This document shows positions 1-64,000 of a stretch of 64,000 nucleotides of DNA, one piece after another. The stretch is from the NCBI RefSeq assembly GCF_019443505.1, contig NZ_CP080377.1, forward strand, positions 6,200,001 through 6,264,000. The letters run 5' to 3'. The notes below the pieces were generated by a model. It saw only the letters and a list, made by a program, of their open reading frames with translations. It did not search any database and was not told where the DNA came from. Numbering within the stretch: position 1 is the first letter of the stretch; each line of letters starts with the position of its first letter. The translations under genes were made by a program, and so were the position numbers. The stretch is from Janthinobacterium sp. PAMC25594 (GTDB lineage: Bacteria > Pseudomonadota > Gammaproteobacteria > Burkholderiales > Burkholderiaceae_D).

Positions 1-781
1 GGAGGAGCAGATCCGGACTAAAGTGCTGGCGCTGGCCGAGCGCCTGCATATCACGCCGTATTTGCAGCGCACGCCGGGCGAACTGTCGGGCGGCCAGCAG
101 CAGCGCACGGCGCTGGGGCGCGCGCTGATCAAGGATGCCTCGCTGCTGCTGCTCGACGAGCCATTGGTGAACCTCGACTACAAACTGCGCGAGGAATTGC
201 GCCGCGAATTGACGGAACTGTTTTCCAGCGGCGGCACGACGGTCGTGTACGCCACCACGGAACCGCTGGAAGCGCTGCAGCTGGGCGGCCACGTGGCCGT
301 GCTGCACGAGGGACGCCTGCTGCAGCAGGGGCCGACCCTGGACGTCTTCAACGCGCCCAATTCCATCGATGTGGCGCGCACCTTCAGCGACCCACCGATC
401 AACCTGATTCCCGCGCGCGTCGATGCGCAGGGCGTGGCGCGGGCGGCGGACGGCCTGGCGATTCACCTGAGCGGCGAGCAGCGTGCCCGCCTGGCGGGCC
501 GCAAGGACGTGATCCTCGGCGTGCGCGCGCACAGCCTGCATCTGTCTCCCCAGTCCGAGGGCGACGTGGCCATCGCGGCGACGGTGGACCTGGCCGAAAT
601 CAGCGGCTCGGAAACCTATGTGCATGCGCGCCGCGGCGAACTGGCCCTGGTGGCGCAACTCGGTGGCGTGCACAACCTGGAGATCGGCAGCGCCTGCACC
701 GTGTATTGCCAGCCGCATGCCTTGCTGATCTTCGCCGACGATGGCGGGCTATTGTTCGCCCCTGTGCAAGGAGGAGTGTGA
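1..781 (+). CDS. glpS: Glycerol ABC transporter ATP-binding protein GlpS (5' partial)
   Basis: C-terminal part of an ABC ATPase. The reading frame is open to the left edge, so the true start and the Walker A region lie outside the window. It shows a canonical signature LSGGQQQR, Walker B LLLLDEP, and a C-terminal TOBE-like half typical of sugar/polyol importers. The switch (H-loop) motif reads ATTEPLEAL where the family norm is THDQxEAL, so the histidine is missing. It is the first of a run of tightly packed transporter genes followed by glycerol kinase, which assigns it to the glpSTPQV-type glycerol importer. The stop is followed one base later by glpT, whose SD (AAGGAGGAG) lies inside the end of this gene. 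It acts on the cytoplasmic face, powering uptake together with GlpT. Confidence 0.88.
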   Translation, partial: EEQIRTKVLALAERLHITPYLQRTPGELSGGQQQRTALGRALIKDASLLLLDEPLVNLDYKLREELRRELTELFSSGGTTVVYATTEPLEALQLGGHVAVLHEGRLLQQGPTLDVFNAPNSIDVARTFSDPPINLIPARVDAQGVARAADGLAIHLSGEQRARLAGRKDVILGVRAHSLHLSPQSEGDVAIAATVDLAEISGSETYVHARRGELALVAQLGGVHNLEIGSACTVYCQPHALLIFADDGGLLFAPVQGGV

Positions 782-782
782 C

Positions 783-1874
783 ATGGCGCGCATCGAACTG
801 CTCGACCTGGCCCACGCCTACAAACCGAACCCGACGTCCCCCGCCGACTATGCGCTGCGGCCCATGAGCATGGCGTGGCATGACGGCGGCGCGTATGCCT
901 TGCTGGGGCCGTCCGGCTGCGGCAAGACGACCTTGCTCAATATTATCTCCGGCCTGGTGAAACCGTCGCATGGCAAGGTGCTGTTCGACGGCAAGGACGT
1001 GACGCAGCTGCCCACGGAAGCACGCAATATCGCGCAAGTGTTCCAGTTCCCCGTCATCTACGACACCATGACCGTGCACGACAACCTGGCGTTTCCGCTG
1101 CGCAATCGCGGCTGGAAAGAGAGCGAGGTGAAAAAGCGCGTGCAGCAGGTGGCGCAGATGCTGGAACTGACGGGCGACCTGAAGCTGCGCGCCAGCGGCT
1201 TGTCCGTGGACGCCAAGCAAAAGATTTCGCTGGGACGGGGGCTCGTGCGCCCGGACGTGGCGGCCGTGCTGTTCGATGAACCGCTGACGGTGATCGACCC
1301 GCATTTGAAATGGCTGCTGCGCAGAAAACTCAAGGAAATTCATCACGAATTGAAGTTATCGTTGATCTACGTCACGCACGACCAGGTGGAAGCCTTGACC
1401 TTTGCCGACCAGGTGGTCGTCATGACGCAGGGCGAAGTGGTGCAGACGGGTAGCGCGCAAGCGCTGTTTGAGGAACCCGAGCACACGTTTGTCGGCTATT
1501 TCATCGGCAATCCGGGCATGAACTTGCTCGATTGCACTCTGGACGATGGCGGGGCGAGGGTGGCGGGCCAGCCGCTGGCCGTGTCCGCCGCCACCCGCGC
1601 GGCCCTGGCTGGCGCGCAAGGGAAAATCACGCTGGGCGTGCGGCCGGAATTCGTCGAATGCCTGCCGGCGGGCGCGGGTGGCGAACATTGCCTGGACGCC
1701 ACGGTGAAGGCCGTGCGCAACATGGGTACGCATTACCTGGCGGAATTCCAGCTGGGTGGCGCGACGGTGGCGGCCAAGCTGCGCGCCATCGACGCCGTCG
1801 CGGGGAATGCCGTGCGGCTGCGCTTTCCGCCGCAACGCACCTTGTTCTATGTCAACGATAAGCGGGTGGCCTGA
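783..1874 (+). CDS. glpT: Glycerol ABC transporter ATP-binding protein GlpT
   Basis: 363-residue ABC ATPase, the partner of GlpS. Walker A is GPSGCGKTT, the Q-loop is VFQFP, Walker B is VLFDEP and the H-loop is YVTHDQVEAL, all intact. The ABC signature is degenerate (LSVDAKQK instead of LSGGQ), and the D-loop reads TVIDP. A TOBE-like domain fills the C-terminal third. The ATG at 783 is chosen over upstream in-frame codons because of the strong SD at 769-775 and because the ATPase fold starts right there. The stop overlaps the glpP start (TGATG). The degenerate signature complements GlpS's missing H-loop, which suggests an obligate heterodimer with one consensus and one degenerate ATP site. 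Not to be confused with the glycerol-3-phosphate antiporter that is also called GlpT. Confidence 0.9.
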   Translation: MARIELLDLAHAYKPNPTSPADYALRPMSMAWHDGGAYALLGPSGCGKTTLLNIISGLVKPSHGKVLFDGKDVTQLPTEARNIAQVFQFPVIYDTMTVHDNLAFPLRNRGWKESEVKKRVQQVAQMLELTGDLKLRASGLSVDAKQKISLGRGLVRPDVAAVLFDEPLTVIDPHLKWLLRRKLKEIHHELKLSLIYVTHDQVEALTFADQVVVMTQGEVVQTGSAQALFEEPEHTFVGYFIGNPGMNLLDCTLDDGGARVAGQPLAVSAATRAALAGAQGKITLGVRPEFVECLPAGAGGEHCLDATVKAVRNMGTHYLAEFQLGGATVAAKLRAIDAVAGNAVRLRFPPQRTLFYVNDKRVA

Positions 1875-2758
1875 TGATACATAACGGTAAAACCGATAAT
1901 AACCGCCGCGCCTGGCTATTGATCCTGCCCGTGGTGCTGTGCGTGGCTTTTTCCGCCATCCTGCCCCTGATGACCGTGGTGAACTATTCCGTGCAAGATA
2001 TCCTGAGTCCCACGCAAAAGGTATTCGTCGGCACCGAATGGTTCCGCATGGTCATGCTCGACGGCGACTTGCACAGCGCCTTGCTGCGCCAGCTGCTGTT
2101 TTCCGGCTCCGTGCTGGCGATCCAGATTCCGCTGGGTATTTTGATCGCCCTGTGCATGCCGGCCGATGGCTGGAAGGCGTCGCTGGCCCTGGTGCTGATC
2201 GCGCTGCCCTTGCTGATACCCTGGAACGTGGTGGGCACCATCTGGCAAATCTTTGGCCGCGGCGACATCGGCCTGATGGGCTACACCCTGAACCAATTGG
2301 GTTTTGATTACAATTACAACGGCAACTCGCTCGACGCGTGGCTGACGGTGATGGTGATGGATATCTGGCACTGGACGCCGCTGGTGGTGCTGCTGTGCTA
2401 TGCGGGCTTGCGCGCCATTCCCGACGCGTATTACCAGGCGGCGCGCATCGACGGCGCCTCGCGCCTGGCCGTGTTCCGCTACATCCAGCTGCCGAAACTG
2501 CGCAATGTGCTGATGATCGCCGTCTTGCTGCGCTTCATGGACAGTTTCATGATCTACACGGAACCGTTCGTGCTGACAGGTGGCGGTCCCGGCAATGCCA
2601 CCACCTTTTTGTCGCAATACCTGACGCAAAAGGCCGTCGGCCAGTTCGACCTGGGGCCGGCTTCGGCGTTCTCCCTGATCTATTTCCTGATCATCCTGCT
2701 GTTCTGCTTTGTGCTGTACACGTGGATGCAGCGCGTCGGCACGGGAGACCAGAAATGA
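1874..2758 (+). CDS. glpP: Glycerol ABC transporter permease GlpP
   Basis: 294-residue inner-membrane permease of the binding-protein-dependent (MalF/UgpA-like) class. The N-terminus has a short cytoplasmic stretch and then a hydrophobic segment (WLLILPVVLCVAF). Several further membrane segments follow, with the cytoplasmic EAA-type coupling loop near residues 175-200 (QAARIDGASRLAVF). The start overlaps the glpT stop by one base and the stop overlaps the glpQ start (ATGATGA), implying translational coupling. It forms the channel with GlpQ and is energised by GlpS/GlpT. Confidence 0.92.
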   Translation: MIHNGKTDNNRRAWLLILPVVLCVAFSAILPLMTVVNYSVQDILSPTQKVFVGTEWFRMVMLDGDLHSALLRQLLFSGSVLAIQIPLGILIALCMPADGWKASLALVLIALPLLIPWNVVGTIWQIFGRGDIGLMGYTLNQLGFDYNYNGNSLDAWLTVMVMDIWHWTPLVVLLCYAGLRAIPDAYYQAARIDGASRLAVFRYIQLPKLRNVLMIAVLLRFMDSFMIYTEPFVLTGGGPGNATTFLSQYLTQKAVGQFDLGPASAFSLIYFLIILLFCFVLYTWMQRVGTGDQK

Positions 2759-3561
2759 TGCACAAGAAAATCAGTGCCACCATCCTGATCGTCTTCCTGC
2801 TGGGTTCATTGCTGCCCATTTACTGGATGCTCAATATGTCGCTCAAGACCAACGAGGAAATCGTGGGGGTCTTGAGCTTGTGGCCCCAGCAATTGACGTT
2901 TGCCAACTACAAGACCATCTTTACGGACCCATCGTGGTACAGCGGCTACCTCAATTCCATGATCTACGTGGCGCTGAACATGGTGATGTCGGTCACGGTG
3001 GCCTTGCCGGCCGCGTATGCCTTTTCCCGCTACAACTTTGTCGGAGATAAACATTTATTCTTCTGGCTCTTGACCAACCGCATGACGCCGCCCGCCGTTT
3101 TCCTTGTACCGTTCTTCCAGCTGTATTCGACGGTGGGCCTGATGGATACGCATCTGGCCGTGGCGCTGGCGCACATGGTCTTCAACGTGCCGCTGGCCGT
3201 GTGGATTTTGGAAGGTTTCATGTCCGGCGTGCCGAAGGAAATCGACGAGACGGCGTATATCGACGGCTACAGCTTTCCCCGCTTCTTCCTCCGCATCTTC
3301 TTGCCGATGATCAAGTCGGGCGTGGGCGTGACGGCCTTCTTCTGTTTCATGTTCAGCTGGGTGGAATTGCTGCTGGCGCGCACCTTGACGTCCGTCAACG
3401 CCAAGCCCATCGCCGCCACCATGACGCGCACGGTGTCGGCGGCCGGCATGGACTGGGGCGTGCTGGCGGCGGCGGGCGTGCTGACCATCGTGCCCGGCGC
3501 GCTGGTGATCTGGTTCGTGCGGCATTACATCGCCAAGGGTTTCGCGATGGGGAGGGTCTGA
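2755..3561 (+). CDS. glpQ: Glycerol ABC transporter permease GlpQ
   Basis: 268-residue MalG/UgpE-like inner-membrane permease. The N-terminal segment ISATILIVFLLGSLLPIYW is a membrane anchor, and the coupling loop with ETAYIDGYSFPRFFLR lies at about residues 160-180. The start at 2755 (ATGATG) overlaps the end of glpP by four bases; a longer in-frame extension upstream lies wholly inside glpP and is rejected. It pairs with GlpP in the channel. The phosphodiesterase also called GlpQ is unrelated. Confidence 0.92.
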   Translation: MMHKKISATILIVFLLGSLLPIYWMLNMSLKTNEEIVGVLSLWPQQLTFANYKTIFTDPSWYSGYLNSMIYVALNMVMSVTVALPAAYAFSRYNFVGDKHLFFWLLTNRMTPPAVFLVPFFQLYSTVGLMDTHLAVALAHMVFNVPLAVWILEGFMSGVPKEIDETAYIDGYSFPRFFLRIFLPMIKSGVGVTAFFCFMFSWVELLLARTLTSVNAKPIAATMTRTVSAAGMDWGVLAAAGVLTIVPGALVIWFVRHYIAKGFAMGRV

Positions 3562-3562
3562 C

Positions 3563-3868
3563 ATGGAAAACAATACCGATAGCACAGCGAGCCTGTTCGG
3601 CTGGATGGCGTGGACGCCGGAAGTAGCCATTTTTTTCATTTGCATCGGCTTGATGCTCGCTGGCATGACGGTGTGGCAAATCCGCTCGCCCAGCATAGCG
3701 CGCAAGGGTTTTTTGCCCATGCCCACCACGCGCGGCGACCGCCTGTTCATCGGCTTGCTCACGGCGGCGTATGTCAACCTGGCCTGGGCGGGGTTTACGG
3801 AGATGCAGCAGGCGATCGGGGCCGCGATCAGTTTTGTTTTACTGCTAATTGTAATGCGTTGGGGATGA
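3563..3868 (+). CDS. DUF2160 small membrane protein of the glycerol transporter operon
   Basis: 101-residue protein with three hydrophobic segments (about residues 18-40, 60-80 and 82-100) and a conserved-looking central stretch, RSPSIARKGFLPM. DUF2160 proteins sit between the permease and binding-protein genes of this transporter type. Here it begins one base after the glpQ stop and ends 70 bases before glpV, so it is almost surely cotranscribed. The gene position suggests an accessory membrane subunit, but no biochemical role can be read from the sequence. Confidence 0.85.
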   Translation: MENNTDSTASLFGWMAWTPEVAIFFICIGLMLAGMTVWQIRSPSIARKGFLPMPTTRGDRLFIGLLTAAYVNLAWAGFTEMQQAIGAAISFVLLLIVMRWG

Positions 3869-3938
3869 CCGGCTTGCCGGTGTTGATGGAGGCCGTGCCG
3901 CCAGCAGGCGGCCGGTAAAAACGATAAGGAGATTCACG

Positions 3939-5666
3939 ATGAAATTGAAGTTCACGGTCTTCGCGGCGGTGGCCATGCTCGTGTCGAATGCGGCCCTGGC
4001 CGACGCCAAACAGGCGCAAACCTGGATCGACAAGGAATTCCAGCCATCGAGCCTGAGCAAGCAGCAGCAACTGGCTGAAATGAAATGGTTCATCGATGCG
4101 GCGGCCAAGCTGAAAGCTAAGGGCATCAAGGAAATTTCCGTGGTCTCGGAAACCATCGACACCCACGTCTACGAATCGAAGACCCTGGCCAAGGCGTTCG
4201 AGGAAATCACGGGCATCAAGGTGCGCCACGACATCATCCAGGAAGGCGACGTGGTGGAAAAGCTGCAAACGTCGATGCAGTCCGGCAAGAGCATCTATGA
4301 CGGCTGGATTTCCGATTCCGACCTGATCGGCACGCATTACCGCTATGGCGCCGTGGAACCGCTGTCCGACTACATGGCCGCCAAGGGCAAGGAATTCACC
4401 AATCCCGGCCTGGACTTGAAAGATTTCATCGGCATCAGCTTTACCACGGCGCCCGATGGCAAGGTGTACCAGTTGCCCGACCAGCAATTCGCCAACCTGT
4501 ACTGGTTCCGCGCCGATTGGTTCGCGCGCAAGGATTTGCAAGCCAAGTTCAAGGCCAAGTATGGCTACGAGCTGGGCGTGCCGCAAAACTGGTCCGCGTA
4601 TGAAGATATCGCCGATTTCTTCACGAATGACGTGAAGGAACTGGATGGCAAGAAAGTCTATGGCCACATGGATTACGGCAAGAAAGATCCATCCCTGGGC
4701 TGGCGCTTCACCGATGCCTGGCTGTCGATGGCCGGCGCGGCCGACAAGGGCATCCCGAATGGCTTGCCCGTCGACGAGTGGGGTATCAAGGTGGCAGCCG
4801 ACAAGTGCACGCCCGTGGGCGCGTCCGTTTCACGCGGCGGCGCCACCAATTCCCCGGCGGCTGTGTATGCGCTGACGAAATACATCGACTGGATGAAGAA
4901 GTACGCGCCGCCGCAGGCGAACGGCATGAATTTCTCGGAAGCGGGCCCCGTGCCGGCGCAGGGAGAAATCGCCCAGCAAATCTTCTGGTACACGGCATTT
5001 ACGGCCGGCATGACGAAGCCGGGCTTGCCAGTGGTCAACAAGGACGGCACGCCGAAATGGCGCATGGCGCCGTCGCCGCACGGCCCGTACTGGAAAGAGG
5101 GCATGCAGAACGGCTACCAGGACGTGGGTTCCTGGTTCCTGTTCAAGTCCACGCCGGACGACCGCAAGGCCGCCGCCTGGCTGTACGCGCAATTCGTCAC
5201 CTCGAAAACCGTGTCGCTGAAGAAATCCATCGTCGGCCTGACTTTCATCCGCGATTCCGACATCCGCCACGATTATTTCACGAAGCACGCCAACGAATAC
5301 GGCGGCTTGATCGAGTTCTACCGCAGCCCAGCCCGCGTGGCGTGGACGCCGACGGGCAACAACGTGCCCGACTATCCGAAGCTGGCGCAGCTGTGGTGGA
5401 AGAACGTGGCCACGGCCATCACGGCGGAAAAAACGCCGCAAGCCGCCATGGATAACCTGGCCGAGGAAATGGACCAGGTCATGGCGCGCCTGCAGCGGGC
5501 CGGCATGAAGGCGTGCGCGCCCAAGCTCAATCCGAAAGGCGACCCGAACCAGTATCTGTCGGACCAGCATGCTCCATGGAAAAAGCTGGCGAATGAAAAG
5601 CCGAAGGGTGAAACGATTGCCTACGATAAATTATTGCAGGCTTGGAAAGAAGGCAAGGTAAGGTAA
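3939..5666 (+). CDS. glpV: Glycerol-binding periplasmic protein GlpV
   Basis: 575-residue extracellular solute-binding protein. A Sec signal peptide (MKLKFTVFAAVAMLVSNAALA) is followed by a family-typical stretch around IDKEFQPSSLS and then a long type-1 binding-protein fold. It is longer than maltose-type binders (about 400 residues), as usual for the glycerol-specific family. SD AAGGAG at 3927-3932 supports the start. It delivers glycerol to GlpPQ from the periplasm. The gene is followed by a strong intrinsic terminator at 5685-5714, which separates it from glpK. Confidence 0.9.
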   Translation: MKLKFTVFAAVAMLVSNAALADAKQAQTWIDKEFQPSSLSKQQQLAEMKWFIDAAAKLKAKGIKEISVVSETIDTHVYESKTLAKAFEEITGIKVRHDIIQEGDVVEKLQTSMQSGKSIYDGWISDSDLIGTHYRYGAVEPLSDYMAAKGKEFTNPGLDLKDFIGISFTTAPDGKVYQLPDQQFANLYWFRADWFARKDLQAKFKAKYGYELGVPQNWSAYEDIADFFTNDVKELDGKKVYGHMDYGKKDPSLGWRFTDAWLSMAGAADKGIPNGLPVDEWGIKVAADKCTPVGASVSRGGATNSPAAVYALTKYIDWMKKYAPPQANGMNFSEAGPVPAQGEIAQQIFWYTAFTAGMTKPGLPVVNKDGTPKWRMAPSPHGPYWKEGMQNGYQDVGSWFLFKSTPDDRKAAAWLYAQFVTSKTVSLKKSIVGLTFIRDSDIRHDYFTKHANEYGGLIEFYRSPARVAWTPTGNNVPDYPKLAQLWWKNVATAITAEKTPQAAMDNLAEEMDQVMARLQRAGMKACAPKLNPKGDPNQYLSDQHAPWKKLANEKPKGETIAYDKLLQAWKEGKVR

Positions 5667-5684
5667 ACTGCTTGCGCTGTCCCG

Positions 5685-5714
5685 GGGCACGGGCGCTTGT
5701 CCGTGCCCTTTTTT
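5685..5714 (+). terminator. Intrinsic terminator between glpV and glpK
   Basis: Perfect 8-bp stem GGGCACGG / CCGTGCCC (5685-5692 and 5701-5708), 8-nt loop, followed by six T residues. It ends 24 bases before the glpK start, so it should reduce read-through from the high-level transporter transcript into the kinase gene. Confidence 0.88.
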
Positions 5715-5738
5715 CACTGTATAGCCGTAGTAGCGACC

Positions 5739-7232
5739 ATGACCAAATACATACTTGCTTTAGATCAGGGCACCACCAGTTCGCGCGCCATCCTGTTCGA
5801 CCATGCGGGCCGGCCGCACGCCAGCGCGCAGCGCGAATTTCGCCAGATTTTCCCCCAGCCGGGCTGGGTCGAGCATGACGCGAATGAAATCTGGGCCTCG
5901 CAAGAGGGCGTGCTGCGCCAGGTGCTGCGCGACAGCGGTGTTTCGGTTTCCGACGTGGCTGCCATCGGCGTGACCAACCAGCGCGAAACGACGGTGCTGT
6001 GGGATCGCGCCACGGGCGAGCCCGTCGCCAACGCCATCGTCTGGCAAGACCGGAGAAATGCCGCCTATTGCGAGCAACTGGTGGAACAGGGCAAGGCGGA
6101 CTTGATCCAGCAAAAGACGGGACTCGTGCTGGACGCCTATTTTTCCGCGACCAAACTCAAATGGCTGCTCGACAACGTGCCCGGCGCCCGCGCGCGCGCC
6201 GAGCGGGGAGCGCTGGCCTTCGGCACCATCGACAGCTGGCTGATCTACAAGATGAGCGGCGCCCACTTGACGGACACGAGCAACGCGGCGCGCACCATGC
6301 TGTTCAATATCCACACCCTGCAGTGGGACACGGATCTGCTGGCGCTGCTCGACATTCCCGCCTCGCTGCTGCCCGACGTCGTGCCATCGAGCGGCGTGGC
6401 CGCGCACACGCGCGTGGACTTGCTGGGCGTGTCCGTGCCGATCGCCGGCATCGCGGGCGACCAGCAGGCGGCCACCTTTGGCCAGGTGTGTCTGAAGCCG
6501 GGCATGGCGAAAAATACCTACGGTACGGGCTGCTTCATGCTGATGAACGTGGGCAAGCGCCCCTTGCCATCGAAAAACCGGCTGTTGACGACGGTGGGCT
6601 GGAGCCTGGGTGCGGATGCCAAGCAAACCGATTATTTGCTCGAAGGCAGCGCCTTCATCGCGGGCGCGGCCGTGCAGTGGATGCGCGATGGGCTGGGCAT
6701 CATCCGCGACTCGTCCGAAGTGGAAGCGCTGGCCACCAGCGTGCCCGATTCGGGCGGCCTGGTCTTCGTGCCCGCGTTCGCGGGACTCGGCGCGCCGTAC
6801 TGGGACCCGTATGCGCGCGGCACCCTGATCGGCATCACGCGCGGCACGGGCAAGGCGCACATCGCGCGCGCGGCATTGGAGGGCGTGGCTTACCAGAACG
6901 TGGACGTGCTGTCCGCCATGCAGGACGACGCGGGCATCGCCTTGAGCGAGCTGCGCGTGGACGGCGGCGCGGCCCGCAACGACATGCTGATGCAGTTCCA
7001 GGCCGACATTCTGAACGTGCCCGTGGTGCGCCCCGTGGTGACGGAAACGACGGCCCTGGGCGCCGCCTACCTGGCGGGCCTGGCCGTGGGCTTCTGGGCC
7101 TCGCAAGAAGAAATCGCCGCCCAGTGGCAGGTGGGGCGCCGTTTCGAACCGGCCATGGCGGCCGACGAACGCCTGACGCGGCTGCACAAGTGGCAGCGCG
7201 CCGTGGAACGTTCGCGCGACTGGAGCGAGTAA
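5739..7232 (+). CDS. glpK: Glycerol kinase
   Basis: 497-residue FGGY-family kinase; it phosphorylates glycerol to sn-glycerol 3-phosphate with ATP, trapping imported glycerol. The N-terminal ATP-binding signature [11 protein letters not shown] is at residues 7-17, with NQRETT further on and the C-terminal [10 protein letters not shown] adenosine-pocket motif. Length matches E. coli GlpK (502 residues). The start at 5739 aligns with the family N-terminus; an in-frame extension to 5697 would run back into the terminator and is rejected. No strong SD is visible. It follows the importer genes, as expected for a facilitator-independent glycerol route. No glpD lies in the window. Confidence 0.96.
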
Positions 7233-7234
7233 GA

Positions 7235-7365
7235 ACATCTGACCAAACCTACTGCGCGTCGCGCTTTGCGGCCTGCGATGCTCACCACCTCGGCGGCCCC
7301 GTGCTAAGCACGGTTGCGCTTCTTAGCCACAAATCACTGCCGCTCGCTACGGTTTTGTCAGACGT
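7235..7365. repeat. Palindromic MITE/REP-like element after glpK
   Basis: A 131-bp element bounded by imperfect terminal inverted repeats: ACATCTGACCAAACC at 7235-7249 and the complement of ACGTCTGACAAAACC at 7351-7365 (13 of 15 positions match). A perfect hairpin CCGTGC-TAA-GCACGG (7299-7313) sits near its centre. It holds no ORF of its own. Symmetry and placement between two genes suggest a dispersed non-autonomous element; copy number cannot be judged here. Confidence 0.6.
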
Positions 7366-7379
7366 TGTAAGAACCGGGA

Positions 7380-7973
7380 TCAATGGCGCATGAAATACAC
7401 GGCATAGCCCACCGTTTCGCGCGGCACGGAATACAGGTCGCGCAGCTCGAAGTAGGGCGCGTGCACCTGGCCGCTGACGGTGATGCCGGCCCGCTCCAAA
7501 GCCAGCCGGAAGCGGGGCACGTGAAAATATTGCGTGGCGACCATGGCTGACTTCCAGCCGTGCGCGCGCATCAATGCCGCTGCATTGCGGGCCGTGGCGT
7601 CCGTGGTCCAGCCTTGATGATCCTCAATGATGGCGCTGGCAGGCACGCCGCGCTTGAGCAGATAGCGGGCCATCGATGCGGCCTCGTCGAAGCCTTCCTT
7701 GCCCGTGGCTCCGCTGACGAGGATGCGCGGTGCCAGTCCAGCCTGGAATTGCGTCAGCGCCGCATCGAGCCGCGCCTTCAGCCGGGGGCTGGGCGTGCCG
7801 TCGGGCAGGATCGTATTGCCGGGCACGACGATCACGTCGGCGGGCGCCAGCTTGTCGTTGAGCCCCGCCAGTACCAGCGCTGTCGTGGCCAGCAGGAAAA
7901 CAGCAAGAGCGCTCAAGCTCAAGAGTATGATTTTTCGCATTGTTGATGGTGAAACTTGTAGTGGAGGCATCAT
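7380..7973 (-). CDS. YdcF/DUF218 family membrane-anchored protein
   Basis: 197-residue protein with one N-terminal membrane segment (IILLSLSALAVFLLATTALVL, about residues 15-35) and a periplasmic DUF218 domain (YdcF/SanA/ElyC fold). Typical motifs are ADVIVVPGNT, LVSGATGKEGFDEA and TTDATARNAA. DUF218 proteins are linked to cell-envelope metabolism in enterics, but the substrate is usually unknown. The first ATG at 7973 has an AGGAG at 7984-7988 with suitable spacing; MRKII at 7940 is an alternative start. Confidence 0.8.
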   Translation of the reverse strand: MMPPLQVSPSTMRKIILLSLSALAVFLLATTALVLAGLNDKLAPADVIVVPGNTILPDGTPSPRLKARLDAALTQFQAGLAPRILVSGATGKEGFDEAASMARYLLKRGVPASAIIEDHQGWTTDATARNAAALMRAHGWKSAMVATQYFHVPRFRLALERAGITVSGQVHAPYFELRDLYSVPRETVGYAVYFMRH

Positions 7974-8036
7974 ACGCGCTCACTCCTGCAAGTGTCAGTT
8001 CTGCAGGCTCGGTGAATAGCCAGGTAAAGCTACAAC

Positions 8037-9650
8037 CTAGCTCAGCGGGACAATCCTGGCATTCACATCGGCGTGCTCGCGCAACAGATACAGCAAAGCT
8101 GAGCCGTCTATCAGTTCAATCGGTTTATTGGATGAAAAGGCATAGGCGTCGGGACCATAACGACTGGTCGTGACCAATATGCCTTTGCTCGCGCCTTCGT
8201 TCAACATGGTTCCATACAGATCGCGAACGGCGCTCACGCCAACCGCATCCTTATATCGCTTGGCTTGAATGACTACCTTGCCACCCAACACGGGACGGAT
8301 ATCAAACGCTACAGCGTCAACACCGCCGTCGCGGGAACTGCGGGTGAGTTTGGTTTCGAGTCCCATTTTGCTGAACAAATTGGCGACCAGGACTTCAAAT
8401 TGGGTTGGGCTTAGTTCAAGCAGGTTTGAGCGATTTTCCAACTCGTTCAAGGCATCGTCCTGCACAATGAAACGCTTGTCGACCATATTGAATTCGATGA
8501 TCGGCCTGACCGCCAGCAGTTCCTCGGGACGGGATGAAACATGGGCGCCCAAAGTACGCAGGCATGCGACGGGATCCGCCCGCTGCAAATTAATGGCAAT
8601 AAACGTGTCACGCGCCGCACGCACCGAAATGACGGGTACTCGGATGTCATGGCCCGTCGCGGGGTCATGGGTATCAATAATTCCCGTAAAGGCGAGTACT
8701 TTGATTGCTGATGCCTGATCCGCTTCAAACAGTTCATGCATGGTGCGCAGGGCGATTTCAGCGATCAGCTGCCGGTAAATGTCCTGAATTTCCGATGGCT
8801 TGCGGATCTTTGATTCGATGCTGTCCTTGCTTTTGACGTAGCGAAATTCGCTTGTCGTGGGCACGATGGAAATCAAGGGTAACTCATATTCGACAGCCAG
8901 TGTGTCAGTCAAATCGTCGTAGGCGACGCGAAATTCCTGGGGAAAGTCGTTCAGTGGGTATTCTGATCTGGATAGCACCATGTCGCAATAGGTGACCACG
9001 GCATCGCGGTCGTGTGAGAAATACTCTGTCTTGAACTGATCAATTGCACTATTTCGTTCGGCCTGGCCAGCATAGAAGGCCATTTTTCGTGCATCGTATT
9101 CACGGCGTTCCTGATCCTTGAAAAAGTTCTTGGCGATTTCCTGGATGCTGAAAGCGATTAACTGCCTGTGGTAGTTTTCTTCTGATTTTTTTACTTTAAG
9201 TTCATGGCGCTTTGCGATATGGGGCATGAGTGCTGACCATGAAGGAGGCGGGTGATGCAGAACTTCGTCTGGAGCGGAGGTACTGAATAAACGGGGAGAT
9301 ATTTCAAACGGGGCAAATTTTTCTGTTGGCCGAAGACTGTCGAAACTAATCGTATCGTCAACATCAAGGGTGTGGGCCAGCACTCCGCGCAAACCAGCGA
9401 GGCAATCCTCAATCTCTTCATTCATGTCAGCGACCTCCTGCTGCCTTAAATCCAGATAGTCGATCTTTGCCTGCTTTTCTGCCGCCTTTGTATCGCGCAT
9501 CGATTGCGCAGCAGCCATGCGTTCGTTGCGTTCATGAACCCGCCGTATCGTGGCTGCGCCTCGTGCTTGCCTTGCTTGCTCCCTCTCGGCAGCTGCGATA
9601 GCTCTGCTCGTGGCACGGATGAAACCTTCCAATCCAGAGCGTCGGCCCAT
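8037..9650 (-). CDS. Mrr-like restriction endonuclease domain protein
   Basis: 537-residue protein. Residues 1-80 are charged and likely coiled coil. The middle (about 80-400) is not recognised. The C-terminal 120 residues form a PD-(D/E)xK nuclease of the Mrr type: E419 in QFEVLVANLF, D445 in DGGVDAVAF, and the QAKRY core with K464. The C-terminus follows the Mrr pattern ILVTTSRYGPDA. Such proteins cleave DNA, often modified DNA, or act in anti-phage defence. SD AGGAA precedes the ATG. The gene is clearly AT-richer than its neighbours, has no methyltransferase beside it and sits alone, which suggests recent acquisition. Confidence 0.8.
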   Translation of the reverse strand: MGRRSGLEGFIRATSRAIAAAEREQARQARGAATIRRVHERNERMAAAQSMRDTKAAEKQAKIDYLDLRQQEVADMNEEIEDCLAGLRGVLAHTLDVDDTISFDSLRPTEKFAPFEISPRLFSTSAPDEVLHHPPPSWSALMPHIAKRHELKVKKSEENYHRQLIAFSIQEIAKNFFKDQERREYDARKMAFYAGQAERNSAIDQFKTEYFSHDRDAVVTYCDMVLSRSEYPLNDFPQEFRVAYDDLTDTLAVEYELPLISIVPTTSEFRYVKSKDSIESKIRKPSEIQDIYRQLIAEIALRTMHELFEADQASAIKVLAFTGIIDTHDPATGHDIRVPVISVRAARDTFIAINLQRADPVACLRTLGAHVSSRPEELLAVRPIIEFNMVDKRFIVQDDALNELENRSNLLELSPTQFEVLVANLFSKMGLETKLTRSSRDGGVDAVAFDIRPVLGGKVVIQAKRYKDAVGVSAVRDLYGTMLNEGASKGILVTTSRYGPDAYAFSSNKPIELIDGSALLYLLREHADVNARIVPLS

Positions 9651-9722
9651 GTCATATTCCTAGTTGATTGTGATGATAATAGAATACCGCAAGAAAATTT
9701 TTATCCGGATAATAAATTGATA

Positions 9723-9830
9723 TTCCAGCCGGTTCTGCCGATCCACGGCTGCAGCGATAATGGCTGGTGGGATCAGATGGCCCTCGTCGTCGGCCGCTGC
9801 GACGCCGATGACTGGCATCGGCGCTTTTAA
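9723..9830 (+). pseudogene. 3' remnant of a host-type gene
   Basis: An open stretch of about 35 codons ending in TAA at 9828-9830 with very strong GC3 bias (CAG CCG GTT CTG CCG ATC...), unlike the AT-rich DNA directly upstream. The peptide includes the segment DNGWWDQMALVVGRCDADDW. No start or SD is present. It looks like the surviving C-terminus of a gene whose front was lost when the AT-rich restriction-gene segment arrived. The family is not recognised. Confidence 0.35.
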
Positions 9831-9839
9831 TCTCCGTAC

Positions 9840-10481
9840 TCAGGCGGCGCCAGCCGCTTGTCGCGCGCGCTGGTTCGACAGATAGATATTGTCCTTTTCC
9901 AACGGCTTGCCATCGCGCACGGCGTCGAGCCACGCTTGCGTGCTGGCGACGGCGGCGAAATTCGAGTGGAACACGGTACTGAAGACGCGGTGGATTTCCT
10001 CGGCGCTGGCCATGCCGCCCGCATTCGCGTAGGGCAGGGTGCCGCTGGCGTCCTGCAGGAATTCGACTTGCAAGCCGTCGTGCGCGGCGTGGTAGATGGT
10101 GGCGGCGTCGCAGTTGTGCGTCATGTAGCCGGTCACCGTCAGGGTATCGATACTGTGGTTTTCCAGCCAGGCGCGCAAGTCCGTGCCCGCAAACGCGCTG
10201 CCCATGCTTTTGTTGATGCGGTGGTCGGCGGCAAACGCGGCCACTTGCGGATGCAACTGCCAGCCGTCGCTGCCTTTTGCAAAGATGGGGGAAGCTTCCG
10301 GCGCATCGTGCTGGACGACGATCACGGGCATGCCGGCGGCGCGGGCGGCGGCCATGGCGGTGACGATGTTCGGCAGGGAAATCTCGACGGACGGATATTC
10401 GATGGGCATGTCGCCCGTGAAGTATTCATTTTGTACATCGATGACGAGCAGGGCGCGGCGTGGTGCGGTAGTGTTGGACAT
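9840..10481 (-). CDS. Isochorismatase-family cysteine hydrolase
   Basis: 213-residue alpha/beta hydrolase of the isochorismatase/nicotinamidase superfamily. The triad is visible as D15 (LLVIDVQNEY), K91 (RINKSMGSAF) and C124 (GYMTHNCDAAT). A cis-peptide region precedes the cysteine. Family members hydrolyse amides, ureides or vinyl ethers, and the substrate here cannot be told. It is divergent from a GlxA-type AraC regulator (10594), and pairing of this kind commonly means the regulator controls the hydrolase. Length is normal for the family. Confidence 0.85.
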   Translation of the reverse strand: MSNTTAPRRALLVIDVQNEYFTGDMPIEYPSVEISLPNIVTAMAAARAAGMPVIVVQHDAPEASPIFAKGSDGWQLHPQVAAFAADHRINKSMGSAFAGTDLRAWLENHSIDTLTVTGYMTHNCDAATIYHAAHDGLQVEFLQDASGTLPYANAGGMASAEEIHRVFSTVFHSNFAAVASTQAWLDAVRDGKPLEKDNIYLSNQRARQAAGAA

Positions 10482-10559
10482 GCGTGACTCCTGAATGGTT
10501 GAAAGAGGAAGGACTTCCCCGATACAGCCATTTTCAAGCCGCGCGGCACAAACAAAAAG

Positions 10560-10594
10560 TGGCCCGAAGGCCTATCTACGATAAAATCGGGCCA
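10560..10594. promoter_or_regulatory. Inverted repeat over the start codon of the GlxA-type regulator gene
   Basis: Perfect 8-bp arms TGGCCCGA (10560-10567) and TCGGGCCA (10587-10594) separated by 19 bases. The last base of the right arm is the A of the start codon. It could be an operator, or an RNA hairpin that closes the translation start. It lies in the 112-bp divergent region with the hydrolase gene. Confidence 0.5.
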
Positions 10595-11586
10595 TGCCTA
10601 CTATTCCTTCTTCTTCCCCCTTGAGCGTGGCCGTGATCGCCTTCGACGGCATGATGCCATTTCACTTGTCCGTGCCTTGCCTCGTGTTTGGCGCCCAGAC
10701 GGACGAGGCCGACCTGCCGCCTTTCCACGTGCGCGTCTGTGCGGCCGATCCCGCGCCCTTGCGCACGGCGGCCGGCTTTTCCATCACGCCCGAGTGTGGA
10801 CTGGAAGGGCTGGAGGGCGCCGATATCGTCATCATGCCGGCCTGGCACGACGATTGCCGCGATGCCGCGCCGTCCCTGGTCGCGGCGCTGCAGGCGACCA
10901 GCGGGCGCGGCGCGCGCATGGTGGGCCTGTGCCTGGGCGCGTTTCCCCTGGCGCAGGCGGGCTTGTTGGATGGCAAGCGCGCCGCCACGCACTGGGGCAT
11001 GGCCGAGCGCCTCGCGGCCCGCTATCCGAAGGTCAGGGTGGACCGGGAAGTGCTGTACGTGGACGATGGCGGCGTGCTGACGTCGGCCGGCGTGGCGGCC
11101 GGTCTCGATTGCTGCCTGTACCTGCTGCGCCAGCTGGCCGGCGCCGAGGTGGCCAACCGCGTGGCGCGCCGGCTGCTGGTGGCGCCGCACCGCCAGGGCG
11201 GACAGGCGCAGTTCATCGAGCGCCCGCTGCCCGTGTCCGGCAGCGAAGGGCGCTTTGCCGAGGTGCTGGCTGGCGTGACGGCCAGGCTGGACCAGGCACA
11301 CAGCATCGACGCGCTGGCCGAACGGGCCGCCATGAGCCGGCGCAATTTTACGCGCCACTTCCGCCAGGCCATGGGCACGTCGTTCAAGCAATGGCTGCTG
11401 AACCAGCGTCTTGCGCATGCGCAAGGCATGCTGGAAAAAAGCGCGGCCTCGATCGATGTTGTGGCGCAAGAGGCCGGTTTCGGCACGGCCCTGTCGCTGC
11501 GCCAGCATTTCCGCGCCAGCTTGCAGACGTCGCCGTCGGCGTACCGCAAGCTGTTCCGCGAGAAACAGGCGTGCGTGGAGCGCTGA
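10594..11586 (+). CDS. GlxA family transcriptional regulator (DJ-1/PfpI plus AraC HTH)
   Basis: 330-residue two-domain regulator. Residues 8-190 form a DJ-1/PfpI-like class-I amidotransferase domain with the elbow cysteine C113 (VGLCLGAFPLA). Residues 225-325 hold the AraC double helix-turn-helix (MSRRNFTRHFRQAMG ... VAQEAGFGTALSLRQHFR). GlxA-type proteins sense small nitrogenous metabolites and activate nearby catabolic genes. It is divergent from the isochorismatase-like gene, its likely target. The start codon lies within an inverted repeat and lacks a good SD. Confidence 0.88.
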   Translation: MPTIPSSSPLSVAVIAFDGMMPFHLSVPCLVFGAQTDEADLPPFHVRVCAADPAPLRTAAGFSITPECGLEGLEGADIVIMPAWHDDCRDAAPSLVAALQATSGRGARMVGLCLGAFPLAQAGLLDGKRAATHWGMAERLAARYPKVRVDREVLYVDDGGVLTSAGVAAGLDCCLYLLRQLAGAEVANRVARRLLVAPHRQGGQAQFIERPLPVSGSEGRFAEVLAGVTARLDQAHSIDALAERAAMSRRNFTRHFRQAMGTSFKQWLLNQRLAHAQGMLEKSAASIDVVAQEAGFGTALSLRQHFRASLQTSPSAYRKLFREKQACVER

Positions 11587-11588
11587 GA

Positions 11589-12980
11589 TCAACGCGCATG
11601 GCTTGTGACGCCAGCCAGTTCCTCTGGTTCCCATACGCGGTAGCTGGTTTTTCCTTCCGGTGAATCGAGTGTAATCATCGTCTGCGCTTGCCCGCCGAAC
11701 TGGCTGAAGCTGGTTTTTGTCGCCGCGTAGGCGGGTACCAGGGTGACGAGATTACGCACCAGCAAGCCAAAGTGCCGTGTCGCGTGCTCGATGACGACAA
11801 TGCGCGCCGTTGGCGCACCCTGGGGGCCGAGCGCGATCAATGGCAGCGTGCGTCCTTGCCAGGTAAAGCTGCCAGACGGCGCGGCCGGGTCGTCGGGCGA
11901 GGGGGCGTGCATGTCGGCAGGCAGGGACACGATGGTGACGATGGCGGCCATCGGCAATGCCAGTTCTTCGCCCGCATCGCAGACGATGTAGGCATCGCTG
12001 CTGCGCCTGTCTTGCGCCAGCGCCTGCACTTGCGCGCGCGTTTCCCGCGATGTTTGTGGACATAGCGCCAGCAAGGCCGCGTCATCGAGCAGCAGTTGTG
12101 GCGGGCCGGATTCCGCCGTGATGGTGGCGGCCACCAGTGGGTGGCTGCAAGGCCCGTCCGTCCCGTGCAGGAGCTGGCTGCAATCGATGTCGCGCACGGC
12201 CAGCGTCTTGTCGATGCGTAGCCCCAGGCAGAGGCCGTCGCGTTCCAGCACCGCCAGCAGGGGCGGCGGCGTTGGCGGTACCGGCAAGGCACCGCTGAAA
12301 ACGGCGCCATTGAGGACATACACCTGGCGACCGCGCCAGCCGGCTACCCCGGCCAATGGTCCATTCCAGCCGAATGCCGTGTCCATTGGCGGGCAGGGCA
12401 GGACTTCGGCCACCAGCGTCGAGGGCAGTGCCAGCACGCGTCCTGCCAGTTCGAACAGGGCCAGCGATATGGCAGGGCCGGTGCGGGCCAGGTCGGGTGG
12501 CGCATCGACCCCTGCTTGCATATCCGCCGTGCGGGTCCAGGCTTGTGCCCGCAGCATCAGGCGCTGCGGCTCCAGCAAGTTCAGCAGTTCATCATCGCCA
12601 GTGGGGCGCGCGACGTAACGGAAGAAGTGGTCAGGTTCGTCGTCGTGGTACACCTGCTCAATGTGCTCAGGATGAATCTTCTGCGCGCTGGAGACGGCAT
12701 CGACGGCGAGCCCGGCCAGGAGGCCGTCCGTCACCAGCAACAGCACGTAAGCGCAGGGCGTATCGGCCGCCATGTGGAGCCAGGGGCGCAAGTCGATCAG
12801 GGGAATCAGCTGGCCCTGATGCGAGAAAACGCCGGCCAGGGCACCTGTCGCGCCTGGCACGGGAAGCACGCCGGCGGGACGCGCCAGCGCCTGGCGTACA
12901 CAGGAAGATGCAATGCCCACCTGCAGCGCGCCTATCCTTACCCGCACGTAATCCTGTGCCGCCGCTACCGGGGCCGCCAT
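11589..12980 (-). CDS. Triple CheW-domain protein
   Basis: 463-residue protein made of three CheW-like beta-barrel modules in tandem: about residues 8-145 (VRVRIGALQVGIASSCV, VFSHQGQLIPLIDLRPWL), 165-310 (SLALFELAGRVLALPSTLVAEVLP, GWRGRQVYVLNGAV) and 325-455 (AYIVCDAGEELALPMAAI, SFTWQGRTLPLIAL). CheW modules bridge chemoreceptors to CheA. Ordinary CheW has one module. It starts two bases after the stop of the upstream chemoreceptor gene, so the two are one transcription unit and probably one signalling complex. No cheA or cheY is near. Confidence 0.85.
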   Translation of the reverse strand: MAAPVAAAQDYVRVRIGALQVGIASSCVRQALARPAGVLPVPGATGALAGVFSHQGQLIPLIDLRPWLHMAADTPCAYVLLLVTDGLLAGLAVDAVSSAQKIHPEHIEQVYHDDEPDHFFRYVARPTGDDELLNLLEPQRLMLRAQAWTRTADMQAGVDAPPDLARTGPAISLALFELAGRVLALPSTLVAEVLPCPPMDTAFGWNGPLAGVAGWRGRQVYVLNGAVFSGALPVPPTPPPLLAVLERDGLCLGLRIDKTLAVRDIDCSQLLHGTDGPCSHPLVAATITAESGPPQLLLDDAALLALCPQTSRETRAQVQALAQDRRSSDAYIVCDAGEELALPMAAIVTIVSLPADMHAPSPDDPAAPSGSFTWQGRTLPLIALGPQGAPTARIVVIEHATRHFGLLVRNLVTLVPAYAATKTSFSQFGGQAQTMITLDSPEGKTSYRVWEPEELAGVTSHAR

Positions 12981-12982
12981 GC

Positions 12983-14704
12983 TCAGTGCTCCGCGGCGGT
13001 TGTCGCTTGCAGCTCGGTCAGCAGTTGCGCCACGTGCCTGCTGGAGTCGACCTGGGCCGCCGTGGCCTGGTCGATCTGGCCGATCGATTGTGTCGTGTTA
13101 TGGACGGAATCACGGATCTGTTCGAACGATTGACGCACCTGTTCCGACAGGGTGCCGCTTTGATCGACGCGGCTGATGGTGCTATCGATCAGGCGCGCGA
13201 TGTTGCGGGCCGCGTCGCCGGATTTTTCGGCCAGTTTGCGTACTTCATCCGCCACGATGGCGAAACCGCGGCCATGTTCCCCGGCGCGGGCCGCCTCGAC
13301 GGCGGCATTGAAGGCCAGCAGGTTGGTCTGGATCGCGATATCGCTGATCGTGCTGACGATTTCATGTACGTCCTGCGACGATTTCTGGATCTCCAGGATG
13401 GAATCGATGGATTGGCCCAGCAGTACGCGCCCCTGCCGGGCATGCTGTTCCGTTTGCTGTGCGATGGTGTTCGCATGCGCGGCGCCCTGGCCGATGCTGT
13501 CGATGGCGCCGGCGAGCTCCTGCATGACATCGCCGATGCCGGCGACGCGACTGCTGACGGTCTGTTCGCGCTCGACTTGCTGCGTGATGTCCATGGCGAA
13601 TTTGACGACCTTGAAGGCACGGCCGTTGGTGTCGAGAATCGGATTGTAGGTAGCCTGCAGCCAGATGGCGGCGCCATGCTTGGCAAGCCGGTGAAAACGG
13701 GCGCTCTTGAATTTGCCTTCGCCGAGATCGGCCCAGAAGTTACGGTAAGCCTCGCTCTGCACCAGCATGTCATCGCAAAACATGCTGTGGTGCTGTCCCT
13801 GTACTTCTTCCAGCGTGTAGCCGACTGCCCGCAGGAAATTGCTGTTGGCCGTCAGGATGATGCCCCGCATGTCGAATTCGATCACCGCTTGCGAGCGGGC
13901 GATGGCATCGATCTTGCCGGCCGTCTCGGAGCTGAGGCGCTTGGCGGCGGTAATATCGGTGGCAAACTTGATCACCTTTAGCGGCCGGCCATCGATATCC
14001 AGGATGGGGTTGTAGGACGCCTGTATCCAGACTTCGCGGCCCAGTTTGTCAATCCTGCGGAACTCGCCGGACTGGAATTGACCGCGTTCCAGGCCTTCCC
14101 ATAATTGCCGGTAGCTGCTGGCCTGCACATCTTCCGCAGTGCAGAACATGCGGTGGTGCTGGCCGAGCAGTTCCTGTTCCTGGTAGCCGAAGGTGCGCAG
14201 AAAGTTGTCGTTGGCGCGCAACACGCGGCCCTGCAGATCAAATTCAATCACGGCCTGGACCCGCTCAATGGCCTGGATCTTGCCCGAAAAATCCAGGCGC
14301 GAGCGCATATTGGCCGTGATGTCGTCGATGAGCACGATGACGTGGTCGGCTTGTCCACCATCGTGCGATAGCGGGACATAGCGCGCCTGTATCCAGAGTT
14401 CCCGTCCTTGCCTGTCCACGCGCCGAAAATCGCCGCACTGTGACTGGCCCTCGGCCAGCAGGCGCCAGAATTCCCGCTCCTCCTGCTGCCGGTCGCGCGT
14501 GACCGTGCATAGCAACTGGTGGGGCTGGCCCAGCAGTTCGTCGCGCTGATAGCCGAACAGATCGAGCGCGATCTGGTTGGCGTTGCTCACGCGGCCGTGC
14601 AAATCGAATTGCAACAGGCCTTGCATCTTGCCCAGCGCGGCCGCCAGGCCAACACCCGCCATGCCTTGCTTTGCCTGGTCAGCTTCCGTCATTCGGTGGT
14701 TCAT
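12983..14704 (-). CDS. Soluble methyl-accepting chemotaxis protein with three PAS domains
   Basis: 573-residue cytoplasmic chemoreceptor. Three PAS modules follow each other (about residues 25-140, 150-260 and 270-385), each with the LLGQxHxxxC signature and WIQAxYxPI near its end. The methyl-accepting signalling domain follows, with the hairpin tip [15 protein letters not shown]. There is no membrane segment, so it senses an internal signal, perhaps redox or oxygen through PAS cofactors. The ATG at 14704 is chosen because GGAG lies six bases upstream; a longer frame begins at 14746. It is cotranscribed with the triple-CheW gene. BdlA and aerotaxis receptors have a similar architecture. Confidence 0.85.
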
Positions 14705-15046
14705 TGCGATCTCCATGTTCTCAGACCGGCGCGCGCGCCGGCACAACGGCGCCTGACTGTTTGCGTCACGTGTCAGTCAGGCTTGCCTCGGCATCCGAAA
14801 AAACAAATAAATTAAATATACCTAATTAAACAAATATTCAATAAATTAGTCAAATAGTATTTGAGATTTTTCTGTGCCAGATGCCGAATTTTTCTTGTTC
14901 TCATGGATGAGAATGCTGAATGGCCGTATATGTTTCTTTATGGATACAAGTGTGGCTGGCAGTATGGGAAAAACAAATATGACAAATATGTCAAATAATG
15001 TGGCGCTGATGTCGTCAGCCAGGAGGGCAAGCTGTGCCGGCAGCAA
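14705..15046. other. AT-rich intergenic region upstream of the PAS chemoreceptor
   Basis: 342 bases without a gene, far richer in A and T than the surroundings. It should hold the promoter for the minus-strand chemoreceptor operon. An inverted repeat TGACA-AATA-TGTCA lies at 14980-14993, next to further CAAATA repeats. I could not place a convincing -35/-10 pair. Confidence 0.5.
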
Positions 15047-15907
15047 CTAGTCCTTGCCGGGCAGCGATGGCGCTGCCGGGGCGCGGCTGCCGTGCGGGAG
15101 CCGCGCACTGACGGCGATCTGCCGCGCGATGAAGGCGGCCGGCTCGAAGCCATAGCGTTGCTGGAACGAGATGGTTTCCGCGCTCATCAGTTCGGCATAC
15201 GTCTGCATCAGGGGCGAGGCGCGAAGGTGCTTGCCCTGCTCCACATAGGTGGCGATGGCGGCCAGCAGCACGGGATAATCGGCATTTTCCTTGCTGCCGC
15301 CAAAGTTGAACGATAATTGCCCGCAGGCGCGCCAGATGGGGTCGAGTTCCCCGTCCGGCACCGGCTGCGTGCGCAGCCATTGCAAGGCCTTGAATGGCGG
15401 GCCGCCAAACGACGGTGGTGAAATGATGGCATCGATGGCCACCTTGACGGCTTCCCCGATTCTGCCCGCGCGCACGTACTGGCCATGCAGCAGCACCAGC
15501 GCGTCCGTATATTCGGGCACGATGGCCAGCGCCGCTTCCAGCAGCGCGATGGCCGCGTCCGGGTTGCGCTGCGCGATCTGTTCCTTGGCTTCCAGATAGG
15601 CGGCGCGCGGCGAAGTCGGGTCGTCGGCCAGCGATGGCGTGCCGACATACTCGTCCTCCGCTGCCGCGTAGGCTTGCAAAAACGCCGCCAGGCTGGAAAA
15701 GTGCGGCTGGAGGCGCCACTCGTCGTGCCACGTTTCGACGACGATCGGTTCGTACGCTTCGCGCCCGATGGGCCAGTACAGGCCGAACGTGTCGCCATTG
15801 CCCAGTGCGCCTTCAAAGAACGGGGTGAAACCGAGCGGTGGATACGCAGTCGTGTGTTGCCAGTCTGGTTCGACCGAGATGTGGGCGAGGCTTGCGGGTA
15901 GTTGCAT
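15047..15907 (-). CDS. Hypothetical protein with TPR-like segment
   Basis: 286 residues if started at the ATG at 15907 (MQLPASLAHISVE); a GTG at 15976 would add 23 residues. The N-terminal 100 residues resemble a SMI1-like acidic fold (FEGALGNGDTFGLYWPIG, then a tryptophan-rich stretch). Residues 105-180 look like tetratricopeptide helices (YLEAKEQIAQRNPDAAIALL). No catalytic motif is visible. It stands alone on the minus strand. The function is unknown. Confidence 0.6.
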   Translation of the reverse strand: MQLPASLAHISVEPDWQHTTAYPPLGFTPFFEGALGNGDTFGLYWPIGREAYEPIVVETWHDEWRLQPHFSSLAAFLQAYAAAEDEYVGTPSLADDPTSPRAAYLEAKEQIAQRNPDAAIALLEAALAIVPEYTDALVLLHGQYVRAGRIGEAVKVAIDAIISPPSFGGPPFKALQWLRTQPVPDGELDPIWRACGQLSFNFGGSKENADYPVLLAAIATYVEQGKHLRASPLMQTYAELMSAETISFQQRYGFEPAAFIARQIAVSARLPHGSRAPAAPSLPGKD

Positions 15908-15996
15908 GGAAGTTGCAGAGGATAAAACGCCAGTGTAGAGCAAGAGCGCTTCCACCGGCGCTCCCCATCGCGGCACATGGGCAGGGGCAAGGCCCT

Positions 15997-16563
15997 TCAG
16001 TCGCGTTCCGGCACCGGCACGTTGAAGCCGTTCAGGGTGGTCGAGACCAGCGCGTACAGGCCCACCAGGTAAATCAGCTCGTTGGTGCCGTGCTGGCCAA
16101 AGGTGGCCAGCTCCAGCCGGTACACCGGCTCCGGCAGCGTGCCGGCGCGGCTGAGCGCGTAGGCCAGGTCGTAGGCGATGCTCTCGTGCTTGTCGAGGTC
16201 GCCGGGCTTGACGTCGGCCACCAGCGTGGCCAGGCGCTCGGCCGACATGCCTTCGCGCTCCGCGACGGCGATGTGGGCGTAGATTTCATAGGCGGCGTTG
16301 TAGCGCGCACCGACCACCAGGATGGCAATCTGGCGCACGTTGTCGGGCAACGTGGCGTTGGCCGTCATGGCCAGGGTCAGGTCCCAGATGGCCTTGCCGA
16401 TGGCCGGTTCGTGCAGCCACGGATTCCATGGCCACATCAGGGCGCCGTCTTCGCGCACGGCGATGAAGTCGTTGAAATTGCTGGTGATGCCTTTGCGCAT
16501 ATCGTCATACAGCGGCTTCTGTTCGGGCGTCAGGTCTTTCGGAGCAATCAGGGGCAGGCGCAT
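15997..16563 (-). CDS. Carboxymuconolactone decarboxylase family protein
   Basis: 188-residue all-alpha protein of the CMD/AhpD-like superfamily. The core around YNAAYEIYAHIAVAEREGMS keeps the histidine but lacks the CxxC of AhpD-type peroxidase reductases, so it is closer to decarboxylase-like or uncharacterised members. SD AAGGAG six bases before the ATG supports the start. It is isolated, and the substrate is unknown. Confidence 0.78.
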   Translation of the reverse strand: MRLPLIAPKDLTPEQKPLYDDMRKGITSNFNDFIAVREDGALMWPWNPWLHEPAIGKAIWDLTLAMTANATLPDNVRQIAILVVGARYNAAYEIYAHIAVAEREGMSAERLATLVADVKPGDLDKHESIAYDLAYALSRAGTLPEPVYRLELATFGQHGTNELIYLVGLYALVSTTLNGFNVPVPERD

Positions 16564-16659
16564 GGGAACTCCTTGCTGGGTAGGTGAGCGGTGGGCGGCG
16601 GTAGCCAGCAGCCAGTATAGCCAGCCAGCGTGGCAGGCGGCGCCCGTTCGCTGCGCGAC

Positions 16660-17007
16660 CTACTTGCGCGGCTCGTGGATGCGGAATTTCTTGACGACAC
16701 CCGCCTGATCGAACATGACGGCCACTTCGCGCGTGCCTTTTTCGCCCAGCAGGGGGAGCAGTCGTGTCACCCTGGGCGCTTGCAACTGGTTCTTGTAGAC
16801 CCAGACTTCATAGCCGGGATCGAAGCTGACGACGGTGGCGTTGCCCAGGGCCGCGTCGAGGTCGAGGCGAGTGGTCTTGCCGACCTTGATGTTCTGATAG
16901 ATGGCGCCATTGTCGGGCGCGCGGTTGACCTTGTATTCACTGGCGGTGCACATGGCCACGGCCAGGCCCGCGAGGCAGGAAGCTGCCAGTTTTATCAATG
17001 TGTTCAT
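16660..17007 (-). CDS. Small secreted BamE/SmpA-like protein
   Basis: 115-residue protein with a signal peptide (LAASCLAGLAVAMC). The cysteine near residue 20 sits in a poor lipobox (VAMC), so lipidation is uncertain. The segment IKVGKTTRLDLDAALG followed by EVWVYKNQ resembles the SmpA/OmlA (BamE) fold. No role can be assigned from context. Confidence 0.55.
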   Translation of the reverse strand: MNTLIKLAASCLAGLAVAMCTASEYKVNRAPDNGAIYQNIKVGKTTRLDLDAALGNATVVSFDPGYEVWVYKNQLQAPRVTRLLPLLGEKGTREVAVMFDQAGVVKKFRIHEPRK

Positions 17008-17155
17008 AGGGACTCCCAGTGTGCATCACTGCTTCCGATCTCAGAGGGGACGGGCGTGATGTCATGTCGGGAGTGTGCGTGGGTCGCCACGAATGTGCTA
17101 CAAGATTATACAAAGGCGCACAAGATGATGCCTTTGGTGCCGCCTGGCGCTACCT

Positions 17156-17656
17156 TTAGCGGCTCTGCAGCACGTCGGTCGAGAGCGCCAGGGTTTCCTT
17201 GATTTCTTCCATCACCACATAGCTTTTCGATTGCGCGGCGCCCGGCAGCTGCAGCAGCATGTCGCCCAGCAGTTTGCGGTACTCGGCCATTTCATGGATG
17301 CGCGCCTTGATCAGGTAATCGAAGTCGCCCGATACCAGATGGCATTCCTGCACCTCGGGAATCTGCAGCACTTCGCGGCGGAATTGCTCGAAGGCGGACG
17401 CCGACTTTTGATTGAGAGTAATCTCTACAAAGACGAGCAGCTTGGCGCCCAGCGCGGCCGGGTTCACCTTGGCGTGGTAGCCCGTGATGACGCCGTCGCG
17501 CTCCATGCGCTTGACCCGCTCGATGCAGGGCGTGATCGACAGGCCCACCTGTTCGCCCAGGTCTTTCATCGAGATGCGGCCATCCTGCTGCAGGATGCGC
17601 AGGATGTGGCGGTCCAGCTTGTCGAGGCCACGTGCCGATTCTTTAAGGATTCTCAT
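17156..17656 (-). CDS. lrp: Lrp/AsnC family regulator
   Basis: 166-residue Lrp homologue, close in length to E. coli Lrp (164). The N-terminal winged helix is LDRHILRILQQDGRISMKDL ... GLSITPCIERVKRME, and a RAM ligand-binding domain fills residues 75-150. It is divergent from dadA, the alanine-degradation gene, so it is probably the alanine- or leucine-responsive regulator of dadA-alr. The 105-bp gap between them should hold the operators. The local symbol could also be dadR. Confidence 0.88.
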   Translation of the reverse strand: MRILKESARGLDKLDRHILRILQQDGRISMKDLGEQVGLSITPCIERVKRMERDGVITGYHAKVNPAALGAKLLVFVEITLNQKSASAFEQFRREVLQIPEVQECHLVSGDFDYLIKARIHEMAEYRKLLGDMLLQLPGAAQSKSYVVMEEIKETLALSTDVLQSR

Positions 17657-17761
17657 GATTTATTGCTGAATATCTCGATTTATACGTGAACAAATACTGG
17701 CTCTTTCCCAATATGATAGCGGTTAATCTGGCAATAGCCTAAAAAATATAATGAGGAAACT

Positions 17762-19051
17762 ATGCGTATCGTGATTCTGGGTAGCGGCGTCATCGGCGTC
17801 ACCAGTGCTTACTATCTGGCCAAGGCAGGACATGAGGTGACCGTCATCGACCGCCAGCCGGGCCCGGCACTGGAAACCAGCTTCGCGAATGCGGGGCAAA
17901 TCTCGCCCGGCTACGCTTCGCCATGGGCCGCGCCCGGCATTCCCCTGAAAGCCGTGAAGTGGATGATGCAGCGCCACGCGCCGCTGGCCATCTCGCTCGA
18001 CGGCAGCGCCGCCCAGCTGAAATGGATGTGGCAGATGTTGCGTAATTGCACACCGGAAGCGTATGCCGTGAACAAGGAACGCATGGTGCGTCTGGCCGAA
18101 TACAGCCGCGACTGCTTCAAGGTGCTGCGCGCCGAGGCCGGCATCACGTATGAAGGCCGCCAGCAAGGCACGATGCAATTGTTCCGCACTGAAAAACAAT
18201 ACAACGACGCCGCCAAGGATATCGAAGTGCTCAAGGATGCGGGCGTGCCGTACGAAGTGTTGCAGCGCAACGAGCTGTCGCGCGCCGAGCCGGCCCTGGA
18301 AGCGGTCAAGGGCAAGCTGTTCGGCGGCTTGCGCCTGCCCAACGATGAAACGGGCGATTGCCAGCTGTTTACCACGCGCCTGTCGGAAATGGCCGAGGCG
18401 CTGGGTGTGAAGTTCCGCTATGGCGTGTCCATCGATGCCTTGCTGACGCAGGGCGATGAAATCGCTGGCGTGCAATGCGGCGCGGAAGTCGTCAAGGCCG
18501 ATTCCTATGTGGTGGCCCTCGGTTCCTACTCGACGGGCTTCATGAAGCCATTGCTCGACATTCCCGTGTATCCATTGAAGGGCTATTCGATCACCGTGCC
18601 TATCGTCAATGCGGCCAAGGCGCCCGTGTCGACCATCCTCGATGAAACCTACAAGATCGCCGTGACGCGTTTCGACGACCGCATCCGCGTGGGCGGCATG
18701 GCGGAAATCGCCGGCTACAACCTGAACCTGAACCCGCGCCGCCGCGAAACCCTGGAAATGGTCGTCAACGACCTGTTCCCCGGCGGCGGCAACACGGCGG
18801 AAGCCACGTTCTGGACAGGTTTGCGCCCGATGACGCCGGACGGCACGCCGATCGTCGGCCGCACGCCGCTGCGCAACCTGTTCCTCAACACGGGCCACGG
18901 CACCCTGGGCTGGACCATGTCCTGCGGTTCGGCGCAATTGCTGGCCGACCTGATGTCGTCGAAACAGCCGGCGATTTTGGCCGACGACCTGTCCGTCAGC
19001 CGCTACAGCGGCGCGCAGCGCGGCGGCAAACTGCAATACGCGGGAGCCTGA
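17762..19051 (+). CDS. dadA: D-amino acid dehydrogenase small subunit
   Basis: 429-residue FAD enzyme of the DAO family that oxidises D-alanine to pyruvate and ammonia, passing electrons to the quinone pool at the inner membrane. The Rossmann motif [20 protein letters not shown] opens the protein and the C-terminal FAD motif ([14 protein letters not shown]) is intact. SD GAGG precedes the ATG. The next gene is an alanine racemase starting one base after the stop. With the divergent Lrp this forms the classic alanine catabolic unit. Confidence 0.95.
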
Positions 19052-19052
19052 G

Positions 19053-20174
19053 ATGGCGGCCAGCATGCCTGCCAAGGAACGTAGCGGCGCCATCCTGACG
19101 GTGGACCTCGATGCCGTGCGCGCCAACTACCGCTTGTTGCGCGACAAGGCGCACCCGGCCGCCTGTTCCGCCGTCGTCAAATCCGACGCGTATGGCCTGG
19201 GTGCCGCGCAAGTGGGCGCGGCCCTGTATGAAGAGGGTTGCCGCCATTTCTTCGTCGCCCACCTGGAAGAGGGCATCAGCCTGCGCCCGCACGTGGCGCC
19301 CGACGCGGCCATCTTCGTGCTGCACGGCCCGCCCGTCGATACGGAAGGCGAATTCACGGCCCATGGCCTGACGCCCGTGCTCAACAGCGAGCCGCAGGTG
19401 GCGGGCTGGCGCGCGCACGCCAAGGCATTGGGGAAAACCCTGGACGCCATCGTGCAGGTGGATACGGGCATGTCGCGCATGGGCCTGTCGCCGCAGGAAA
19501 TCGACGCCTGGCTGCTGGATGACCACTTTCTCGACGGCATCAAGGTGCGCTACATCATGAGCCACCTGGCGTGCGCCGACGAGCGCGCCAACCCGATGAA
19601 TGGCGAGCAGCTGGCCCGTTTCATCGCCATCCGCGCCCGTTTGCCGCAGTACCGCGCCAGCCTGGCCAATTCCTCGGGTATTTTCCTGTCGCCCGATTTT
19701 CACTTCGATCTGGTGCGTCCTGGTGCGGCCCTGTACGGCATCGGGCCGCAGGGCGGCGAGCCGAATCCGCTGCGCTCCGTGGTCCGGCTGCAAGGCAAGG
19801 TCATGCAGACGCGCACCATCGCCGCCGGCGACCATGTGGGCTACAGCCGCCGCTACACGGCCAGCGAGCCGCGCCAGGTGGCGACGATTTCCGTCGGCTA
19901 TGCCGATGGCTGGCTGCGCAGCATGAGCAACCAGGGCCTGGCCATCGTCGATGGCGTGAAAGTGCCGCAGATCGGCGCCATCTCGATGGATTCGATTACG
20001 CTGGACGTCAGCGCCATCGCACAGGAGCGCGTCGCGCCGGGTAGCCTGGTCGACCTGATCTGCGCCGAACACCCGGTCGACGCCGTGGCGGCCATGGCCA
20101 ATACCATCGGCTACGAGGTATTGACGAACCTGGGCGGGCGCTACTATCGCGAATACCGAGGCCTGGCACGCTAA
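19053..20174 (+). CDS. dadX: Catabolic alanine racemase
   Basis: 373-residue PLP enzyme (fold type III) interconverting L- and D-alanine. The PLP lysine is K43 (AVVKSDAYGLG) and the catalytic tyrosine is Y264 (HVGYSRRY). One base separates it from dadA, so the pair converts L-alanine to D-alanine and then to pyruvate. The linkage to dadA marks it as the catabolic (DadX) rather than the housekeeping (Alr) enzyme, though sequence alone cannot exclude a dual role. A terminator follows at 20207. Confidence 0.94.
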   Translation: MAASMPAKERSGAILTVDLDAVRANYRLLRDKAHPAACSAVVKSDAYGLGAAQVGAALYEEGCRHFFVAHLEEGISLRPHVAPDAAIFVLHGPPVDTEGEFTAHGLTPVLNSEPQVAGWRAHAKALGKTLDAIVQVDTGMSRMGLSPQEIDAWLLDDHFLDGIKVRYIMSHLACADERANPMNGEQLARFIAIRARLPQYRASLANSSGIFLSPDFHFDLVRPGAALYGIGPQGGEPNPLRSVVRLQGKVMQTRTIAAGDHVGYSRRYTASEPRQVATISVGYADGWLRSMSNQGLAIVDGVKVPQIGAISMDSITLDVSAIAQERVAPGSLVDLICAEHPVDAVAAMANTIGYEVLTNLGGRYYREYRGLAR

Positions 20175-20206
20175 GCAGCGCGAAAGCGATGATTGTGTGG
20201 CAAGAT

Positions 20207-20239
20207 AGCCCTGACGTGCATCGCACCTCAGGGCTTTTT
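20207..20239 (+). terminator. Intrinsic terminator after dadA-dadX
   Basis: Perfect 8-bp stem AGCCCTGA / TCAGGGCT (20207-20214 and 20228-20235), 13-nt loop and a T-tract. It ends 24 bases before the FMN reductase gene. Confidence 0.85.
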
Positions 20240-20262
20240 CTTAACCATCATCGGGGATTTTC

Positions 20263-20820
20263 ATGAGCCAATATCAAGTCGCAATCATCGTCGGCAGCCT
20301 GCGCAAGGATTCCTTCAACCGCAAGCTGGCCGACGCCATCGTCAAGCTGGCGCCGCCCGAGTTTTCTTTTAAGCATATCGACATCGGTGACTTGCCGCTG
20401 TACAACCAGGATGACGATGGCGCGCAGGCGGAGCAGGTGCTGCGCCTCAAATCGGACATTTCCACATCGCAAGCCTTGCTCTTTCTCACTCCCGAATACA
20501 ACCGCTCGATCCCCGGCGTGCTGAAAAACGCCCTCGATCACGGCTCGCGTCCGTATGGCCAGAGCGTGTGGGGCGGCAAGCCGGGCGCCGTGCTGGGCGT
20601 GTCCGTCGGTGCCACGGGCACGGCGCTGGCGCAGCAGCATTTGCGCAATGTGCTCGCTTACCTGGACGTGCCACTGCTGGGCCAGCCAGAGATGTTTATC
20701 CAGGCCAAGGATGGCCTGTTCGACGAGCATGGCGGCATCGGTCCGGCCAGCCTCGGTTTCTTCCAGGGCTGGATGCAGCGCTACGCGGACTGGGTACGCA
20801 AGCACGCCGTGCATGCCTGA
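20263..20820 (+). CDS. NADPH-dependent FMN reductase (ChrR/YieF-like)
   Basis: 185-residue flavodoxin-fold reductase. The FMN phosphate loop is GSLRKDSFNRKLAD and the second flavin motif is TPEYNRSIPGVLKNALD, both at the usual places. Relatives reduce quinones, azo dyes or chromate by two electrons and guard against redox cycling. A terminator upstream separates it from dadX, so it has its own promoter. The substrate is not evident. Confidence 0.88.
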   Translation: MSQYQVAIIVGSLRKDSFNRKLADAIVKLAPPEFSFKHIDIGDLPLYNQDDDGAQAEQVLRLKSDISTSQALLFLTPEYNRSIPGVLKNALDHGSRPYGQSVWGGKPGAVLGVSVGATGTALAQQHLRNVLAYLDVPLLGQPEMFIQAKDGLFDEHGGIGPASLGFFQGWMQRYADWVRKHAVHA

Positions 20821-20947
20821 ATGGCCCAGGCTTGTCGGACGGGGACAACTGGGGCAATAAACCGTTGTTCATGGCACTTTGTTGCTGTATGGACATGTAT
20901 AATGGGCTTTTTTTTCAGGCGCAATCCTACGCTGCCCCGTCTCTTCC

Positions 20948-22540
20948 ATGCCGCTTCAACCTGTGGCGCAACCTCTGTTGCGCATCAATCTGCGCCGTCT
21001 GATCGTGCTGGTGGCGTTTGCCAGCGCCGTGCTCTCCCTGGGTAACAGCTTTTATGCCACGTATCAGGTGCAGCGCCAGTTGCTGATCGATACGACCCTG
21101 GAGGCGAACTACGCGTATGCGCTGAAGCTGGCCAGCAGCACGGAAAACTTCCTGCTGGCGGCGCGCCAGCAACTGGCCTACAGCGCCGGCCAGTTGCCCC
21201 GGCATTTTGCCGACCCGGCCGCCCTCAAGATGGAAGCTGAACGCTTGCGCGGGCAGACCAACAGCTTCAATTCCGTCCTGATCGTCGATGCGCAGGGCAA
21301 GGTGCTGGGCGTGTCGCCCGAGACGCTGGCCCTGCAGAACAGCCAGCTGGTCTCGGAAGGGGCGCGCCTGGCGCTGCGCGAACGCCGCCCGCTGATCACC
21401 CGGCCGTATATGTCGTCGGTGGGCAACCTGGTGGTCTTCATTTCCCATCCCGTGTTCGATCACGGCGGACGCTATCTGGGCTATGTGGGCGGGTCGATTT
21501 ACCTGAAGCAGAAAAACATCCTGTTCACCTTGCTGGGACAGCATTACTACCGCGATGGTTCGTATCTCTATGTGGTCGACCAGAGCCGGCGCCTGCTGTA
21601 CCACCCCGATCCTTCGCGGGTCGGCGAAGTGGCCGGCAAGAATACCGTGATCGACGCCATCCTGCGCCAGGAAAGCGGCAGCGGGAGCACCGTCAACAGC
21701 CGGGGCACGGACATGCTGGCCGGCTATGCCGTGCTGCCGTCAACGGGCTGGGGCATCGTGGCCCAGCGGCCCACGGCCGCCACTTTGGCGCCGCTGAACC
21801 AGCTGATGCTCAACACCTTGTGGTATTCCTTGCCCATTGCCTTGCTCAGCCTGCCGTTCATCTGGTGGCTGGCGCGCCTCATTTCACGGCCCCTGGTGCA
21901 GCTGGCCGAAAGCGCCAGCCGCATGGACGCGCCCGGCATGTCCGAGCGCATCGGCGGCATCCGCGCCTGGTATCTGGAAGCGGCGCAGATCAAGCGCGCC
22001 TTGCTGGTGGGAATGTCCTTGCTGCAGAAAAAGATCGGCAAGCTGAAATTCGACGTGCAGACGGACCCGCTGACGGGCCTGTCGAACCGGCGCGGCATGG
22101 CGGCGGCGCTGGATGCCTGGCAGGCGCAGGCGCGGCCGTTTTCCGTCATCGCCATCGACATCGACCATTTCAAGCAAGTCAACGACCAGTGGGGCCATGC
22201 GGTGGGCGATGAAGTCATCCTGCACCTGGCGCAACTGATGCGCGCCTGCTCGCGCGATGCCGACGTGCTGTGCCGCAATGGCGGCGATGAATTCATCATG
22301 CTGCTGCCCGAGGCCGACCTCGACGTGGCGCTGCAGGTGGCCGAGCGCCTGCGCGCCCGGGTGGCCGCCGCCAAGATCCCCGGCGCCGGTCCCGTCACGG
22401 TGTCGCTGGGCGTCGTGTCGTCGGAACAGGGGGCGGGCAAGGTGCTCGGTGCGGACGCCGTGCTGCTGGCGGCCGACGCGGCCCTGTACGTGGCCAAGGA
22501 AAATGGACGCAACCGCGTGGGCCTCGCCGAGCCTGTCTGA
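20948..22540 (+). CDS. Membrane diguanylate cyclase with dCache sensor and GGDEF
   Basis: 530 residues. One membrane helix (about 18-38), a periplasmic dCache-type sensor (about 40-280, with SVLIVDAQGKVLG and YLYVVDQSRRLLYHP), a second helix (about 292-312), a HAMP-like linker and a GGDEF domain (about 365-525). The active-site loop is RNGGDEF and the inhibitory I-site RDAD lies exactly five residues before it, so it should make c-di-GMP and be product-inhibited. No EAL domain. The ligand of the Cache domain is unknown. No clear SD is visible. Confidence 0.88.
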   Translation: MPLQPVAQPLLRINLRRLIVLVAFASAVLSLGNSFYATYQVQRQLLIDTTLEANYAYALKLASSTENFLLAARQQLAYSAGQLPRHFADPAALKMEAERLRGQTNSFNSVLIVDAQGKVLGVSPETLALQNSQLVSEGARLALRERRPLITRPYMSSVGNLVVFISHPVFDHGGRYLGYVGGSIYLKQKNILFTLLGQHYYRDGSYLYVVDQSRRLLYHPDPSRVGEVAGKNTVIDAILRQESGSGSTVNSRGTDMLAGYAVLPSTGWGIVAQRPTAATLAPLNQLMLNTLWYSLPIALLSLPFIWWLARLISRPLVQLAESASRMDAPGMSERIGGIRAWYLEAAQIKRALLVGMSLLQKKIGKLKFDVQTDPLTGLSNRRGMAAALDAWQAQARPFSVIAIDIDHFKQVNDQWGHAVGDEVILHLAQLMRACSRDADVLCRNGGDEFIMLLPEADLDVALQVAERLRARVAAAKIPGAGPVTVSLGVVSSEQGAGKVLGADAVLLAADAALYVAKENGRNRVGLAEPV

Positions 22541-22694
22541 GGCGTTTTTGCGCCGGATCAGATTGACCTTGTCATTCGGCAAACGTCAAACTGATCCTAT
22601 GTTTTCTCCGATTTCTGAGTCTGTTATGTTTTGCCCGTAAAGCCTAGATTGGAGGCCTGGGTAAAACAGACGTCACACGTCGGGAAGGCAACAC

Positions 22695-24110
22695 ATGTTA
22701 GGGCTTACTGCATTGGAACTGGCGCGCGTCCAGTTCGGCTTCACCATCTCGTTCCACATCATTTTTCCTGCCATCACCATCGGCCTGGCCAGCTACCTGA
22801 CGGTGCTGGAGGCGGCGTGGCTGCGCACGCAGGATGGCGTGTACCGCGACCTGTACCACTTCTGGTCGAAGATTTTCGCCGTCAATTTCGGCATGGGCGT
22901 CGTTTCCGGCCTCGTCATGGCTTACCAGTTCGGCACCAACTGGAGTTTCTTTTCCGATTACGCGGGCAGCATCACGGGCCCGCTGCTGGCCTATGAAGTG
23001 CTGACGGCCTTCTTCCTGGAAGCGGGCTTCCTCGGCGTGATGCTGTTCGGCTGGCACCGCGTGGGGCCAGGCTTGCACATGTTCGCCACGGCCATGGTGG
23101 CGCTGGGCACCTTGATCTCGGCCACCTGGATCATCGCCTCGAACAGCTGGATGCAGACGCCGCAGGGCCATGCCATCATCGACGGGCGCATCGTGCCCGT
23201 CGACTGGCTGGCCGTCATCTTCAACCCATCGTTCCCGTATCGGCTGCTGCACATGAGCGTGGCCGCCTTTCTCGCCACGGCCTTGCTGGTGGTGGCGTCG
23301 GCCGCCTGGCATTTGCTGCGCGGTAATGACAATGCGGCCATCCGCAAGATGATGACGATGGGCTTGTCGATGCTGCTGATCGTCGCGCCCATCCAGGCCG
23401 TGATCGGCGACCTGCACGGCTTGAACACGCTGGAGCACCAGCCGGCGAAGATCGCCGCCATGGAAGGCCACTGGGAAAACACCGGCAACGAGGGCACGCC
23501 GCTGATCCTGTTCGGCTGGCCCGACATGGCGCGCGAGGAAACTCTGTACAAGGTGGAAATCCCCCGCCTGGGTGGCCTGATCCTCGCGCACGACTGGAAT
23601 GGCACGATCCCCGCGCTGAAGGATTTCGCTCCGCGCGACCGGCCCCCTTCCGCCGTCGTGTTCTGGTCGTTTCGCCTGATGGCGGGCCTGGGCATGCTGA
23701 TGATCGCGCTGGGCATCTGGAGTGCGTGGCTGCGCTGGCGCGGCACCCTGTGGCGCTCGCGCCTCTTCCTGCGCTGCGCCCTGTGGATGGGGCCCAGCGG
23801 GCTGGTGGCCATGCTGGCCGGCTGGTACACGACGGAGATCGGCCGTCAGCCGTGGACCGTGTACGGCTTGCTGCGCACGCAAGACGCCGTCTCGGCGCAC
23901 GGCGCCACGCAACTGGGCATCACCCTGCTGCTGTTCATCGTCATTTATTTTGCCGTCTTCGGCACGGGCATCGGCTACCTGCTGCGCCTGATCCGCGTGG
24001 GGCCGCAGCCGCATGAGGGCGAGCGCGTCGAGCACGGCGGACCGGGCCAGGAGCGTACACCCGCTCGGCCACTGTCTGCGGCACAAGGAGGACATTCGCA
24101 TGGGCATTGA
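22695..24110 (+). CDS. cydA: Cytochrome bd-type quinol oxidase subunit I (CioA-like)
   Basis: 471-residue membrane protein carrying the haems of a bd oxidase. The axial histidine for the high-spin haem is in FTISFHIIFP near residue 20, the second is in PYRLLHMSVAAF, and the quinol-side motif GWYTTEIGRQPW is intact. The Q-loop is short, as in the cyanide-insensitive CioA class. The C-terminal His-Gly-rich tail (GGHSHGH) is unusual and could bind metal. The tail overlaps the cydB start by 11 bases. The oxidase reduces oxygen with high affinity. Confidence 0.93.
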   Translation: MLGLTALELARVQFGFTISFHIIFPAITIGLASYLTVLEAAWLRTQDGVYRDLYHFWSKIFAVNFGMGVVSGLVMAYQFGTNWSFFSDYAGSITGPLLAYEVLTAFFLEAGFLGVMLFGWHRVGPGLHMFATAMVALGTLISATWIIASNSWMQTPQGHAIIDGRIVPVDWLAVIFNPSFPYRLLHMSVAAFLATALLVVASAAWHLLRGNDNAAIRKMMTMGLSMLLIVAPIQAVIGDLHGLNTLEHQPAKIAAMEGHWENTGNEGTPLILFGWPDMAREETLYKVEIPRLGGLILAHDWNGTIPALKDFAPRDRPPSAVVFWSFRLMAGLGMLMIALGIWSAWLRWRGTLWRSRLFLRCALWMGPSGLVAMLAGWYTTEIGRQPWTVYGLLRTQDAVSAHGATQLGITLLLFIVIYFAVFGTGIGYLLRLIRVGPQPHEGERVEHGGPGQERTPARPLSAAQGGHSHGH

Positions 24111-25107
24111 TCTGCCACTACTGTGGGCCATTATTATCCTGTTCAGCATCATGATGTATGTGGTGATGGATGGCTTCGACCTGGGCATCGGCATCCTGTA
24201 CCCGTTTTTCCGGGAGAAGAGCGAGCGCGACGTGATGATGAATACGGTCGCGCCCGTCTGGGATGGCAATGAAACCTGGCTGGTGCTGGGCGGTGCGGGC
24301 ATGCTGGCGGCCTTTCCGCTCGCCTATTCCGTGGTGCTCAGCGCCTGCTACCTGCCGCTCAGCTTCATGCTGATGGGCCTGATCTTCCGCGGCGTGGCCT
24401 TCGAGTTCCGCTTCAAGGCGCGCGAGCATGAGCGCCATGTGTGGGACAAGGCGTTTATCGGCGGCTCGGTGGCGGCCGCCTTTTTCCAGGGCGTGACCCT
24501 GGGCGCCTACATCCAGGGCATGCCGGTGGTGAATCGCAGCTATGCGGGCGGCGCGCTGGACTGGCTCACGCCGTTCTCGCTGTTCACGGGTGTGGGGCTG
24601 GTGGTGGCGTATGCCTTGCTGGGCAGCACCTGGCTGATCATGAAGACGGACGGCGGCCTGCAGGCGCGCGCGGGACGCATCACGCGCACGCTCGTGTGGC
24701 TGCTGCTGGGCGTGATCGCCATCATCAGCGTCTGGACGCCCCTGGTCGATCCGGCCATCGCCGCGCGCTGGTTTGCGCTGCCGCAACTGTTCTGCTTCCT
24801 GCCCGTGCCGCTGCTGGTGGCGGGCGTGGGCTGGCTGTTGCTGCGCTCCCTGCGGCGCGGGCGGCAGACGGCGCCTTTCCTGTGCACCCTGGCCCTGGTC
24901 TTCCTCGGCTACACGGGCCTGGGCATCAGCGTGTGGCCCAACATCATCCCGCCGTCGGTATCGATCTGGGAGGCGTCGTCGCCACCGCAAAGCCAGGGTT
25001 TTACCCTGGTGGGGGCGCTGTTCATCATCCCCATCATCCTGATGTATACGGTGTGGTCATATTATGTGTTTCGTGGCAAAGTCCACCCGGAAGATGGGTA
25101 TCACTGA
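24100..25107 (+). CDS. cydB: Cytochrome bd-type quinol oxidase subunit II (CioB-like)
   Basis: 335-residue membrane protein opening with MGIDLPLLWAIIILFSIMM and the family motif MDGFDLGIGILYPF, then NTVAPVWDGNETWLVLGGAG. The start at 24100 is fixed by AAGGAGGA at 24085-24092; the longer in-frame ORF lies within cydA. It ends in an ATGA-type overlap with the next small gene. It is the structural partner of CydA. Confidence 0.93.
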   Translation: MGIDLPLLWAIIILFSIMMYVVMDGFDLGIGILYPFFREKSERDVMMNTVAPVWDGNETWLVLGGAGMLAAFPLAYSVVLSACYLPLSFMLMGLIFRGVAFEFRFKAREHERHVWDKAFIGGSVAAAFFQGVTLGAYIQGMPVVNRSYAGGALDWLTPFSLFTGVGLVVAYALLGSTWLIMKTDGGLQARAGRITRTLVWLLLGVIAIISVWTPLVDPAIAARWFALPQLFCFLPVPLLVAGVGWLLLRSLRRGRQTAPFLCTLALVFLGYTGLGISVWPNIIPPSVSIWEASSPPQSQGFTLVGALFIIPIILMYTVWSYYVFRGKVHPEDGYH

Positions 25108-25250
25108 TGAAACAATTTGAACAGGTACAACAATCATGGCGGAAACGACTGGCATGGCTGGCCGGCATCTGGCTGGCCAGCGTGGCCACCCTGGGCCTGG
25201 CCGCGTGGGTGATGCGCCTGCTGATGCGGGCGGCGGGGATGGGCAGCTGA
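25107..25250 (+). CDS. DUF2474 small membrane subunit of the bd oxidase
   Basis: 47-residue protein (MKQFEQVQQSWRKRLAW...) with a charged N-terminus and one membrane helix (WLAGIWLASVATLGLAAWV). DUF2474 proteins sit at the end of cio operons and are the counterpart of CydX, a small subunit that stabilises the oxidase. Its ATG overlaps the cydB stop and its own stop overlaps the next gene, so it is translationally coupled on both sides. It is easily missed because of its size. Confidence 0.8.
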   Translation: MKQFEQVQQSWRKRLAWLAGIWLASVATLGLAAWVMRLLMRAAGMGS

Positions 25251-25789
25251 TGGCGCAGGTATCGCAGGTATCGGGCATCCGCTGCGAGGTCGGTGGCCAA
25301 CGGCACCCGCTGGCCTTCCTCGGCTGCCGCGAACTCAACTATGGCCAGCACAGCGCGCTGCCGCTGCACCCGTTCCGCCTGAGCGTGCCGGAAGCGGCGC
25401 TGGCGGGCCTGCTCGACGAACCGTTCAACAGTTTTATCCAGACTTGCCGCGAAGACGACTTGCAGGACGAGGAAAGCGACTTGCCCGAACTCAAGGAAGC
25501 GGGCTACCCCGACATCACGGCCATGCTGGCGGGGCGCCGGCCGCTGCTGGTCGACATGTTGGTCGACTTCATGATCGGCGACCTGCTGGCCGCCATCGGG
25601 CGCGCCAGCGGCTACCTGCCACCGCGCGCGCGCCATTGGGGCGACGTCGAGGCGGCCGATGGCCGCGCGTATTTCACCATCAATGAAGTGCGGAAAGTGA
25701 CTTTTGCCGATGGCCAGGCCCTGTTCGAAGGGCAGGGATATTATGGCGCGTACGTCATCTGGCTGACGCACGGCTACGTGCGCAAATAG
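25250..25789 (+). CDS. Hypothetical protein coupled to the bd oxidase genes
   Basis: 179-residue soluble protein (MAQVSQVSGIRCEVGGQRHP...). There is no signal peptide or membrane segment. It has a run of acidic residues (DDLQDEESDLPELKEAG) and a C-terminus ending in YGAYVIWLTHGYVRK. I do not recognise the family. It starts at 25250 by TGATG overlap with the DUF2474 gene; a longer frame begins at 25136 inside that gene and is rejected. Cotranscription with cydAB is likely but a role in the oxidase is not shown. Confidence 0.6.
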   Translation: MAQVSQVSGIRCEVGGQRHPLAFLGCRELNYGQHSALPLHPFRLSVPEAALAGLLDEPFNSFIQTCREDDLQDEESDLPELKEAGYPDITAMLAGRRPLLVDMLVDFMIGDLLAAIGRASGYLPPRARHWGDVEAADGRAYFTINEVRKVTFADGQALFEGQGYYGAYVIWLTHGYVRK

Positions 25790-25793
25790 GGGC

Positions 25794-25824
25794 TTGACCT
25801 TCCTCATGTGGGAAGGTTTATAGT
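25794..25824 (+). promoter_or_regulatory. CueR/MerR-type copper promoter
   Basis: A -35 TTGACC (25794-25799) and a -10 TATAGT (25819-25824) are 19 bp apart, the overlong spacing that MerR-family activators correct. Between them lies a perfect dyad ACCTTCC-N7-GGAAGGT (25797-25803, 25811-25817), which matches the CueR/CopR operator. The start codon of the first gene is at 25831, only six bases after the -10. No cueR gene is in the window. Confidence 0.9.
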
Positions 25825-25830
25825 TGTGCC

Positions 25831-26241
25831 ATGAACCGCGCCTTTTTCCGCTCACTCGCCCGCTCGCTGCTCTGGCTGCTGGCCGTCTCGCTGCCCTTGC
25901 AGGGCTTTGCGTCGGCCATGCGCAGCTGCTGCGTGGACGAGCTGGCGGCAGCGGTCACCGTTGTGGCAGCGCAGGCGCCCCAGTGCCATGACATGGCCGA
26001 CATGCGGATGCAGGAGCAGCCGATGACCATGGCCATGGACGATGGCGGCGCCACCCAGCATGGTCACGATTGCAGCAACCATGGCGCATGTACCGTGGGC
26101 GCCACGGCGCCGCCCGGCATGCCCGCCTTGCACGCCTTGACCCTGCGCGCGCCGCCTCCGGCGCTGGCGCCCGACTCCCTGTTCGCCGGGCATATCCCGC
26201 CTGGTCCCGAACGTCCCCCGAGAAGCACGCACTCCGCCTGA
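25831..26241 (+). CDS. Periplasmic Cys/His/Met-rich copper operon protein
   Basis: 136-residue protein with a signal peptide (RSLLWLLAVSLPLQGFASA). The mature part begins with a CC pair (MRSCCVDE), then many His, Met and Cys residues (CHDMADMRMQEQPM, HGHDCSNHGAC) and a proline-rich tail. It is the first gene behind the CueR promoter. The composition suggests Cu(I) or Cu(II) binding in the periplasm. No known fold is recognised. No SD can exist if the transcript starts where the promoter predicts. Confidence 0.7.
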   Translation: MNRAFFRSLARSLLWLLAVSLPLQGFASAMRSCCVDELAAAVTVVAAQAPQCHDMADMRMQEQPMTMAMDDGGATQHGHDCSNHGACTVGATAPPGMPALHALTLRAPPPALAPDSLFAGHIPPGPERPPRSTHSA

Positions 26242-26354
26242 CCGCCCGTTGAACCTGGCGGTGCGGCCGTCGCACGTCCTTGCACGTTGCAGCGGCCGCG
26301 CCAGCGTTCCAGTCGCGCACCTGCCGCGCTATCCCCTGTCAATCAAGGAATACC

Positions 26355-26693
26355 ATGAAACACCTGTTCAGCTTCGTGCTGGCTGTACTGCCGCTGGCCG
26401 CCGCAGCGCAGTCCCCGTCCGCCCCGCAAGAGGCGCAAGCATCCGTGCCGGCCACCACCTATCGCTCCGCCTTCGCCGGCTACCGTCCCGCCGCCGAGGA
26501 AAACGCCACGCCCGACCAGGCCTGGCGCGCCGTCAACGACAAAGTCGGCAAGGCCGGCGGCCACATGGGCATGATGAAGATGGAAGGCCACAAGATGGAG
26601 GGCCATACCATGCCGATGCATAAGCCCGGTCCCAAGCCTGATGCCAAACCGGCCGCCCAGCCGTCCCCGCAACACCAGCATGAAGGACATTGA
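26355..26693 (+). CDS. Small periplasmic His/Met-rich copper-associated protein
   Basis: 112-residue secreted protein: signal peptide (MKHLFSFVLAVLPLAAAAQ), then a stretch TTYRSAFAGYRPAAEENA often seen before metal-efflux genes, and a C-terminal half loaded with His and Met (HMGMMKMEGHKMEGH, then HQHEGH at the end). AAGGAA precedes the ATG at 26355. It ends one base before the outer-membrane factor gene. It probably buffers or hands over copper in the periplasm; this is inferred from composition and context. Confidence 0.72.
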   Translation: MKHLFSFVLAVLPLAAAAQSPSAPQEAQASVPATTYRSAFAGYRPAAEENATPDQAWRAVNDKVGKAGGHMGMMKMEGHKMEGHTMPMHKPGPKPDAKPAAQPSPQHQHEGH

Positions 26694-26694
26694 G

Positions 26695-28050
26695 ATGGCC
26701 CGTTTCACAAAATCAACTTGCCTCACGCCGCTGGCGCTGGCGGCCGTCCTGCTGCTCAGTGGCTGCGCCAGTTTCAGCGAGGATGGCGGCATGCGGACGG
26801 TGTCCACGCTGGCCGACGTGCGCACGGGAGCCCCCGCGGCATTGACGGACCAGGGCGGCGAGGAAAAACTGGCCTCTTTGCTGGCCCAGCCCCTGGACGC
26901 CGACAGCGCCGTGCGCATCGCCCTGATGAACAACCACGGCATGAAAGTGGCGCTGGCCGAACTGGGCGCGTCCGAGGCGGACCTGGTGCAGGCGGGGCGC
27001 TTGCGCAATCCCGGCCTGTCGTTCGGCCGCTCGCACGGCAGCCATGGCAATGAAATCGACCGCGGCGTCAGCTTCGACCTGGCGGGACTACTCACCATGC
27101 CGCTGCGCGTCAACATCGAGCGGGGCCGTTTCGAGCAAGCCAAGCTGCAGGCCGCCAGCAGTGCCGTGCAACTGGCGCTTGAGACGCGCCGCGCGTATTT
27201 CAATGCGGTTGCCGCCGTGCAGACGGAACAGTTCATGCAGCGGGCGCTGCTGTCGGCCGAGGCGGGCGCCGAACTGGCCACGCGCTTGCGGCAGGCGGGC
27301 AACTGGAGCCGCCTCGACCAGGCGCGCCAGCAAGTGTTTTACGCGGACGCCGTCGGCGACCTGGCCCGCGCGCGGCACCAGGCATTGGTGACGCGTGAGC
27401 ACCTGACGCGCTTGCTGGGCCTGTGGGGCAAGCAGGCCAGCTTTACTTTACCGTCGCGTCTGCCCGACTTGCCGGCCCAGGCGGTGGAAGCGGGCAATAT
27501 CGAGGCGCAGGCGATGGAGCAGCGCCTCGACGTGCAAAGAGCGAAACTCGACGCGCATGCCACGGCCGACGCGCTGGGCCTGAGCAAGGTGACGGGTTTT
27601 ATTAACGTGCTCGACGTCGGCTACACCAACAAGAGCAGCGAGGCGCCGCGCGAAAACGGCTATGAAGTGTCGCTGGAATTGCCGCTGTTCGACTGGGGCG
27701 CGGCGCGCAATGCCAGGGCGCAAGCGCTGTACGAGCAGTCGCTGCAGCGCACGGCGGGCACGGCGGTGCGGGCCCGCTCGGAAGTGCGCGAGGCGTATTC
27801 GAGCTACCGCACGGCCTACGACCTGGCGCGCCACTACCGCGATGAAGTCGTGCCGCTACGCAAGACGATTTCGCATGAAGTATTGCTGCGTTACAACGGC
27901 ATGCTGGCCAGCGTGTTCGAGCTGCTGGCCGACGCGCGCGAGCAAGTCGCCAGCGTGAACAGCGCCATCGAGACCCAGCGCGATTTCTGGATCGCGCAAA
28001 CTGAGCTGCAAGGCGCCATCAATGGCAGCGGTCCTGCCAACAAGGAATAA
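26695..28050 (+). CDS. TolC-family outer membrane efflux lipoprotein of the copper operon
   Basis: 451-residue protein with a lipobox LLLSGC (Cys24) and the two repeated coiled-coil halves of outer-membrane efflux factors (for example LQAASSAVQLALETRRAYFN, REAYSSYRTAYDLARHYRD). CusC-like in role. The start at 26695 has SD GAAGGA and follows the previous stop by one base. Unusually, no inner-membrane pump or adaptor gene is in the operon; the factor is next to a multicopper oxidase instead. Confidence 0.85.
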   Translation: MARFTKSTCLTPLALAAVLLLSGCASFSEDGGMRTVSTLADVRTGAPAALTDQGGEEKLASLLAQPLDADSAVRIALMNNHGMKVALAELGASEADLVQAGRLRNPGLSFGRSHGSHGNEIDRGVSFDLAGLLTMPLRVNIERGRFEQAKLQAASSAVQLALETRRAYFNAVAAVQTEQFMQRALLSAEAGAELATRLRQAGNWSRLDQARQQVFYADAVGDLARARHQALVTREHLTRLLGLWGKQASFTLPSRLPDLPAQAVEAGNIEAQAMEQRLDVQRAKLDAHATADALGLSKVTGFINVLDVGYTNKSSEAPRENGYEVSLELPLFDWGAARNARAQALYEQSLQRTAGTAVRARSEVREAYSSYRTAYDLARHYRDEVVPLRKTISHEVLLRYNGMLASVFELLADAREQVASVNSAIETQRDFWIAQTELQGAINGSGPANKE

Positions 28051-28052
28051 TG

Positions 28053-29432
28053 ATGATTACACGTAGAAACTTTTTCATGAATGCGGGCGCCGTCGCCCTG
28101 AGTGCCGCCGCGGTGAGCCGCGTGGGGGCGGCGTCATTGCCGGAAGCCGTCAGCATGGCCGGTGCGGAAACGAAAGCGCCGCCACCGCCGCCGAACGGCC
28201 GGCCGTATAACCCCGTCGTCACCCTGAATGGCTGGTCCTTGCCCTGGCGCATGAACAACAACGTCAAGGAATTCCACCTGGTGGCCGAACCCGTCGTGCG
28301 CGAACTGGCGCCCGGCATGCAAGCGAACCTGTGGGGCTACAACGGCCAGTCGCCCGGTCCCACCATCGAAGTGGTGGAGGGTGACAGGGTGCGCATCTTT
28401 GTCACGAATAAATTGCCGGAACACACGAGCGTGCACTGGCATGGCCAGCGTTTGCCCAACGGCATGGATGGCGTCACGGGCCTGACCCAGCCAGGTATTC
28501 CTCCCGGCAAGACCTTCGTGTACGAGTTTGTTGCCAGGCGCCCCGGCACCTTCATGTATCACCCGCATGCCGATGAAATGACGCAGATGGCCATGGGCAT
28601 GATGGGGTTCTGGGTGACGCACCCGAAAGACCCGCATTTCATGAAGGTGGACCGCGATTTCGTCTTCCTGCTCAGCAACTACGACATCGATCCCGGCAGC
28701 TACACGCCGAAGATCATGACCATGACGGATTTTAATCTGTTCACTTTCAACAGCCGCGTCTTCCCCGGCATCGACCCGATGGTCGTGCGCCAGGGCGACA
28801 AGGTGCGCGTGCGCGTGGGCAACCTGACCATGACGAACCACCCGATCCATATGCATGGCCATGAATTCGAGGTGACGGGCACGGATGGCGGCTGGACGCG
28901 CCCCGAATCGCGCTGGCCCGAAGTGACGACCGATATCGCCGTGGGGCAGATGCGCGCCGTGGAATTCACGGCCACGGACCTCGGCGACTGGGCTTTCCAC
29001 TGCCACAAATCGCACCATACGATGAATGCCATGGGGCATGACGTACCCACCATGATCGGCGTCGACCACCAGGGCGTGGCGGCGAAGATCAACCAGCTCG
29101 TACCCGGCTACATGGTGATGGGCGAACGGGGCATGGCCGACATGGGCGAGATGCAGATGCCGATTCCCGACAACACCTTGCCGATGATGGCCGGCGACGG
29201 CCCGTTCGGCGCCATCGGCATGGGCGGCATGTTTACCACGGTGAAGGTGCGCAAGGAGCAGAAAGCGGGCGATTACCGCGATCCGGGCTGGTACAAGCAC
29301 CCGGCCGGCAGCGTGGCGTATGAATGGACGGGCGCCTTGCCGGAAGCGGTGCGCCGCGCCGGCCCGCCGGCGCCGGCGGCCAAGGGAGGGGTCGAGATGA
29401 CGGTGCGCAAGCCGCTCAGGCACGATCATTAA
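28053..29432 (+). CDS. Tat-exported multicopper oxidase (CopA/CueO-like)
   Basis: 459-residue multicopper oxidase. A twin-arginine signal (ITRRNFF) leads the protein. The copper-ligand clusters are all present: SVHWHGQ and MYHPHADEM in the first cupredoxin region, HPIHMHGHEF and FHCHKSHH in the last. Met-rich stretches near the end (GMADMGEMQMP) resemble the Cu(I)-binding inserts of CueO. It oxidises Cu(I) to less toxic Cu(II) in the periplasm. ATG at 28053 is preferred for spacing to AAGGA at 28042-28046; an overlapping ATG at 28050 adds one Met. Confidence 0.9.
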   Translation: MITRRNFFMNAGAVALSAAAVSRVGAASLPEAVSMAGAETKAPPPPPNGRPYNPVVTLNGWSLPWRMNNNVKEFHLVAEPVVRELAPGMQANLWGYNGQSPGPTIEVVEGDRVRIFVTNKLPEHTSVHWHGQRLPNGMDGVTGLTQPGIPPGKTFVYEFVARRPGTFMYHPHADEMTQMAMGMMGFWVTHPKDPHFMKVDRDFVFLLSNYDIDPGSYTPKIMTMTDFNLFTFNSRVFPGIDPMVVRQGDKVRVRVGNLTMTNHPIHMHGHEFEVTGTDGGWTRPESRWPEVTTDIAVGQMRAVEFTATDLGDWAFHCHKSHHTMNAMGHDVPTMIGVDHQGVAAKINQLVPGYMVMGERGMADMGEMQMPIPDNTLPMMAGDGPFGAIGMGGMFTTVKVRKEQKAGDYRDPGWYKHPAGSVAYEWTGALPEAVRRAGPPAPAAKGGVEMTVRKPLRHDH

Positions 29433-29469
29433 TGTCTCAATAATATTATTATTTTTAAATTAATATTAA

Positions 29470-29493
29470 GGGCTTGCCTAGCACGGCAAGCCC
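29470..29493 (+). terminator. Hairpin after the copper operon, possible terminator
   Basis: Perfect 9-bp stem GGGCTTGCC / GGCAAGCCC with a 6-nt loop (29470-29478, 29485-29493), 38 bases after the oxidase stop. The following bases are T/G-rich (TGGTGCTTGTTG) rather than a clean T-run, so strength is uncertain. Confidence 0.55.
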
Positions 29494-29624
29494 TGGTGCT
29501 TGTTGTTATAAATCAAGCTATTATCGTTTAGTGACAATGCGCGTATTTCTACCCCGCTATTTTCTCTATATTCAAGACATTCAGCTGCTTCTTCGAGCAC
29601 TGGTGGCCGGACTATGGGGGAATC

Positions 29625-31280
29625 ATGTTGAGTCAGATGAAGGTGGGCACGCGCCTGATCGCGGCGTTTTTTTGTGTCGCACTGATGGGGGCCATCGTGG
29701 CCGGCATCGGCATCTTCAACATGGGCAAGATCGACACCATGGCGGGGCAGATGTACAACAGCGAATTGCTGGGCCTGTCGCATATCAAGGAAGCCAACAT
29801 CGCCCTGATCAAGGTGGGCCGTGCCCGTAGTAATTTCTTGCTGGCTACCACGGCCGAGGAGCGCGCCACGCGCCAGGCCGACATCGCCAAATTCCTCGAA
29901 TTAAATAAAAGCTACCTGGCCAAGGCCCAGCCGCTGTTCGTCACGTCGGCCGCCAAGGAACTGTTTGCCCGTTTTGCCGCCGTCGAAGTGGACTATATCG
30001 CCACCATGCAGCAGGCGCTGGCGCTGGCCGCGGCCGAGCCGCTGGCCCAGCACAGCGCGCAACTGGTCGAGTTGCTCAACAAGACGCGGCAGCATGCGGA
30101 CGAACTCGACGGCATGCTCGATAAATTGTCGCTGTAAAAAGAAGAGCGCGCCAAGGCGGCGGCCATGCAGGCATCGGGCGTGTATCAGGCCAGCCGCAGC
30201 TTCATGATCGCGCTGGTGCTGGGCAGCATGGTGGCCGGCCTGGCGCTGGGCGCGCTGATCACGCGCGGACTGACGCGCCAGCTCGGTGGCGAACCGGCGT
30301 ATGCCGTCAAGATCGCGGGCGCCATCGCCGAGGGCGACCTGACCGTCGATATCCGCACGGCCAGCCATGACAACGCCAGCCTGTTGTTCGCCATGAAAGC
30401 CATGCGCGACAAGCTGGTGGGCATCGTCAGCCAGGTGCGTTCGGGCACGGACACCATCCATACGGCCTCGAGCGAAATCGCCCAGGGCAACCTCGACCTG
30501 TCGTCGCGCACGGAAGAACAGGCCAGTTCGCTGGAAGAAACGGCATCCTCGATGGAGCAGCTGACGTCGGCCGTGCGGCAGAATGCGGATAACGCGCGCC
30601 AGGCCAATGCGCTGGCCGGCGCCGCTTCCGATGTGGCCGGCAAGGGCGGCGCCGTGGTGGGGCGGGTGGTGCAGACGATGGAATCGATCAATGCCTCCTC
30701 GCGCAAGATCGTCGACATCATCAGCGTCATCGACAGCATCGCCTTCCAGACTAACATCCTCGCCTTGAACGCGGCCGTGGAAGCGGCCAGGGCGGGCGAG
30801 GAGGGGCGCGGTTTCGCCGTCGTGGCGTCCGAAGTGCGCAACCTGGCGCAGCGCTCGGCCAGTGCCGCCAAGGAAATCAAGACCCTGATCGGCGACTCCG
30901 TCGAGCAGGTGGAAATCGGCTCCAGGCTCGTGCATGACGCGGGCAAGACGATGGATGAAGTCGTCACCAGCGTGCGCCAGGTGGCCGACATCATGCAGGA
31001 AATCACGGCCGCCAGCGCCGAACAGAGCGCCGGCATCGAGCAAGTCAACGAGGCCGTCTTGCAAATGGACCAGGTGACGCAGCAGAACGCGGCCCTGGTG
31101 GAAGAGGCGGCCGCGGCGGCCGAATCGCTGCAAGACCAGGCGCAGATCCTGACGGAACTGGTGGGCGTGTTCCGCCTGCATGCCCAGGCGCAACAGCTGA
31201 CCGTGGCGCCGGCCAGCAACGTCACGCCGCTGCGCCGGCCGGCGCCCGCCGCCAGGCAGGGCGTGCGGCGCCTGGCCTGA
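29625..31280 (+). pseudogene. Methyl-accepting chemotaxis protein interrupted by an in-frame TAA
   Basis: The frame codes a standard membrane chemoreceptor of 551 codons. Residues 1-30 are a first membrane helix, about 31-185 a four-helix-bundle sensor, a second helix near 190 ([20 protein letters not shown]), HAMP, and a signalling domain with tip [16 protein letters not shown] single TAA at 30135-30137 (codon 171) splits it into a 170-residue sensor fragment and a C-terminal part that could only restart at ATG 30165 without an SD. Both sides are in the same frame, so one base change restores the gene. Either a recent nonsense mutation or a sequencing error. The start at 29625 has GGGGGAA upstream. 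Confidence 0.82.
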
Positions 31281-31363
31281 ACGCGGCAGGATCGGCGCAA
31301 CACGCACACCCGGGCTTGGTGGTAGGCTGTCGCCATTGCGCATTTGCCACTTCCGGGTCTTCC

Positions 31364-32131
31364 ATGTCTTCTCTCCGCTTGCCGTTGCTGTGTTTTTCCC
31401 TGCTGTCCCTGGCGCCATTGGCGCAGGCGCAGGAGGACGATCCCGTCCTGCCTTACCGGCCTTCCGTGGCCAGTCCCGCCCAGCTGCCCGTGCCGGGCCA
31501 GCTGGAATTCGAGGCCGGCGGCTTGCTGTCCAAAACGGACGATACGCGCCGCGCCAGCCTGCCATACACGTTTAAACTGGCGTTCACGCCCGAATGGGGC
31601 GTGCTGCTCGCAGGCGAGGGATTCGTGCGCGCGCGCGATGACACGGGCCGGCGCGAGACGGGCGTGGGCGACACGACCGTCGTGCTCAAGCGCGCCTTTT
31701 TGCTCGACAGCGCCACGGCGCTGGGCCTGGAACTGGGCTGGAAGTTGCCGACGGCCAAGGACAGCATCGGCAGCGGCAAGAGCGACGTGTCGCTGAACGG
31801 CATTTTCAGCCGTGACCTGGGCGCCGTGCACATGGACGCCAACCTGAACGCCACGCGCCTGGGCGCCTCCGACCCCGGCACGGGCCGGGTGCAAACGGGC
31901 TGGGCAACCTCCTTTTCCACGCCCGTCAGCGCGCGCTGGGGCGCCACGGCGGAAGTGTCGGGCACGCGTTTGCGCGGCGCGCCGGCCACGGCGCAGCTCT
32001 TGCTGGCCGCCACCTACAGTCCCACGCCACGGCTGGCCATCGACATCGGCATGGCGCGCGGCTTGACGGCGGCGTCGCCGGACTGGTCGCTGTTCAGCGG
32101 CTTGGTAGTGCCTTTGGGCAAGCTGTGGTGA
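31364..32131 (+). CDS. Putative outer-membrane transporter-like protein
   Basis: 255-residue secreted protein: signal peptide (LPLLCFSLLSLAPLAQAQ) and then alternating amphipathic strands rich in Gly, Leu and Thr (GLELGWKLPTAKDSIGSGKS), ending in an aromatic residue (KLW), as in beta-barrels. It resembles the family of predicted outer-membrane proteins found beside phenol meta-pathway genes. No operon partner is evident. The start at 31364 gives the cleanest signal peptide. Confidence 0.65.
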   Translation: MSSLRLPLLCFSLLSLAPLAQAQEDDPVLPYRPSVASPAQLPVPGQLEFEAGGLLSKTDDTRRASLPYTFKLAFTPEWGVLLAGEGFVRARDDTGRRETGVGDTTVVLKRAFLLDSATALGLELGWKLPTAKDSIGSGKSDVSLNGIFSRDLGAVHMDANLNATRLGASDPGTGRVQTGWATSFSTPVSARWGATAEVSGTRLRGAPATAQLLLAATYSPTPRLAIDIGMARGLTAASPDWSLFSGLVVPLGKLW

Positions 32132-32224
32132 AATTGCGAGGGCATTCCTTATGTGTCCTTGCGAACAAACAGTGGCTTGCACAAGGTCTACAATTGCCGC
32201 ATAACTGATAAAAGGAGTGTCCTC

Positions 32225-32716
32225 ATGAAAACCCTCATTCTCGCCGCCGTCCTGCTGTCGGCAGGTACCGCCGCCGTTGCCCAAGTTTCCGTCACCATCG
32301 GCCAGCCCGGCTTTTACGGACGCATCGACATAGGTGACTATCCCGCGCCGCAATTGATCTACGCGCAGCCCGTCATCGTGCAGCGCCCGCAATACTATTC
32401 GGCCCGCCCCATCTATTTGCGCGTGCCGCCCGGCCATGCGAAAAACTGGTCCAAGCACTGCCGCAAGTATAATGCCTGTAACCAAGAGGTCTATTTCGTC
32501 CAGGATAGTTGGTATAACAACCAATATGCGCCCCGTTACCGCCAGCAGCATGGCGACCATGGCCGTCCCGATTATGGCGACCGCGGCCGTCATGACGACA
32601 AGCATGACAAGCACTATGACAAGCATGACGACAAGCGCGACAAGCATGATGACAAGCCGGGCCGAGGCAATGGCAATGGTCACGGCAATGGCAACGGCAA
32701 CGGGCACAGGGATTAA
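32225..32716 (+). CDS. Secreted protein with Asp/His/Lys repeat tail
   Basis: 163-residue protein with a signal peptide (MKTLILAAVLLSAGTAAVAQ), a Tyr/Pro-rich middle (YAQPVIVQRPQYYSARPIYL) containing two cysteines (HCRKYNACNQ), and a low-complexity tail of DKHDDK-type repeats followed by GNGNGHG repeats. AAAGGAG at 32211-32216 gives a firm start. The tail DNA is a degenerate tandem repeat (32590-32715), so length may vary between strains. The function is unknown; the His/Asp composition would suit divalent metal binding. Confidence 0.7.
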   Translation: MKTLILAAVLLSAGTAAVAQVSVTIGQPGFYGRIDIGDYPAPQLIYAQPVIVQRPQYYSARPIYLRVPPGHAKNWSKHCRKYNACNQEVYFVQDSWYNNQYAPRYRQQHGDHGRPDYGDRGRHDDKHDKHYDKHDDKRDKHDDKPGRGNGNGHGNGNGNGHRD

Positions 32717-32731
32717 CACGCAGGAGGATCT

Positions 32732-34030
32732 TTGCACAGTAAAATCGTAATCGTAGGGGGAGGAGCAGGCGGCCTGGAGCTGGCCTGCAAACTCAGCCGT
32801 AAGCTCGGCCCCGGCCAGGTCATCCTGGTCGACAGCCGGCTGTACCATATCTGGAAGCCGTCGCTGCATGAAGTGGCGGCCGGCACCCTGGATATTCACC
32901 AGGAAGGCCTGTCGTACCAGATGCTGGCGCATGACAATGGTTTTACCTATGTCTATGGCCCCCTGATCGCGCTCGATGCGGCCACGAACAGCCTCACCGT
33001 GGGCGCCATCGCCACCGACAAGGATGAACAGCTCTTGCCGCAGCGCACTGTCAGCTATGACCAGCTGGTGCTGGCCGTGGGCAGCACCTCGAATTACTTC
33101 GGCGTGCCCGGCGCCAAGGAAAACACGATTTCCCTGAATGCCACGGAAGACGCCGAACGTTTCCGTCTGACCCTGCTGAAACTGCTGGCCATGGCCGAGC
33201 AGCGCCAGGGCGACGCGGGCCATCCCGGCGTCGATATCGTCATCATCGGCGGCGGCGCCACGGGCGTGGAGCTGGCGGCCGAATTGCGCGAAGCGAGCGG
33301 CGTGTATGCGGCGTATGGTTTTCAGAATCTCAACGCCATCAAGGATGTGCGCATCACCCTGCTCGAAGGGGCGCCGCGCATCCTGGCGCCGCTGCCCGAG
33401 CGCGTCTCCATCGCCGCCTCGAAACTGCTGCATCAACATGGCATCAGCGTGGTGACCGATACGCGCGTCACCACGATCGAAGCGGACAAGGTGACGGTGG
33501 CCAGCGGCACCAGCTATGCGGCCGACATCTGCGTGTGGGCCGCCGGTATCCGCGCGCCGGAATTTCTGTCGACCCTGGGCTTGCCGACCAACCGCGCCGG
33601 CCAGCTGGAAGTGACGGGCATGCTCAATGTGCAGGGTCATGCGAATATCTTCGCGCTCGGCGATTGCGCCGCCTGCATGGGGCCGGACGGCAAGCTGGTG
33701 CCGCCGCGCGCCCAGGCCGCCCACCAGCAAGCCGATTACCTGCTGAAAACTTTCCTGCTGCAAGCGAAGGGCAAGCCGCCGCAAAGCAAGCCGTACGAGT
33801 ACCTCGACTACGGTTCGCTCGTGTCGTTCGGCCGCACCACCTCGGTGGGCACCCTGATGGGTTCGCTGAAGGGCCTGAGCTGGTTCGTCGAAGGCTTTGT
33901 CGCGCGCATGATGTATGTCAGCCTGCACCTGATGCACCACAACGCCGTGCTGGGCAGCGTGCGCACGGCCGTCATGGCCATGGGCCGCTTCCTGATCAAG
34001 CGCAGCACGCCGCAGGTGAAGCTGCATTAA
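32732..34030 (+). CDS. ndh: Type II NADH dehydrogenase (NDH-2)
   Basis: 432-residue FAD oxidoreductase. The first Rossmann motif is VIVGGGAGGLELACKL, the second IIGGGATGVELAAELRE, and the FAD motif NIFALGDCAA is present. NDH-2 feeds electrons from NADH to quinone without proton pumping. The start is TTG at 32732, fixed by the strong SD AGGAGG at 32722-32727 and by the Rossmann fold beginning four residues later. The C-terminal amphipathic region (RMMYVSLHLMHHNAVLG) likely binds the membrane. A terminator follows. Confidence 0.9.
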   Translation: MHSKIVIVGGGAGGLELACKLSRKLGPGQVILVDSRLYHIWKPSLHEVAAGTLDIHQEGLSYQMLAHDNGFTYVYGPLIALDAATNSLTVGAIATDKDEQLLPQRTVSYDQLVLAVGSTSNYFGVPGAKENTISLNATEDAERFRLTLLKLLAMAEQRQGDAGHPGVDIVIIGGGATGVELAAELREASGVYAAYGFQNLNAIKDVRITLLEGAPRILAPLPERVSIAASKLLHQHGISVVTDTRVTTIEADKVTVASGTSYAADICVWAAGIRAPEFLSTLGLPTNRAGQLEVTGMLNVQGHANIFALGDCAACMGPDGKLVPPRAQAAHQQADYLLKTFLLQAKGKPPQSKPYEYLDYGSLVSFGRTTSVGTLMGSLKGLSWFVEGFVARMMYVSLHLMHHNAVLGSVRTAVMAMGRFLIKRSTPQVKLH

Positions 34031-34050
34031 TTAAGTGGATGTCAGCGCAG

Positions 34051-34075
34051 AAAGGGGCCTTGCGGCCCCTTTTTA
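34051..34075. terminator. Bidirectional terminator between ndh and the DUF6265 gene
   Basis: Stem AAAGGGGCC / GGCCCCTTT (34051-34059, 34064-34072) with a TTGC loop and a T-tract on the plus side; the A-run on the other arm gives a weaker T-tract for the opposing gene. The minus-strand gene's stop codon lies within it. Confidence 0.82.
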
Positions 34076-34588
34076 TTTGCTGCGCGTAATCGGCGCCGCT
34101 TCGCAGCGGCCCCGCGTCATGGGGAAATCGATGGTGGTGAGCTTGCCTTTCAAGCTGCCGGTGATGCTGGCATGCAAGATGCGCTCGCTGTCGTGGCGGT
34201 AGATGATACGGCTCGGAAAGTCATTGTCCAGGTTGGCGAAGATGAATTCATTCGGCTTGTCCTGGCGCAGCAGGTTGAAGATCACGGGCGGCTGGCCCGA
34301 CGGCTGCACGATGTAGGCCAGTTGCCCCGGTTCCGTCAGGCGGATCTGCACGAATTCGAAGGCCGTCGTCTTGCCGCCCTTGACGGTGCGGCTGGTGCCG
34401 AGCAGGGTGCCGCCGGCGGCCGTGCTCCATTGTTCCCCGGAGCCGGGTTCGGCGCCGTCGACGTTCCAGCAGCCGGCCAGCCAGGCCAGCTTGTCCACGG
34501 TTTCCGGCGGCGGCACGGTGTTGTTGGCGGCCTGGACGGCGCTCGTGGCCAGCAACGCTGCCAGCAGGGTGGGGATCAGTCGTTGCAT
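34073..34588 (-). CDS. DUF6265-like secreted protein
   Basis: 171-residue protein with a signal peptide (LIPTLLAALLATSAVQA). The pattern LAWLAGCWNVDGAEPGSGEQW near the start of the mature part, and FVQIRLTEPGQLAYIVQPSG later, match the DUF6265 lipocalin-like family. SD AGGAG precedes the ATG. Function unknown. It converges on ndh across a shared terminator. Confidence 0.72.
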   Translation of the reverse strand: MQRLIPTLLAALLATSAVQAANNTVPPPETVDKLAWLAGCWNVDGAEPGSGEQWSTAAGGTLLGTSRTVKGGKTTAFEFVQIRLTEPGQLAYIVQPSGQPPVIFNLLRQDKPNEFIFANLDNDFPSRIIYRHDSERILHASITGSLKGKLTTIDFPMTRGRCEAAPITRSK

Positions 34589-34664
34589 GCGGTCTCCTGT
34601 CGTCGTATCGTTCAGCGGGGCAGGGCGCCCGGCGGTGTCCTGGCACTATGCGGCCTGGCAGGGA

Positions 34665-35378
34665 CTATTCTTTCGGGCTAATGCGCGGCAAGACGACGGT
34701 CAGGGCCGTGCCGCCTTGCGGATTGGCCGTCAGGCTCAGGCTGCCGCCGAGGTAATGCACGCGCTCGCGCACGGCGCGCAGGCCGTGCTTGTTCATTTCG
34801 ACGGGTTCGCTGGCCGGCAGCCCCACGCCGTTATCCTTGACGGTCATCATCAGTGCTTCGTCGTTGTCGTCGATGATGATGTCCACCTCTGTGGCGTTGG
34901 CGTGCGTGGCGATGTTGCCGAGCGCTTCTTCCAGCGTGCGCAACAGGGCCACGCCCACGTTGCGGGGGCAAATCAATTCATCGTCGGGCAGGCTGCAGCG
35001 CACGGTGATCTTGTGCTGGTCGGCAAATTGCGCGGCCAGTTCGCCCAGCGCGACATTGACGCCGAGAAACTCCAGCTTGTCATTCCACAGTTTCATCTGC
35101 ATTTGCCGGTTGGTTTCGATCACATTCAGCAGCAATTGCTTCATGGTTGCCGCACGGTCGAGCAAGGCCGCTTCCTGCGGCATTTTTTGCGTCAGCAGCG
35201 ACAAGTGCATGGTCAGCGCCGTCAGCGAGGAGCCGAGGCTGTCGTGCAGCTGGCGCGACAGGGCGCGCCGTTCATTGTCCCAGCTGGTGTTGACATGACC
35301 GAGCAACTCGCTGAGATCGGCGGCGCGTTCCGCATCGGCCTGGGCCGCTTCCTTGTTCGGATCTGTTTGTGCGGACAT
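34665..35378 (-). CDS. Orphan cytoplasmic histidine kinase (HisKA_3 type)
   Basis: 237-residue protein consisting only of a NarX/DegS-type dimerisation-phosphoacceptor region (SRQLHDSLGSSLTAL, with the phospho-His) and an ATPase domain (N-box EEALGNIATHANAT, G-box DNGVGLPASEP, then HGLRAVRERVHYLGG). There is no sensor domain, membrane segment or neighbouring response regulator. The N-terminal 30 residues are Ala/Glu-rich. It must receive its signal from, and pass phosphate to, partners encoded elsewhere. Confidence 0.82.
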   Translation of the reverse strand: MSAQTDPNKEAAQADAERAADLSELLGHVNTSWDNERRALSRQLHDSLGSSLTALTMHLSLLTQKMPQEAALLDRAATMKQLLLNVIETNRQMQMKLWNDKLEFLGVNVALGELAAQFADQHKITVRCSLPDDELICPRNVGVALLRTLEEALGNIATHANATEVDIIIDDNDEALMMTVKDNGVGLPASEPVEMNKHGLRAVRERVHYLGGSLSLTANPQGGTALTVVLPRISPKE

Positions 35379-36083
<705 letters not shown>

Positions 36084-36100
36084 AGTGTCTCTGTAATAAA

Positions 36101-36136
36101 AAACCGGCTGGACATGATGTCCAGCCGGTTTTTTTA
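36101..36136. terminator. Strong intrinsic terminator
   Basis: Perfect 13-bp stem AAACCGGCTGGAC / GTCCAGCCGGTTT (36101-36113, 36119-36131), 5-nt loop and a T-run to 36135. The A-run on the left makes it workable for the converging GGDEF gene too. Confidence 0.92.
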
Positions 36137-36157
36137 TGTGCCGCGCGGAAAGTACGT

Positions 36158-37141
36158 TCAGGCGATCGAGGGGATGCTGCTCTTTTGCATGTTGACCTGC
36201 GACGCGATCACTTCGTGGGGCGAACAGCAAAAGCGGTTCTTGCCGGCGCGCTTGGCTTCATACAGGGCCGTGTCGGCCGCGCCCAGCAGGGATTCGACGG
36301 TGCTGGCGTCGTCCGGGTAGATGGCGATGCCGATGCTGGTCGACAGGCGCAAGGTCAGGTCGTTGATGAAATACGGTTCGGAAATGACTTCGATCAGCTT
36401 GGCGGCCGGTTCGCGCGCATCGCCCTTGCCGGCCAGGTTGCCCAGCACGATGACGAATTCGTCGCCGCCGATGCGCGCCACCGTGTCTTCCTTGCGCGAT
36501 GCGCCCACCAGGCGGGCCGCCACCATTTTCAGGATGTCATCGCCATAGCCGTGGCCGTAACTGTCGTTGATGGCCTTGAAGCCATCCAGGTCCAGGTACA
36601 GGATGGCCGACTTGCCGCGGCTGCGGGCCGATTGCTGCAGCGTGTGTTCGATGCGGTCTTCCAGCAGGCGCCGGTTCGGCAAGCCCGTCAGCGGGTCGTG
36701 CAGCGCCAGTTCCTGCTGCTGCTTGCTGTATTGCGCCAGTTCCTTGTACAGCAGGCGCACTTCCAGCATGTTGTGGATGCGCTTGTGCACTTCCATCAGG
36801 TCGAACGGTTTGCTGATGAAGTCGCGCGCCCCCGCTTCCAGGGCGGCGATCTTGAAACTCGGCTGCGCCGTCAGGGCCAGCACGGGCAGGTAGCCGCCGT
36901 GCTCGATTTCCTTCAAGCCTTTCATGACCTGGAAGCCATTCAATTCCGGCATTTGCAGGTCCAGCAAGATCAGGTCGTAGCAATGCTCCCGGTGCAGGGG
37001 GCAGACCTGGGCCGGACGCATGGTGGCCGTGACATTGGTATAGCCCGCATCGCGCAGGATTTCCAGCATCAGGTCGACATTGTCGGGCGAATCGTCGACG
37101 ACCAAAATTTTGGCTTTCAAAATCTCATCTTGGCTGGGCAT
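36158..37141 (-). CDS. Response regulator with GGDEF output (diguanylate cyclase)
   Basis: 327 residues: an N-terminal REC domain (ILVVDDSPDN, phospho-acceptor in LILLDLQMPE, K in ISKPFD) and a C-terminal GGDEF domain (about 155-315). The active loop is RIGGDEF and an I-site RKED lies five residues upstream, so c-di-GMP synthesis with product inhibition is expected upon phosphorylation. The REC part contains an extra Cys/His stretch (CPLHREHC) around residues 47-54 that is not typical of CheY folds. The nearest kinase is the hybrid kinase gene upstream on the same strand, a plausible partner. Confidence 0.9.
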   Translation of the reverse strand: MPSQDEILKAKILVVDDSPDNVDLMLEILRDAGYTNVTATMRPAQVCPLHREHCYDLILLDLQMPELNGFQVMKGLKEIEHGGYLPVLALTAQPSFKIAALEAGARDFISKPFDLMEVHKRIHNMLEVRLLYKELAQYSKQQQELALHDPLTGLPNRRLLEDRIEHTLQQSARSRGKSAILYLDLDGFKAINDSYGHGYGDDILKMVAARLVGASRKEDTVARIGGDEFVIVLGNLAGKGDAREPAAKLIEVISEPYFINDLTLRLSTSIGIAIYPDDASTVESLLGAADTALYEAKRAGKNRFCCSPHEVIASQVNMQKSSIPSIA

Positions 37142-37442
37142 GTAGGGTCTCGGTTAATACGGTCTATGCAACGCTGGCTTCTACCGCTGATGATCGGCTG
37201 ACGGCGGTGGGAAAGATAGTAGCGCCTTGCAACATGATACGGCGCACAACAGCGCTTGAACTCGCTTCTGCCACTGATGGCAGCCAAGGCTGCCTGTCTC
37301 CTGCCTGCCGTGCAGGGGGTGCTTCTGCATTTCAGTGTAGCAAATTTCAGCTTAGTTGCTTGTAGGACAGTGCCGCGTCTGAAAGTAGGAAGGCCAACCC
37401 ACGAAAATAGTCATTTTATTCTGCAGTGTGTATTTCTTTGCA
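37142..37442. other. Intergenic region between hybrid kinase and REC-GGDEF gene
   Basis: 301 bases, with no credible ORF, RNA gene or clear terminator. It separates two minus-strand signalling genes and should contain the promoter of the REC-GGDEF gene. Confidence 0.4.
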
Positions 37443-39911
37443 TTATCTTTTCAAGAGTGGGGCCGTGACGGGCGTCGCGGCCAGTTGCGCCACGGTCGTC
37501 AGCAGCTCTGCCGGGTCCAGCGGTTTCGAGACCCAGGCCTGGAAGCCGCTGGCCAGCGCCCGCTGGCGATCCTGCGGTTGCGCGAATGCCGTCAGCGCCA
37601 GCACGGGCAGGCGGGCGGCGTCAGGGGAAGCGTGCGCGCGGATTTGCGCCAGCAGGTCGAAACCGTCGGCATCGGGCATGCCGATGTCGCTGACCAGCAC
37701 ATGCGGGCGCACCTGCTCCAGCAGTTGCAGCGCCTGTGCCACGCTGGCGGCGCCATGCACTTCGGCGTGGTGGTCGCGCAGGATGCGTTCCGTCAGTTCG
37801 CGCGCATCGGCTTCGTCATCGACCAGCAGCACCCTGACGCCGCGCAAGTCGGGGCTGGCGGACGGGGCGCCGCCCGCCTGGCGCGCGGCGGCGGGCGCGC
37901 CCAGGGGCAGGCGCACGGTAAAGCTGGCGCCCTGCATGTCGCCGGCGCTGCTGGCCGTGACCGTGCCGCCATGCTGTTCCACCAGGTGCTTGACGATCGC
38001 CAGTCCCAGCCCCAGGCCGCCGTGCCGGCGCGTGGTGGAGGCGTCGGCCTGGCGGAAGCGGTCGAAGACGTGGGGCAGGAAGTCTTTCTTGATGCCCACG
38101 CCGTTGTCGGCCACCGTGATGGCCAGGCGGCTCGCCTCGCGGCGCACGCCGATATCGACCCGCCCCCCTTGCGGCGTGAACTTCAGGGCATTCGACAGCA
38201 GGTTCCAGATCACTTGCTGGATACGGCCGGGGTCGCCCATGATGCTGCCCGCATCGCTGGCGATGCTGCTGTGGATGGCGATGTGCTTGGCGTCGGCCGC
38301 CGGGCGCAGGGTTTCGATGGCCGAGGCGATGACGCTGGCGGGCGCGAGGGGCTGCAGGTCGAGCAACACCTTGTCGGAGGTGATGCGGCTCATGTCGAGC
38401 AAGTCCTCGATCAGTTGCGCCTGTGCGCGCGCATTGCGTTCGATGCTTTGCAGGCCGCGGTGCAGGTCGGCCTGGTCGCGCGTGCCGCGCCGCAGCACCT
38501 GGGCCCAGCCCAGGATGGCCGACAGCGGCGTGCGCAGTTCATGCGACAGGGTGGCGAGAAAATCGTCTTTCAGCTGGTTCGTGCGCTCGGCTTCGGCGCG
38601 CGCCTCGCGTTCGCTGTCGAGCAGCACCTTGCGCTCTTCGGCGGCGCGCGTGGCGGCCGCGTACAGGCGCGTATTGTCGAGCGCGACGGCGGCCTGCGCG
38701 GCGATGGCCGAGACGATGCGTTCGCTGCGCGCGCTGAACATGCCCGCCTGCGGATGGCCGAGCAGCAAGCGCCCCAGCAACAGGCCCGAGCGCGAACTGA
38801 CGGGCAGGCTCAGGCAGCTGCGCAACGGCGGCGCGCCATCGGCGCTGGCGTCGGGTGCGGCCAGCAGGTCGTTCTCGCGCATGGCCGGTCCCTGGCGCAG
38901 TTCCGCGGCGACGGTGTCGGCCTGGCGCAGGCTGAGGCCGTTGACGGCGCGCGCCGAGGGGAGGGCCTCGCCCGCCTCGTCATAATAAAAGACGCCGAAG
39001 CGCGCGCCGCTGATGCGCGTGGCCGCATCGACGGTTTCCTGCAGCAGGGCCGGCAAGTCCAGGGTGCTGGCCAGGGCCGCGCCTGTGTTGTTGAGCAATT
39101 CCAGCACGCGCGTCTCGTCGCGCAAGGCTTCCTGCGCGCGCTTGACCTGGTCGACGTCGGTGCTCGTGCCAAACCAGCGCAGCAGTTGGCCGCCCCGGTC
39201 GCGCACGGGATTGGCGCGCGTCAGGAACCAGCGGTACTGGCCGTCCGCGCCGCGGATGGGGAACTCCATTTCGAACGGCGTGCCATCGCGCAAGGCGGTC
39301 TTCCAGGCTTGCAACATGGGCGGCAGGTAGCGCGCGTCATAGGCGATGCTCCAGCCGTCGCCCGCCATCTGTTCGGCGCTGGTGCCCGTGTAGTCGTGCC
39401 AGCGCTGGTTGTACCAGGCGATGGTGCCGTCGAAGCTGGCGATCCAGGCCAGTTGCGGGATGGAGTTGGCCAGCGCGCGCAAGTCTTCTTCGCTGTGGCG
39501 CAAGCTTTCCTCTGCCGCCTTGCGCTGGCTGATGTCCTGGATATACGTGGTCAAGCCTTCGCTGGACGGGAAGATGCGCACTTCCAGCCAGCGCCCCGGC
39601 GGCGGATACAGCAGCTCGAAACTGCAGCTGTGCTGCTGCGCCATGCTGCGCCGGTACTGCACTTCCAGTTCCGTGCCCTGCAAGTGGGGGCAGGCTTGCC
39701 ACAGGCTGCTGCCCGCCAGCTCGCCGCCGGGCGCACGCTGCGGTGCGAGCATGTCGGCGCCGCGCGTATTGATGTAGCGGATGGTCCAGTCGTGGTCGAG
39801 CAGGCAAAAGCCGTCGGTAATACCCTCCAGCAAGTTGGCCAGGCGCTCGTCGGATAGGCTCAGCGGCGCTGATGGGGGGAGCAGATCTTGCTTGCGGTCA
39901 TGCTTAGCCAT
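37443..39911 (-). CDS. Hybrid sensor histidine kinase (PAS-PAS-GAF-HisKA-HATPase-REC)
   Basis: 822-residue soluble hybrid kinase. PAS domains at about 20-135 and 145-260 (with ILDISQRKAAE-type linkers), a GAF domain about 270-430, HisKA with phospho-His in LSHELRTPLSAIL near 460, HATPase (N-box NLLSNALKFTPQGG, G-boxes DNGVGI and GLGLGLAIVKHLVEQHGG), and a C-terminal REC (LLVDDEADARE, acceptor in VSDIGMPDADG). No membrane segments. The signal is unknown. SD CAGGA lies eight bases before the ATG. Confidence 0.9.
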   Translation of the reverse strand: MAKHDRKQDLLPPSAPLSLSDERLANLLEGITDGFCLLDHDWTIRYINTRGADMLAPQRAPGGELAGSSLWQACPHLQGTELEVQYRRSMAQQHSCSFELLYPPPGRWLEVRIFPSSEGLTTYIQDISQRKAAEESLRHSEEDLRALANSIPQLAWIASFDGTIAWYNQRWHDYTGTSAEQMAGDGWSIAYDARYLPPMLQAWKTALRDGTPFEMEFPIRGADGQYRWFLTRANPVRDRGGQLLRWFGTSTDVDQVKRAQEALRDETRVLELLNNTGAALASTLDLPALLQETVDAATRISGARFGVFYYDEAGEALPSARAVNGLSLRQADTVAAELRQGPAMRENDLLAAPDASADGAPPLRSCLSLPVSSRSGLLLGRLLLGHPQAGMFSARSERIVSAIAAQAAVALDNTRLYAAATRAAEERKVLLDSEREARAEAERTNQLKDDFLATLSHELRTPLSAILGWAQVLRRGTRDQADLHRGLQSIERNARAQAQLIEDLLDMSRITSDKVLLDLQPLAPASVIASAIETLRPAADAKHIAIHSSIASDAGSIMGDPGRIQQVIWNLLSNALKFTPQGGRVDIGVRREASRLAITVADNGVGIKKDFLPHVFDRFRQADASTTRRHGGLGLGLAIVKHLVEQHGGTVTASSAGDMQGASFTVRLPLGAPAAARQAGGAPSASPDLRGVRVLLVDDEADARELTERILRDHHAEVHGAASVAQALQLLEQVRPHVLVSDIGMPDADGFDLLAQIRAHASPDAARLPVLALTAFAQPQDRQRALASGFQAWVSKPLDPAELLTTVAQLAATPVTAPLLKR

Positions 39912-40110
39912 CGGAAATCCTGCAACGGTGAGTCTGCCGCGCGGGCTGTTGCCCCGCCGGGCCGCCGTCGCTAAGCTCAGTTAAATGGGTCATGATGGAA
40001 TTGCCTGCCGTCATGCATGAGAGGAGACACAAGCGCCCCTGTCTGACTGGTATTGTAGCCCCAAGCGGCGCGGCGCCACCGCACGCTTGCGTGCCGCCTG
40101 CAGATAGCAC

Positions 40111-40139
40111 TGGACAGGCGGGAAGGCAGTCCCTATAAT
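40111..40139 (+). promoter_or_regulatory. Strong rRNA-type sigma-70 promoter
   Basis: TGGACA (40111-40116), 17-bp spacer, TATAAT (40134-40139), followed by a GC-rich discriminator CCCGCT. The form resembles ribosomal-operon promoters of Burkholderiales. The nearest mature product on this strand is the tRNA about 190 bases downstream. Confidence 0.65.
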
Positions 40140-40299
40140 CCCGCTTCTTTCGAGACAGCAACTTCTCGATGCGCTGGGTGCCACTGTGAAAGCAGCTGTG
40201 TCCATCGATGAAAGGCGTAGGCTTTTCGGCAGTGAAAAGGTGGCTGATGGTGCGGGGCGGTATTCTGCAAAAATCAGCTAAGCGATTGAAAAATCGAAC

Positions 40300-40328
40300 T
40301 TTTCAAAGCGAAATGAATACGCTATAAT
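40300..40328 (+). promoter_or_regulatory. Promoter of the first tRNA-Arg gene
   Basis: A -10 TATAAT (40323-40328) lies 10 bases before the tRNA; a weaker -35 TTTTCA (40300-40305) is 17 bp upstream of it. Confidence 0.65.
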
Positions 40329-40338
40329 GTTTGCCTGC

Positions 40339-40415
40339 GCGGCTGTAGCTCAGCTGGATAGAGTACTTGGCTACGAACCAAGGGGTCGTGGGTTCAATTC
40401 CTGCCAGCCGCACCA
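40339..40415 (+). tRNA. tRNA-Arg(ACG), copy 1
   Basis: 77 nt with encoded CCA. Acceptor stem GCGGCTG/CAGCCGC, anticodon arm CTTGG-CTACGAA-CCAAG with anticodon ACG (read as ICG), T-arm with GGTTCAATTCC. First of three tandem identical copies. Confidence 0.97.
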
Positions 40416-40497
40416 GAATACTGAAAATCAGACTTTGCCTGGTTTTGTTGTAACAAGTTTCACCTCCATGTTGTTCATGGACTGTTGTAGAAGTTTT

Positions 40498-40574
40498 GCG
40501 GCTGTAGCTCAGCTGGATAGAGTACTTGGCTACGAACCAAGGGGTCGTGGGTTCAATTCCTGCCAGCCGCACCA
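40498..40574 (+). tRNA. tRNA-Arg(ACG), copy 2
   Basis: Identical to copy 1 over all 77 nt, 82 bases downstream of it. No separate promoter is evident, so it is probably processed from a joint precursor. Confidence 0.97.
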
Positions 40575-40652
40575 GTATTGCCAAAACGGAGTTCGCTTCG
40601 TTTTGATGAAAGTTTCAAGCTTCGCGCCGTCCGGCGAAGTGTGTCAGAGTTT

Positions 40653-40729
40653 GCGGCTGTAGCTCAGCTGGATAGAGTACTTGGCTACGAACCAAGGGGT
40701 CGTGGGTTCAATTCCTGCCAGCCGCACCA
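40653..40729 (+). tRNA. tRNA-Arg(ACG), copy 3
   Basis: Identical to copies 1 and 2, 78 bases downstream of copy 2. It is followed by the cluster terminator at 40751. Confidence 0.97.
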
Positions 40730-40750
40730 GTATCAGCAGTAAAGAAAAAA

Positions 40751-40780
40751 CCCGGAAAGGTAACTTTCCGGGTTTTTTTT
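40751..40780. terminator. Bidirectional terminator after tRNA-Arg copies 1-3
   Basis: Perfect 9-bp stem CCCGGAAAG / CTTTCCGGG, GTAA loop, and eight T residues. A run of A on the left arm means it also works for the minus-strand lipoprotein gene. Confidence 0.92.
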
Positions 40781-40800
40781 CGTTCGGCCAAACGGTCGCT

Positions 40801-40833
40801 TGAAACACGCCGCCAGCAGCGCGGCGTGTTTCA
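40801..40833. other. 13-bp perfect hairpin downstream of the lipoprotein gene
   Basis: Arms TGAAACACGCCGC and GCGGCGTGTTTCA with loop CAGCAGC. No T-run on either side. It lies 17 bases past the lipoprotein stop on the minus strand and may protect that mRNA's 3' end ahead of the terminator at 40751-40780. Confidence 0.6.
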
Positions 40834-40849
40834 GTCTGCCAAAGGGGCG

Positions 40850-42997
40850 TCAATTCGGATACGGCTGGCCCGACGACGCCTGGTTGCCCAGGACGATGGT
40901 GGTCAGCCACAGTCCGCCATTCGTCACGGGGCCCGTGAACTTGAACAGCGAGGCACCCGTCTGCGCCGGGTCCGCCACATTCGATGCCAGGGAATTTAGC
41001 CCCGAGGTCGTGAAGGTGCACGAGGTTTCTTGTCCAACTGCATTTTGTTCCGCGTTCAGCACCGGCGTGGCGCCATTGAACAGGGACAGGCCGCAATTAT
41101 CCATTTTGGAACCGTAGGTGGCGGACTGCGTGTAGTTGAAGGTCACCACGCCGTCGAGCAGGGTAGAGGCGGGGAGGGACGACAGTTTCGCCGGCGTGAT
41201 GCCGGTGAGCGTGGCGAACAGGCTGGCCTGGTTGGCCCTGGCAAAGGCTTTCGACAGCGGCACGGCATTGATCTGGAACGGGAAGGCGCTGACGGGGCCA
41301 TTCGGCGTTTTCAGGGTCCAGACATACACCTTGCCAGGCGCGACTTTCGTCTCGTCGATGCAAGCCGTGCCGGCGCCCAGGCCCGGCGTGTTGGCGGGCA
41401 GGCCAGCCAGGTCCTTGCAGCTTTGAATGGCTTCCGCGTTATGGTAGAAAGTACTGGCGGCGCCATTGCTGTCGGCCACCCGCATGTGCGTGTAGCCGGT
41501 CGCCGGCAGGATCAGCTGCAATTTGCTGCCGGCCGTGCCCGGTATCTGGAAGTCGCCGAACGTCGTCAGGCCCGGTCCCCGCACATCGATCTTGTTGATG
41601 GCCGGATTTTCCTGCAGCACGGTGTCGAGCTCGACGTGCGCGGCCCATTCGCGCGCAAAGCTGGCCGTGCCCGCAGTATCGACGCTGCGCTGGATGCGCG
41701 CATTCATGTGCATGTCCAGGTGGCCGCTGCCGGCCAGTTTCCAGCCGCCGGCGCAGCCGCTGGTGTCGCTGGTCTTGAGCAGTTTCCAGTTGAGCATGCC
41801 CGCGTCGCCGCCGATGCGCAACTGCACCCATGCGCTGCTCGGCTTGCCTGCGGTGAAGGCGATGGCCGTCGCCCCGGCGCCCAGGCGATTGCCGATGAAG
41901 TCGGCAACACGCGTCGTCGAAGTGCTGGACGAGGACGTCAGCGTGGCAATTTCATCCGTGCTCAAAGGCTGCATGCTGACGCTGGCCAAGCCCAGTGCTT
42001 CGATCGTCAGCCCCGCATGGGCGGCCTGGTCCGGGCTGGTCAGGGCGGCCAGGATTTCCGCCTTGCCCACCGCCGCCCCCATGCTGAACGAACTGTCGAT
42101 GAACGGCGACACAGCCGTCGTCGACGGCACGACGAAGCCCGTCTTCGGATACAGCGCGCTGAGCGAGGCCATGCAGGCGCGGATTTCCGGCAAGACACTG
42201 GCTGCGGCCGTCGCCTTGACCAGGTCGGCGTCCGATGGTGGCGTCGCCGCCGGTATCGTCGACGCGCCGCCGACGGCGGCGGGCAAGGTCACGCTGCCCA
42301 GCGCGCTGTTGGTGGCGATCAGGGTGACCGTCGCCATGGCGCCTTGCGCTTCCGCGGGCGCGACGAGGATCTGGTCCAGCACGGCGTCCATGCCCGTGCC
42401 GTTGGCAACAAAGGCGCCCGTCAACGGATTGGTATTGCCGGTATTGATCGGTTTGATCATGGCGACGACGGCGGCCACGGCCGCATCGAGCCGTTGCTGG
42501 GTCGCCGCCGTGGCCAGCGCCGTGGTGCAGGCGGCCGAGACCGTATTGGCGACGGGGGCGCAGACGGCGGCCAGGGCCGTGCCGCCGGGCTGGCCCGACG
42601 CCGTGGAGACGATCAGGTCGGTCAGCGGCGTGATGTTGACGGTTTGCCCCGCCGCGGTGGCGATGGAGTTGAGCGTCACTTGCTTGCCGCCGGACGTGCC
42701 GGTGATGCTGAGGAAAAACGGCGCCGTCATGCCGGCCACGTCGACCGTAAAGGCGCCACCGGCGCCGGTGTTGACCGCCACCGACACTTTGCCCTTGCTA
42801 TCGATGGCCACGACGCTGCCCGCGACGGGCGCGCCGACGGCGGCCGTGCCGCTGACCGTCGTTGCCGGTGCCGGTACGACGGGAGGAATGGGCGGCGCCG
42901 GGTCGGCGGGGGTGCCGCCGCCGCCACAGGCGGCAAGAAGGAAGGTGGCGGCGCAGGCGGCAGCCAGCGGCAATAATTGATGCAAATTCTTTTTCAT
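40850..42997 (-). CDS. Large lipoprotein of unknown function
   Basis: 715-residue protein with a lipobox LLAAC (Cys24) followed by a GGGG and Pro-rich linker, then a carboxypeptidase-regulatory/Ig-like region (about 50-120: VSGTAAVGAPVAGSVVAID), an Ala/Thr-rich helical middle and a Trp-containing C-terminal domain with several cysteines (CKDLAGL, ACIDETK, DNCGLS, SCTF) that could form disulfides. I do not recognise the C-terminal fold. It is placed, in opposite orientation, between tRNA-Arg copies 3 and 4. Surface or periplasmic location is expected. Confidence 0.7.
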   Translation of the reverse strand: MKKNLHQLLPLAAACAATFLLAACGGGGTPADPAPPIPPVVPAPATTVSGTAAVGAPVAGSVVAIDSKGKVSVAVNTGAGGAFTVDVAGMTAPFFLSITGTSGGKQVTLNSIATAAGQTVNITPLTDLIVSTASGQPGGTALAAVCAPVANTVSAACTTALATAATQQRLDAAVAAVVAMIKPINTGNTNPLTGAFVANGTGMDAVLDQILVAPAEAQGAMATVTLIATNSALGSVTLPAAVGGASTIPAATPPSDADLVKATAAASVLPEIRACMASLSALYPKTGFVVPSTTAVSPFIDSSFSMGAAVGKAEILAALTSPDQAAHAGLTIEALGLASVSMQPLSTDEIATLTSSSSTSTTRVADFIGNRLGAGATAIAFTAGKPSSAWVQLRIGGDAGMLNWKLLKTSDTSGCAGGWKLAGSGHLDMHMNARIQRSVDTAGTASFAREWAAHVELDTVLQENPAINKIDVRGPGLTTFGDFQIPGTAGSKLQLILPATGYTHMRVADSNGAASTFYHNAEAIQSCKDLAGLPANTPGLGAGTACIDETKVAPGKVYVWTLKTPNGPVSAFPFQINAVPLSKAFARANQASLFATLTGITPAKLSSLPASTLLDGVVTFNYTQSATYGSKMDNCGLSLFNGATPVLNAEQNAVGQETSCTFTTSGLNSLASNVADPAQTGASLFKFTGPVTNGGLWLTTIVLGNQASSGQPYPN

Positions 42998-43230
42998 GAC
43001 ATCCCCTTGGTATTTTTTTTGGAATTACTGCCAGTAAACATTCTCAAAATTTTCCATGAATTGCAATTGATTTTTCATGGATGCATTGATAATGTCTAAG
43101 AAGAAATAAACCTGTCGGTTTTGCGCCGCAGTCAGAAAATAAATGTGATGAAAGATGCAAGTGAGCGGGGTGGGTCGGCCGCTGAAAAACAGGGGAGGGC
43201 GTCAATTGTGAAATAGTGCCGCCACGCCCT

Positions 43231-43258
43231 TTGCCATTCCGCAAAGCCCTGCTATAAT
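43231..43258 (+). promoter_or_regulatory. Promoter of tRNA-Arg copy 4
   Basis: TTGCCA (43231-43236), 16-bp spacer, TATAAT (43253-43258), 10 bases before the tRNA. The GCTATAAT context matches the promoter of copy 1. Confidence 0.75.
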
Positions 43259-43268
43259 CTTGTCTTAG

Positions 43269-43345
43269 GCGGCTGTAGCTCAGCTGGATAGAGTACTTGG
43301 CTACGAACCAAGGGGTCGTGGGTTCAATTCCTGCCAGCCGCACCA
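43269..43345 (+). tRNA. tRNA-Arg(ACG), copy 4
   Basis: Identical to copies 1-3, 77 nt with CCA, but 2.5 kb away with its own promoter and terminator. Confidence 0.97.
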
Positions 43346-43352
43346 GAATATC

Positions 43353-43385
43353 GGGGGTCAGATTATAAAATCTGATCCCCTTTTT
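43353..43385 (+). terminator. Terminator after tRNA-Arg copy 4
   Basis: 12-bp stem from 43353-43364 to 43369-43380 with one G-U pair, AT loop, and five T residues. Confidence 0.85.
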
Positions 43386-43400
43386 CGTTTCCGAATGGAT

Positions 43401-44273
43401 TTATGTTGCGCCCGTGGCGCCGTGCCGGTATTGCCGGCGAAACGCGCGCGGCGTGACGTGCCTGGCGGCGCGGAACTGGCGGTTGAAATGCGCGAGGTTG
43501 CGGTAGCCCGCCTCTTGCGCGATGACGGCGATGGCGAGATTGCTCTCGATCAGCTGTTGGCAGGCGCGGCCGATGCGCAGCCGCGCCAGGTACTCGCCCG
43601 GCGTGCAATGCGCGTGGCGCTTGAAACAGCGGTGAAACGCGCCCAGCGACAGTGCCGCCTTCGGCGCCAGGGTTTCCAGTGCGATCTCTTCCCGGAAATG
43701 CGCGTGCATGAAATCAAACACGCTGGCCATGCGCTTGTGCTGCCCATCGGGCAGCGGCGCCTGCGCCATCGAGGCCAGCGGCCGCGCGCCCGTATCGCCG
43801 GCCAGATCCAGCAGCACGTCGAGCAGCAGCGGCAAGCGCTGCGGTACGGGCAGGGCGTTCAGTTGCAGCAGTTTATCTGCGCTGCGCGCGCTCATGTCCG
43901 CTGAAAAATGCAGGGCGGGACCGGCGCGGGCCGCCAGTTGCCGCAAGCCGTGCAACTCGGGAAAACAGGCCGCCAGCCGTTCCACCCATTCCAGCGAAAA
44001 CCATACGACGACGGCCAGCATCGGCTGCGCGCCGTCGATGCGCTCGCTGGCCGACCACGTATGCGGCAAATTCGGCCCCAGCAGCACCAGGTCGCCCGGC
44101 TCGAAGTCGCCCAGGTGGTCGCCGATGTAGCGTTGTCCCCGGGCATTCACTGTGAGGGTCAGTTCGAACTGCGGGTGGTAATGCCAGATGAAGGGAATGG
44201 TGTCGAGTTCGCGCCACAGCAAGCCCCAGGAGTGGCCCGTCGGTATCGTGACTTGTTCGAATAAAGGCGTCAT
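43401..44273 (-). CDS. AraC family transcriptional regulator
   Basis: 290-residue regulator: an N-terminal cupin-like ligand domain (HYHPQFELTLTVNARGQRYIGD, then FEPGDLVLLGPNLPHTW) and a C-terminal AraC DNA-binding domain (LSLGAFHRCFKRHAHCTPGEY, IAQEAGYRNLAHFNRQFR). It is divergent, across 115 bases, from the phytanoyl-CoA dioxygenase-like gene, which it probably controls. The ligand is unknown. Confidence 0.87.
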   Translation of the reverse strand: MTPLFEQVTIPTGHSWGLLWRELDTIPFIWHYHPQFELTLTVNARGQRYIGDHLGDFEPGDLVLLGPNLPHTWSASERIDGAQPMLAVVVWFSLEWVERLAACFPELHGLRQLAARAGPALHFSADMSARSADKLLQLNALPVPQRLPLLLDVLLDLAGDTGARPLASMAQAPLPDGQHKRMASVFDFMHAHFREEIALETLAPKAALSLGAFHRCFKRHAHCTPGEYLARLRIGRACQQLIESNLAIAVIAQEAGYRNLAHFNRQFRAARHVTPRAFRRQYRHGATGAT

Positions 44274-44388
44274 TGTGACGTTTGAAGCGTAGGAATAGTC
44301 AGGATAGTATCAGTATTGGCCACCCGGCGCGCATTTTACGGGGCCGTGCCATCGCACAATCTGTCTCACACCAACACAGGAGACAGCG

Positions 44389-45345
44389 ATGCAAGACAAA
44401 TATCAATACGGCGAAGACCGTCCCGGCAACCCGTCCGTGGCCTATACAGAGCAAACCCAGTTGCGCGACATCGAGAAACAGCTGCCCCTGCGCGTGCTGT
44501 CCGACAGCGATTTTTTACACTGGCAAACCTACGGCTACGTCATCGTCAAAGATGCCGTGTCGCCCGAGCAAGTGCGGCGCACAACAGATTTCCTGTGGGA
44601 GTTCCAGGGACTCGACCAGCATGATCCCGCCACCTGGAACCGGGACCAGTTGCGCGACCATGCGATGAAGGAACTCAACGGCTCCGGCATGGTCGAGGCC
44701 TATCACCACCAGACCCTGTGGGACAACCGCCAGACCCAACGCGTCTATGACGCCTTCGTCGACATCTGGGACCGTCAGGATTTGTGGGTGACCATCGACC
44801 GCGCCAACCTGAACACGCCGAACCATGGCAAACGCAAGTTTAGCGGTTTCATCCACTGGGATGCGGACACCACGCTCGACCCGCTGCCCGTCAACGTGCA
44901 GGGCGTGCTGGCCCTGTCCGACACCTCGCCCGAGAGCGGCGGTTTTCAATGCTATCCGGAACTGTTCAACAATTTGCTCGCGTGGCGCAAGACGGTGCCG
45001 CTCGACCGCAATCCGTGGCAGCCGGACCTGGCGACGGTGCCGTACCCGATGCAATTCATCGCCATGAAGAAGGGAGAACTGTTGATCTTCAACAGCCTGC
45101 TGGCGCACGGCATCCGCCCGAACACGTCCACGGACCAGGTGCGCCTGGCGCAATATATTTCCTTCACGCCAGCCCAGCAAGACAACCAGGCCTTGCGCGA
45201 CTGGCGGGTGCAAAGCTGGCGCGAGCGCAGCGCGCCACAAGGTTATGCGTTTCCCGGCGACCCCGAGGAAAAGGAAAAGCTGTGCTATCCGCAGGCGCGT
45301 TTGACTGCGCTGGGCGAGCGGATCCTTGGCGCGCGCGACTGGTAA
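44389..45345 (+). CDS. Phytanoyl-CoA dioxygenase (PhyH) family protein
   Basis: 318-residue Fe(II)/2-oxoglutarate dioxygenase. The facial triad is visible: H156 and D158 (FIHWDAD) and H240 (LLAHGIRP), with R252 as the likely 2-oxoglutarate ligand (DQVRLAQY). SD AGGAGA precedes the ATG. Members hydroxylate diverse small molecules; the substrate is unknown here. It is divergent from an AraC regulator and followed by an FMN alpha-hydroxyacid dehydrogenase, which may form a short catabolic set. Confidence 0.85.
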   Translation: MQDKYQYGEDRPGNPSVAYTEQTQLRDIEKQLPLRVLSDSDFLHWQTYGYVIVKDAVSPEQVRRTTDFLWEFQGLDQHDPATWNRDQLRDHAMKELNGSGMVEAYHHQTLWDNRQTQRVYDAFVDIWDRQDLWVTIDRANLNTPNHGKRKFSGFIHWDADTTLDPLPVNVQGVLALSDTSPESGGFQCYPELFNNLLAWRKTVPLDRNPWQPDLATVPYPMQFIAMKKGELLIFNSLLAHGIRPNTSTDQVRLAQYISFTPAQQDNQALRDWRVQSWRERSAPQGYAFPGDPEEKEKLCYPQARLTALGERILGARDW

Positions 45346-45437
45346 GCCACGTTCTGTCCGCCAGTCTTGCCTGCCGGATAGACAATTGCGGGTAAATGCA
45401 CGATCATGGTTCGACTTGCCATCGACCGAGGAAACGC

Positions 45438-46583
45438 ATGAGTATCATCACCTGCATCGAAGACTTGCGCGTGCTGGCCCAGAAACGGGTGCCGCGCATG
45501 TTTTACGACTACGCCGATTCCGGTTCCTGGACGGAATCGACGTACCGCGCCAACAACAGCGATTTCGCCAAGATCAAGTTCCGCCAGCGCGTGGCCGTCA
45601 ACCTGGAAAACCGCAGCCTGGCTTCGACCATGGTCGGACAGGCCGTTTCCATGCCGGTGGCCCTGTCGCCCACGGGCTTGACGGGCATGCAGCATGCGGA
45701 TGGCGAAATTCTCGCGGCCCAGGCCGCTGAAAAATTCGGCGTGCCGTTCACCCTGTCGACCATGAGCATCTGCTCGATCGAGGACGTGGCGGCGAACACG
45801 ACGAAACCGTTCTGGTTCCAGCTGTACGTGATGAAAGACCGCGAATTCATCAACCGCCTGATCGACCGCGCCAAGGCGGCCAAGTGCGGCGCGCTCGTAT
45901 TGACGCTGGACTTGCAGGTGCTGGGACAGCGCCACAAGGACTTGCGCAACGGCCTGTCCGCGCCGCCCAAGCTGACCATTCCGAACATCCTCAACATGGC
46001 CACCAAGCCGCGCTGGGTGGCGGGCATGCTGGGCACGAAACGGCGCGGCTTCGGCAACATCGTCGGCCACGCCACGTCCGTGTCGGACATGTCGTCGCTG
46101 TCGGCCTGGACGCAGCAGCAGTTCGACCTGAGCCTGTCGTGGGCCGACGTGGAATGGATCAAGCAGCGCTGGGGTGGCAAACTCATCATCAAGGGCATCA
46201 TGGACCCGGAAGACGCGCGCCTGGCCGTCAACAGCGGCGCCGACGCGCTGATCGTCTCGAACCACGGTGGGCGCCAGCTCGACGGCGCGCAATCGTCGAT
46301 CGAAGCCTTGCCCGCCATCGTCGACGCCGTCGGCTGCCAGATCGAAGTGCACATGGACGGCGGCATCCGCTCGGGCCAGGACGTGATCAAGGCCGTGGCG
46401 CTGGGCGCCAAGGGCGTCTACATCGGCCGCCCGTTTTTATACGGCCTGGGCGCCATGGGCGGCCCGGGCGTGAGCAAATGCCTGGACATTATCCGCAATG
46501 AGCTCGACCTGACGATGGCGTTTTGCGGCTTGCGCGACTTGCAACAGGTGGATAAAAAAATCCTGCTGCCGGGCACGTTTTAA
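45438..46583 (+). CDS. lldD: FMN-dependent L-lactate dehydrogenase-type enzyme (LldD-like)
   Basis: 381-residue alpha-hydroxyacid oxidase family protein. The opening RVPRMFYDYADSGSWTEST, the FMN-binding ALSPTGLTGMQHADGE, the catalytic base in VSNHGGRQLDG and the GGIRSGQDVIKAVALGAKG phosphate site all match LldD. It oxidises L-lactate, or a related 2-hydroxy acid, to the 2-oxo acid and passes electrons to the quinone pool. GAGGAAA precedes the ATG at 45438; the upstream extension is rejected. No lactate permease lies next to it. Confidence 0.9.
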   Translation: MSIITCIEDLRVLAQKRVPRMFYDYADSGSWTESTYRANNSDFAKIKFRQRVAVNLENRSLASTMVGQAVSMPVALSPTGLTGMQHADGEILAAQAAEKFGVPFTLSTMSICSIEDVAANTTKPFWFQLYVMKDREFINRLIDRAKAAKCGALVLTLDLQVLGQRHKDLRNGLSAPPKLTIPNILNMATKPRWVAGMLGTKRRGFGNIVGHATSVSDMSSLSAWTQQQFDLSLSWADVEWIKQRWGGKLIIKGIMDPEDARLAVNSGADALIVSNHGGRQLDGAQSSIEALPAIVDAVGCQIEVHMDGGIRSGQDVIKAVALGAKGVYIGRPFLYGLGAMGGPGVSKCLDIIRNELDLTMAFCGLRDLQQVDKKILLPGTF

Positions 46584-47086
46584 GCCGTCACCCGCACGAG
46601 GTTAAAACCTTCCGATGCGGCGGGCGGCACGAAGTGGCGAGTAATCTCATCAAATTGCGCGTCGCTGGTGGAAAACGGGTGCAGCCCGCTGGCATTGCGC
46701 TGGCGCAAGCGCGCCTTGCATGCGTCGTCTGGCACGTCCAAGTAATGCAGCACGTGCGGTGCGCCCGCCTGCTGGAACAGCTCGCGCATCCAGGCGCGGC
46801 TGGCGGGCGTATTCGCGGGGAAATCGAGCACGACGGACACGCCCGCCCGCAGCAGTTGCAGGGCCAGAGGCGCGATGGCCGCGCGCAGCCGCGCCGCGCA
46901 GGCCACATAGTCGGCCAGGCTGGCGATCTGGCCCGGATACAGCTGCGCCAGCAGGCTGTCTTCGCTGATGCGCACCGTGTGCGGTGCGCTGGCCAGCCGG
47001 GCCGTCAGGGTGGATTTGCCGGACGCAATCTTGCCGCACACGAGGTGCAGGGTGGGGGTAACGGGGGTGCTGGAAGTGGTTTGCAT
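46580..47086 (-). CDS. Small P-loop kinase-like ATPase
   Basis: 168-residue AAA_33/zeta-like P-loop protein. Walker A is GKIASGKST; a further region (ISEDSLLAQLYPGQI) and the arginine-rich lid (KARLRQRNASG) follow the nucleoside-kinase pattern. The substrate is unknown. The ATG at 47086 is the family-like start; the ORF continues upstream but has no support. The stop lies four bases inside the end of the lldD-like gene, tail to tail. Confidence 0.72.
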   Translation of the reverse strand: MQTTSSTPVTPTLHLVCGKIASGKSTLTARLASAPHTVRISEDSLLAQLYPGQIASLADYVACAARLRAAIAPLALQLLRAGVSVVLDFPANTPASRAWMRELFQQAGAPHVLHYLDVPDDACKARLRQRNASGLHPFSTSDAQFDEITRHFVPPAASEGFNLVRVTA

Positions 47087-47147
47087 GGTCGCTCGCTCAG
47101 GTGAGTAAAACAAAGCCTGCGAGACGTCTTGATTGTTTGTTGCGTAT

Positions 47148-47266
47148 CCAAGCCGCCTTGCAGGCGGCTTGGTCAATGTCATTCCTGTCCAGCCACCATG
47201 TGTAAAATGGCGGCAATAATCGATGGCAGGGGCGGGAATGACGATGGCATGGAGCAACAATGCCAT
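47148..47266. repeat. Cluster of three inverted repeats
   Basis: CCAAGCCGCC / GGCGGCTTGG (47148-47157, 47163-47172), GTCATTCC / GGAATGAC (47178-47185, 47235-47242) and ATGGCAT / ATGCCAT (47244-47250, 47260-47266). All arms are perfect. They lie in the 210-bp gap between two minus-strand genes, with no T-run. Possibly a dispersed palindromic element. Confidence 0.5.
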
Positions 47267-47296
47267 GCGATGGATGGCGTTGTCAATGCTTGGTCT

Positions 47297-48094
47297 TTAC
47301 TCGAACAATTGCCGGTACTGCGCATACGGTTCCATGCCCATGCTGGCGCGGCGCTGCTCCAGCCGCTGCGGATCGTCGATGGGGAAGGGGACCGTCTTGC
47401 CGGTGCTATCCGTGCGGAACTGGCTGCCGTACAGCTGCGGCAGCTTGTCATTGCTCAAGTCGCGGTCGATCGCCAGTGCGAGCTTCGATGGCGTGATCTC
47501 CCCCCGTGCCGCTGCTGCGCGCATCAGTGGCAGACTGCTTTTCAGAAAAAGTTCCGAGCCATGCTGGGCGATCAGCCAGGCGCTGCCCGCCGCCTTGTAG
47601 CCCACCATCGTTTGCGTGGGCCAGCCCTTGCTGGCGATGATTTGCCGCAAGCGTTGCTCACGTGCCTTATCCGTGGCCAGCATGCGCTGGCGTGTGGCCA
47701 GGTCCGGCCCCGTTGGCGGGAATCCCGGGCGCAGGGCCTGGTCTTCCTGTTCCATGGTCCGTAATTCCGCTGCCAGCGCCGCTTCGGGCACCGCGGCCGG
47801 ATACAGCAGGAAGTCCAGCGCGCCCGCCGTGGCCGCGCTGAAGATGAGCTTGGGTTCCGCTTCCCAGTCGGGCGATTGCAAGAGCAGTACCAGTGTGGCG
47901 CCTTCCGGTACGTCAATGCGGTAGCGGCCATTTTCGACCGTGCCATGTATCCGCGGCTCGCCGTGCATGCGCTCGGCAACGATGGTGATGACTGGCGGCA
48001 ACGGCGGGCCGTTGCTGCGGATGGTGCCGCTCAGTTCGAAGGCGCCCGCATGGGCGCTCCAGCACAGCAGGATGGCGAAGGTCAGGCGTGGCAT
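47297..48094 (-). CDS. DUF6624 domain secreted protein
   Basis: 265 residues from the ATG at 48094. Signal peptide (LTFAILLCWSAHAGA), a beta-rich N-terminal part, and a DUF6624 domain in the C-terminal half: SAWLIAQHGSELFLKSSLPLM, then LALAIDRDLSNDKLPQLYGSQF. The family is uncharacterised; similar domains occur in secreted proteins and stand-alone. The next gene upstream ends ten bases away, so the two may be cotranscribed. Confidence 0.7.
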   Translation of the reverse strand: MPRLTFAILLCWSAHAGAFELSGTIRSNGPPLPPVITIVAERMHGEPRIHGTVENGRYRIDVPEGATLVLLLQSPDWEAEPKLIFSAATAGALDFLLYPAAVPEAALAAELRTMEQEDQALRPGFPPTGPDLATRQRMLATDKAREQRLRQIIASKGWPTQTMVGYKAAGSAWLIAQHGSELFLKSSLPLMRAAAARGEITPSKLALAIDRDLSNDKLPQLYGSQFRTDSTGKTVPFPIDDPQRLEQRRASMGMEPYAQYRQLFE

Positions 48095-48104
48095 CGGAGT
48101 CCGT

Positions 48105-48761
48105 TCAGGAGTGGGGGAGGTCGAGCAAGGTCCAGGTTTCACGGAACGTGGCCGCATCGAGCGGCCGCGCATGCGGGTCGTCGGGCTGGAACAGGCCGCC
48201 GATCAGCATATCCTGGATGGCGCCCGTGAAGCCGCCATACGCTGCGCGGCCCCACTGGCGGCGCGTGTGGGCGAAGACGACGGCACCTTGCTGCGCCGCC
48301 AGTTGCGCCAGCGCTTGCCGCAAGGTGGCGGCCCCTTCCGGGCCCATGTCCGTGGCGATGGCGTACACTAGGCGCTGGCCGAATTGCAGGGGCTTGCCTG
48401 CCAGTCCCAGCAGCGATTCGTTGGCCAGCGCGAGGAACACATCGGGCGCCTGGTCGTCTTTTTCGCAGACGGTCCAGGTGGGCGCCCAGGCTTCCAGGGT
48501 CATGAAGCGCGCTTGCGTCGTGGCCGCCGTGTGCGTCCACTTCGCGTGCGATTTTTCATCCCAGCCCAGGCGGCCAAAGGGAATCGGCTTGCCCTTGGGG
48601 TTGTATTGATGGCTGCGCACGCCGGCCTTGCCCCGCGCTTGCGCCATCAGGCCATCGAGGCTGGCGGCAAACGGCGTCCATTGCGCCGCCTGCCACAGCG
48701 GCGCGGCATCGGGCGCGGCCAGCAGCAGGAACACTTCGTACTCACGTGAAAAAAACGCCAT
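48105..48761 (-). CDS. Hypothetical protein
   Basis: 218-residue soluble protein starting MAFFSREYEVFLLLAAPDAA. No signal peptide, membrane segment or known motif is visible. It has several tryptophans (WTPF, WAPTWTV, WGRAAYGG). It sits ten bases upstream of the DUF6624 gene and ten bases downstream of a CPBP protease gene, all on the minus strand, suggesting one operon. The function is unknown. Confidence 0.55.
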   Translation of the reverse strand: MAFFSREYEVFLLLAAPDAAPLWQAAQWTPFAASLDGLMAQARGKAGVRSHQYNPKGKPIPFGRLGWDEKSHAKWTHTAATTQARFMTLEAWAPTWTVCEKDDQAPDVFLALANESLLGLAGKPLQFGQRLVYAIATDMGPEGAATLRQALAQLAAQQGAVVFAHTRRQWGRAAYGGFTGAIQDMLIGGLFQPDDPHARPLDAATFRETWTLLDLPHS

Positions 48762-48770
48762 CTACCTTCC

Positions 48771-49562
48771 TTATCGTTGCAGTTCAGATATGGCCGCCCG
48801 CTGGCTGGGGCGCAGCAGGTAGACGCCATACAGGCACAGGGGCAGCACGGCCAGCAGGGCGATAGTCGGCAGGATCGATGCGCCGTCTTCGGCCGGGTTG
48901 GGCAAGGTGGCCGTCACCAGCGCGTAGTCCCATAGTCCATGCACGAGGACCATCGGCCATACCGAGCGGGTGCGCAGGCGGATGGCCGCATAGCCGACGC
49001 CTTGCAGGGTGGCGGCGACGGCTTGCCACACGGCGCCGCTGACGTCGCCCGTGGCCAGGCCGTTGGCCAAGTGGGCCAGGCCGAACAGCGCCGAGGACAT
49101 CAAAACGGCGGGCCAGACGGCGTAGCGGTCCAGCATGCCCTGCAGCAAGATGGCGCGGAACATCAGTTCTTCCGAGATGGCCACCAGCGCCGCATTGCAC
49201 GCCACGATCAGCAGCACGCGCGGCTGCGGCCAGCCGCCCGCCCAGGCCAGCAGCAACATCAGCAAGGCATACAGCAGCGGTGGCCAGACCAGCCACGTGC
49301 TTTTCCATGGCTGCGGCGCGCACAGGCCCGCCGCGCGGCGCTGGCCGGACGCCAGCAGCAGCGCCAGTGCGAACACGGCGGCCAGCGCCCACGACAGGCC
49401 GATACGGCCGGTGACGGCTGCGCCCGGCAAGGCGTAGCCGGCCGCTTCCAGCCAGCGGCCGCCCATGCTCAGGGCCAGCCAGATGGCCAGTGCGCCGATG
49501 GCGAGCGGCATGGTGAGGTGGATTCTGGGGATGGACATGGTCGGCTTCGGTGTGTGCTGCAT
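48771..49562 (-). CDS. CPBP (CAAX) family intramembrane metalloprotease
   Basis: 263 residues with about seven membrane segments. The metal motifs are EELMFR, FGLAH and VHGLWD, in the order expected of Rce1/CPBP proteases (glutamates and histidines bind zinc). Bacterial members often serve in bacteriocin immunity or maturation of small peptides, but many are uncharacterised. An alternative start at 49538 (MSIPRIHLT) would drop eight residues; neither has a good SD. Confidence 0.75.
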   Translation of the reverse strand: MQHTPKPTMSIPRIHLTMPLAIGALAIWLALSMGGRWLEAAGYALPGAAVTGRIGLSWALAAVFALALLLASGQRRAAGLCAPQPWKSTWLVWPPLLYALLMLLLAWAGGWPQPRVLLIVACNAALVAISEELMFRAILLQGMLDRYAVWPAVLMSSALFGLAHLANGLATGDVSGAVWQAVAATLQGVGYAAIRLRTRSVWPMVLVHGLWDYALVTATLPNPAEDGASILPTIALLAVLPLCLYGVYLLRPSQRAAISELQR

Positions 49563-49716
49563 CGTTTACTGCGTGCATGAGCGGATCATGAAGTTGCATC
49601 TATGATATGGATAAACATTGCCATAGTACATTAAAAGCCGCGCTGCAAAGTTGCCACATCATTACAATTGCATGGAATAATAAGCATTGCTCGTCTCAAC
49701 CTTCGATTGGAGTTGT

Positions 49717-50280
49717 ATGGCTTACACGAAAATCCTCACCACTGAACGCCTGATCCTGCGCAAGCCGCAGCCATCCGATGAAGCGGCCCAATTCGCCATG
49801 CATGCCGACCCCGAAGTGATGCGCTATTTCAGCGAGCCGCCGTGGACCGATGCCAGCCGCGCCACGCGCCAGATTGCCGAAGACAGCGCCGCTTTCGAGA
49901 AAGAGGAATTCTTCCGCTTCGCCGTCGAGCTGAAAGCGACGGGCGAATACCTGGGCAGCTGCAGCCTGTTTTCCGAACACCGGCAGAACCGCCGCGCCGA
50001 AATCGGCTACGCGCTGGGCCGTCCGTACTGGGGCCGTGGCTATATGCACGAAGCCTTGTCGGCGCTGCTCGAATTCGCCTTCGTCGAGCGCGACCTGAAC
50101 CGCCTGGAAGCCGACATCGACCCGCATAACGCCGGTTCGGCCAGCGCCCTGGAGCGCCAGGGTTTCAACAAGGAAGGCTTCCTGCCCGAACGCTGGATCG
50201 TGGGGGGCCACGTCAGCGATTCGGCGCTGTACGGCTTGCTGCGGCGCGAGTGGGAAGCGCGGCGTTTGCAAGCAGGATAA
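49717..50280 (+). CDS. GNAT family N-acetyltransferase (RimJ/RimL-like)
   Basis: 187-residue acetyltransferase. Opening TTERLILRKPQPSD, acetyl-CoA motif region EIGYALGRPYWGRGYMHEAL and C-terminal ALERQGFNKEGFLPERW are typical of the RimJ/RimL group, which modify protein N-termini or small amines. TTGGAG precedes the ATG at 49717. The substrate is unknown. Confidence 0.85.
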   Translation: MAYTKILTTERLILRKPQPSDEAAQFAMHADPEVMRYFSEPPWTDASRATRQIAEDSAAFEKEEFFRFAVELKATGEYLGSCSLFSEHRQNRRAEIGYALGRPYWGRGYMHEALSALLEFAFVERDLNRLEADIDPHNAGSASALERQGFNKEGFLPERWIVGGHVSDSALYGLLRREWEARRLQAG

Positions 50281-50282
50281 TC

Positions 50283-50516
50283 ATGGGGCAGCGGAAGACA
50301 TTTTCCATCCCGCTCATCCTGGCGCTGTGCCTTGCCGCCATCATTGGCGGAAATTTGCTGGGCATTTATTTGCTGCGCGATATGCCAAATGATCAACATG
50401 CGTGCACCATCGCTTGTGCGAAGAACAATCAGACGGGTTATCTGGTGTATGTCTACGGTGCCGCGCAAACTGCAGGTATGCGCGGCAAAGGCCCGGCAGA
50501 ATGCCAGTGCCGGTAA
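50283..50516 (+). CDS. Small membrane-anchored protein with four cysteines
   Basis: 77 residues starting MGQRKTFSIPLILALCLAAI: one membrane helix (about 8-30), then a short outside domain with cysteines in CTIAC and CQC that could make two disulfides. It begins two bases after the acetyltransferase stop. No known family is recognised. Confidence 0.55.
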   Translation: MGQRKTFSIPLILALCLAAIIGGNLLGIYLLRDMPNDQHACTIACAKNNQTGYLVYVYGAAQTAGMRGKGPAECQCR

Positions 50517-50568
50517 GCCGCGTGGCTTTTATTGAGCACGACAGGGAATGTAGACAGGATTAAGACTG

Positions 50569-50910
50569 ATGCAAAGAATCGAAGATTTCCAGCAAGCACT
50601 GGGCCACGCCTTGCCAGCGTACTACAAGGGCTTTCTGCAGCACTGGCAAGAGGGCATGCGGGGCGAGCAGGTATTGCTGTACGGCGCAGAAAGTTTGATG
50701 GAGCGCAACGAAACATATGACACGCAGCAATCCTGCCCCGGCTACCTCACCATCGGCGACGACAGCGGCGGGCGCGCCGTCATGCTGGCGCTCGATGGCG
50801 TTGACCGCGCCGTGTACCTGGTGGGCCATGGATCGATGCAGCGCGACGATTTCGAGCGGGCCGCCGATGATTTCGCCGCCTGGCTGGCCGCCGATTGCCC
50901 CGTCGATTGA
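50569..50910 (+). CDS. SMI1/KNR4 (SUKH) family protein
   Basis: 113-residue SUKH-fold protein: FQQALGHALPAYYKGFLQ at the start, GYLTIGDDSGGRAVMLAL in the middle and FAAWLAADCPVD at the end. SUKH proteins are often immunity proteins against contact-dependent toxins, but no toxin gene is adjacent. It stands between two small genes and a second acetyltransferase. Confidence 0.72.
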   Translation: MQRIEDFQQALGHALPAYYKGFLQHWQEGMRGEQVLLYGAESLMERNETYDTQQSCPGYLTIGDDSGGRAVMLALDGVDRAVYLVGHGSMQRDDFERAADDFAAWLAADCPVD

Positions 50911-50928
50911 TTACTCCATGAGCAAACG

Positions 50929-51468
50929 ATGAAACCGGCTGACTTGCCCTGTTCCACCCATCCCCTCGTGATCTTGCGCCGCCTGGAACGCAGCGACGTG
51001 CCCGCCTGGTATGCCTACCTGGCCGACCCTGTCGTCGTCGAGCACACGAGCTGGGACTTGCGCAGCATCGACGACCTGCAGGCCAATTTCGATGACTATG
51101 CATCGGCCCAGCCGTCTTCGCCCATCCGTCTGGCCGTCGTGCTGCGCGACGGCGGCCAACTGGTGGGCACCATCGGCTTGAATGCGATTTCCCCGCCGCA
51201 CCGCACGGCCGAAATCGCCTACGACCTGGCGCCTGCCGTCTGGGGGCAGGGCGTGGCCACGGCCATCGTGAACGCTGTCGTGGACTGGGGTTTCCAGCGT
51301 CTGGGCTTGCTGCGCATCCAGGCGACTGTGCTGGAGAGCAATGCACGTTCGATCCGCGTGCTCGAACGCTGCGCTTTCGAGCGGGAAGGTTATTTGCGCT
51401 GCTACCGGCAGATTCGCGGAAGATCCGGCAACTTCTGGCTGTATGCGCGCCTTGCCGGCGTTCCATGA
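50929..51468 (+). CDS. GNAT family N-acetyltransferase
   Basis: 179-residue RimJ/RimL-type acetyltransferase (LVILRRLERSDVPAWY, acetyl-CoA region EIAYDLAPAVWGQGVATAIV, then SIRVLERCAFEREGYLR). It is only distantly similar to the acetyltransferase at 49717. The stop overlaps the start of the response regulator by four bases. Confidence 0.83.
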   Translation: MKPADLPCSTHPLVILRRLERSDVPAWYAYLADPVVVEHTSWDLRSIDDLQANFDDYASAQPSSPIRLAVVLRDGGQLVGTIGLNAISPPHRTAEIAYDLAPAVWGQGVATAIVNAVVDWGFQRLGLLRIQATVLESNARSIRVLERCAFEREGYLRCYRQIRGRSGNFWLYARLAGVP

Positions 51469-52058
51469 ACAAGCTTCCCTTGAGCATCCTGCTGGTGGAA
51501 GACCACCTGGCCATCGCGCGCCAGGTGCTCGACTTCCTCGACGGCTTGGGCTGGCAGACGGACCATGCGGGCACGGGCGCGCTGGCGGTGCAATTGGCCA
51601 CGCGCAACAATTATGACGTGGTGCTGCTGGACCTGAACCTGCCCGACATCGATGGCTTGCAAGTGTGCCGCGCCATCAAGGTGGGCGCGCCCAGCAATGT
51701 GCCGATTCTGATGCTGACGGCACGCGACGCCTATGAAGACAAGGCGCTCGGCTTTCGCGATGGCGCCGACGACTATTTGACCAAGCCCTTCGACTTGCGC
51801 GAACTGGTCTTGCGCTGCGAAGCGCTGGCGCGCCGCCACCAGTTGCACGTGCACCAGGAAATGCGCGTGGGGCCCTTCACCTTGCAGACGCGCGCAGGAC
51901 GCGCCCTGCTTGGCGATGCGGCGCTGCCACTGACGCAGACGGGCTTTAAAATCTTGCTGCTGCTGTGCCGTGAACATCCGCACGCCGTATCGCGCTCGGC
52001 CTTGCTGCAGCAGCTGTGGGGTTGCTTGGCGGGGTTGGCGCGGCGGGCATGCTGGTGA
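51465..52058 (+). pseudogene. OmpR-type response regulator with a damaged DNA-binding domain
   Basis: The REC domain is intact: SILLVEDHLAIAR, acceptor in VVLLDLNLPDIDG and K in YLTKPFD. The winged-helix domain starts normally (GPFTLQTRAGRALL, LTQTGFKILLLLCREHP, SRSALLQQLWG), but directly after LLQQLWG the frame runs into 11 unrelated residues and stops at 52056-52058. The family-typical ending (LVTIPQLGYRLAFD) is present in another frame at 52049-52111. The stretch between, which should code the recognition helix, is missing. The cognate kinase follows and overlaps that hidden ending by four bases (GTGA). Confidence 0.75.
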
Positions 52059-52107
52059 CCATCCCGCAGCTGGGCTACCGCCTTGCCTTCGACTCTGCGG
52101 CATCTCC

Positions 52108-53325
52108 GTGAGCCAGTCGATCCGCCACCAGCTGTTCGCCGCCCTGGCCGGCTTCACCGTCCTGCTGTGCCTGTGCTACACGGGCCTGGCGCTGGTGATC
52201 GCCTATGTGACGGAAGACATGCTGGTGCAGCGCCTGCTGGAGCGCGAAGCGGCGGCCATCAGCCAGCGCTGGCGCCAGCAAGGTGAGCTGACGCCGTCTG
52301 GCAGCGACCTCATCACAGTTTATGGCAGCTACCTTGCATTGCCTCAAGCGGTACGTGCGCAAGTGCCGCCGTCCGCCCCGCGCGGGGAGGTGTTCACGAC
52401 GACGGGCCAGCATTATCACGTGCTGGCGCTGGACCACGTTGCCGCTGGCCAGCCGCAGCGCGTGTATCTGCTGGCTGACGTGGCAGCCGTGCTGGTGGTG
52501 TCGCGCCTGGCGCAGGAAGTGGGCGGTGTCGTCGCTGGCATGGCGCTGGCGCTGATCGCCCTGGCCCTGCTGTTGGCCTACTGGCTGGCGCGGCGTCTCG
52601 TGCGGCCCTTGCAGAGACTGGCCCAGGAAGCGCGCCAGCTGGCGCCCGGCAGCGCCGTGCATTTCAGCGCGCGCGATCGCCCCGACGAGATCGGTTTCCT
52701 GGCGCGCCGCCTGGAAACCACCTTTGCCGAACTGCAGGCGGTCTTGCAGCGCGAACAGGCCTTCGCGCGCGACGTCAGCCACGAACTGCGCACGCCGCTG
52801 ACCCTGATGCACAACACGCTGGCGCTGGCGAATGCGCAGCCCCTGGGCGGGCAGGGGCAGGCGCAGCTGCAGCAATCGACGGACGACATGCGCGCCACCA
52901 TCGAGGTGTTGTTCGCGCTGGCACGGGCCGAGCAGCTGCCCGGCGAGGTGGTGGAGTTGCGCGGCTGCATAGAGCAATGCCTGCTGCGCCTGCTGGACGA
53001 CCATCCCTGGGATGCCAGCCTGCTGACCCTGGAGCTGCCCGAGCGGCTGGAGGTGCTCGGCAACGGACAGCTGACGATGTTGCTCATCAATAATTGCCTG
53101 GCCAATGCCCTGTTCCATGGCGGCCCGGCCTGCCGCATCAGTATTACGTTTGCGCAAGGCTGCCTGAGCATCGGCAATACGCTGCCGGCGGGGCGGCCAC
53201 GGCGCGTCCAGGGCTTTGCGCATGGACAGAACCTGCTGCTGCGCCTGGCACAAGCCATGCGCTGGGACATTGCTTTCCATCCCGGCGAGAGGGAGTACCG
53301 TGTCGCCATCATGGTGGTGCAATAA
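52108..53325 (+). CDS. Sensor histidine kinase
   Basis: 405-residue kinase from a GTG at 52108. Two membrane helices (about 12-35 and 135-155) flank a small periplasmic domain; HAMP follows, then HisKA with phospho-His in RDVSHELRTPLTLM. The ATPase N-box is INNCLANALFHGG; the usual DxGxG box is degenerate (SIGNTLPAGRP), as seen in one subgroup of two-component kinases. It is partner to the damaged response regulator just upstream. The signal is unknown. Confidence 0.82.
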   Translation: MSQSIRHQLFAALAGFTVLLCLCYTGLALVIAYVTEDMLVQRLLEREAAAISQRWRQQGELTPSGSDLITVYGSYLALPQAVRAQVPPSAPRGEVFTTTGQHYHVLALDHVAAGQPQRVYLLADVAAVLVVSRLAQEVGGVVAGMALALIALALLLAYWLARRLVRPLQRLAQEARQLAPGSAVHFSARDRPDEIGFLARRLETTFAELQAVLQREQAFARDVSHELRTPLTLMHNTLALANAQPLGGQGQAQLQQSTDDMRATIEVLFALARAEQLPGEVVELRGCIEQCLLRLLDDHPWDASLLTLELPERLEVLGNGQLTMLLINNCLANALFHGGPACRISITFAQGCLSIGNTLPAGRPRRVQGFAHGQNLLLRLAQAMRWDIAFHPGEREYRVAIMVVQ

Positions 53326-53398
53326 AGGCGCCGGATTTCACCGCGATTTCACCGGCGCTTGCGTAAGCTGCAAGCTCTTGATCAACGGAGAAAGCCGC

Positions 53399-54274
53399 AT
53401 GAAATTGTTTATCAGCCTGCTGGTGCTGGCCTGCACGTGCATTCCTGCGCTGGCGCAAGTGACCAGCCTCGTTCACAAAGACGAAAAACGCCGCTACATC
53501 GTCTATACGCCCGCCGCTTATCAACGCCAGCCGCAGCAAGCGTTTCCCGTCGTCTTCAATTTCCATGGCGGCGGCATGAGCATGGCGGAACAGATGCTGT
53601 ACACCCAGATGAACAAGGCGGCCGAGCGGCACCAGTTCATCGTTGTGTATCCGCAAGGTATCAAGCAGGACTGGAACGTGGGCTTTGGCATGGATTACCT
53701 GGCCGGTACGGATGACGTCGGTTTTACGCAAGCGATGCTAAGCAAGCTCAAACAGGATTACCGCATCGATGACAAACGCGTGTATGCGACGGGCCTGTCG
53801 CGCGGCGGCTTCTTTGCCTTGCGCCTGGCGGCCGAGCTGCCGCAGCAGTTCGCGGCCGTCGCTTCCGTGGGCGCGCCGATGCCCGTGCCCGTCATCACCC
53901 ACCATACCGTGCTATCGCCGGTGGGCATGCTGTTGATACAGGGCACGGCTGACCAGGTGGTCTTGTATGGGGGCAAGGATGGCGGCTATCTATCCGCCGA
54001 GGACACGTTTGCCTACTGGCGCAAGCAAAACCGCCTCGAAGGCGCCGCGCCACCGGCGCGCATGCTAGCCACCGTGCCAGGTGACGATACGCAAGTGACG
54101 CATGTGGAGCAGGGCAATGGCGCGCAGCAGGTGGCCTTGCTCACCGTCAAGGACGGCGGCCACACGTGGCCCGGCGCCGACGCCTTCAATGTTGGCCTAC
54201 CCATCGGCAAGACCACGCGCGCCATCGATGCGAATGAGGTGATGTGGGAATTTTTCAGCCGCCATCGCCGTTGA
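53399..54274 (+). CDS. LpqC-like secreted esterase (PHB depolymerase/feruloyl esterase family)
   Basis: 291 residues from the ATG at 53399. Signal peptide (LFISLLVLACTCIPALAQ), then an alpha/beta hydrolase: oxyanion HGGG, nucleophile in GLSRGGFF, acid in GTADQVV and base in GGHTWPG. The same overall plan is found in LpqC-type polyhydroxybutyrate depolymerases and feruloyl esterases. The exported enzyme likely cleaves esters outside the cytoplasm. Confidence 0.82.
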   Translation: MKLFISLLVLACTCIPALAQVTSLVHKDEKRRYIVYTPAAYQRQPQQAFPVVFNFHGGGMSMAEQMLYTQMNKAAERHQFIVVYPQGIKQDWNVGFGMDYLAGTDDVGFTQAMLSKLKQDYRIDDKRVYATGLSRGGFFALRLAAELPQQFAAVASVGAPMPVPVITHHTVLSPVGMLLIQGTADQVVLYGGKDGGYLSAEDTFAYWRKQNRLEGAAPPARMLATVPGDDTQVTHVEQGNGAQQVALLTVKDGGHTWPGADAFNVGLPIGKTTRAIDANEVMWEFFSRHRR

Positions 54275-54327
54275 CGCCATGCTAGGATGGCGGCGCATGG
54301 CGTAACCCAACAGGAAAGGCAGGCACA

Positions 54328-54822
54328 GTGGGATTATCAACAGCAGGTATCGCGGCCATGGCCGAGGCAATCTTCGCCAAGCCCGGCGCGGCCGTGGCAG
54401 AGGTGTATTCGGCGCCGGAACGGGAAACGCTGCATTTCCACTCGCCTGGCGAGCTGTGCGCGTATGCGGCCAGGCTGGAGGCCGCAGGGGCCAGCGAGGT
54501 GCTGCTGGCCGTGCATTACCCCGACATGGGCGGGCAGTTTGCCCCGACCCGCATCGCGCTCGACCCGGCCCAGTGCGGCGGCCTCACGTATCGTTATGTG
54601 TGCGAAGGCTGGGGCGTCATCCGCGTCTACCTGCGCCTGTCCAGCGGCAAGGGCCTGAACTCGAACGTGGGCGCCAATTCGCGGAAACGCGCGGAAAAAT
54701 GGCAAGCCCATTACCCGGCATTCGGTTCGCCCGATGCCTGGGACTGGGACGCCGTGGGCCGCCACGAACGCAGGCTGATCCGCGTGCTGAAGAAGGTCGC
54801 CGCGCAAGAAGGCCAGTCATGA
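54328..54822 (+). CDS. Hypothetical protein
   Basis: 164-residue soluble protein from a GTG at 54328 with AGGAAAGGCAGG ahead. Nothing resembles a known enzyme motif; the C-terminal part (WQAHYPAFGSPDAWDWDAVG) is Trp-rich. Stop overlaps the next start (ATGA), so the two are coupled. Confidence 0.5.
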   Translation: MGLSTAGIAAMAEAIFAKPGAAVAEVYSAPERETLHFHSPGELCAYAARLEAAGASEVLLAVHYPDMGGQFAPTRIALDPAQCGGLTYRYVCEGWGVIRVYLRLSSGKGLNSNVGANSRKRAEKWQAHYPAFGSPDAWDWDAVGRHERRLIRVLKKVAAQEGQS

Positions 54823-55331
54823 AGGACGTGATGCAGATCCACCCCGCCACCATCTTTTGCCGCTCGCTGGCGCAGCTGTCCGCCATGCTCGACAAGACCG
54901 GCACGGCGCCGCAACTGCTGGCGGCGCGTTTGCACCCGGACATGCTGCCGTTCGCCCAGCAAGTGCGCGCGGCCGCGAGTTTTTCCCTGCGCGGCTGCTG
55001 CCCGCTGGCAGGGCTGGAGGTGGCCGATTTCAGCGCCGCCGCCACCCTGCAGGAGCAGATCGCGCAGACCATGCGCTACCTCCAGGCGATTCCCGTAGAG
55101 CGCTTTGACGGGCCGCCTGACCGCCTCTGCCGCGACCGCGCCGGTTTCGCCGACATCGCCTTGCCGGCCGGCGAGTATGTGAATCTGTACATCCTGCCGA
55201 ATTTCTATTTTCACTTCAGCATGGCGTATGCGATCGCCCGCAGCAGCGGTGCGGCCATCGGCAAGGGCGATTTCGACGGCTATCACGCTTACGCGCCGGG
55301 TTTCAGCTTTGAGCGTCCCGCCGCGCCGTAG
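54819..55331 (+). CDS. DUF1993 family protein
   Basis: 170-residue protein. The pattern LAQLSAMLDKTG near the start, HPDMLPFAQQVRAAASF, and NFYFHFSMAYAIARSSG in the C-terminal part match DUF1993, a family with a DinB-like four-helix fold. Function unknown. Translationally coupled to the preceding gene. Confidence 0.7.
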   Translation: MKDVMQIHPATIFCRSLAQLSAMLDKTGTAPQLLAARLHPDMLPFAQQVRAAASFSLRGCCPLAGLEVADFSAAATLQEQIAQTMRYLQAIPVERFDGPPDRLCRDRAGFADIALPAGEYVNLYILPNFYFHFSMAYAIARSSGAAIGKGDFDGYHAYAPGFSFERPAAP

Positions 55332-55334
55332 TGG

Positions 55335-55793
55335 TTACAAGCCCGCATCCTTCCATGCAGAAAACCCCAGCCGTTTCAGCAGCCGGCCCGACAGTCCGCA
55401 GCTCCAGCAACTGATCTGGATTTGCCGGTGGCTTGCCGGCCCCTGCGCATGCCAGGCTTGCTCGGCGTAAGCGAGCAGCGCATCGCTGAGCGGGGAATGG
55501 TCGGCTGTCGCCGGCAGGCGCGACATCAGTTCGAACACGCCGTGGGTCGTCTCCCTGATCTGCAGCAAACCGGCCAGCAGAGCGCGCAGTACGGCGCCGT
55601 CGATGTTGGTACTTGCTTGCGTGAAACGCTGCTGCCAGCACAGGCTGCGCGTCTGCCACAGGGCCAGCAGCGCGGGCACATCGGCGGTGCGCAGCTGCCC
55701 GATCAGCTCGTCCGCCTCCTGAAACAGGTCGAGGCGGTCGTATTCATCGTCGTCCAGTCCCAGCAAATCGTCGAGTTCGTGCCAGACGCTCAT
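55335..55793 (-). CDS. Hypothetical protein
   Basis: 152-residue protein starting MSVWHELDDLLGLDDDEYDR. Acidic N-terminus, helical middle and a C-terminal SCWSCGLSGRLLKRLG with a CxxC. I do not recognise it. Its start overlaps the stop of the hydroxyacid dehydrogenase gene, so it is the third gene of the LysR-dehydrogenase minus-strand unit. Confidence 0.55.
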   Translation of the reverse strand: MSVWHELDDLLGLDDDEYDRLDLFQEADELIGQLRTADVPALLALWQTRSLCWQQRFTQASTNIDGAVLRALLAGLLQIRETTHGVFELMSRLPATADHSPLSDALLAYAEQAWHAQGPASHRQIQISCWSCGLSGRLLKRLGFSAWKDAGL

Positions 55794-56761
55794 GCCACCA
55801 CGTTCACGGGAGCACCGCGTTCGAACGCTTCGATGTTGCCGATCAGGATATCGGCCAGCTTTTGCATGGCCTCGCCACTGGCCCAGGCCGTGTGCGGGGT
55901 GAGGATGAAGTTGGGCAGGCGCAAATTTAAAAGCGGGTTGTCGGGCGGCGGCGGCTCCTTTGATAACACGTCGAAACCGGCGCCGGCGATCACGCCCTGC
56001 GTCAACGCCTCGGCCAGCGCCGCTTCGTCGACCAGGCCGCCCCGCGCCGTGTTGATCAAGAGCGAAGTCGGCTGCATGCGCGCCAGTTCTTTTGCTCCGA
56101 TGATGTTGCGCGTCTTGTCCGTCAGGGGCAGGTGCAGGCTCAGTACGTCGGAAGTGGCCAGCAATTCGTCGAAGCTCACCTGCGTCACGCCGTCGTCCTC
56201 GATGGGCGAGCGGTTGTGCACGATGACGTGCATGCCGAAGGCGCGCCCCAGCTGGGCCACGGACTTGCCCAGCGCGCCGTAACCGAGCAAACCCAGGCGG
56301 CTGCCGGCCAGGTCGCGGATCGGGTGGCCGAACAGGCAGAAGCGCTCCGATGCCTGCCACAGGCCTGCTTCCACGTCGGCCCGGTAGGCGACCAGCTGGC
56401 GGCGTAGGGCCAGCATCAGGGCCAGCGTATGCTCGGGCACGGTGGCGCGCGCATAGTCGCGGATATTTGCGACGACGATGCCCCGTTCGCGGCAGGCGGC
56501 CAGGTCGAGGATATCCGTGCCGGTGGCGGCCACGGCGATCATTTTTAAATCCGGCAACTGGGCCAGCTCGGCCGCGCGCAGCGGCACCTTGTTCGTGATG
56601 GCGATGGTGGCGCCTTGCAGGCGGGACACCGTCTGTTCGCTGCCCTTGGTGTGCGGAAACTCTTCCCAGCTGTGGGCGAAGGCGGGCGGACGCACAGTGG
56701 CGATCAGGCTGTCGCGGTCGAGAAAGACGATGCGGTGGGACGATGTGCTTGCTGCGGTCAT
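55790..56761 (-). CDS. D-isomer-specific 2-hydroxyacid dehydrogenase
   Basis: 323-residue NAD(P)-dependent enzyme. The nucleotide-binding motif is LGLLGYGALGKSVAQLGRAF, and the catalytic residues show as R in LLINTARGGL, E in DVLSKEPP and H in LTPHTAWAS. It reduces glyoxylate, hydroxypyruvate or a related 2-oxo acid. The start at 56761 overlaps the LysR stop by four bases; a longer ORF is rejected. Coupling to a LysR gene next to an efflux pump is unusual. Confidence 0.85.
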   Translation of the reverse strand: MTAASTSSHRIVFLDRDSLIATVRPPAFAHSWEEFPHTKGSEQTVSRLQGATIAITNKVPLRAAELAQLPDLKMIAVAATGTDILDLAACRERGIVVANIRDYARATVPEHTLALMLALRRQLVAYRADVEAGLWQASERFCLFGHPIRDLAGSRLGLLGYGALGKSVAQLGRAFGMHVIVHNRSPIEDDGVTQVSFDELLATSDVLSLHLPLTDKTRNIIGAKELARMQPTSLLINTARGGLVDEAALAEALTQGVIAGAGFDVLSKEPPPPDNPLLNLRLPNFILTPHTAWASGEAMQKLADILIGNIEAFERGAPVNVVA

Positions 56762-57717
56762 GGCTGGGCCTCGGTCTGGACGGTACGCGCGGGAAGGTTG
56801 CTCTTGCCCTTCAGTTGCGTGGCCGGGTGGTTGGTAAACATGTCGGCGACCCACTCGACAAACACGCGCACCTTGGCGGACAGGTGGCGGTTGGGCGGAT
56901 AGATCACGTGGATGGGCAGCGGGTCGGATTCCCAATCGCCCAGCAATTCCACCATTTTGCCCTGTTCCATCAGGGGCGCAAGCATGAAATGCGTCATTTG
57001 CACGATGCCCAGGCCCGCCAGGCCGGCCGCCGCGTAGGCGTTCGAGTCGTTCAGGGCGATATGGCTGGGCATGGACATCTGGATGCGTTCGCCGGCGCGC
57101 GTGAAATCCCAGTCAAACGTCTTGCCCGTCTTGGCGGAGAAAAAATTCACGCCCCGGTGCTGCGCCAGGTCGTTCGGATGCAGCGGCGTGCCATAGCGTG
57201 CCAGATAGCCGGGCGCGGCGCAGGTGATGAAATGCAGCACGCCGACCCGGCGCGCGATCAGGTTCAGGTCGCCCAATTCTCCGCCGCGCACGGCGCAGTC
57301 GACGCCTTCCTCGATCAGGTCGACGGGCCGGTCGCTGCAACCGAGTTCCAGCGAGATGTCGGGGTAGCGGGCAAAGAAGTCGGGCAGGGCGGGGATGATC
57401 AGTTCGCTGGCCAGGGCCGTGGGCGCATCCACGCGCAACCGTCCGCTGGGGCTCAAGCGCGTGCGCGACAGCGACTCCTCCGCTTCGCGCACGTCGGACA
57501 GGATGCGCACGCAGCGCTCGTAATACGCGGCGCCGTCGGAGGTGATGCTGACGTGGCGCGTGGTGCGGTTGAGCAACTTGACCGACAGGCTCGCTTCCAG
57601 CGCCTGGATCAAGGTCGATACGGTGGCTTTCGGCAACTGCATGTTTTCCGCCGCGCGCGTAAAGCCGCCCGCATCGACGACTTGGATGAAAACTTCCATG
57701 GCTTGCAGCTTGTTCAC
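56758..57717 (-). CDS. LysR family transcriptional regulator
   Basis: 319 residues from a GTG at 57717, with AAGGA six bases upstream; an ATG at 57732 would add five residues but has no SD. N-terminal helix-turn-helix (FTRAAENMQLPKATVSTLIQ) and a periplasmic-binding-like sensor domain. It is divergent from the secreted protein, hydrolase and RND efflux genes and likely controls them. A perfect inverted repeat lies between (57742-57765). Confidence 0.88.
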   Translation of the reverse strand: MNKLQAMEVFIQVVDAGGFTRAAENMQLPKATVSTLIQALEASLSVKLLNRTTRHVSITSDGAAYYERCVRILSDVREAEESLSRTRLSPSGRLRVDAPTALASELIIPALPDFFARYPDISLELGCSDRPVDLIEEGVDCAVRGGELGDLNLIARRVGVLHFITCAAPGYLARYGTPLHPNDLAQHRGVNFFSAKTGKTFDWDFTRAGERIQMSMPSHIALNDSNAYAAAGLAGLGIVQMTHFMLAPLMEQGKMVELLGDWESDPLPIHVIYPPNRHLSAKVRVFVEWVADMFTNHPATQLKGKSNLPARTVQTEAQP

Positions 57718-57741
57718 TTGATTCCTTATCATGTTATGCGC

Positions 57742-57765
57742 GATTGTTCGTAATTCTGAACAATC
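57742..57765. promoter_or_regulatory. Inverted repeat operator for the LysR regulator
   Basis: Perfect 8-bp arms GATTGTTC and GAACAATC separated by eight bases. It is 25 bases upstream of the LysR start and 100 bases upstream of the divergent gene. Size and symmetry fit a LysR-type site. Confidence 0.65.
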
Positions 57766-57865
57766 AATTCGTCATTGCACTCTTTATCAGATTGTAGATC
57801 AAGTCTATAGTTGTTGTACTGCAGCATAAATGTGATGCCGCAGGAAGTACAACAGGAGAAAAATC

Positions 57866-58078
57866 ATGGGTCATCGGAATGGAATCTTTGCAGTGCTTGC
57901 TCTCGCTATGAGCTCGCTCGCTCTGGCCGCGATGGTATCGACGGATGCCTACTCGTTGGCGGCGCAAAGCGAAGCCAGTGCGTATAGCGCCGTGACCCAT
58001 GAAGTGGGCGGCGTCGCCCTGTTGTGCCTGAACGACACGGTGCTCGATGTTGCGGTGCAGCCGATGGTGGCGCAATGA
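57866..58078 (+). CDS. Short secreted protein preceding the hydrolase and RND genes
   Basis: 70-residue protein with a signal peptide (GIFAVLALAMSSLALA). The mature peptide is Ser/Ala-rich with one cysteine. ACAGGAG lies before the ATG. Its stop overlaps the hydrolase start by four bases. No family recognised. Confidence 0.6.
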   Translation: MGHRNGIFAVLALAMSSLALAAMVSTDAYSLAAQSEASAYSAVTHEVGGVALLCLNDTVLDVAVQPMVAQ

Positions 58079-58935
58079 GCGTTGCCGACACCACGGCCGA
58101 GCTGGCACCTGGCCAGGCGCTGAAGATACGCGACATCGAGGTGCAGGGCGCGCAGGATGCGCTCGCCGCGCGCGTCTACACGGCCGGCGTGCCGGGCGCC
58201 AGGCAATCGAGCCTGATCGTCTTCTTCCATGGCGGCGGCTTCGTCGCCGGCGACCTGGAGGACGCGGACGACTTCCTGCGCTGCCTCGTGCTGAGCAACC
58301 CGGACCACGTGGTGCTGGCCGCGAACTATACCTTGGCGAAGGTGCGGCCATTCCCCGCCGCCGTGGAAGACGCGCATGCCGTGTTGCTGTGGGCAAAAAA
58401 GAACAAGTCCAAGCTGGGCTGGACGGGCAAGCAGATGGTGGTGTCGGGCATCGAAGCGGGCGCCAACCTGGCCGCCGTGTGCGCCATGATGTCGCGCGAC
58501 CGGGGCGGACCGCCCCTCGCGGGCCAGGTGCTGATCATGCCCATGCTCGACCCCGGCCTGTCGACCTGCTCGATGCGCAGCTTGCCCACATGCCCCGACC
58601 TGGCGGAAGTGGCCGACCAGTGCGCCGCCGCCTACCGCGGCTACTTGCCGAATGCCGCTGACCGTACCCATCCGTACGCGTCGCCATTGCAGTCGAGCCG
58701 CCTGAAGAACCTGCCGCCAGCCTTGATCTTGTCCAGCGAAGATGACCCATTGCGCGACGAGGCTGAACAATACGGCAGCAAACTGATCGCCTGCGGCATC
58801 AAGACCACCGTGCGGCGCATGGCCGCCGCGCCGCTGCAAGACGCTGGCGCGCGCAATGAGTGCGCGTGCAAGGTGCAGGTATTGAGTGAAATCGCCAGCT
58901 TTGTCGCCGGACTGGGGCAAGAGCCCGAGTCATGA
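58075..58935 (+). CDS. Degenerate alpha/beta hydrolase (HSL-like) without catalytic serine
   Basis: 286-residue hormone-sensitive-lipase-like fold. The oxyanion-hole motif HGGGF (52-56) and the acid region EDDPLRDEAEQY are present, but the nucleophile motif normally GDSAGGN reads GIEAGAN, giving E127 in place of serine, and no histidine sits where the base is expected near the C-terminus. So it likely has no esterase activity and may instead be a scaffold or ligand-binding protein. It overlaps the small secreted-protein gene and precedes the RND operon. Confidence 0.78.
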   Translation: MSVADTTAELAPGQALKIRDIEVQGAQDALAARVYTAGVPGARQSSLIVFFHGGGFVAGDLEDADDFLRCLVLSNPDHVVLAANYTLAKVRPFPAAVEDAHAVLLWAKKNKSKLGWTGKQMVVSGIEAGANLAAVCAMMSRDRGGPPLAGQVLIMPMLDPGLSTCSMRSLPTCPDLAEVADQCAAAYRGYLPNAADRTHPYASPLQSSRLKNLPPALILSSEDDPLRDEAEQYGSKLIACGIKTTVRRMAAAPLQDAGARNECACKVQVLSEIASFVAGLGQEPES

Positions 58936-58968
58936 GGCCGCCATCTGCGGTACCGCAAAAAAACTTAC

Positions 58969-59017
58969 ACTAATTAGTTTACTTTTTGAGTTTCGGTTGC
59001 TACACTACGCAGTGTAG
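58969..59017 (+). promoter_or_regulatory. Promoter and palindromic operators of the RND operon
   Basis: A 10-bp palindrome ACTAATTAGT (58969-58978) is followed by -35 TTTACT (58978-58983), a 17-bp spacer and -10 TACACT (59001-59006). A second dyad CTACACT-ACGC-AGTGTAG (59000-59017) covers the -10. Binding there would block transcription of the pump genes. Confidence 0.6.
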
Positions 59018-59206
59018 TTCCCATCTTGTCTGCGTTGTGCGCTCGCACAGCCGGCTTCGTCGTCCCCGTCCGCTTTTACGCTGCTGGCGGCCTGTTTACC
59101 TTTGATCGAGCGCCGTCGGGCGCCATGGCACCACCATTCACTTTTTCAGTTGGGTTGCTTCTTGCCGCCCATACCATTAGAAATTTTCATAAAACAGGGA
59201 AATAAA

Positions 59207-60451
59207 ATGAAAAACGTTCAACAATTTTCCACTCTGCTGAAGCCCCTGGCTGCCTCGCTCGCGCTGGCAGGACTGGTGGCCGTGAGCCTGGCCGGCTGCG
59301 ATTCGGCCAACAGCAAGGTGCCCGACGCGCCAGCGGCCGGCGGCCCACCCGTCTCGGCCGCCGCCGTGGTGGAAAAACAGATCACGGAAACGCAGGAATT
59401 CTCGGGTCGCCTGGAAGCGATCGAGCGCGTGGAAATCCGCTCGAGAGTCGGCGGCTTCATCACCGCCGTCAATTTCAAGCCGGGCAGCGAAGTGAAAAAG
59501 GGCGAGGTGTTGTTCGTCATCGATCCACGCCCGTTCCAGGCCGAAGTGTCGCGCGCCGAAGGCACTGCCGCCTCGGCCCGCGCCAAGGCCGAACTGGCCA
59601 AGCTGGAACTGTCGCGTGCTGAAAAGCTGCTGGCCGAAAAAGCCATCGCCCAGCGTGAATTCGACGAAAAGGCCTCGGGCCTGAAAGAGCTGGACGCGAA
59701 CGCCCGCTCGGCGCAAGCCGCGTATGAAGCGGCCAGGCTGAACCTGTCGTACACGCAGGTACAGGCACCGATCAGCGGCCGTGTCAGCAAGGCGGAAATC
59801 ACCGTCGGCAACCTGATCGACGCTTCCGCCATCCTCACTTCGGTGGTGTCGACGGACCGCATCTACGCCAGCTTCGACGGCGATGAAGATACGTATCTGC
59901 GCGTGGCCGGCACGGCGCAAAAGGGCACGCCCGTCACCGTCAAGGTGGGCCTGGCCAACGAAACGGGCTTCCCGCACGAAGGCAAGCTGGAATTCGTCGA
60001 CAACCAGCTCGACCCGGCCACGGGCAGCGTGCGCATGCGCGCCACCTTCGCCAACGCCGAGCGCCAGTTGGTGCCCGGCCTGTTCGCGCGCATCTTGCTC
60101 GACGGCGGCAACGGCCCGCACGCGCAAAACACGGCGCTGTTGATCAGCGACCGCGCCGTCGGCACGGACCAGAGCCGCAAATACGTCTACGTGGTAGGCG
60201 CTGACAACAAGGCCGAATACCGCGCCGTCAAGCTGGGCCCGAACTCGGACGGCTTGCGCGTGGTGCGCGAAGGCTTGAAAGCGGGCGAAAAGATCGTCGT
60301 CAACGGCTTGCAGCGCGTGCGCCCCGGCGCGCCCGTGACGCCGCAGATGGTGGCCATGGATTTCGATCCGACCGCGCCCGTCGCCCCCGCGAAACCTGAA
60401 GTAAAAGACGCCAAGATCGCCGCCAAGGCGGCATCGACTTCCAAGGAATAA
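59207..60451 (+). CDS. RND efflux periplasmic adaptor (MexE/AcrA-like)
   Basis: 414-residue membrane fusion lipoprotein (lipobox LAGC, Cys31). Barrel-sandwich and coiled-coil hairpin (VGGFITAVNFKPGSEVKKGE, then ALAKLELSRAEKLL-like helices) and beta-barrel regions are in order. It links inner pump and outer channel. The start at 59207 has AGGGAAA upstream. Two bases separate its stop from the pump gene. Confidence 0.9.
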   Translation: MKNVQQFSTLLKPLAASLALAGLVAVSLAGCDSANSKVPDAPAAGGPPVSAAAVVEKQITETQEFSGRLEAIERVEIRSRVGGFITAVNFKPGSEVKKGEVLFVIDPRPFQAEVSRAEGTAASARAKAELAKLELSRAEKLLAEKAIAQREFDEKASGLKELDANARSAQAAYEAARLNLSYTQVQAPISGRVSKAEITVGNLIDASAILTSVVSTDRIYASFDGDEDTYLRVAGTAQKGTPVTVKVGLANETGFPHEGKLEFVDNQLDPATGSVRMRATFANAERQLVPGLFARILLDGGNGPHAQNTALLISDRAVGTDQSRKYVYVVGADNKAEYRAVKLGPNSDGLRVVREGLKAGEKIVVNGLQRVRPGAPVTPQMVAMDFDPTAPVAPAKPEVKDAKIAAKAASTSKE

Positions 60452-60453
60452 AC

Positions 60454-63400
60454 ATGAACTTTTCCCGCTTTTTCATCGACAAGCCGATTTTCGCGGCGGT
60501 GCTGTCGATCGTCATATTCGTGGCCGGGCTGCTGTCGATATTCGGCCTGCCCATCTCCGAATATCCCGACGTCGTGCCGCCATCCGTGGTGGTGCGCGCG
60601 CAATACCCGGGCGCCAACCCGAAAGTGATCGCCGAAACCGTCGCCGCGCCGCTCGAAGAGCAGATCAACGGCGTCGAGAACATGCTCTACATGTCCTCGC
60701 AAAACACATCCGATGGTTCGATGATGCTGACCGTGACCTTCAAGATCGGCACCAACGTCGAGCAGGCCGAGACGCAGGTGCAGAACCGCGTGCAGCGCGC
60801 CTTGCCGCGCCTGCCCGAGGAAGTGCGCCAGATCGGCGTGACGACCGTCAAGTCCTCGCCGAATCTGACCATGGTGGTGCACCTGGTCTCGCCGAACAAG
60901 CGTTATGACGATATGTACCTGCGCAATTACGCGGTGCTGAACGTCAAGGATCAACTGGCCCGTTTGCCCGGCATGGGCGATATTCAGATCTTCGGCGCCG
61001 GCGACTATGCCATGCGCATCTGGCTCGACCCGCAAAAAGTGGCGGCGCGCGGCATGACGGCCAATGACGTCGTCGACGCGATTCGCGAGCAGAACGTGCA
61101 GGTGGCCGCCGGCGTGATCGGCGCCTCGCCAGCGAAGAACTCGGACTTCCAGCTGACCGTCAATACTCAGGGCCGTCTGCAGACGCCCGAGGAATTCGGC
61201 GCCATCATCGTGCGCACCAATGCCGACGGCGCCATCACGCACCTGAAAGACGTGGCGCGCGTGGAAATGGGCGCCAACAGCTACTCGCTGCGTTCACTGC
61301 TGAACAATAATCCGGCCGTCGGCATGGGTATTTTCGAGGCACCGAATGCCAACGCGCTGCAATTGTCGTCCGACGTGCGTTCCAAGATGGAGGAACTGAA
61401 AAAAGACTTCCCGCAAGGCGTGGAATACCGCATCGAGTACGACCCGACGCAGTTCGTGCGCTCGTCCATCGAAGCCGTGATCCACACCCTGTTAGAGGCC
61501 ATCGCCCTGGTGGTGCTGGTGGTGATCATCTTCCTGCAAACCTGGCGCGCCTCCATCATTCCGCTCTTGGCCGTTCCCGTGTCGATCGTCGGTACCTTTG
61601 CCGTGATGCTGGGCTTTGGCTTCTCGATCAACACGCTGTCACTGTTCGGTCTCGTGCTGGCCATCGGTATCGTCGTCGATGACGCCATCGTGGTGGTGGA
61701 AAACGTCGAGCGCAACATCGAGGAAGGGCTGTCGCCGCGCGACGCCACCATCCAGGCCATGAAAGAGGTCAGCGGTCCCATCGTCGCCATCGCCCTGGTG
61801 CTGTGCGCCGTGTTTGTGCCGATCGCCTTCGTGCCAGGTTTGTCGGGCGAGTTCTACCGCCAGTTCGCGCTGACGATCGCCATTTCGACCGTGATTTCCG
61901 CTTTCAGCTCGCTGACCCTGGCGCCAGCCCTGTCGGCCGCGCTGTTGAAACCGCACGATGCGCCGAAAGACGCGCTGACGCGCGGCATGGACATGGTCTT
62001 CGGCCGCTTCTTCGCCTGGTTCAACCGCTTCTTCGGCCGCGCTTCGCACCGTTATGAATCGGGCGTGAAGGGCGTGTTGGGCCGCAAGAGCGCCTCGCTG
62101 GGCGTGTATGCGCTGCTGGTCGTCGCCGCCATCTTCACCTTCAAGTCCGTGCCGGCCGGCTTCGTGCCAGCGCAGGACAAGCAATACCTGGTGGGTTTTG
62201 CGCAATTGCCCGACGCCGCTTCGCTGGACCGCACGGAAGATGTCGTGCGCCGCATGTCCGACGTCATCAAGTCGGTGCCCGGCGTCGAATCGACCATTGC
62301 CTTCCCCGGCCTGTCGATCAACGACTTCACCAATGCGCCGAACGCCGGCATCGTGTTCGCCACCTTGAAGCCGTTCGACGAACGCACCAGCAAGGAATTG
62401 TCGGGCGGCGCCATCGCGGCCGAGATCAACAAGCGCCTGGGCGGCATCCAGGACGCTTTCATCATGGTCTTCCCGCCACCACCGGTCAACGGCCTCGGTA
62501 CCATCGGCGGCTTCAAGATGATGATCGAAGACCGCGGCAACCTCGGTTACGACGCGCTGTACAACGCCACCCAGGCACTGGCCGCCAAGGCCTACCAGAC
62601 GCCGGAACTGGCGGGCGTGTTCTCGGGCTACCAGATCAACGTGCCGCAGCTGTTCGCCGACGTCGACCGCGTGAAGGCCAAGCAGATGGGCGTGCCGCTG
62701 GCGACCATTTACCAGACCTTGCAGATCAACCTCGGTTCGCTGTACGTGAACGACTTCAACCAGTTTGGCCGCACCTATCAGGTGCGCGTGCAAGCCGATG
62801 CGGTGTTCCGTTCGCATGCGCAGGATATCGCGCAGCTGAAGGTGCGTAGCAACAAAGGCGAAATGATCCCGCTGTCGTCGCTGATGCGCGTCAAGGACAG
62901 CTATGGTCCCGACCGCGTGCAGCGCTACAACGCTTACGCCGCAGCCGACTTCAATGGCGGCGCCGCCCCTGGCGTGTCGAGCGGCCAGGCGCAAGCCGCG
63001 CTGGAGCGCATCGCCAAGGAAGTGCTGCCGCAAGGGATTTCGTATGAATGGACGGAGCTGACCTACCAGGACATCTTGTCCGGCAATACGATGATTTATG
63101 TTTTCCCGCTGTGCGTGCTGCTGGTGTTCCTGGTGCTGGCCGCCCAGTACGAAAGCTGGACCCTGCCGTTGGCCGTGATCCTGATCGTGCCGATGTCGAT
63201 CCTCTGCGCCTTGCTTGGCGTGAAACTGACCGGCGGCGACAACAACGTGTTTACCCAGATCGCGCTGTTCGTGCTGGTGGGGCTAGCGTCAAAAAATGCC
63301 ATCCTGATCGTGGAATTTGCCCGCGAACTGGAAGAGCATGGCCGCACCGTCGTGCAAGCGGCGCTGGAAGCGTGCCGTCTGCGTCTGCGTCCGATCCTGA

Positions 63401-63654
63401 TGACGTCGATCGCCTTCATCATGGGCGTGGTGCCCCTGGTGTTCTCGCACGGCGCCGGCTCCGAAATGCGCCATGCGATGGGCGTGGCGGTGTTCGCCGG
63501 CATGCTGGGCGTGACCTTCTTCGGCCTGTTCCTGACGCCCGTGTTCTACGTCCTGCTGCGCACCCTGGCGCAGCGTTTTGAGAAAAAACCAGCCGTCGCT
63601 GTCGCCAAGCCAAGCGCTGCGCCAGCGCTGGACCTGGAAGGAGATATATATTGA
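60454..63654 (+). CDS. RND multidrug efflux permease (HAE-1, MexF-like)
   Basis: 1066-residue inner-membrane proton/drug antiporter. The N-terminus FSRFFIDKPIFAAVLSIVIF, the proton-relay aspartates in GIVVDDAIVVVENVE of helix 4 and the lysine in LASKNAILIVEFA of helix 10 are intact, as are porter and docking domains. It exports amphiphilic compounds directly to the outer-membrane channel. Length and organisation fit MexF/AcrB. Confidence 0.94.
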   Translation: MNFSRFFIDKPIFAAVLSIVIFVAGLLSIFGLPISEYPDVVPPSVVVRAQYPGANPKVIAETVAAPLEEQINGVENMLYMSSQNTSDGSMMLTVTFKIGTNVEQAETQVQNRVQRALPRLPEEVRQIGVTTVKSSPNLTMVVHLVSPNKRYDDMYLRNYAVLNVKDQLARLPGMGDIQIFGAGDYAMRIWLDPQKVAARGMTANDVVDAIREQNVQVAAGVIGASPAKNSDFQLTVNTQGRLQTPEEFGAIIVRTNADGAITHLKDVARVEMGANSYSLRSLLNNNPAVGMGIFEAPNANALQLSSDVRSKMEELKKDFPQGVEYRIEYDPTQFVRSSIEAVIHTLLEAIALVVLVVIIFLQTWRASIIPLLAVPVSIVGTFAVMLGFGFSINTLSLFGLVLAIGIVVDDAIVVVENVERNIEEGLSPRDATIQAMKEVSGPIVAIALVLCAVFVPIAFVPGLSGEFYRQFALTIAISTVISAFSSLTLAPALSAALLKPHDAPKDALTRGMDMVFGRFFAWFNRFFGRASHRYESGVKGVLGRKSASLGVYALLVVAAIFTFKSVPAGFVPAQDKQYLVGFAQLPDAASLDRTEDVVRRMSDVIKSVPGVESTIAFPGLSINDFTNAPNAGIVFATLKPFDERTSKELSGGAIAAEINKRLGGIQDAFIMVFPPPPVNGLGTIGGFKMMIEDRGNLGYDALYNATQALAAKAYQTPELAGVFSGYQINVPQLFADVDRVKAKQMGVPLATIYQTLQINLGSLYVNDFNQFGRTYQVRVQADAVFRSHAQDIAQLKVRSNKGEMIPLSSLMRVKDSYGPDRVQRYNAYAAADFNGGAAPGVSSGQAQAALERIAKEVLPQGISYEWTELTYQDILSGNTMIYVFPLCVLLVFLVLAAQYESWTLPLAVILIVPMSILCALLGVKLTGGDNNVFTQIALFVLVGLASKNAILIVEFARELEEHGRTVVQAALEACRLRLRPILMTSIAFIMGVVPLVFSHGAGSEMRHAMGVAVFAGMLGVTFFGLFLTPVFYVLLRTLAQRFEKKPAVAVAKPSAAPALDLEGDIY

Positions 63655-64000
63655 AAACCAATGCAATCATCCGGCGCGCGGCGCCCGTCTTGAGCGCCAT
63701 GGCCGCCGCAGTCCTGCTGGCCGCCTGCGCGGCGCCCGAGTTCAAGCAGCCGCAGATCGAGACGCCCACGGCGTTCAAGGAAGCGCCAGCGCCTGCCGTG
63801 CAGACGGCGGCCGACGGCACGCGCTGGAAGCAGGGCGTGCCCGCCGAGCGCCAGGCGCGCGGCGAATGGTGGCTGGCGTTCAATGATCCGGCCCTGACCA
63901 GCCTGATCAACGAAGCCACGCAGGCGAATGCCAACCTGGCGGTGGCCGCCGCCCGCGTCAAGCAGGCGAGGGCGATTGCCGGCATCGCCGAAGCGGACCG
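63651..64000 (+). CDS. Outer membrane efflux lipoprotein of the RND operon (OprN-like, 3' partial)
   Basis: Start of a NodT-family outer-membrane factor. TTG start overlapping the pump stop (TTGA), with AAGGAG at 63638-63643. Lipobox VLLAAC (Cys26), then GEWWLAFNDPALTSLINEA, typical of OprM/OprN. The gene runs off the window after about 117 codons. Confidence 0.88.
   Translation, partial: MKTNAIIRRAAPVLSAMAAAVLLAACAAPEFKQPQIETPTAFKEAPAPAVQTAADGTRWKQGVPAERQARGEWWLAFNDPALTSLINEATQANANLAVAAARVKQARAIAGIAEAD

Follow-up and report, generated by a model that had tools for sequence, protein, structure and literature searches.

Upstream of a short ORF (ORF1) in Janthinobacterium sp. PAMC25594, a CueR-type promoter stands so near the start codon that the locus raises a double question: where the copper-inducible mRNA begins, and whether the layout belongs to the promoter and its regulator or to the gene that they precede. 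The window (the whole 64-kb stretch of DNA that was analysed) was read together with loci from the genus, the family, the class and the phylum.

The promoter and the start codon of ORF1

Cytochrome bd oxidase genes (PF01654, PF02322; 22695-25107) lie directly upstream on the same strand as ORF1, and an ORF of that strand with no Pfam match (25136-25789) stops 4 nt ahead of the -35 element. The following elements were read between this ORF and ORF1.

25794..25799, + strand: -35 element TTGACC (sequence reading and motif scan)
25797..25817, + strand: CueR-type operator dyad ACCTTCC-TCATGTG-GGAAGGT in the 19-bp spacer, 0 mismatches
25800..25818, + strand: 19-bp spacer between -35 and -10
25819..25824, + strand: -10 element TATAGT (sequence reading)
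25825..25830, + strand: 6-nt discriminator TGTGCC between -10 and ATG
25831, + strand: transcription start predicted from the geometry, at the A of the ORF1 ATG, within 1-2 nt

The 19-bp distance between -35 and -10, with a mismatch-free ACCTTCC/GGAAGGT dyad, is that of a CueR-type promoter. A search for TTGACCTTCC-N7-GGAAGGTTTA with up to three mismatches returned a single match in the 64-kb window, this site with 0 mismatches, and none in 100 shuffles (0/100). The perfect match and the 6-nt gap agree with the sequence-only reading, which had proposed a CueR-type promoter with its -10 ending at 25824 and an ATG at 25831. Transcription from sigma-70 promoters usually starts 7 nt past the -10, at a purine that follows a pyrimidine. 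From a -10 ending at 25824 this spacing leads to A25831 as the expected start and, judged by its sequence, the ORF1 mRNA should begin at the start codon, without a leader or a Shine-Dalgarno (SD) sequence.

No AGGA, GGAG or GAGG was found at -18 to -4 of the ORF1 ATG, confirming the earlier claim that there is no room for an SD; the layout is of the leaderless type, with an AUG start and the -10 standing in the position of an SD. The orthologues begin at the same Met ahead of a signal-peptide-like stretch, which supports the ATG at 25831, as had been argued from the signal peptide of ORF1 itself. The first 40 nt were less structured than shuffled sequences (mean z +1.72, 23 loci), and weak structure in this region is what initiation at a 5′-AUG would need.

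Within Janthinobacterium, the -10 and the ATG were exactly 6 nt apart in 24 of the 27 loci with a CueR-linked gene, the present one included (24/27 is the fair count, the core of 24, or 22 in the fold test and 23 in the 5′-structure test, having been chosen post hoc), and 5, 28 and 40 nt apart in the remaining three. The 24 loci at 6 nt carried 10 distinct discriminator hexamers, and the C ahead of the A of the ATG was retained in 23 of them; the 16 fixed bases of the dyad promoter were retained in 27/27. This spacing, kept across 10 spacer sequences, together with the lack of an SD and the weak 5′ structure, upholds the leaderless geometry proposed from the single sequence. Shared ancestry accounts for part of the genus-wide agreement, since most orthologues are 77-93% identical. 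The 28- and 40-nt leaders, both devoid of an SD, were seen in Janthinobacterium L038 and L035 (also in the named strains K2E3 and S3T4). Counted by genome, on site-to-ATG distance and with the gene itself read in the fetched loci only, 34 of 40 Janthinobacterium genomes had a CueR-type site at most 30 nt from an ATG. The distance was 6 nt in 28 of them, 7 nt in one and 5 nt in another; the remaining four comprised two with 28 nt, one of the 40-nt type and one at a contig edge. Among 17 named Janthinobacterium loci, which overlap the 27, the distance was 6 nt in 14, 7 nt in one and 40 nt in two. By contrast, the gap between ORF1 and ORF2 was variable, 109-127 nt in 20 of the 24 core loci and 88-89 nt in two; of the other two, L036 gave a doubtful reading of 15 nt and L015 is cut by its contig.

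The gene for CueR lies outside the window, about 0.57 Mb from the ORF1 promoter, and encodes the only protein of the genome above the TIGR02044 cut-off (184 bits vs 147.4). The 6.55-Mb genome contains two exact matches to TTGACCTT-N11-AAGGT, the ORF1 promoter and a site at 703538. The latter was rejected as a CueR promoter: CAAGGT occupies its -10 position, and the ORF behind it, which looks ferredoxin-like by eye, has AAGGAG ahead of its ATG.

The E. coli copA promoter agrees with that of ORF1 in the 16 fixed bases, the -35, the type of dyad, the 19-bp spacer and the position of the -10, but its -10 lies 39 nt from the ATG with an AAGGAG in between, as compared with 6 nt and no SD at ORF1. 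A general rule of leaderless CueR promoters was rejected, since many of the listed sites carry 15-30 nt leaders with GGAG-type SDs. Among 16 further CueR sites read, one (L269, genus g40) precedes a CopL-like leader ORF with its ATG at 6 nt. At the CueR sites L266, L267 and L270 a second in-frame ATG has an SD. At L264 and L265 the CueR site precedes copA-type P-ATPase genes (by eye) with an ATG at 6 nt, no SD and the next in-frame ATG at 63 nt; a leaderless copA driven by CueR may exist in that genus.

ORF1 and the operon downstream

The features read from the ORF1 start codon onwards were as follows.

25831..26241, + strand: ORF1, 136 aa, Cys/His/Met-rich, CopL/CutF-like, probable copper-sensing leader ORF (NF033807, homologues)
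26212..26220, + strand: RPP codons (ERPPRSTHSA-stop), candidate arrest motif (homologue comparison)
26242..26261, + strand: small hairpin CCGCC-N10-GGCGG directly 3′ of the ORF1 stop (pairs kept in 22/22 loci)
26345..26350, + strand: SD AAGGAA of ORF2 (sequence reading)
26355..26693, + strand: ORF2, 112 aa, Met/His-rich, secreted (by eye), no family in profile searches
26695..28050, + strand: outer membrane efflux protein, TolC/OEP type, scanned from 26698 (PF02321, E 4.4e-26)
28050..29432, + strand: multicopper oxidase, CopA-like (PF07732/PF07731/PF00394)

ORF1 heads an operon formed with ORF2, the TolC-type protein and the CopA-like multicopper oxidase, which matched TIGR01480 at E 2.3e-47, under the cut-off of that profile. 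The N-terminus of ORF1 is signal-peptide-like (by eye) and its C-terminus ends ...GHIPPGPERPPRSTHSA. Compared with the CopL profile NF033807 it gave E 4e-6 and 27.5 bits, under the curated cut-off of 40, which leaves it outside the family as curated. No Pfam match was obtained at E 0.1, DUF2946 (PF11162) included, and the protein contains C-x5-C in place of CXXC, so that both marks of the DUF2946/CruR group (Pfam match and CXXC) are missing; a search of solved structures returned no relative (best E 0.17). ORF1 does have the characters of the CutF/CopL-like proteins: predicted export (by eye), a C-terminal Pro-rich motif and a position as the first gene before copper genes. It is a probable copper-sensing leader ORF of this kind, a likeness missed by the sequence-only reading together with the recurrence of the layout at promoters other than CueR-type.

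An RPP was present in the last 25 residues of 130/130 homologues, 3-6 residues before the stop in 120 of them and 1-9 residues overall, and the DNA at the RPP codons and the stop was near-invariant among the window and seven orthologues. The pairs of the post-stop hairpin were kept in 22/22 loci, with no covariation. The consensus fold of the whole ORF1-ORF2 region was not significant (z -0.65, 22 loci), and no claim of a structured switch in this gap is made; an Rfam search of 25700-26450 found nothing.

The layout across the ORF1 family and beyond

Homologues of ORF1 were found in 165 of 294 genomes of the family. From about 150 listed rows, 130 loci were taken: 30 plus 100 picked by hand without knowledge of their promoters. 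Rows that were odd, partial or weak were skipped in some cases. In the leader ORFs, TAnnnT was scored upstream of every in-frame ATG lying at most 90 nt before the start of the match, and in the controls upstream of every one within the first 90 nt of the ORF; AGGA, GGAG and GAGG were taken as SD-like.

A TAnnnT ending 6-7 nt before an in-frame ATG was found in 93 of the 130 homologues (67/100 without Janthinobacterium), counts that are not independent since the sample includes paralogues and close relatives, and an SD-like motif was found in one (1/130). In the control genes the same layout was seen in 0/102 downstream genes, with an SD-like motif in 85/102, and in 2/44 genes of the window (ORF1 included), with an SD-like motif in 23/44. 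At least one locus with the layout occurred in 13 of 17 genera, the four genera represented by one row each having none, and its frequency ranged from 18/18 in genus g26 down to 5/17 in g18. The 37 homologues without it include 12 of the 17 from g18, and L098 and L127, at 7 nt by eye, escaped the rule and were scored as failures.

Outside the Janthinobacterium core (106 loci), TAnnnT ended 6, 7 and 8 nt before the ATG in 28, 41 and 10 loci, respectively. Every other distance up to 44 nt accounted for 0-5 loci, except 10 nt with 14, seven of which have an in-frame ATG 3 nt earlier. A stricter count with one ATG per locus, by which 8/130 had no ATG, placed the hexamer at 5-8 nt in 64 of 98 non-core loci, compared with 5.5 in shuffles. 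In 54 of these 98 the hexamer is held in an extended -10, TGnTAnnnT, and most non-core promoters are therefore not CueR-type. A CueR site 7 or 6 nt before the ATG was present at loci L098, L119 and L127 of genus g40 and at L269. A more distant CueR-like site (0-3 mismatches), with its end 45-62 nt before the ATG, was seen at 20 further loci; 13 of them also carry a proximal TAnnnT at 6-8 nt (L037, L061, L063, L086, L088, L090, L091, L092, L100, L104, L110, L114 and L130); some of these tandem loci have mismatches in the -10 of the distal site.

CopL-family matches across the class, mostly under the cut-off, had the layout in 15/29 loci and an SD in 0/29; this count covers 30 of 45 listed matches (one without an ATG), with in-frame ATGs taken back to the previous stop and with other distances as the only background. 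A CopL match was found in 34 genomes of the class, only three of which pass the curated cut-off. DUF2946 genes across the phylum were sampled as 70 PF11162 matches (30 plus 40 hand-picked), of which 14 had no ATG by the rule and were left unscored. The layout was found in 14 of the 56 loci with an ATG, and an SD-like motif in 2/56; the statement that all DUF2946 genes are leaderless was accordingly rejected. At least three of the 14 unscored loci (L158, L159 and L161) show GGAGG before a GTG or the start of the frame.

At the level of sequence, the leaderless layout follows the gene family, most strongly in its CopL-like members, and not the regulator CueR, since elsewhere the promoter is mostly of the extended -10 type. 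The trait is wider than a CueR operon.

Several single loci were also recorded. A -10-like hexamer precedes an in-frame ATG by 6 and 7 nt in two DUF2946 genes of the PAMC25594 genome, L143 (2858426) and L225 (1331755). A third gene of this kind in the same genome, L227 (831026-831373, minus strand), has no ATG by the rule used; there, an in-frame ATA that may be a leaderless non-ATG start follows the end of TGATACAAT after 6 nt. At L120 an in-frame ATA lies 7 nt after TATACT.

Proposed mechanism, precedents and alternatives

The locus is probably best explained by a CueR-driven leaderless mRNA for a copper-sensing leader ORF that controls the genes downstream. When cytoplasmic Cu(I) rises, copper-bound CueR, encoded elsewhere, would activate the promoter at 25794-25824; RNA polymerase would start at A25831, giving an mRNA that begins with the ORF1 AUG, with no leader and no SD, and ribosomes, most likely 70S, would initiate directly on the emerging 5′ AUG. 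The product would be an exported Cys/His/Met-rich sensor peptide of the CopL/CutF-like kind whose nascent chain may meet copper near the ERPP codons, and pausing or its relief near the C-terminal ERPP would set the expression of the SD-led ORF2, the TolC-type gene and the multicopper oxidase. The leaderless start would be a widely kept feature of the sensor gene, for which other genera use an extended -10 promoter. The promoter, its spacing and the conservation of that spacing, the lack of an SD, the RPP motif, the CueR gene and the gene order can be read from the sequence. The first half of this scheme draws on such geometry and conservation; the second half, the nascent-chain readout, is proposed by analogy with CutF and CruR.

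CueR promoters, leaderless mRNAs, leaderless leader ORFs and copper leader ORFs are each already known. The following comparisons refer to the available text of the papers cited. CutF and CruR are experimentally tested copper leader ORFs (PMC9973294, PMC9426467), and such ORFs act as protein-based metal switches at the RNA level. CutF of R. capsulatus and CopL of Xanthomonas resemble ORF1 in being short exported Cys proteins encoded first before a multicopper oxidase, and CutF also has the C-terminal Pro-rich motif (PMC9973294). ORF1 differs in having C-x5-C in place of CxxxC and a gap of 113 nt to ORF2. A stem-loop hiding the SD of the next gene would be expected of the CutF/CopL type; in the ORF1-ORF2 gap, with its consensus fold at z -0.65, only the small post-stop hairpin was seen. 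The word "leaderless" does not occur in PMC9973294.

CruR of B. pertussis, a DUF2946 protein, is encoded by a copper-responsive leader ORF that shares with ORF1 a C-terminal xPP and a long gap behind it, but it lowers an uptake operon with copper and contains CXXC and RAPP, the latter three residues before the end and needed for regulation (PMC9426467). Mapping placed the transcription start of cruR 45 bp ahead of its ORF, an exception to the leaderless layout; the nested primer used annealed just upstream of the start codon and was blind to a leaderless end (PMC9426467). For czcI of C. metallidurans a strong start lies 53 bp upstream, and for a gene named copL in that species a weak one 14 bp upstream (PMC9045368). 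The czcI2 gene of the same species, CutF-like without the Pro motif (PMC9973294), is named with merP among its leaderless transcripts, and 4.67% of the primary starts are leaderless (PMC7563307).

Leaderless genes of Burkholderiales, like ORF1, have the -10 in place of the SD (PMC4603805), and the available text of the papers on them draws no link to the copper leader-ORF family (PMC7563307, PMC4603805). The trpL of Sinorhizobium (PMC7298713) and the Cys-rich leader ORFs of mycobacteria (PMC4633059) are regulatory, or proposed regulatory, leader ORFs with an mRNA that starts at the start codon. They differ from ORF1 in amino-acid rather than copper control and, in the text available, no MerR-type promoter is mentioned for them; trpL encodes 14 aa and ORF1 136 (PMC7298713). 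In the literature searched, mostly without subscription journals and supplements, no paper joining leaderless initiation with CopL, CutF or CruR was found in the text available, and a review containing both sets of terms treats them apart in its available part (PMC10502375).

Other readings of the locus were weighed. The leaderless CueR transcript could be real while ORF1 does no more than encode a secreted protein that binds or chaperones copper; the tight spacing would then reflect promoter economy without regulatory meaning. This is unlikely: the Cys/His/Met-rich composition, the signal-peptide-like start, the NF033807 score below the cut-off and the non-significant intergenic fold would all suit such a protein, but not the RPP found 1-9 residues before the stop in 130/130 homologues, nor the same layout at other promoters while the downstream genes keep their SDs.

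Clearly less probable is translation from a short-leader mRNA begun a few nt before the ATG, or from one read through from the upstream gene, with GGAAGG at 25811-25816 as a distant SD. This hexamer pairs with the anti-SD at -6.7 kcal/mol (-5.4 for that of ORF2), the upstream ORF of the same strand ends 4 nt before the -35, and in some homologues the -10 lies 8 or 10 nt from the ATG. However, GGAAGG lies 14 nt from the ORF1 ATG and is accounted for as part of the dyad; being upstream of the -10, it would be outside the CueR transcript. Moreover, the layout occurs without GGAAGG in other genera, and 23/24 loci at 6 nt retain the C ahead of the A that is usual at a start. Use of the dyad by another MerR-type regulator, or a response to another metal, is very improbable, since the 10 MerR helix-turn-helix matches of the genome, one of them CadR/PbrR-like, include a single one above the CueR cut-off, the dyad is of the E. 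coli copA type and a copper oxidase operon lies downstream.

A more tentative proposal, somewhat doubtful at present, gives leaderless initiation a function of its own in the many CopL/CutF/DUF2946-like nascent-peptide switches that would sense copper in Proteobacteria. In that case the 5′-AUG start would put one 70S ribosome directly behind RNA polymerase, and synthesis and readout of the sensor peptide would precede passage of the polymerase through the control region downstream. In Janthinobacterium a CueR promoter would have taken over this role, and a single metal would be sensed at two steps on one RNA, through CueR and through the nascent peptide. Were the family mostly leaderless, its lead ribosome would be loaded independently of an SD. 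This would affect how Rho gains access, how arrest works and how expression depends on stress, and primers placed upstream of the start codon would fail to map the real 5′ end. Natural versions of the CueR promoter-ORF1 unit with 5, 6, 7, 28 and 40 nt occur in the genus and would permit a direct test.

A second gene with a leaderless-type layout was noted in the window at 10594-11586 (+ strand), where TAAAAT and the ATG of an AraC/DJ-1-type regulator are separated by the 6 nt CGGGCC.
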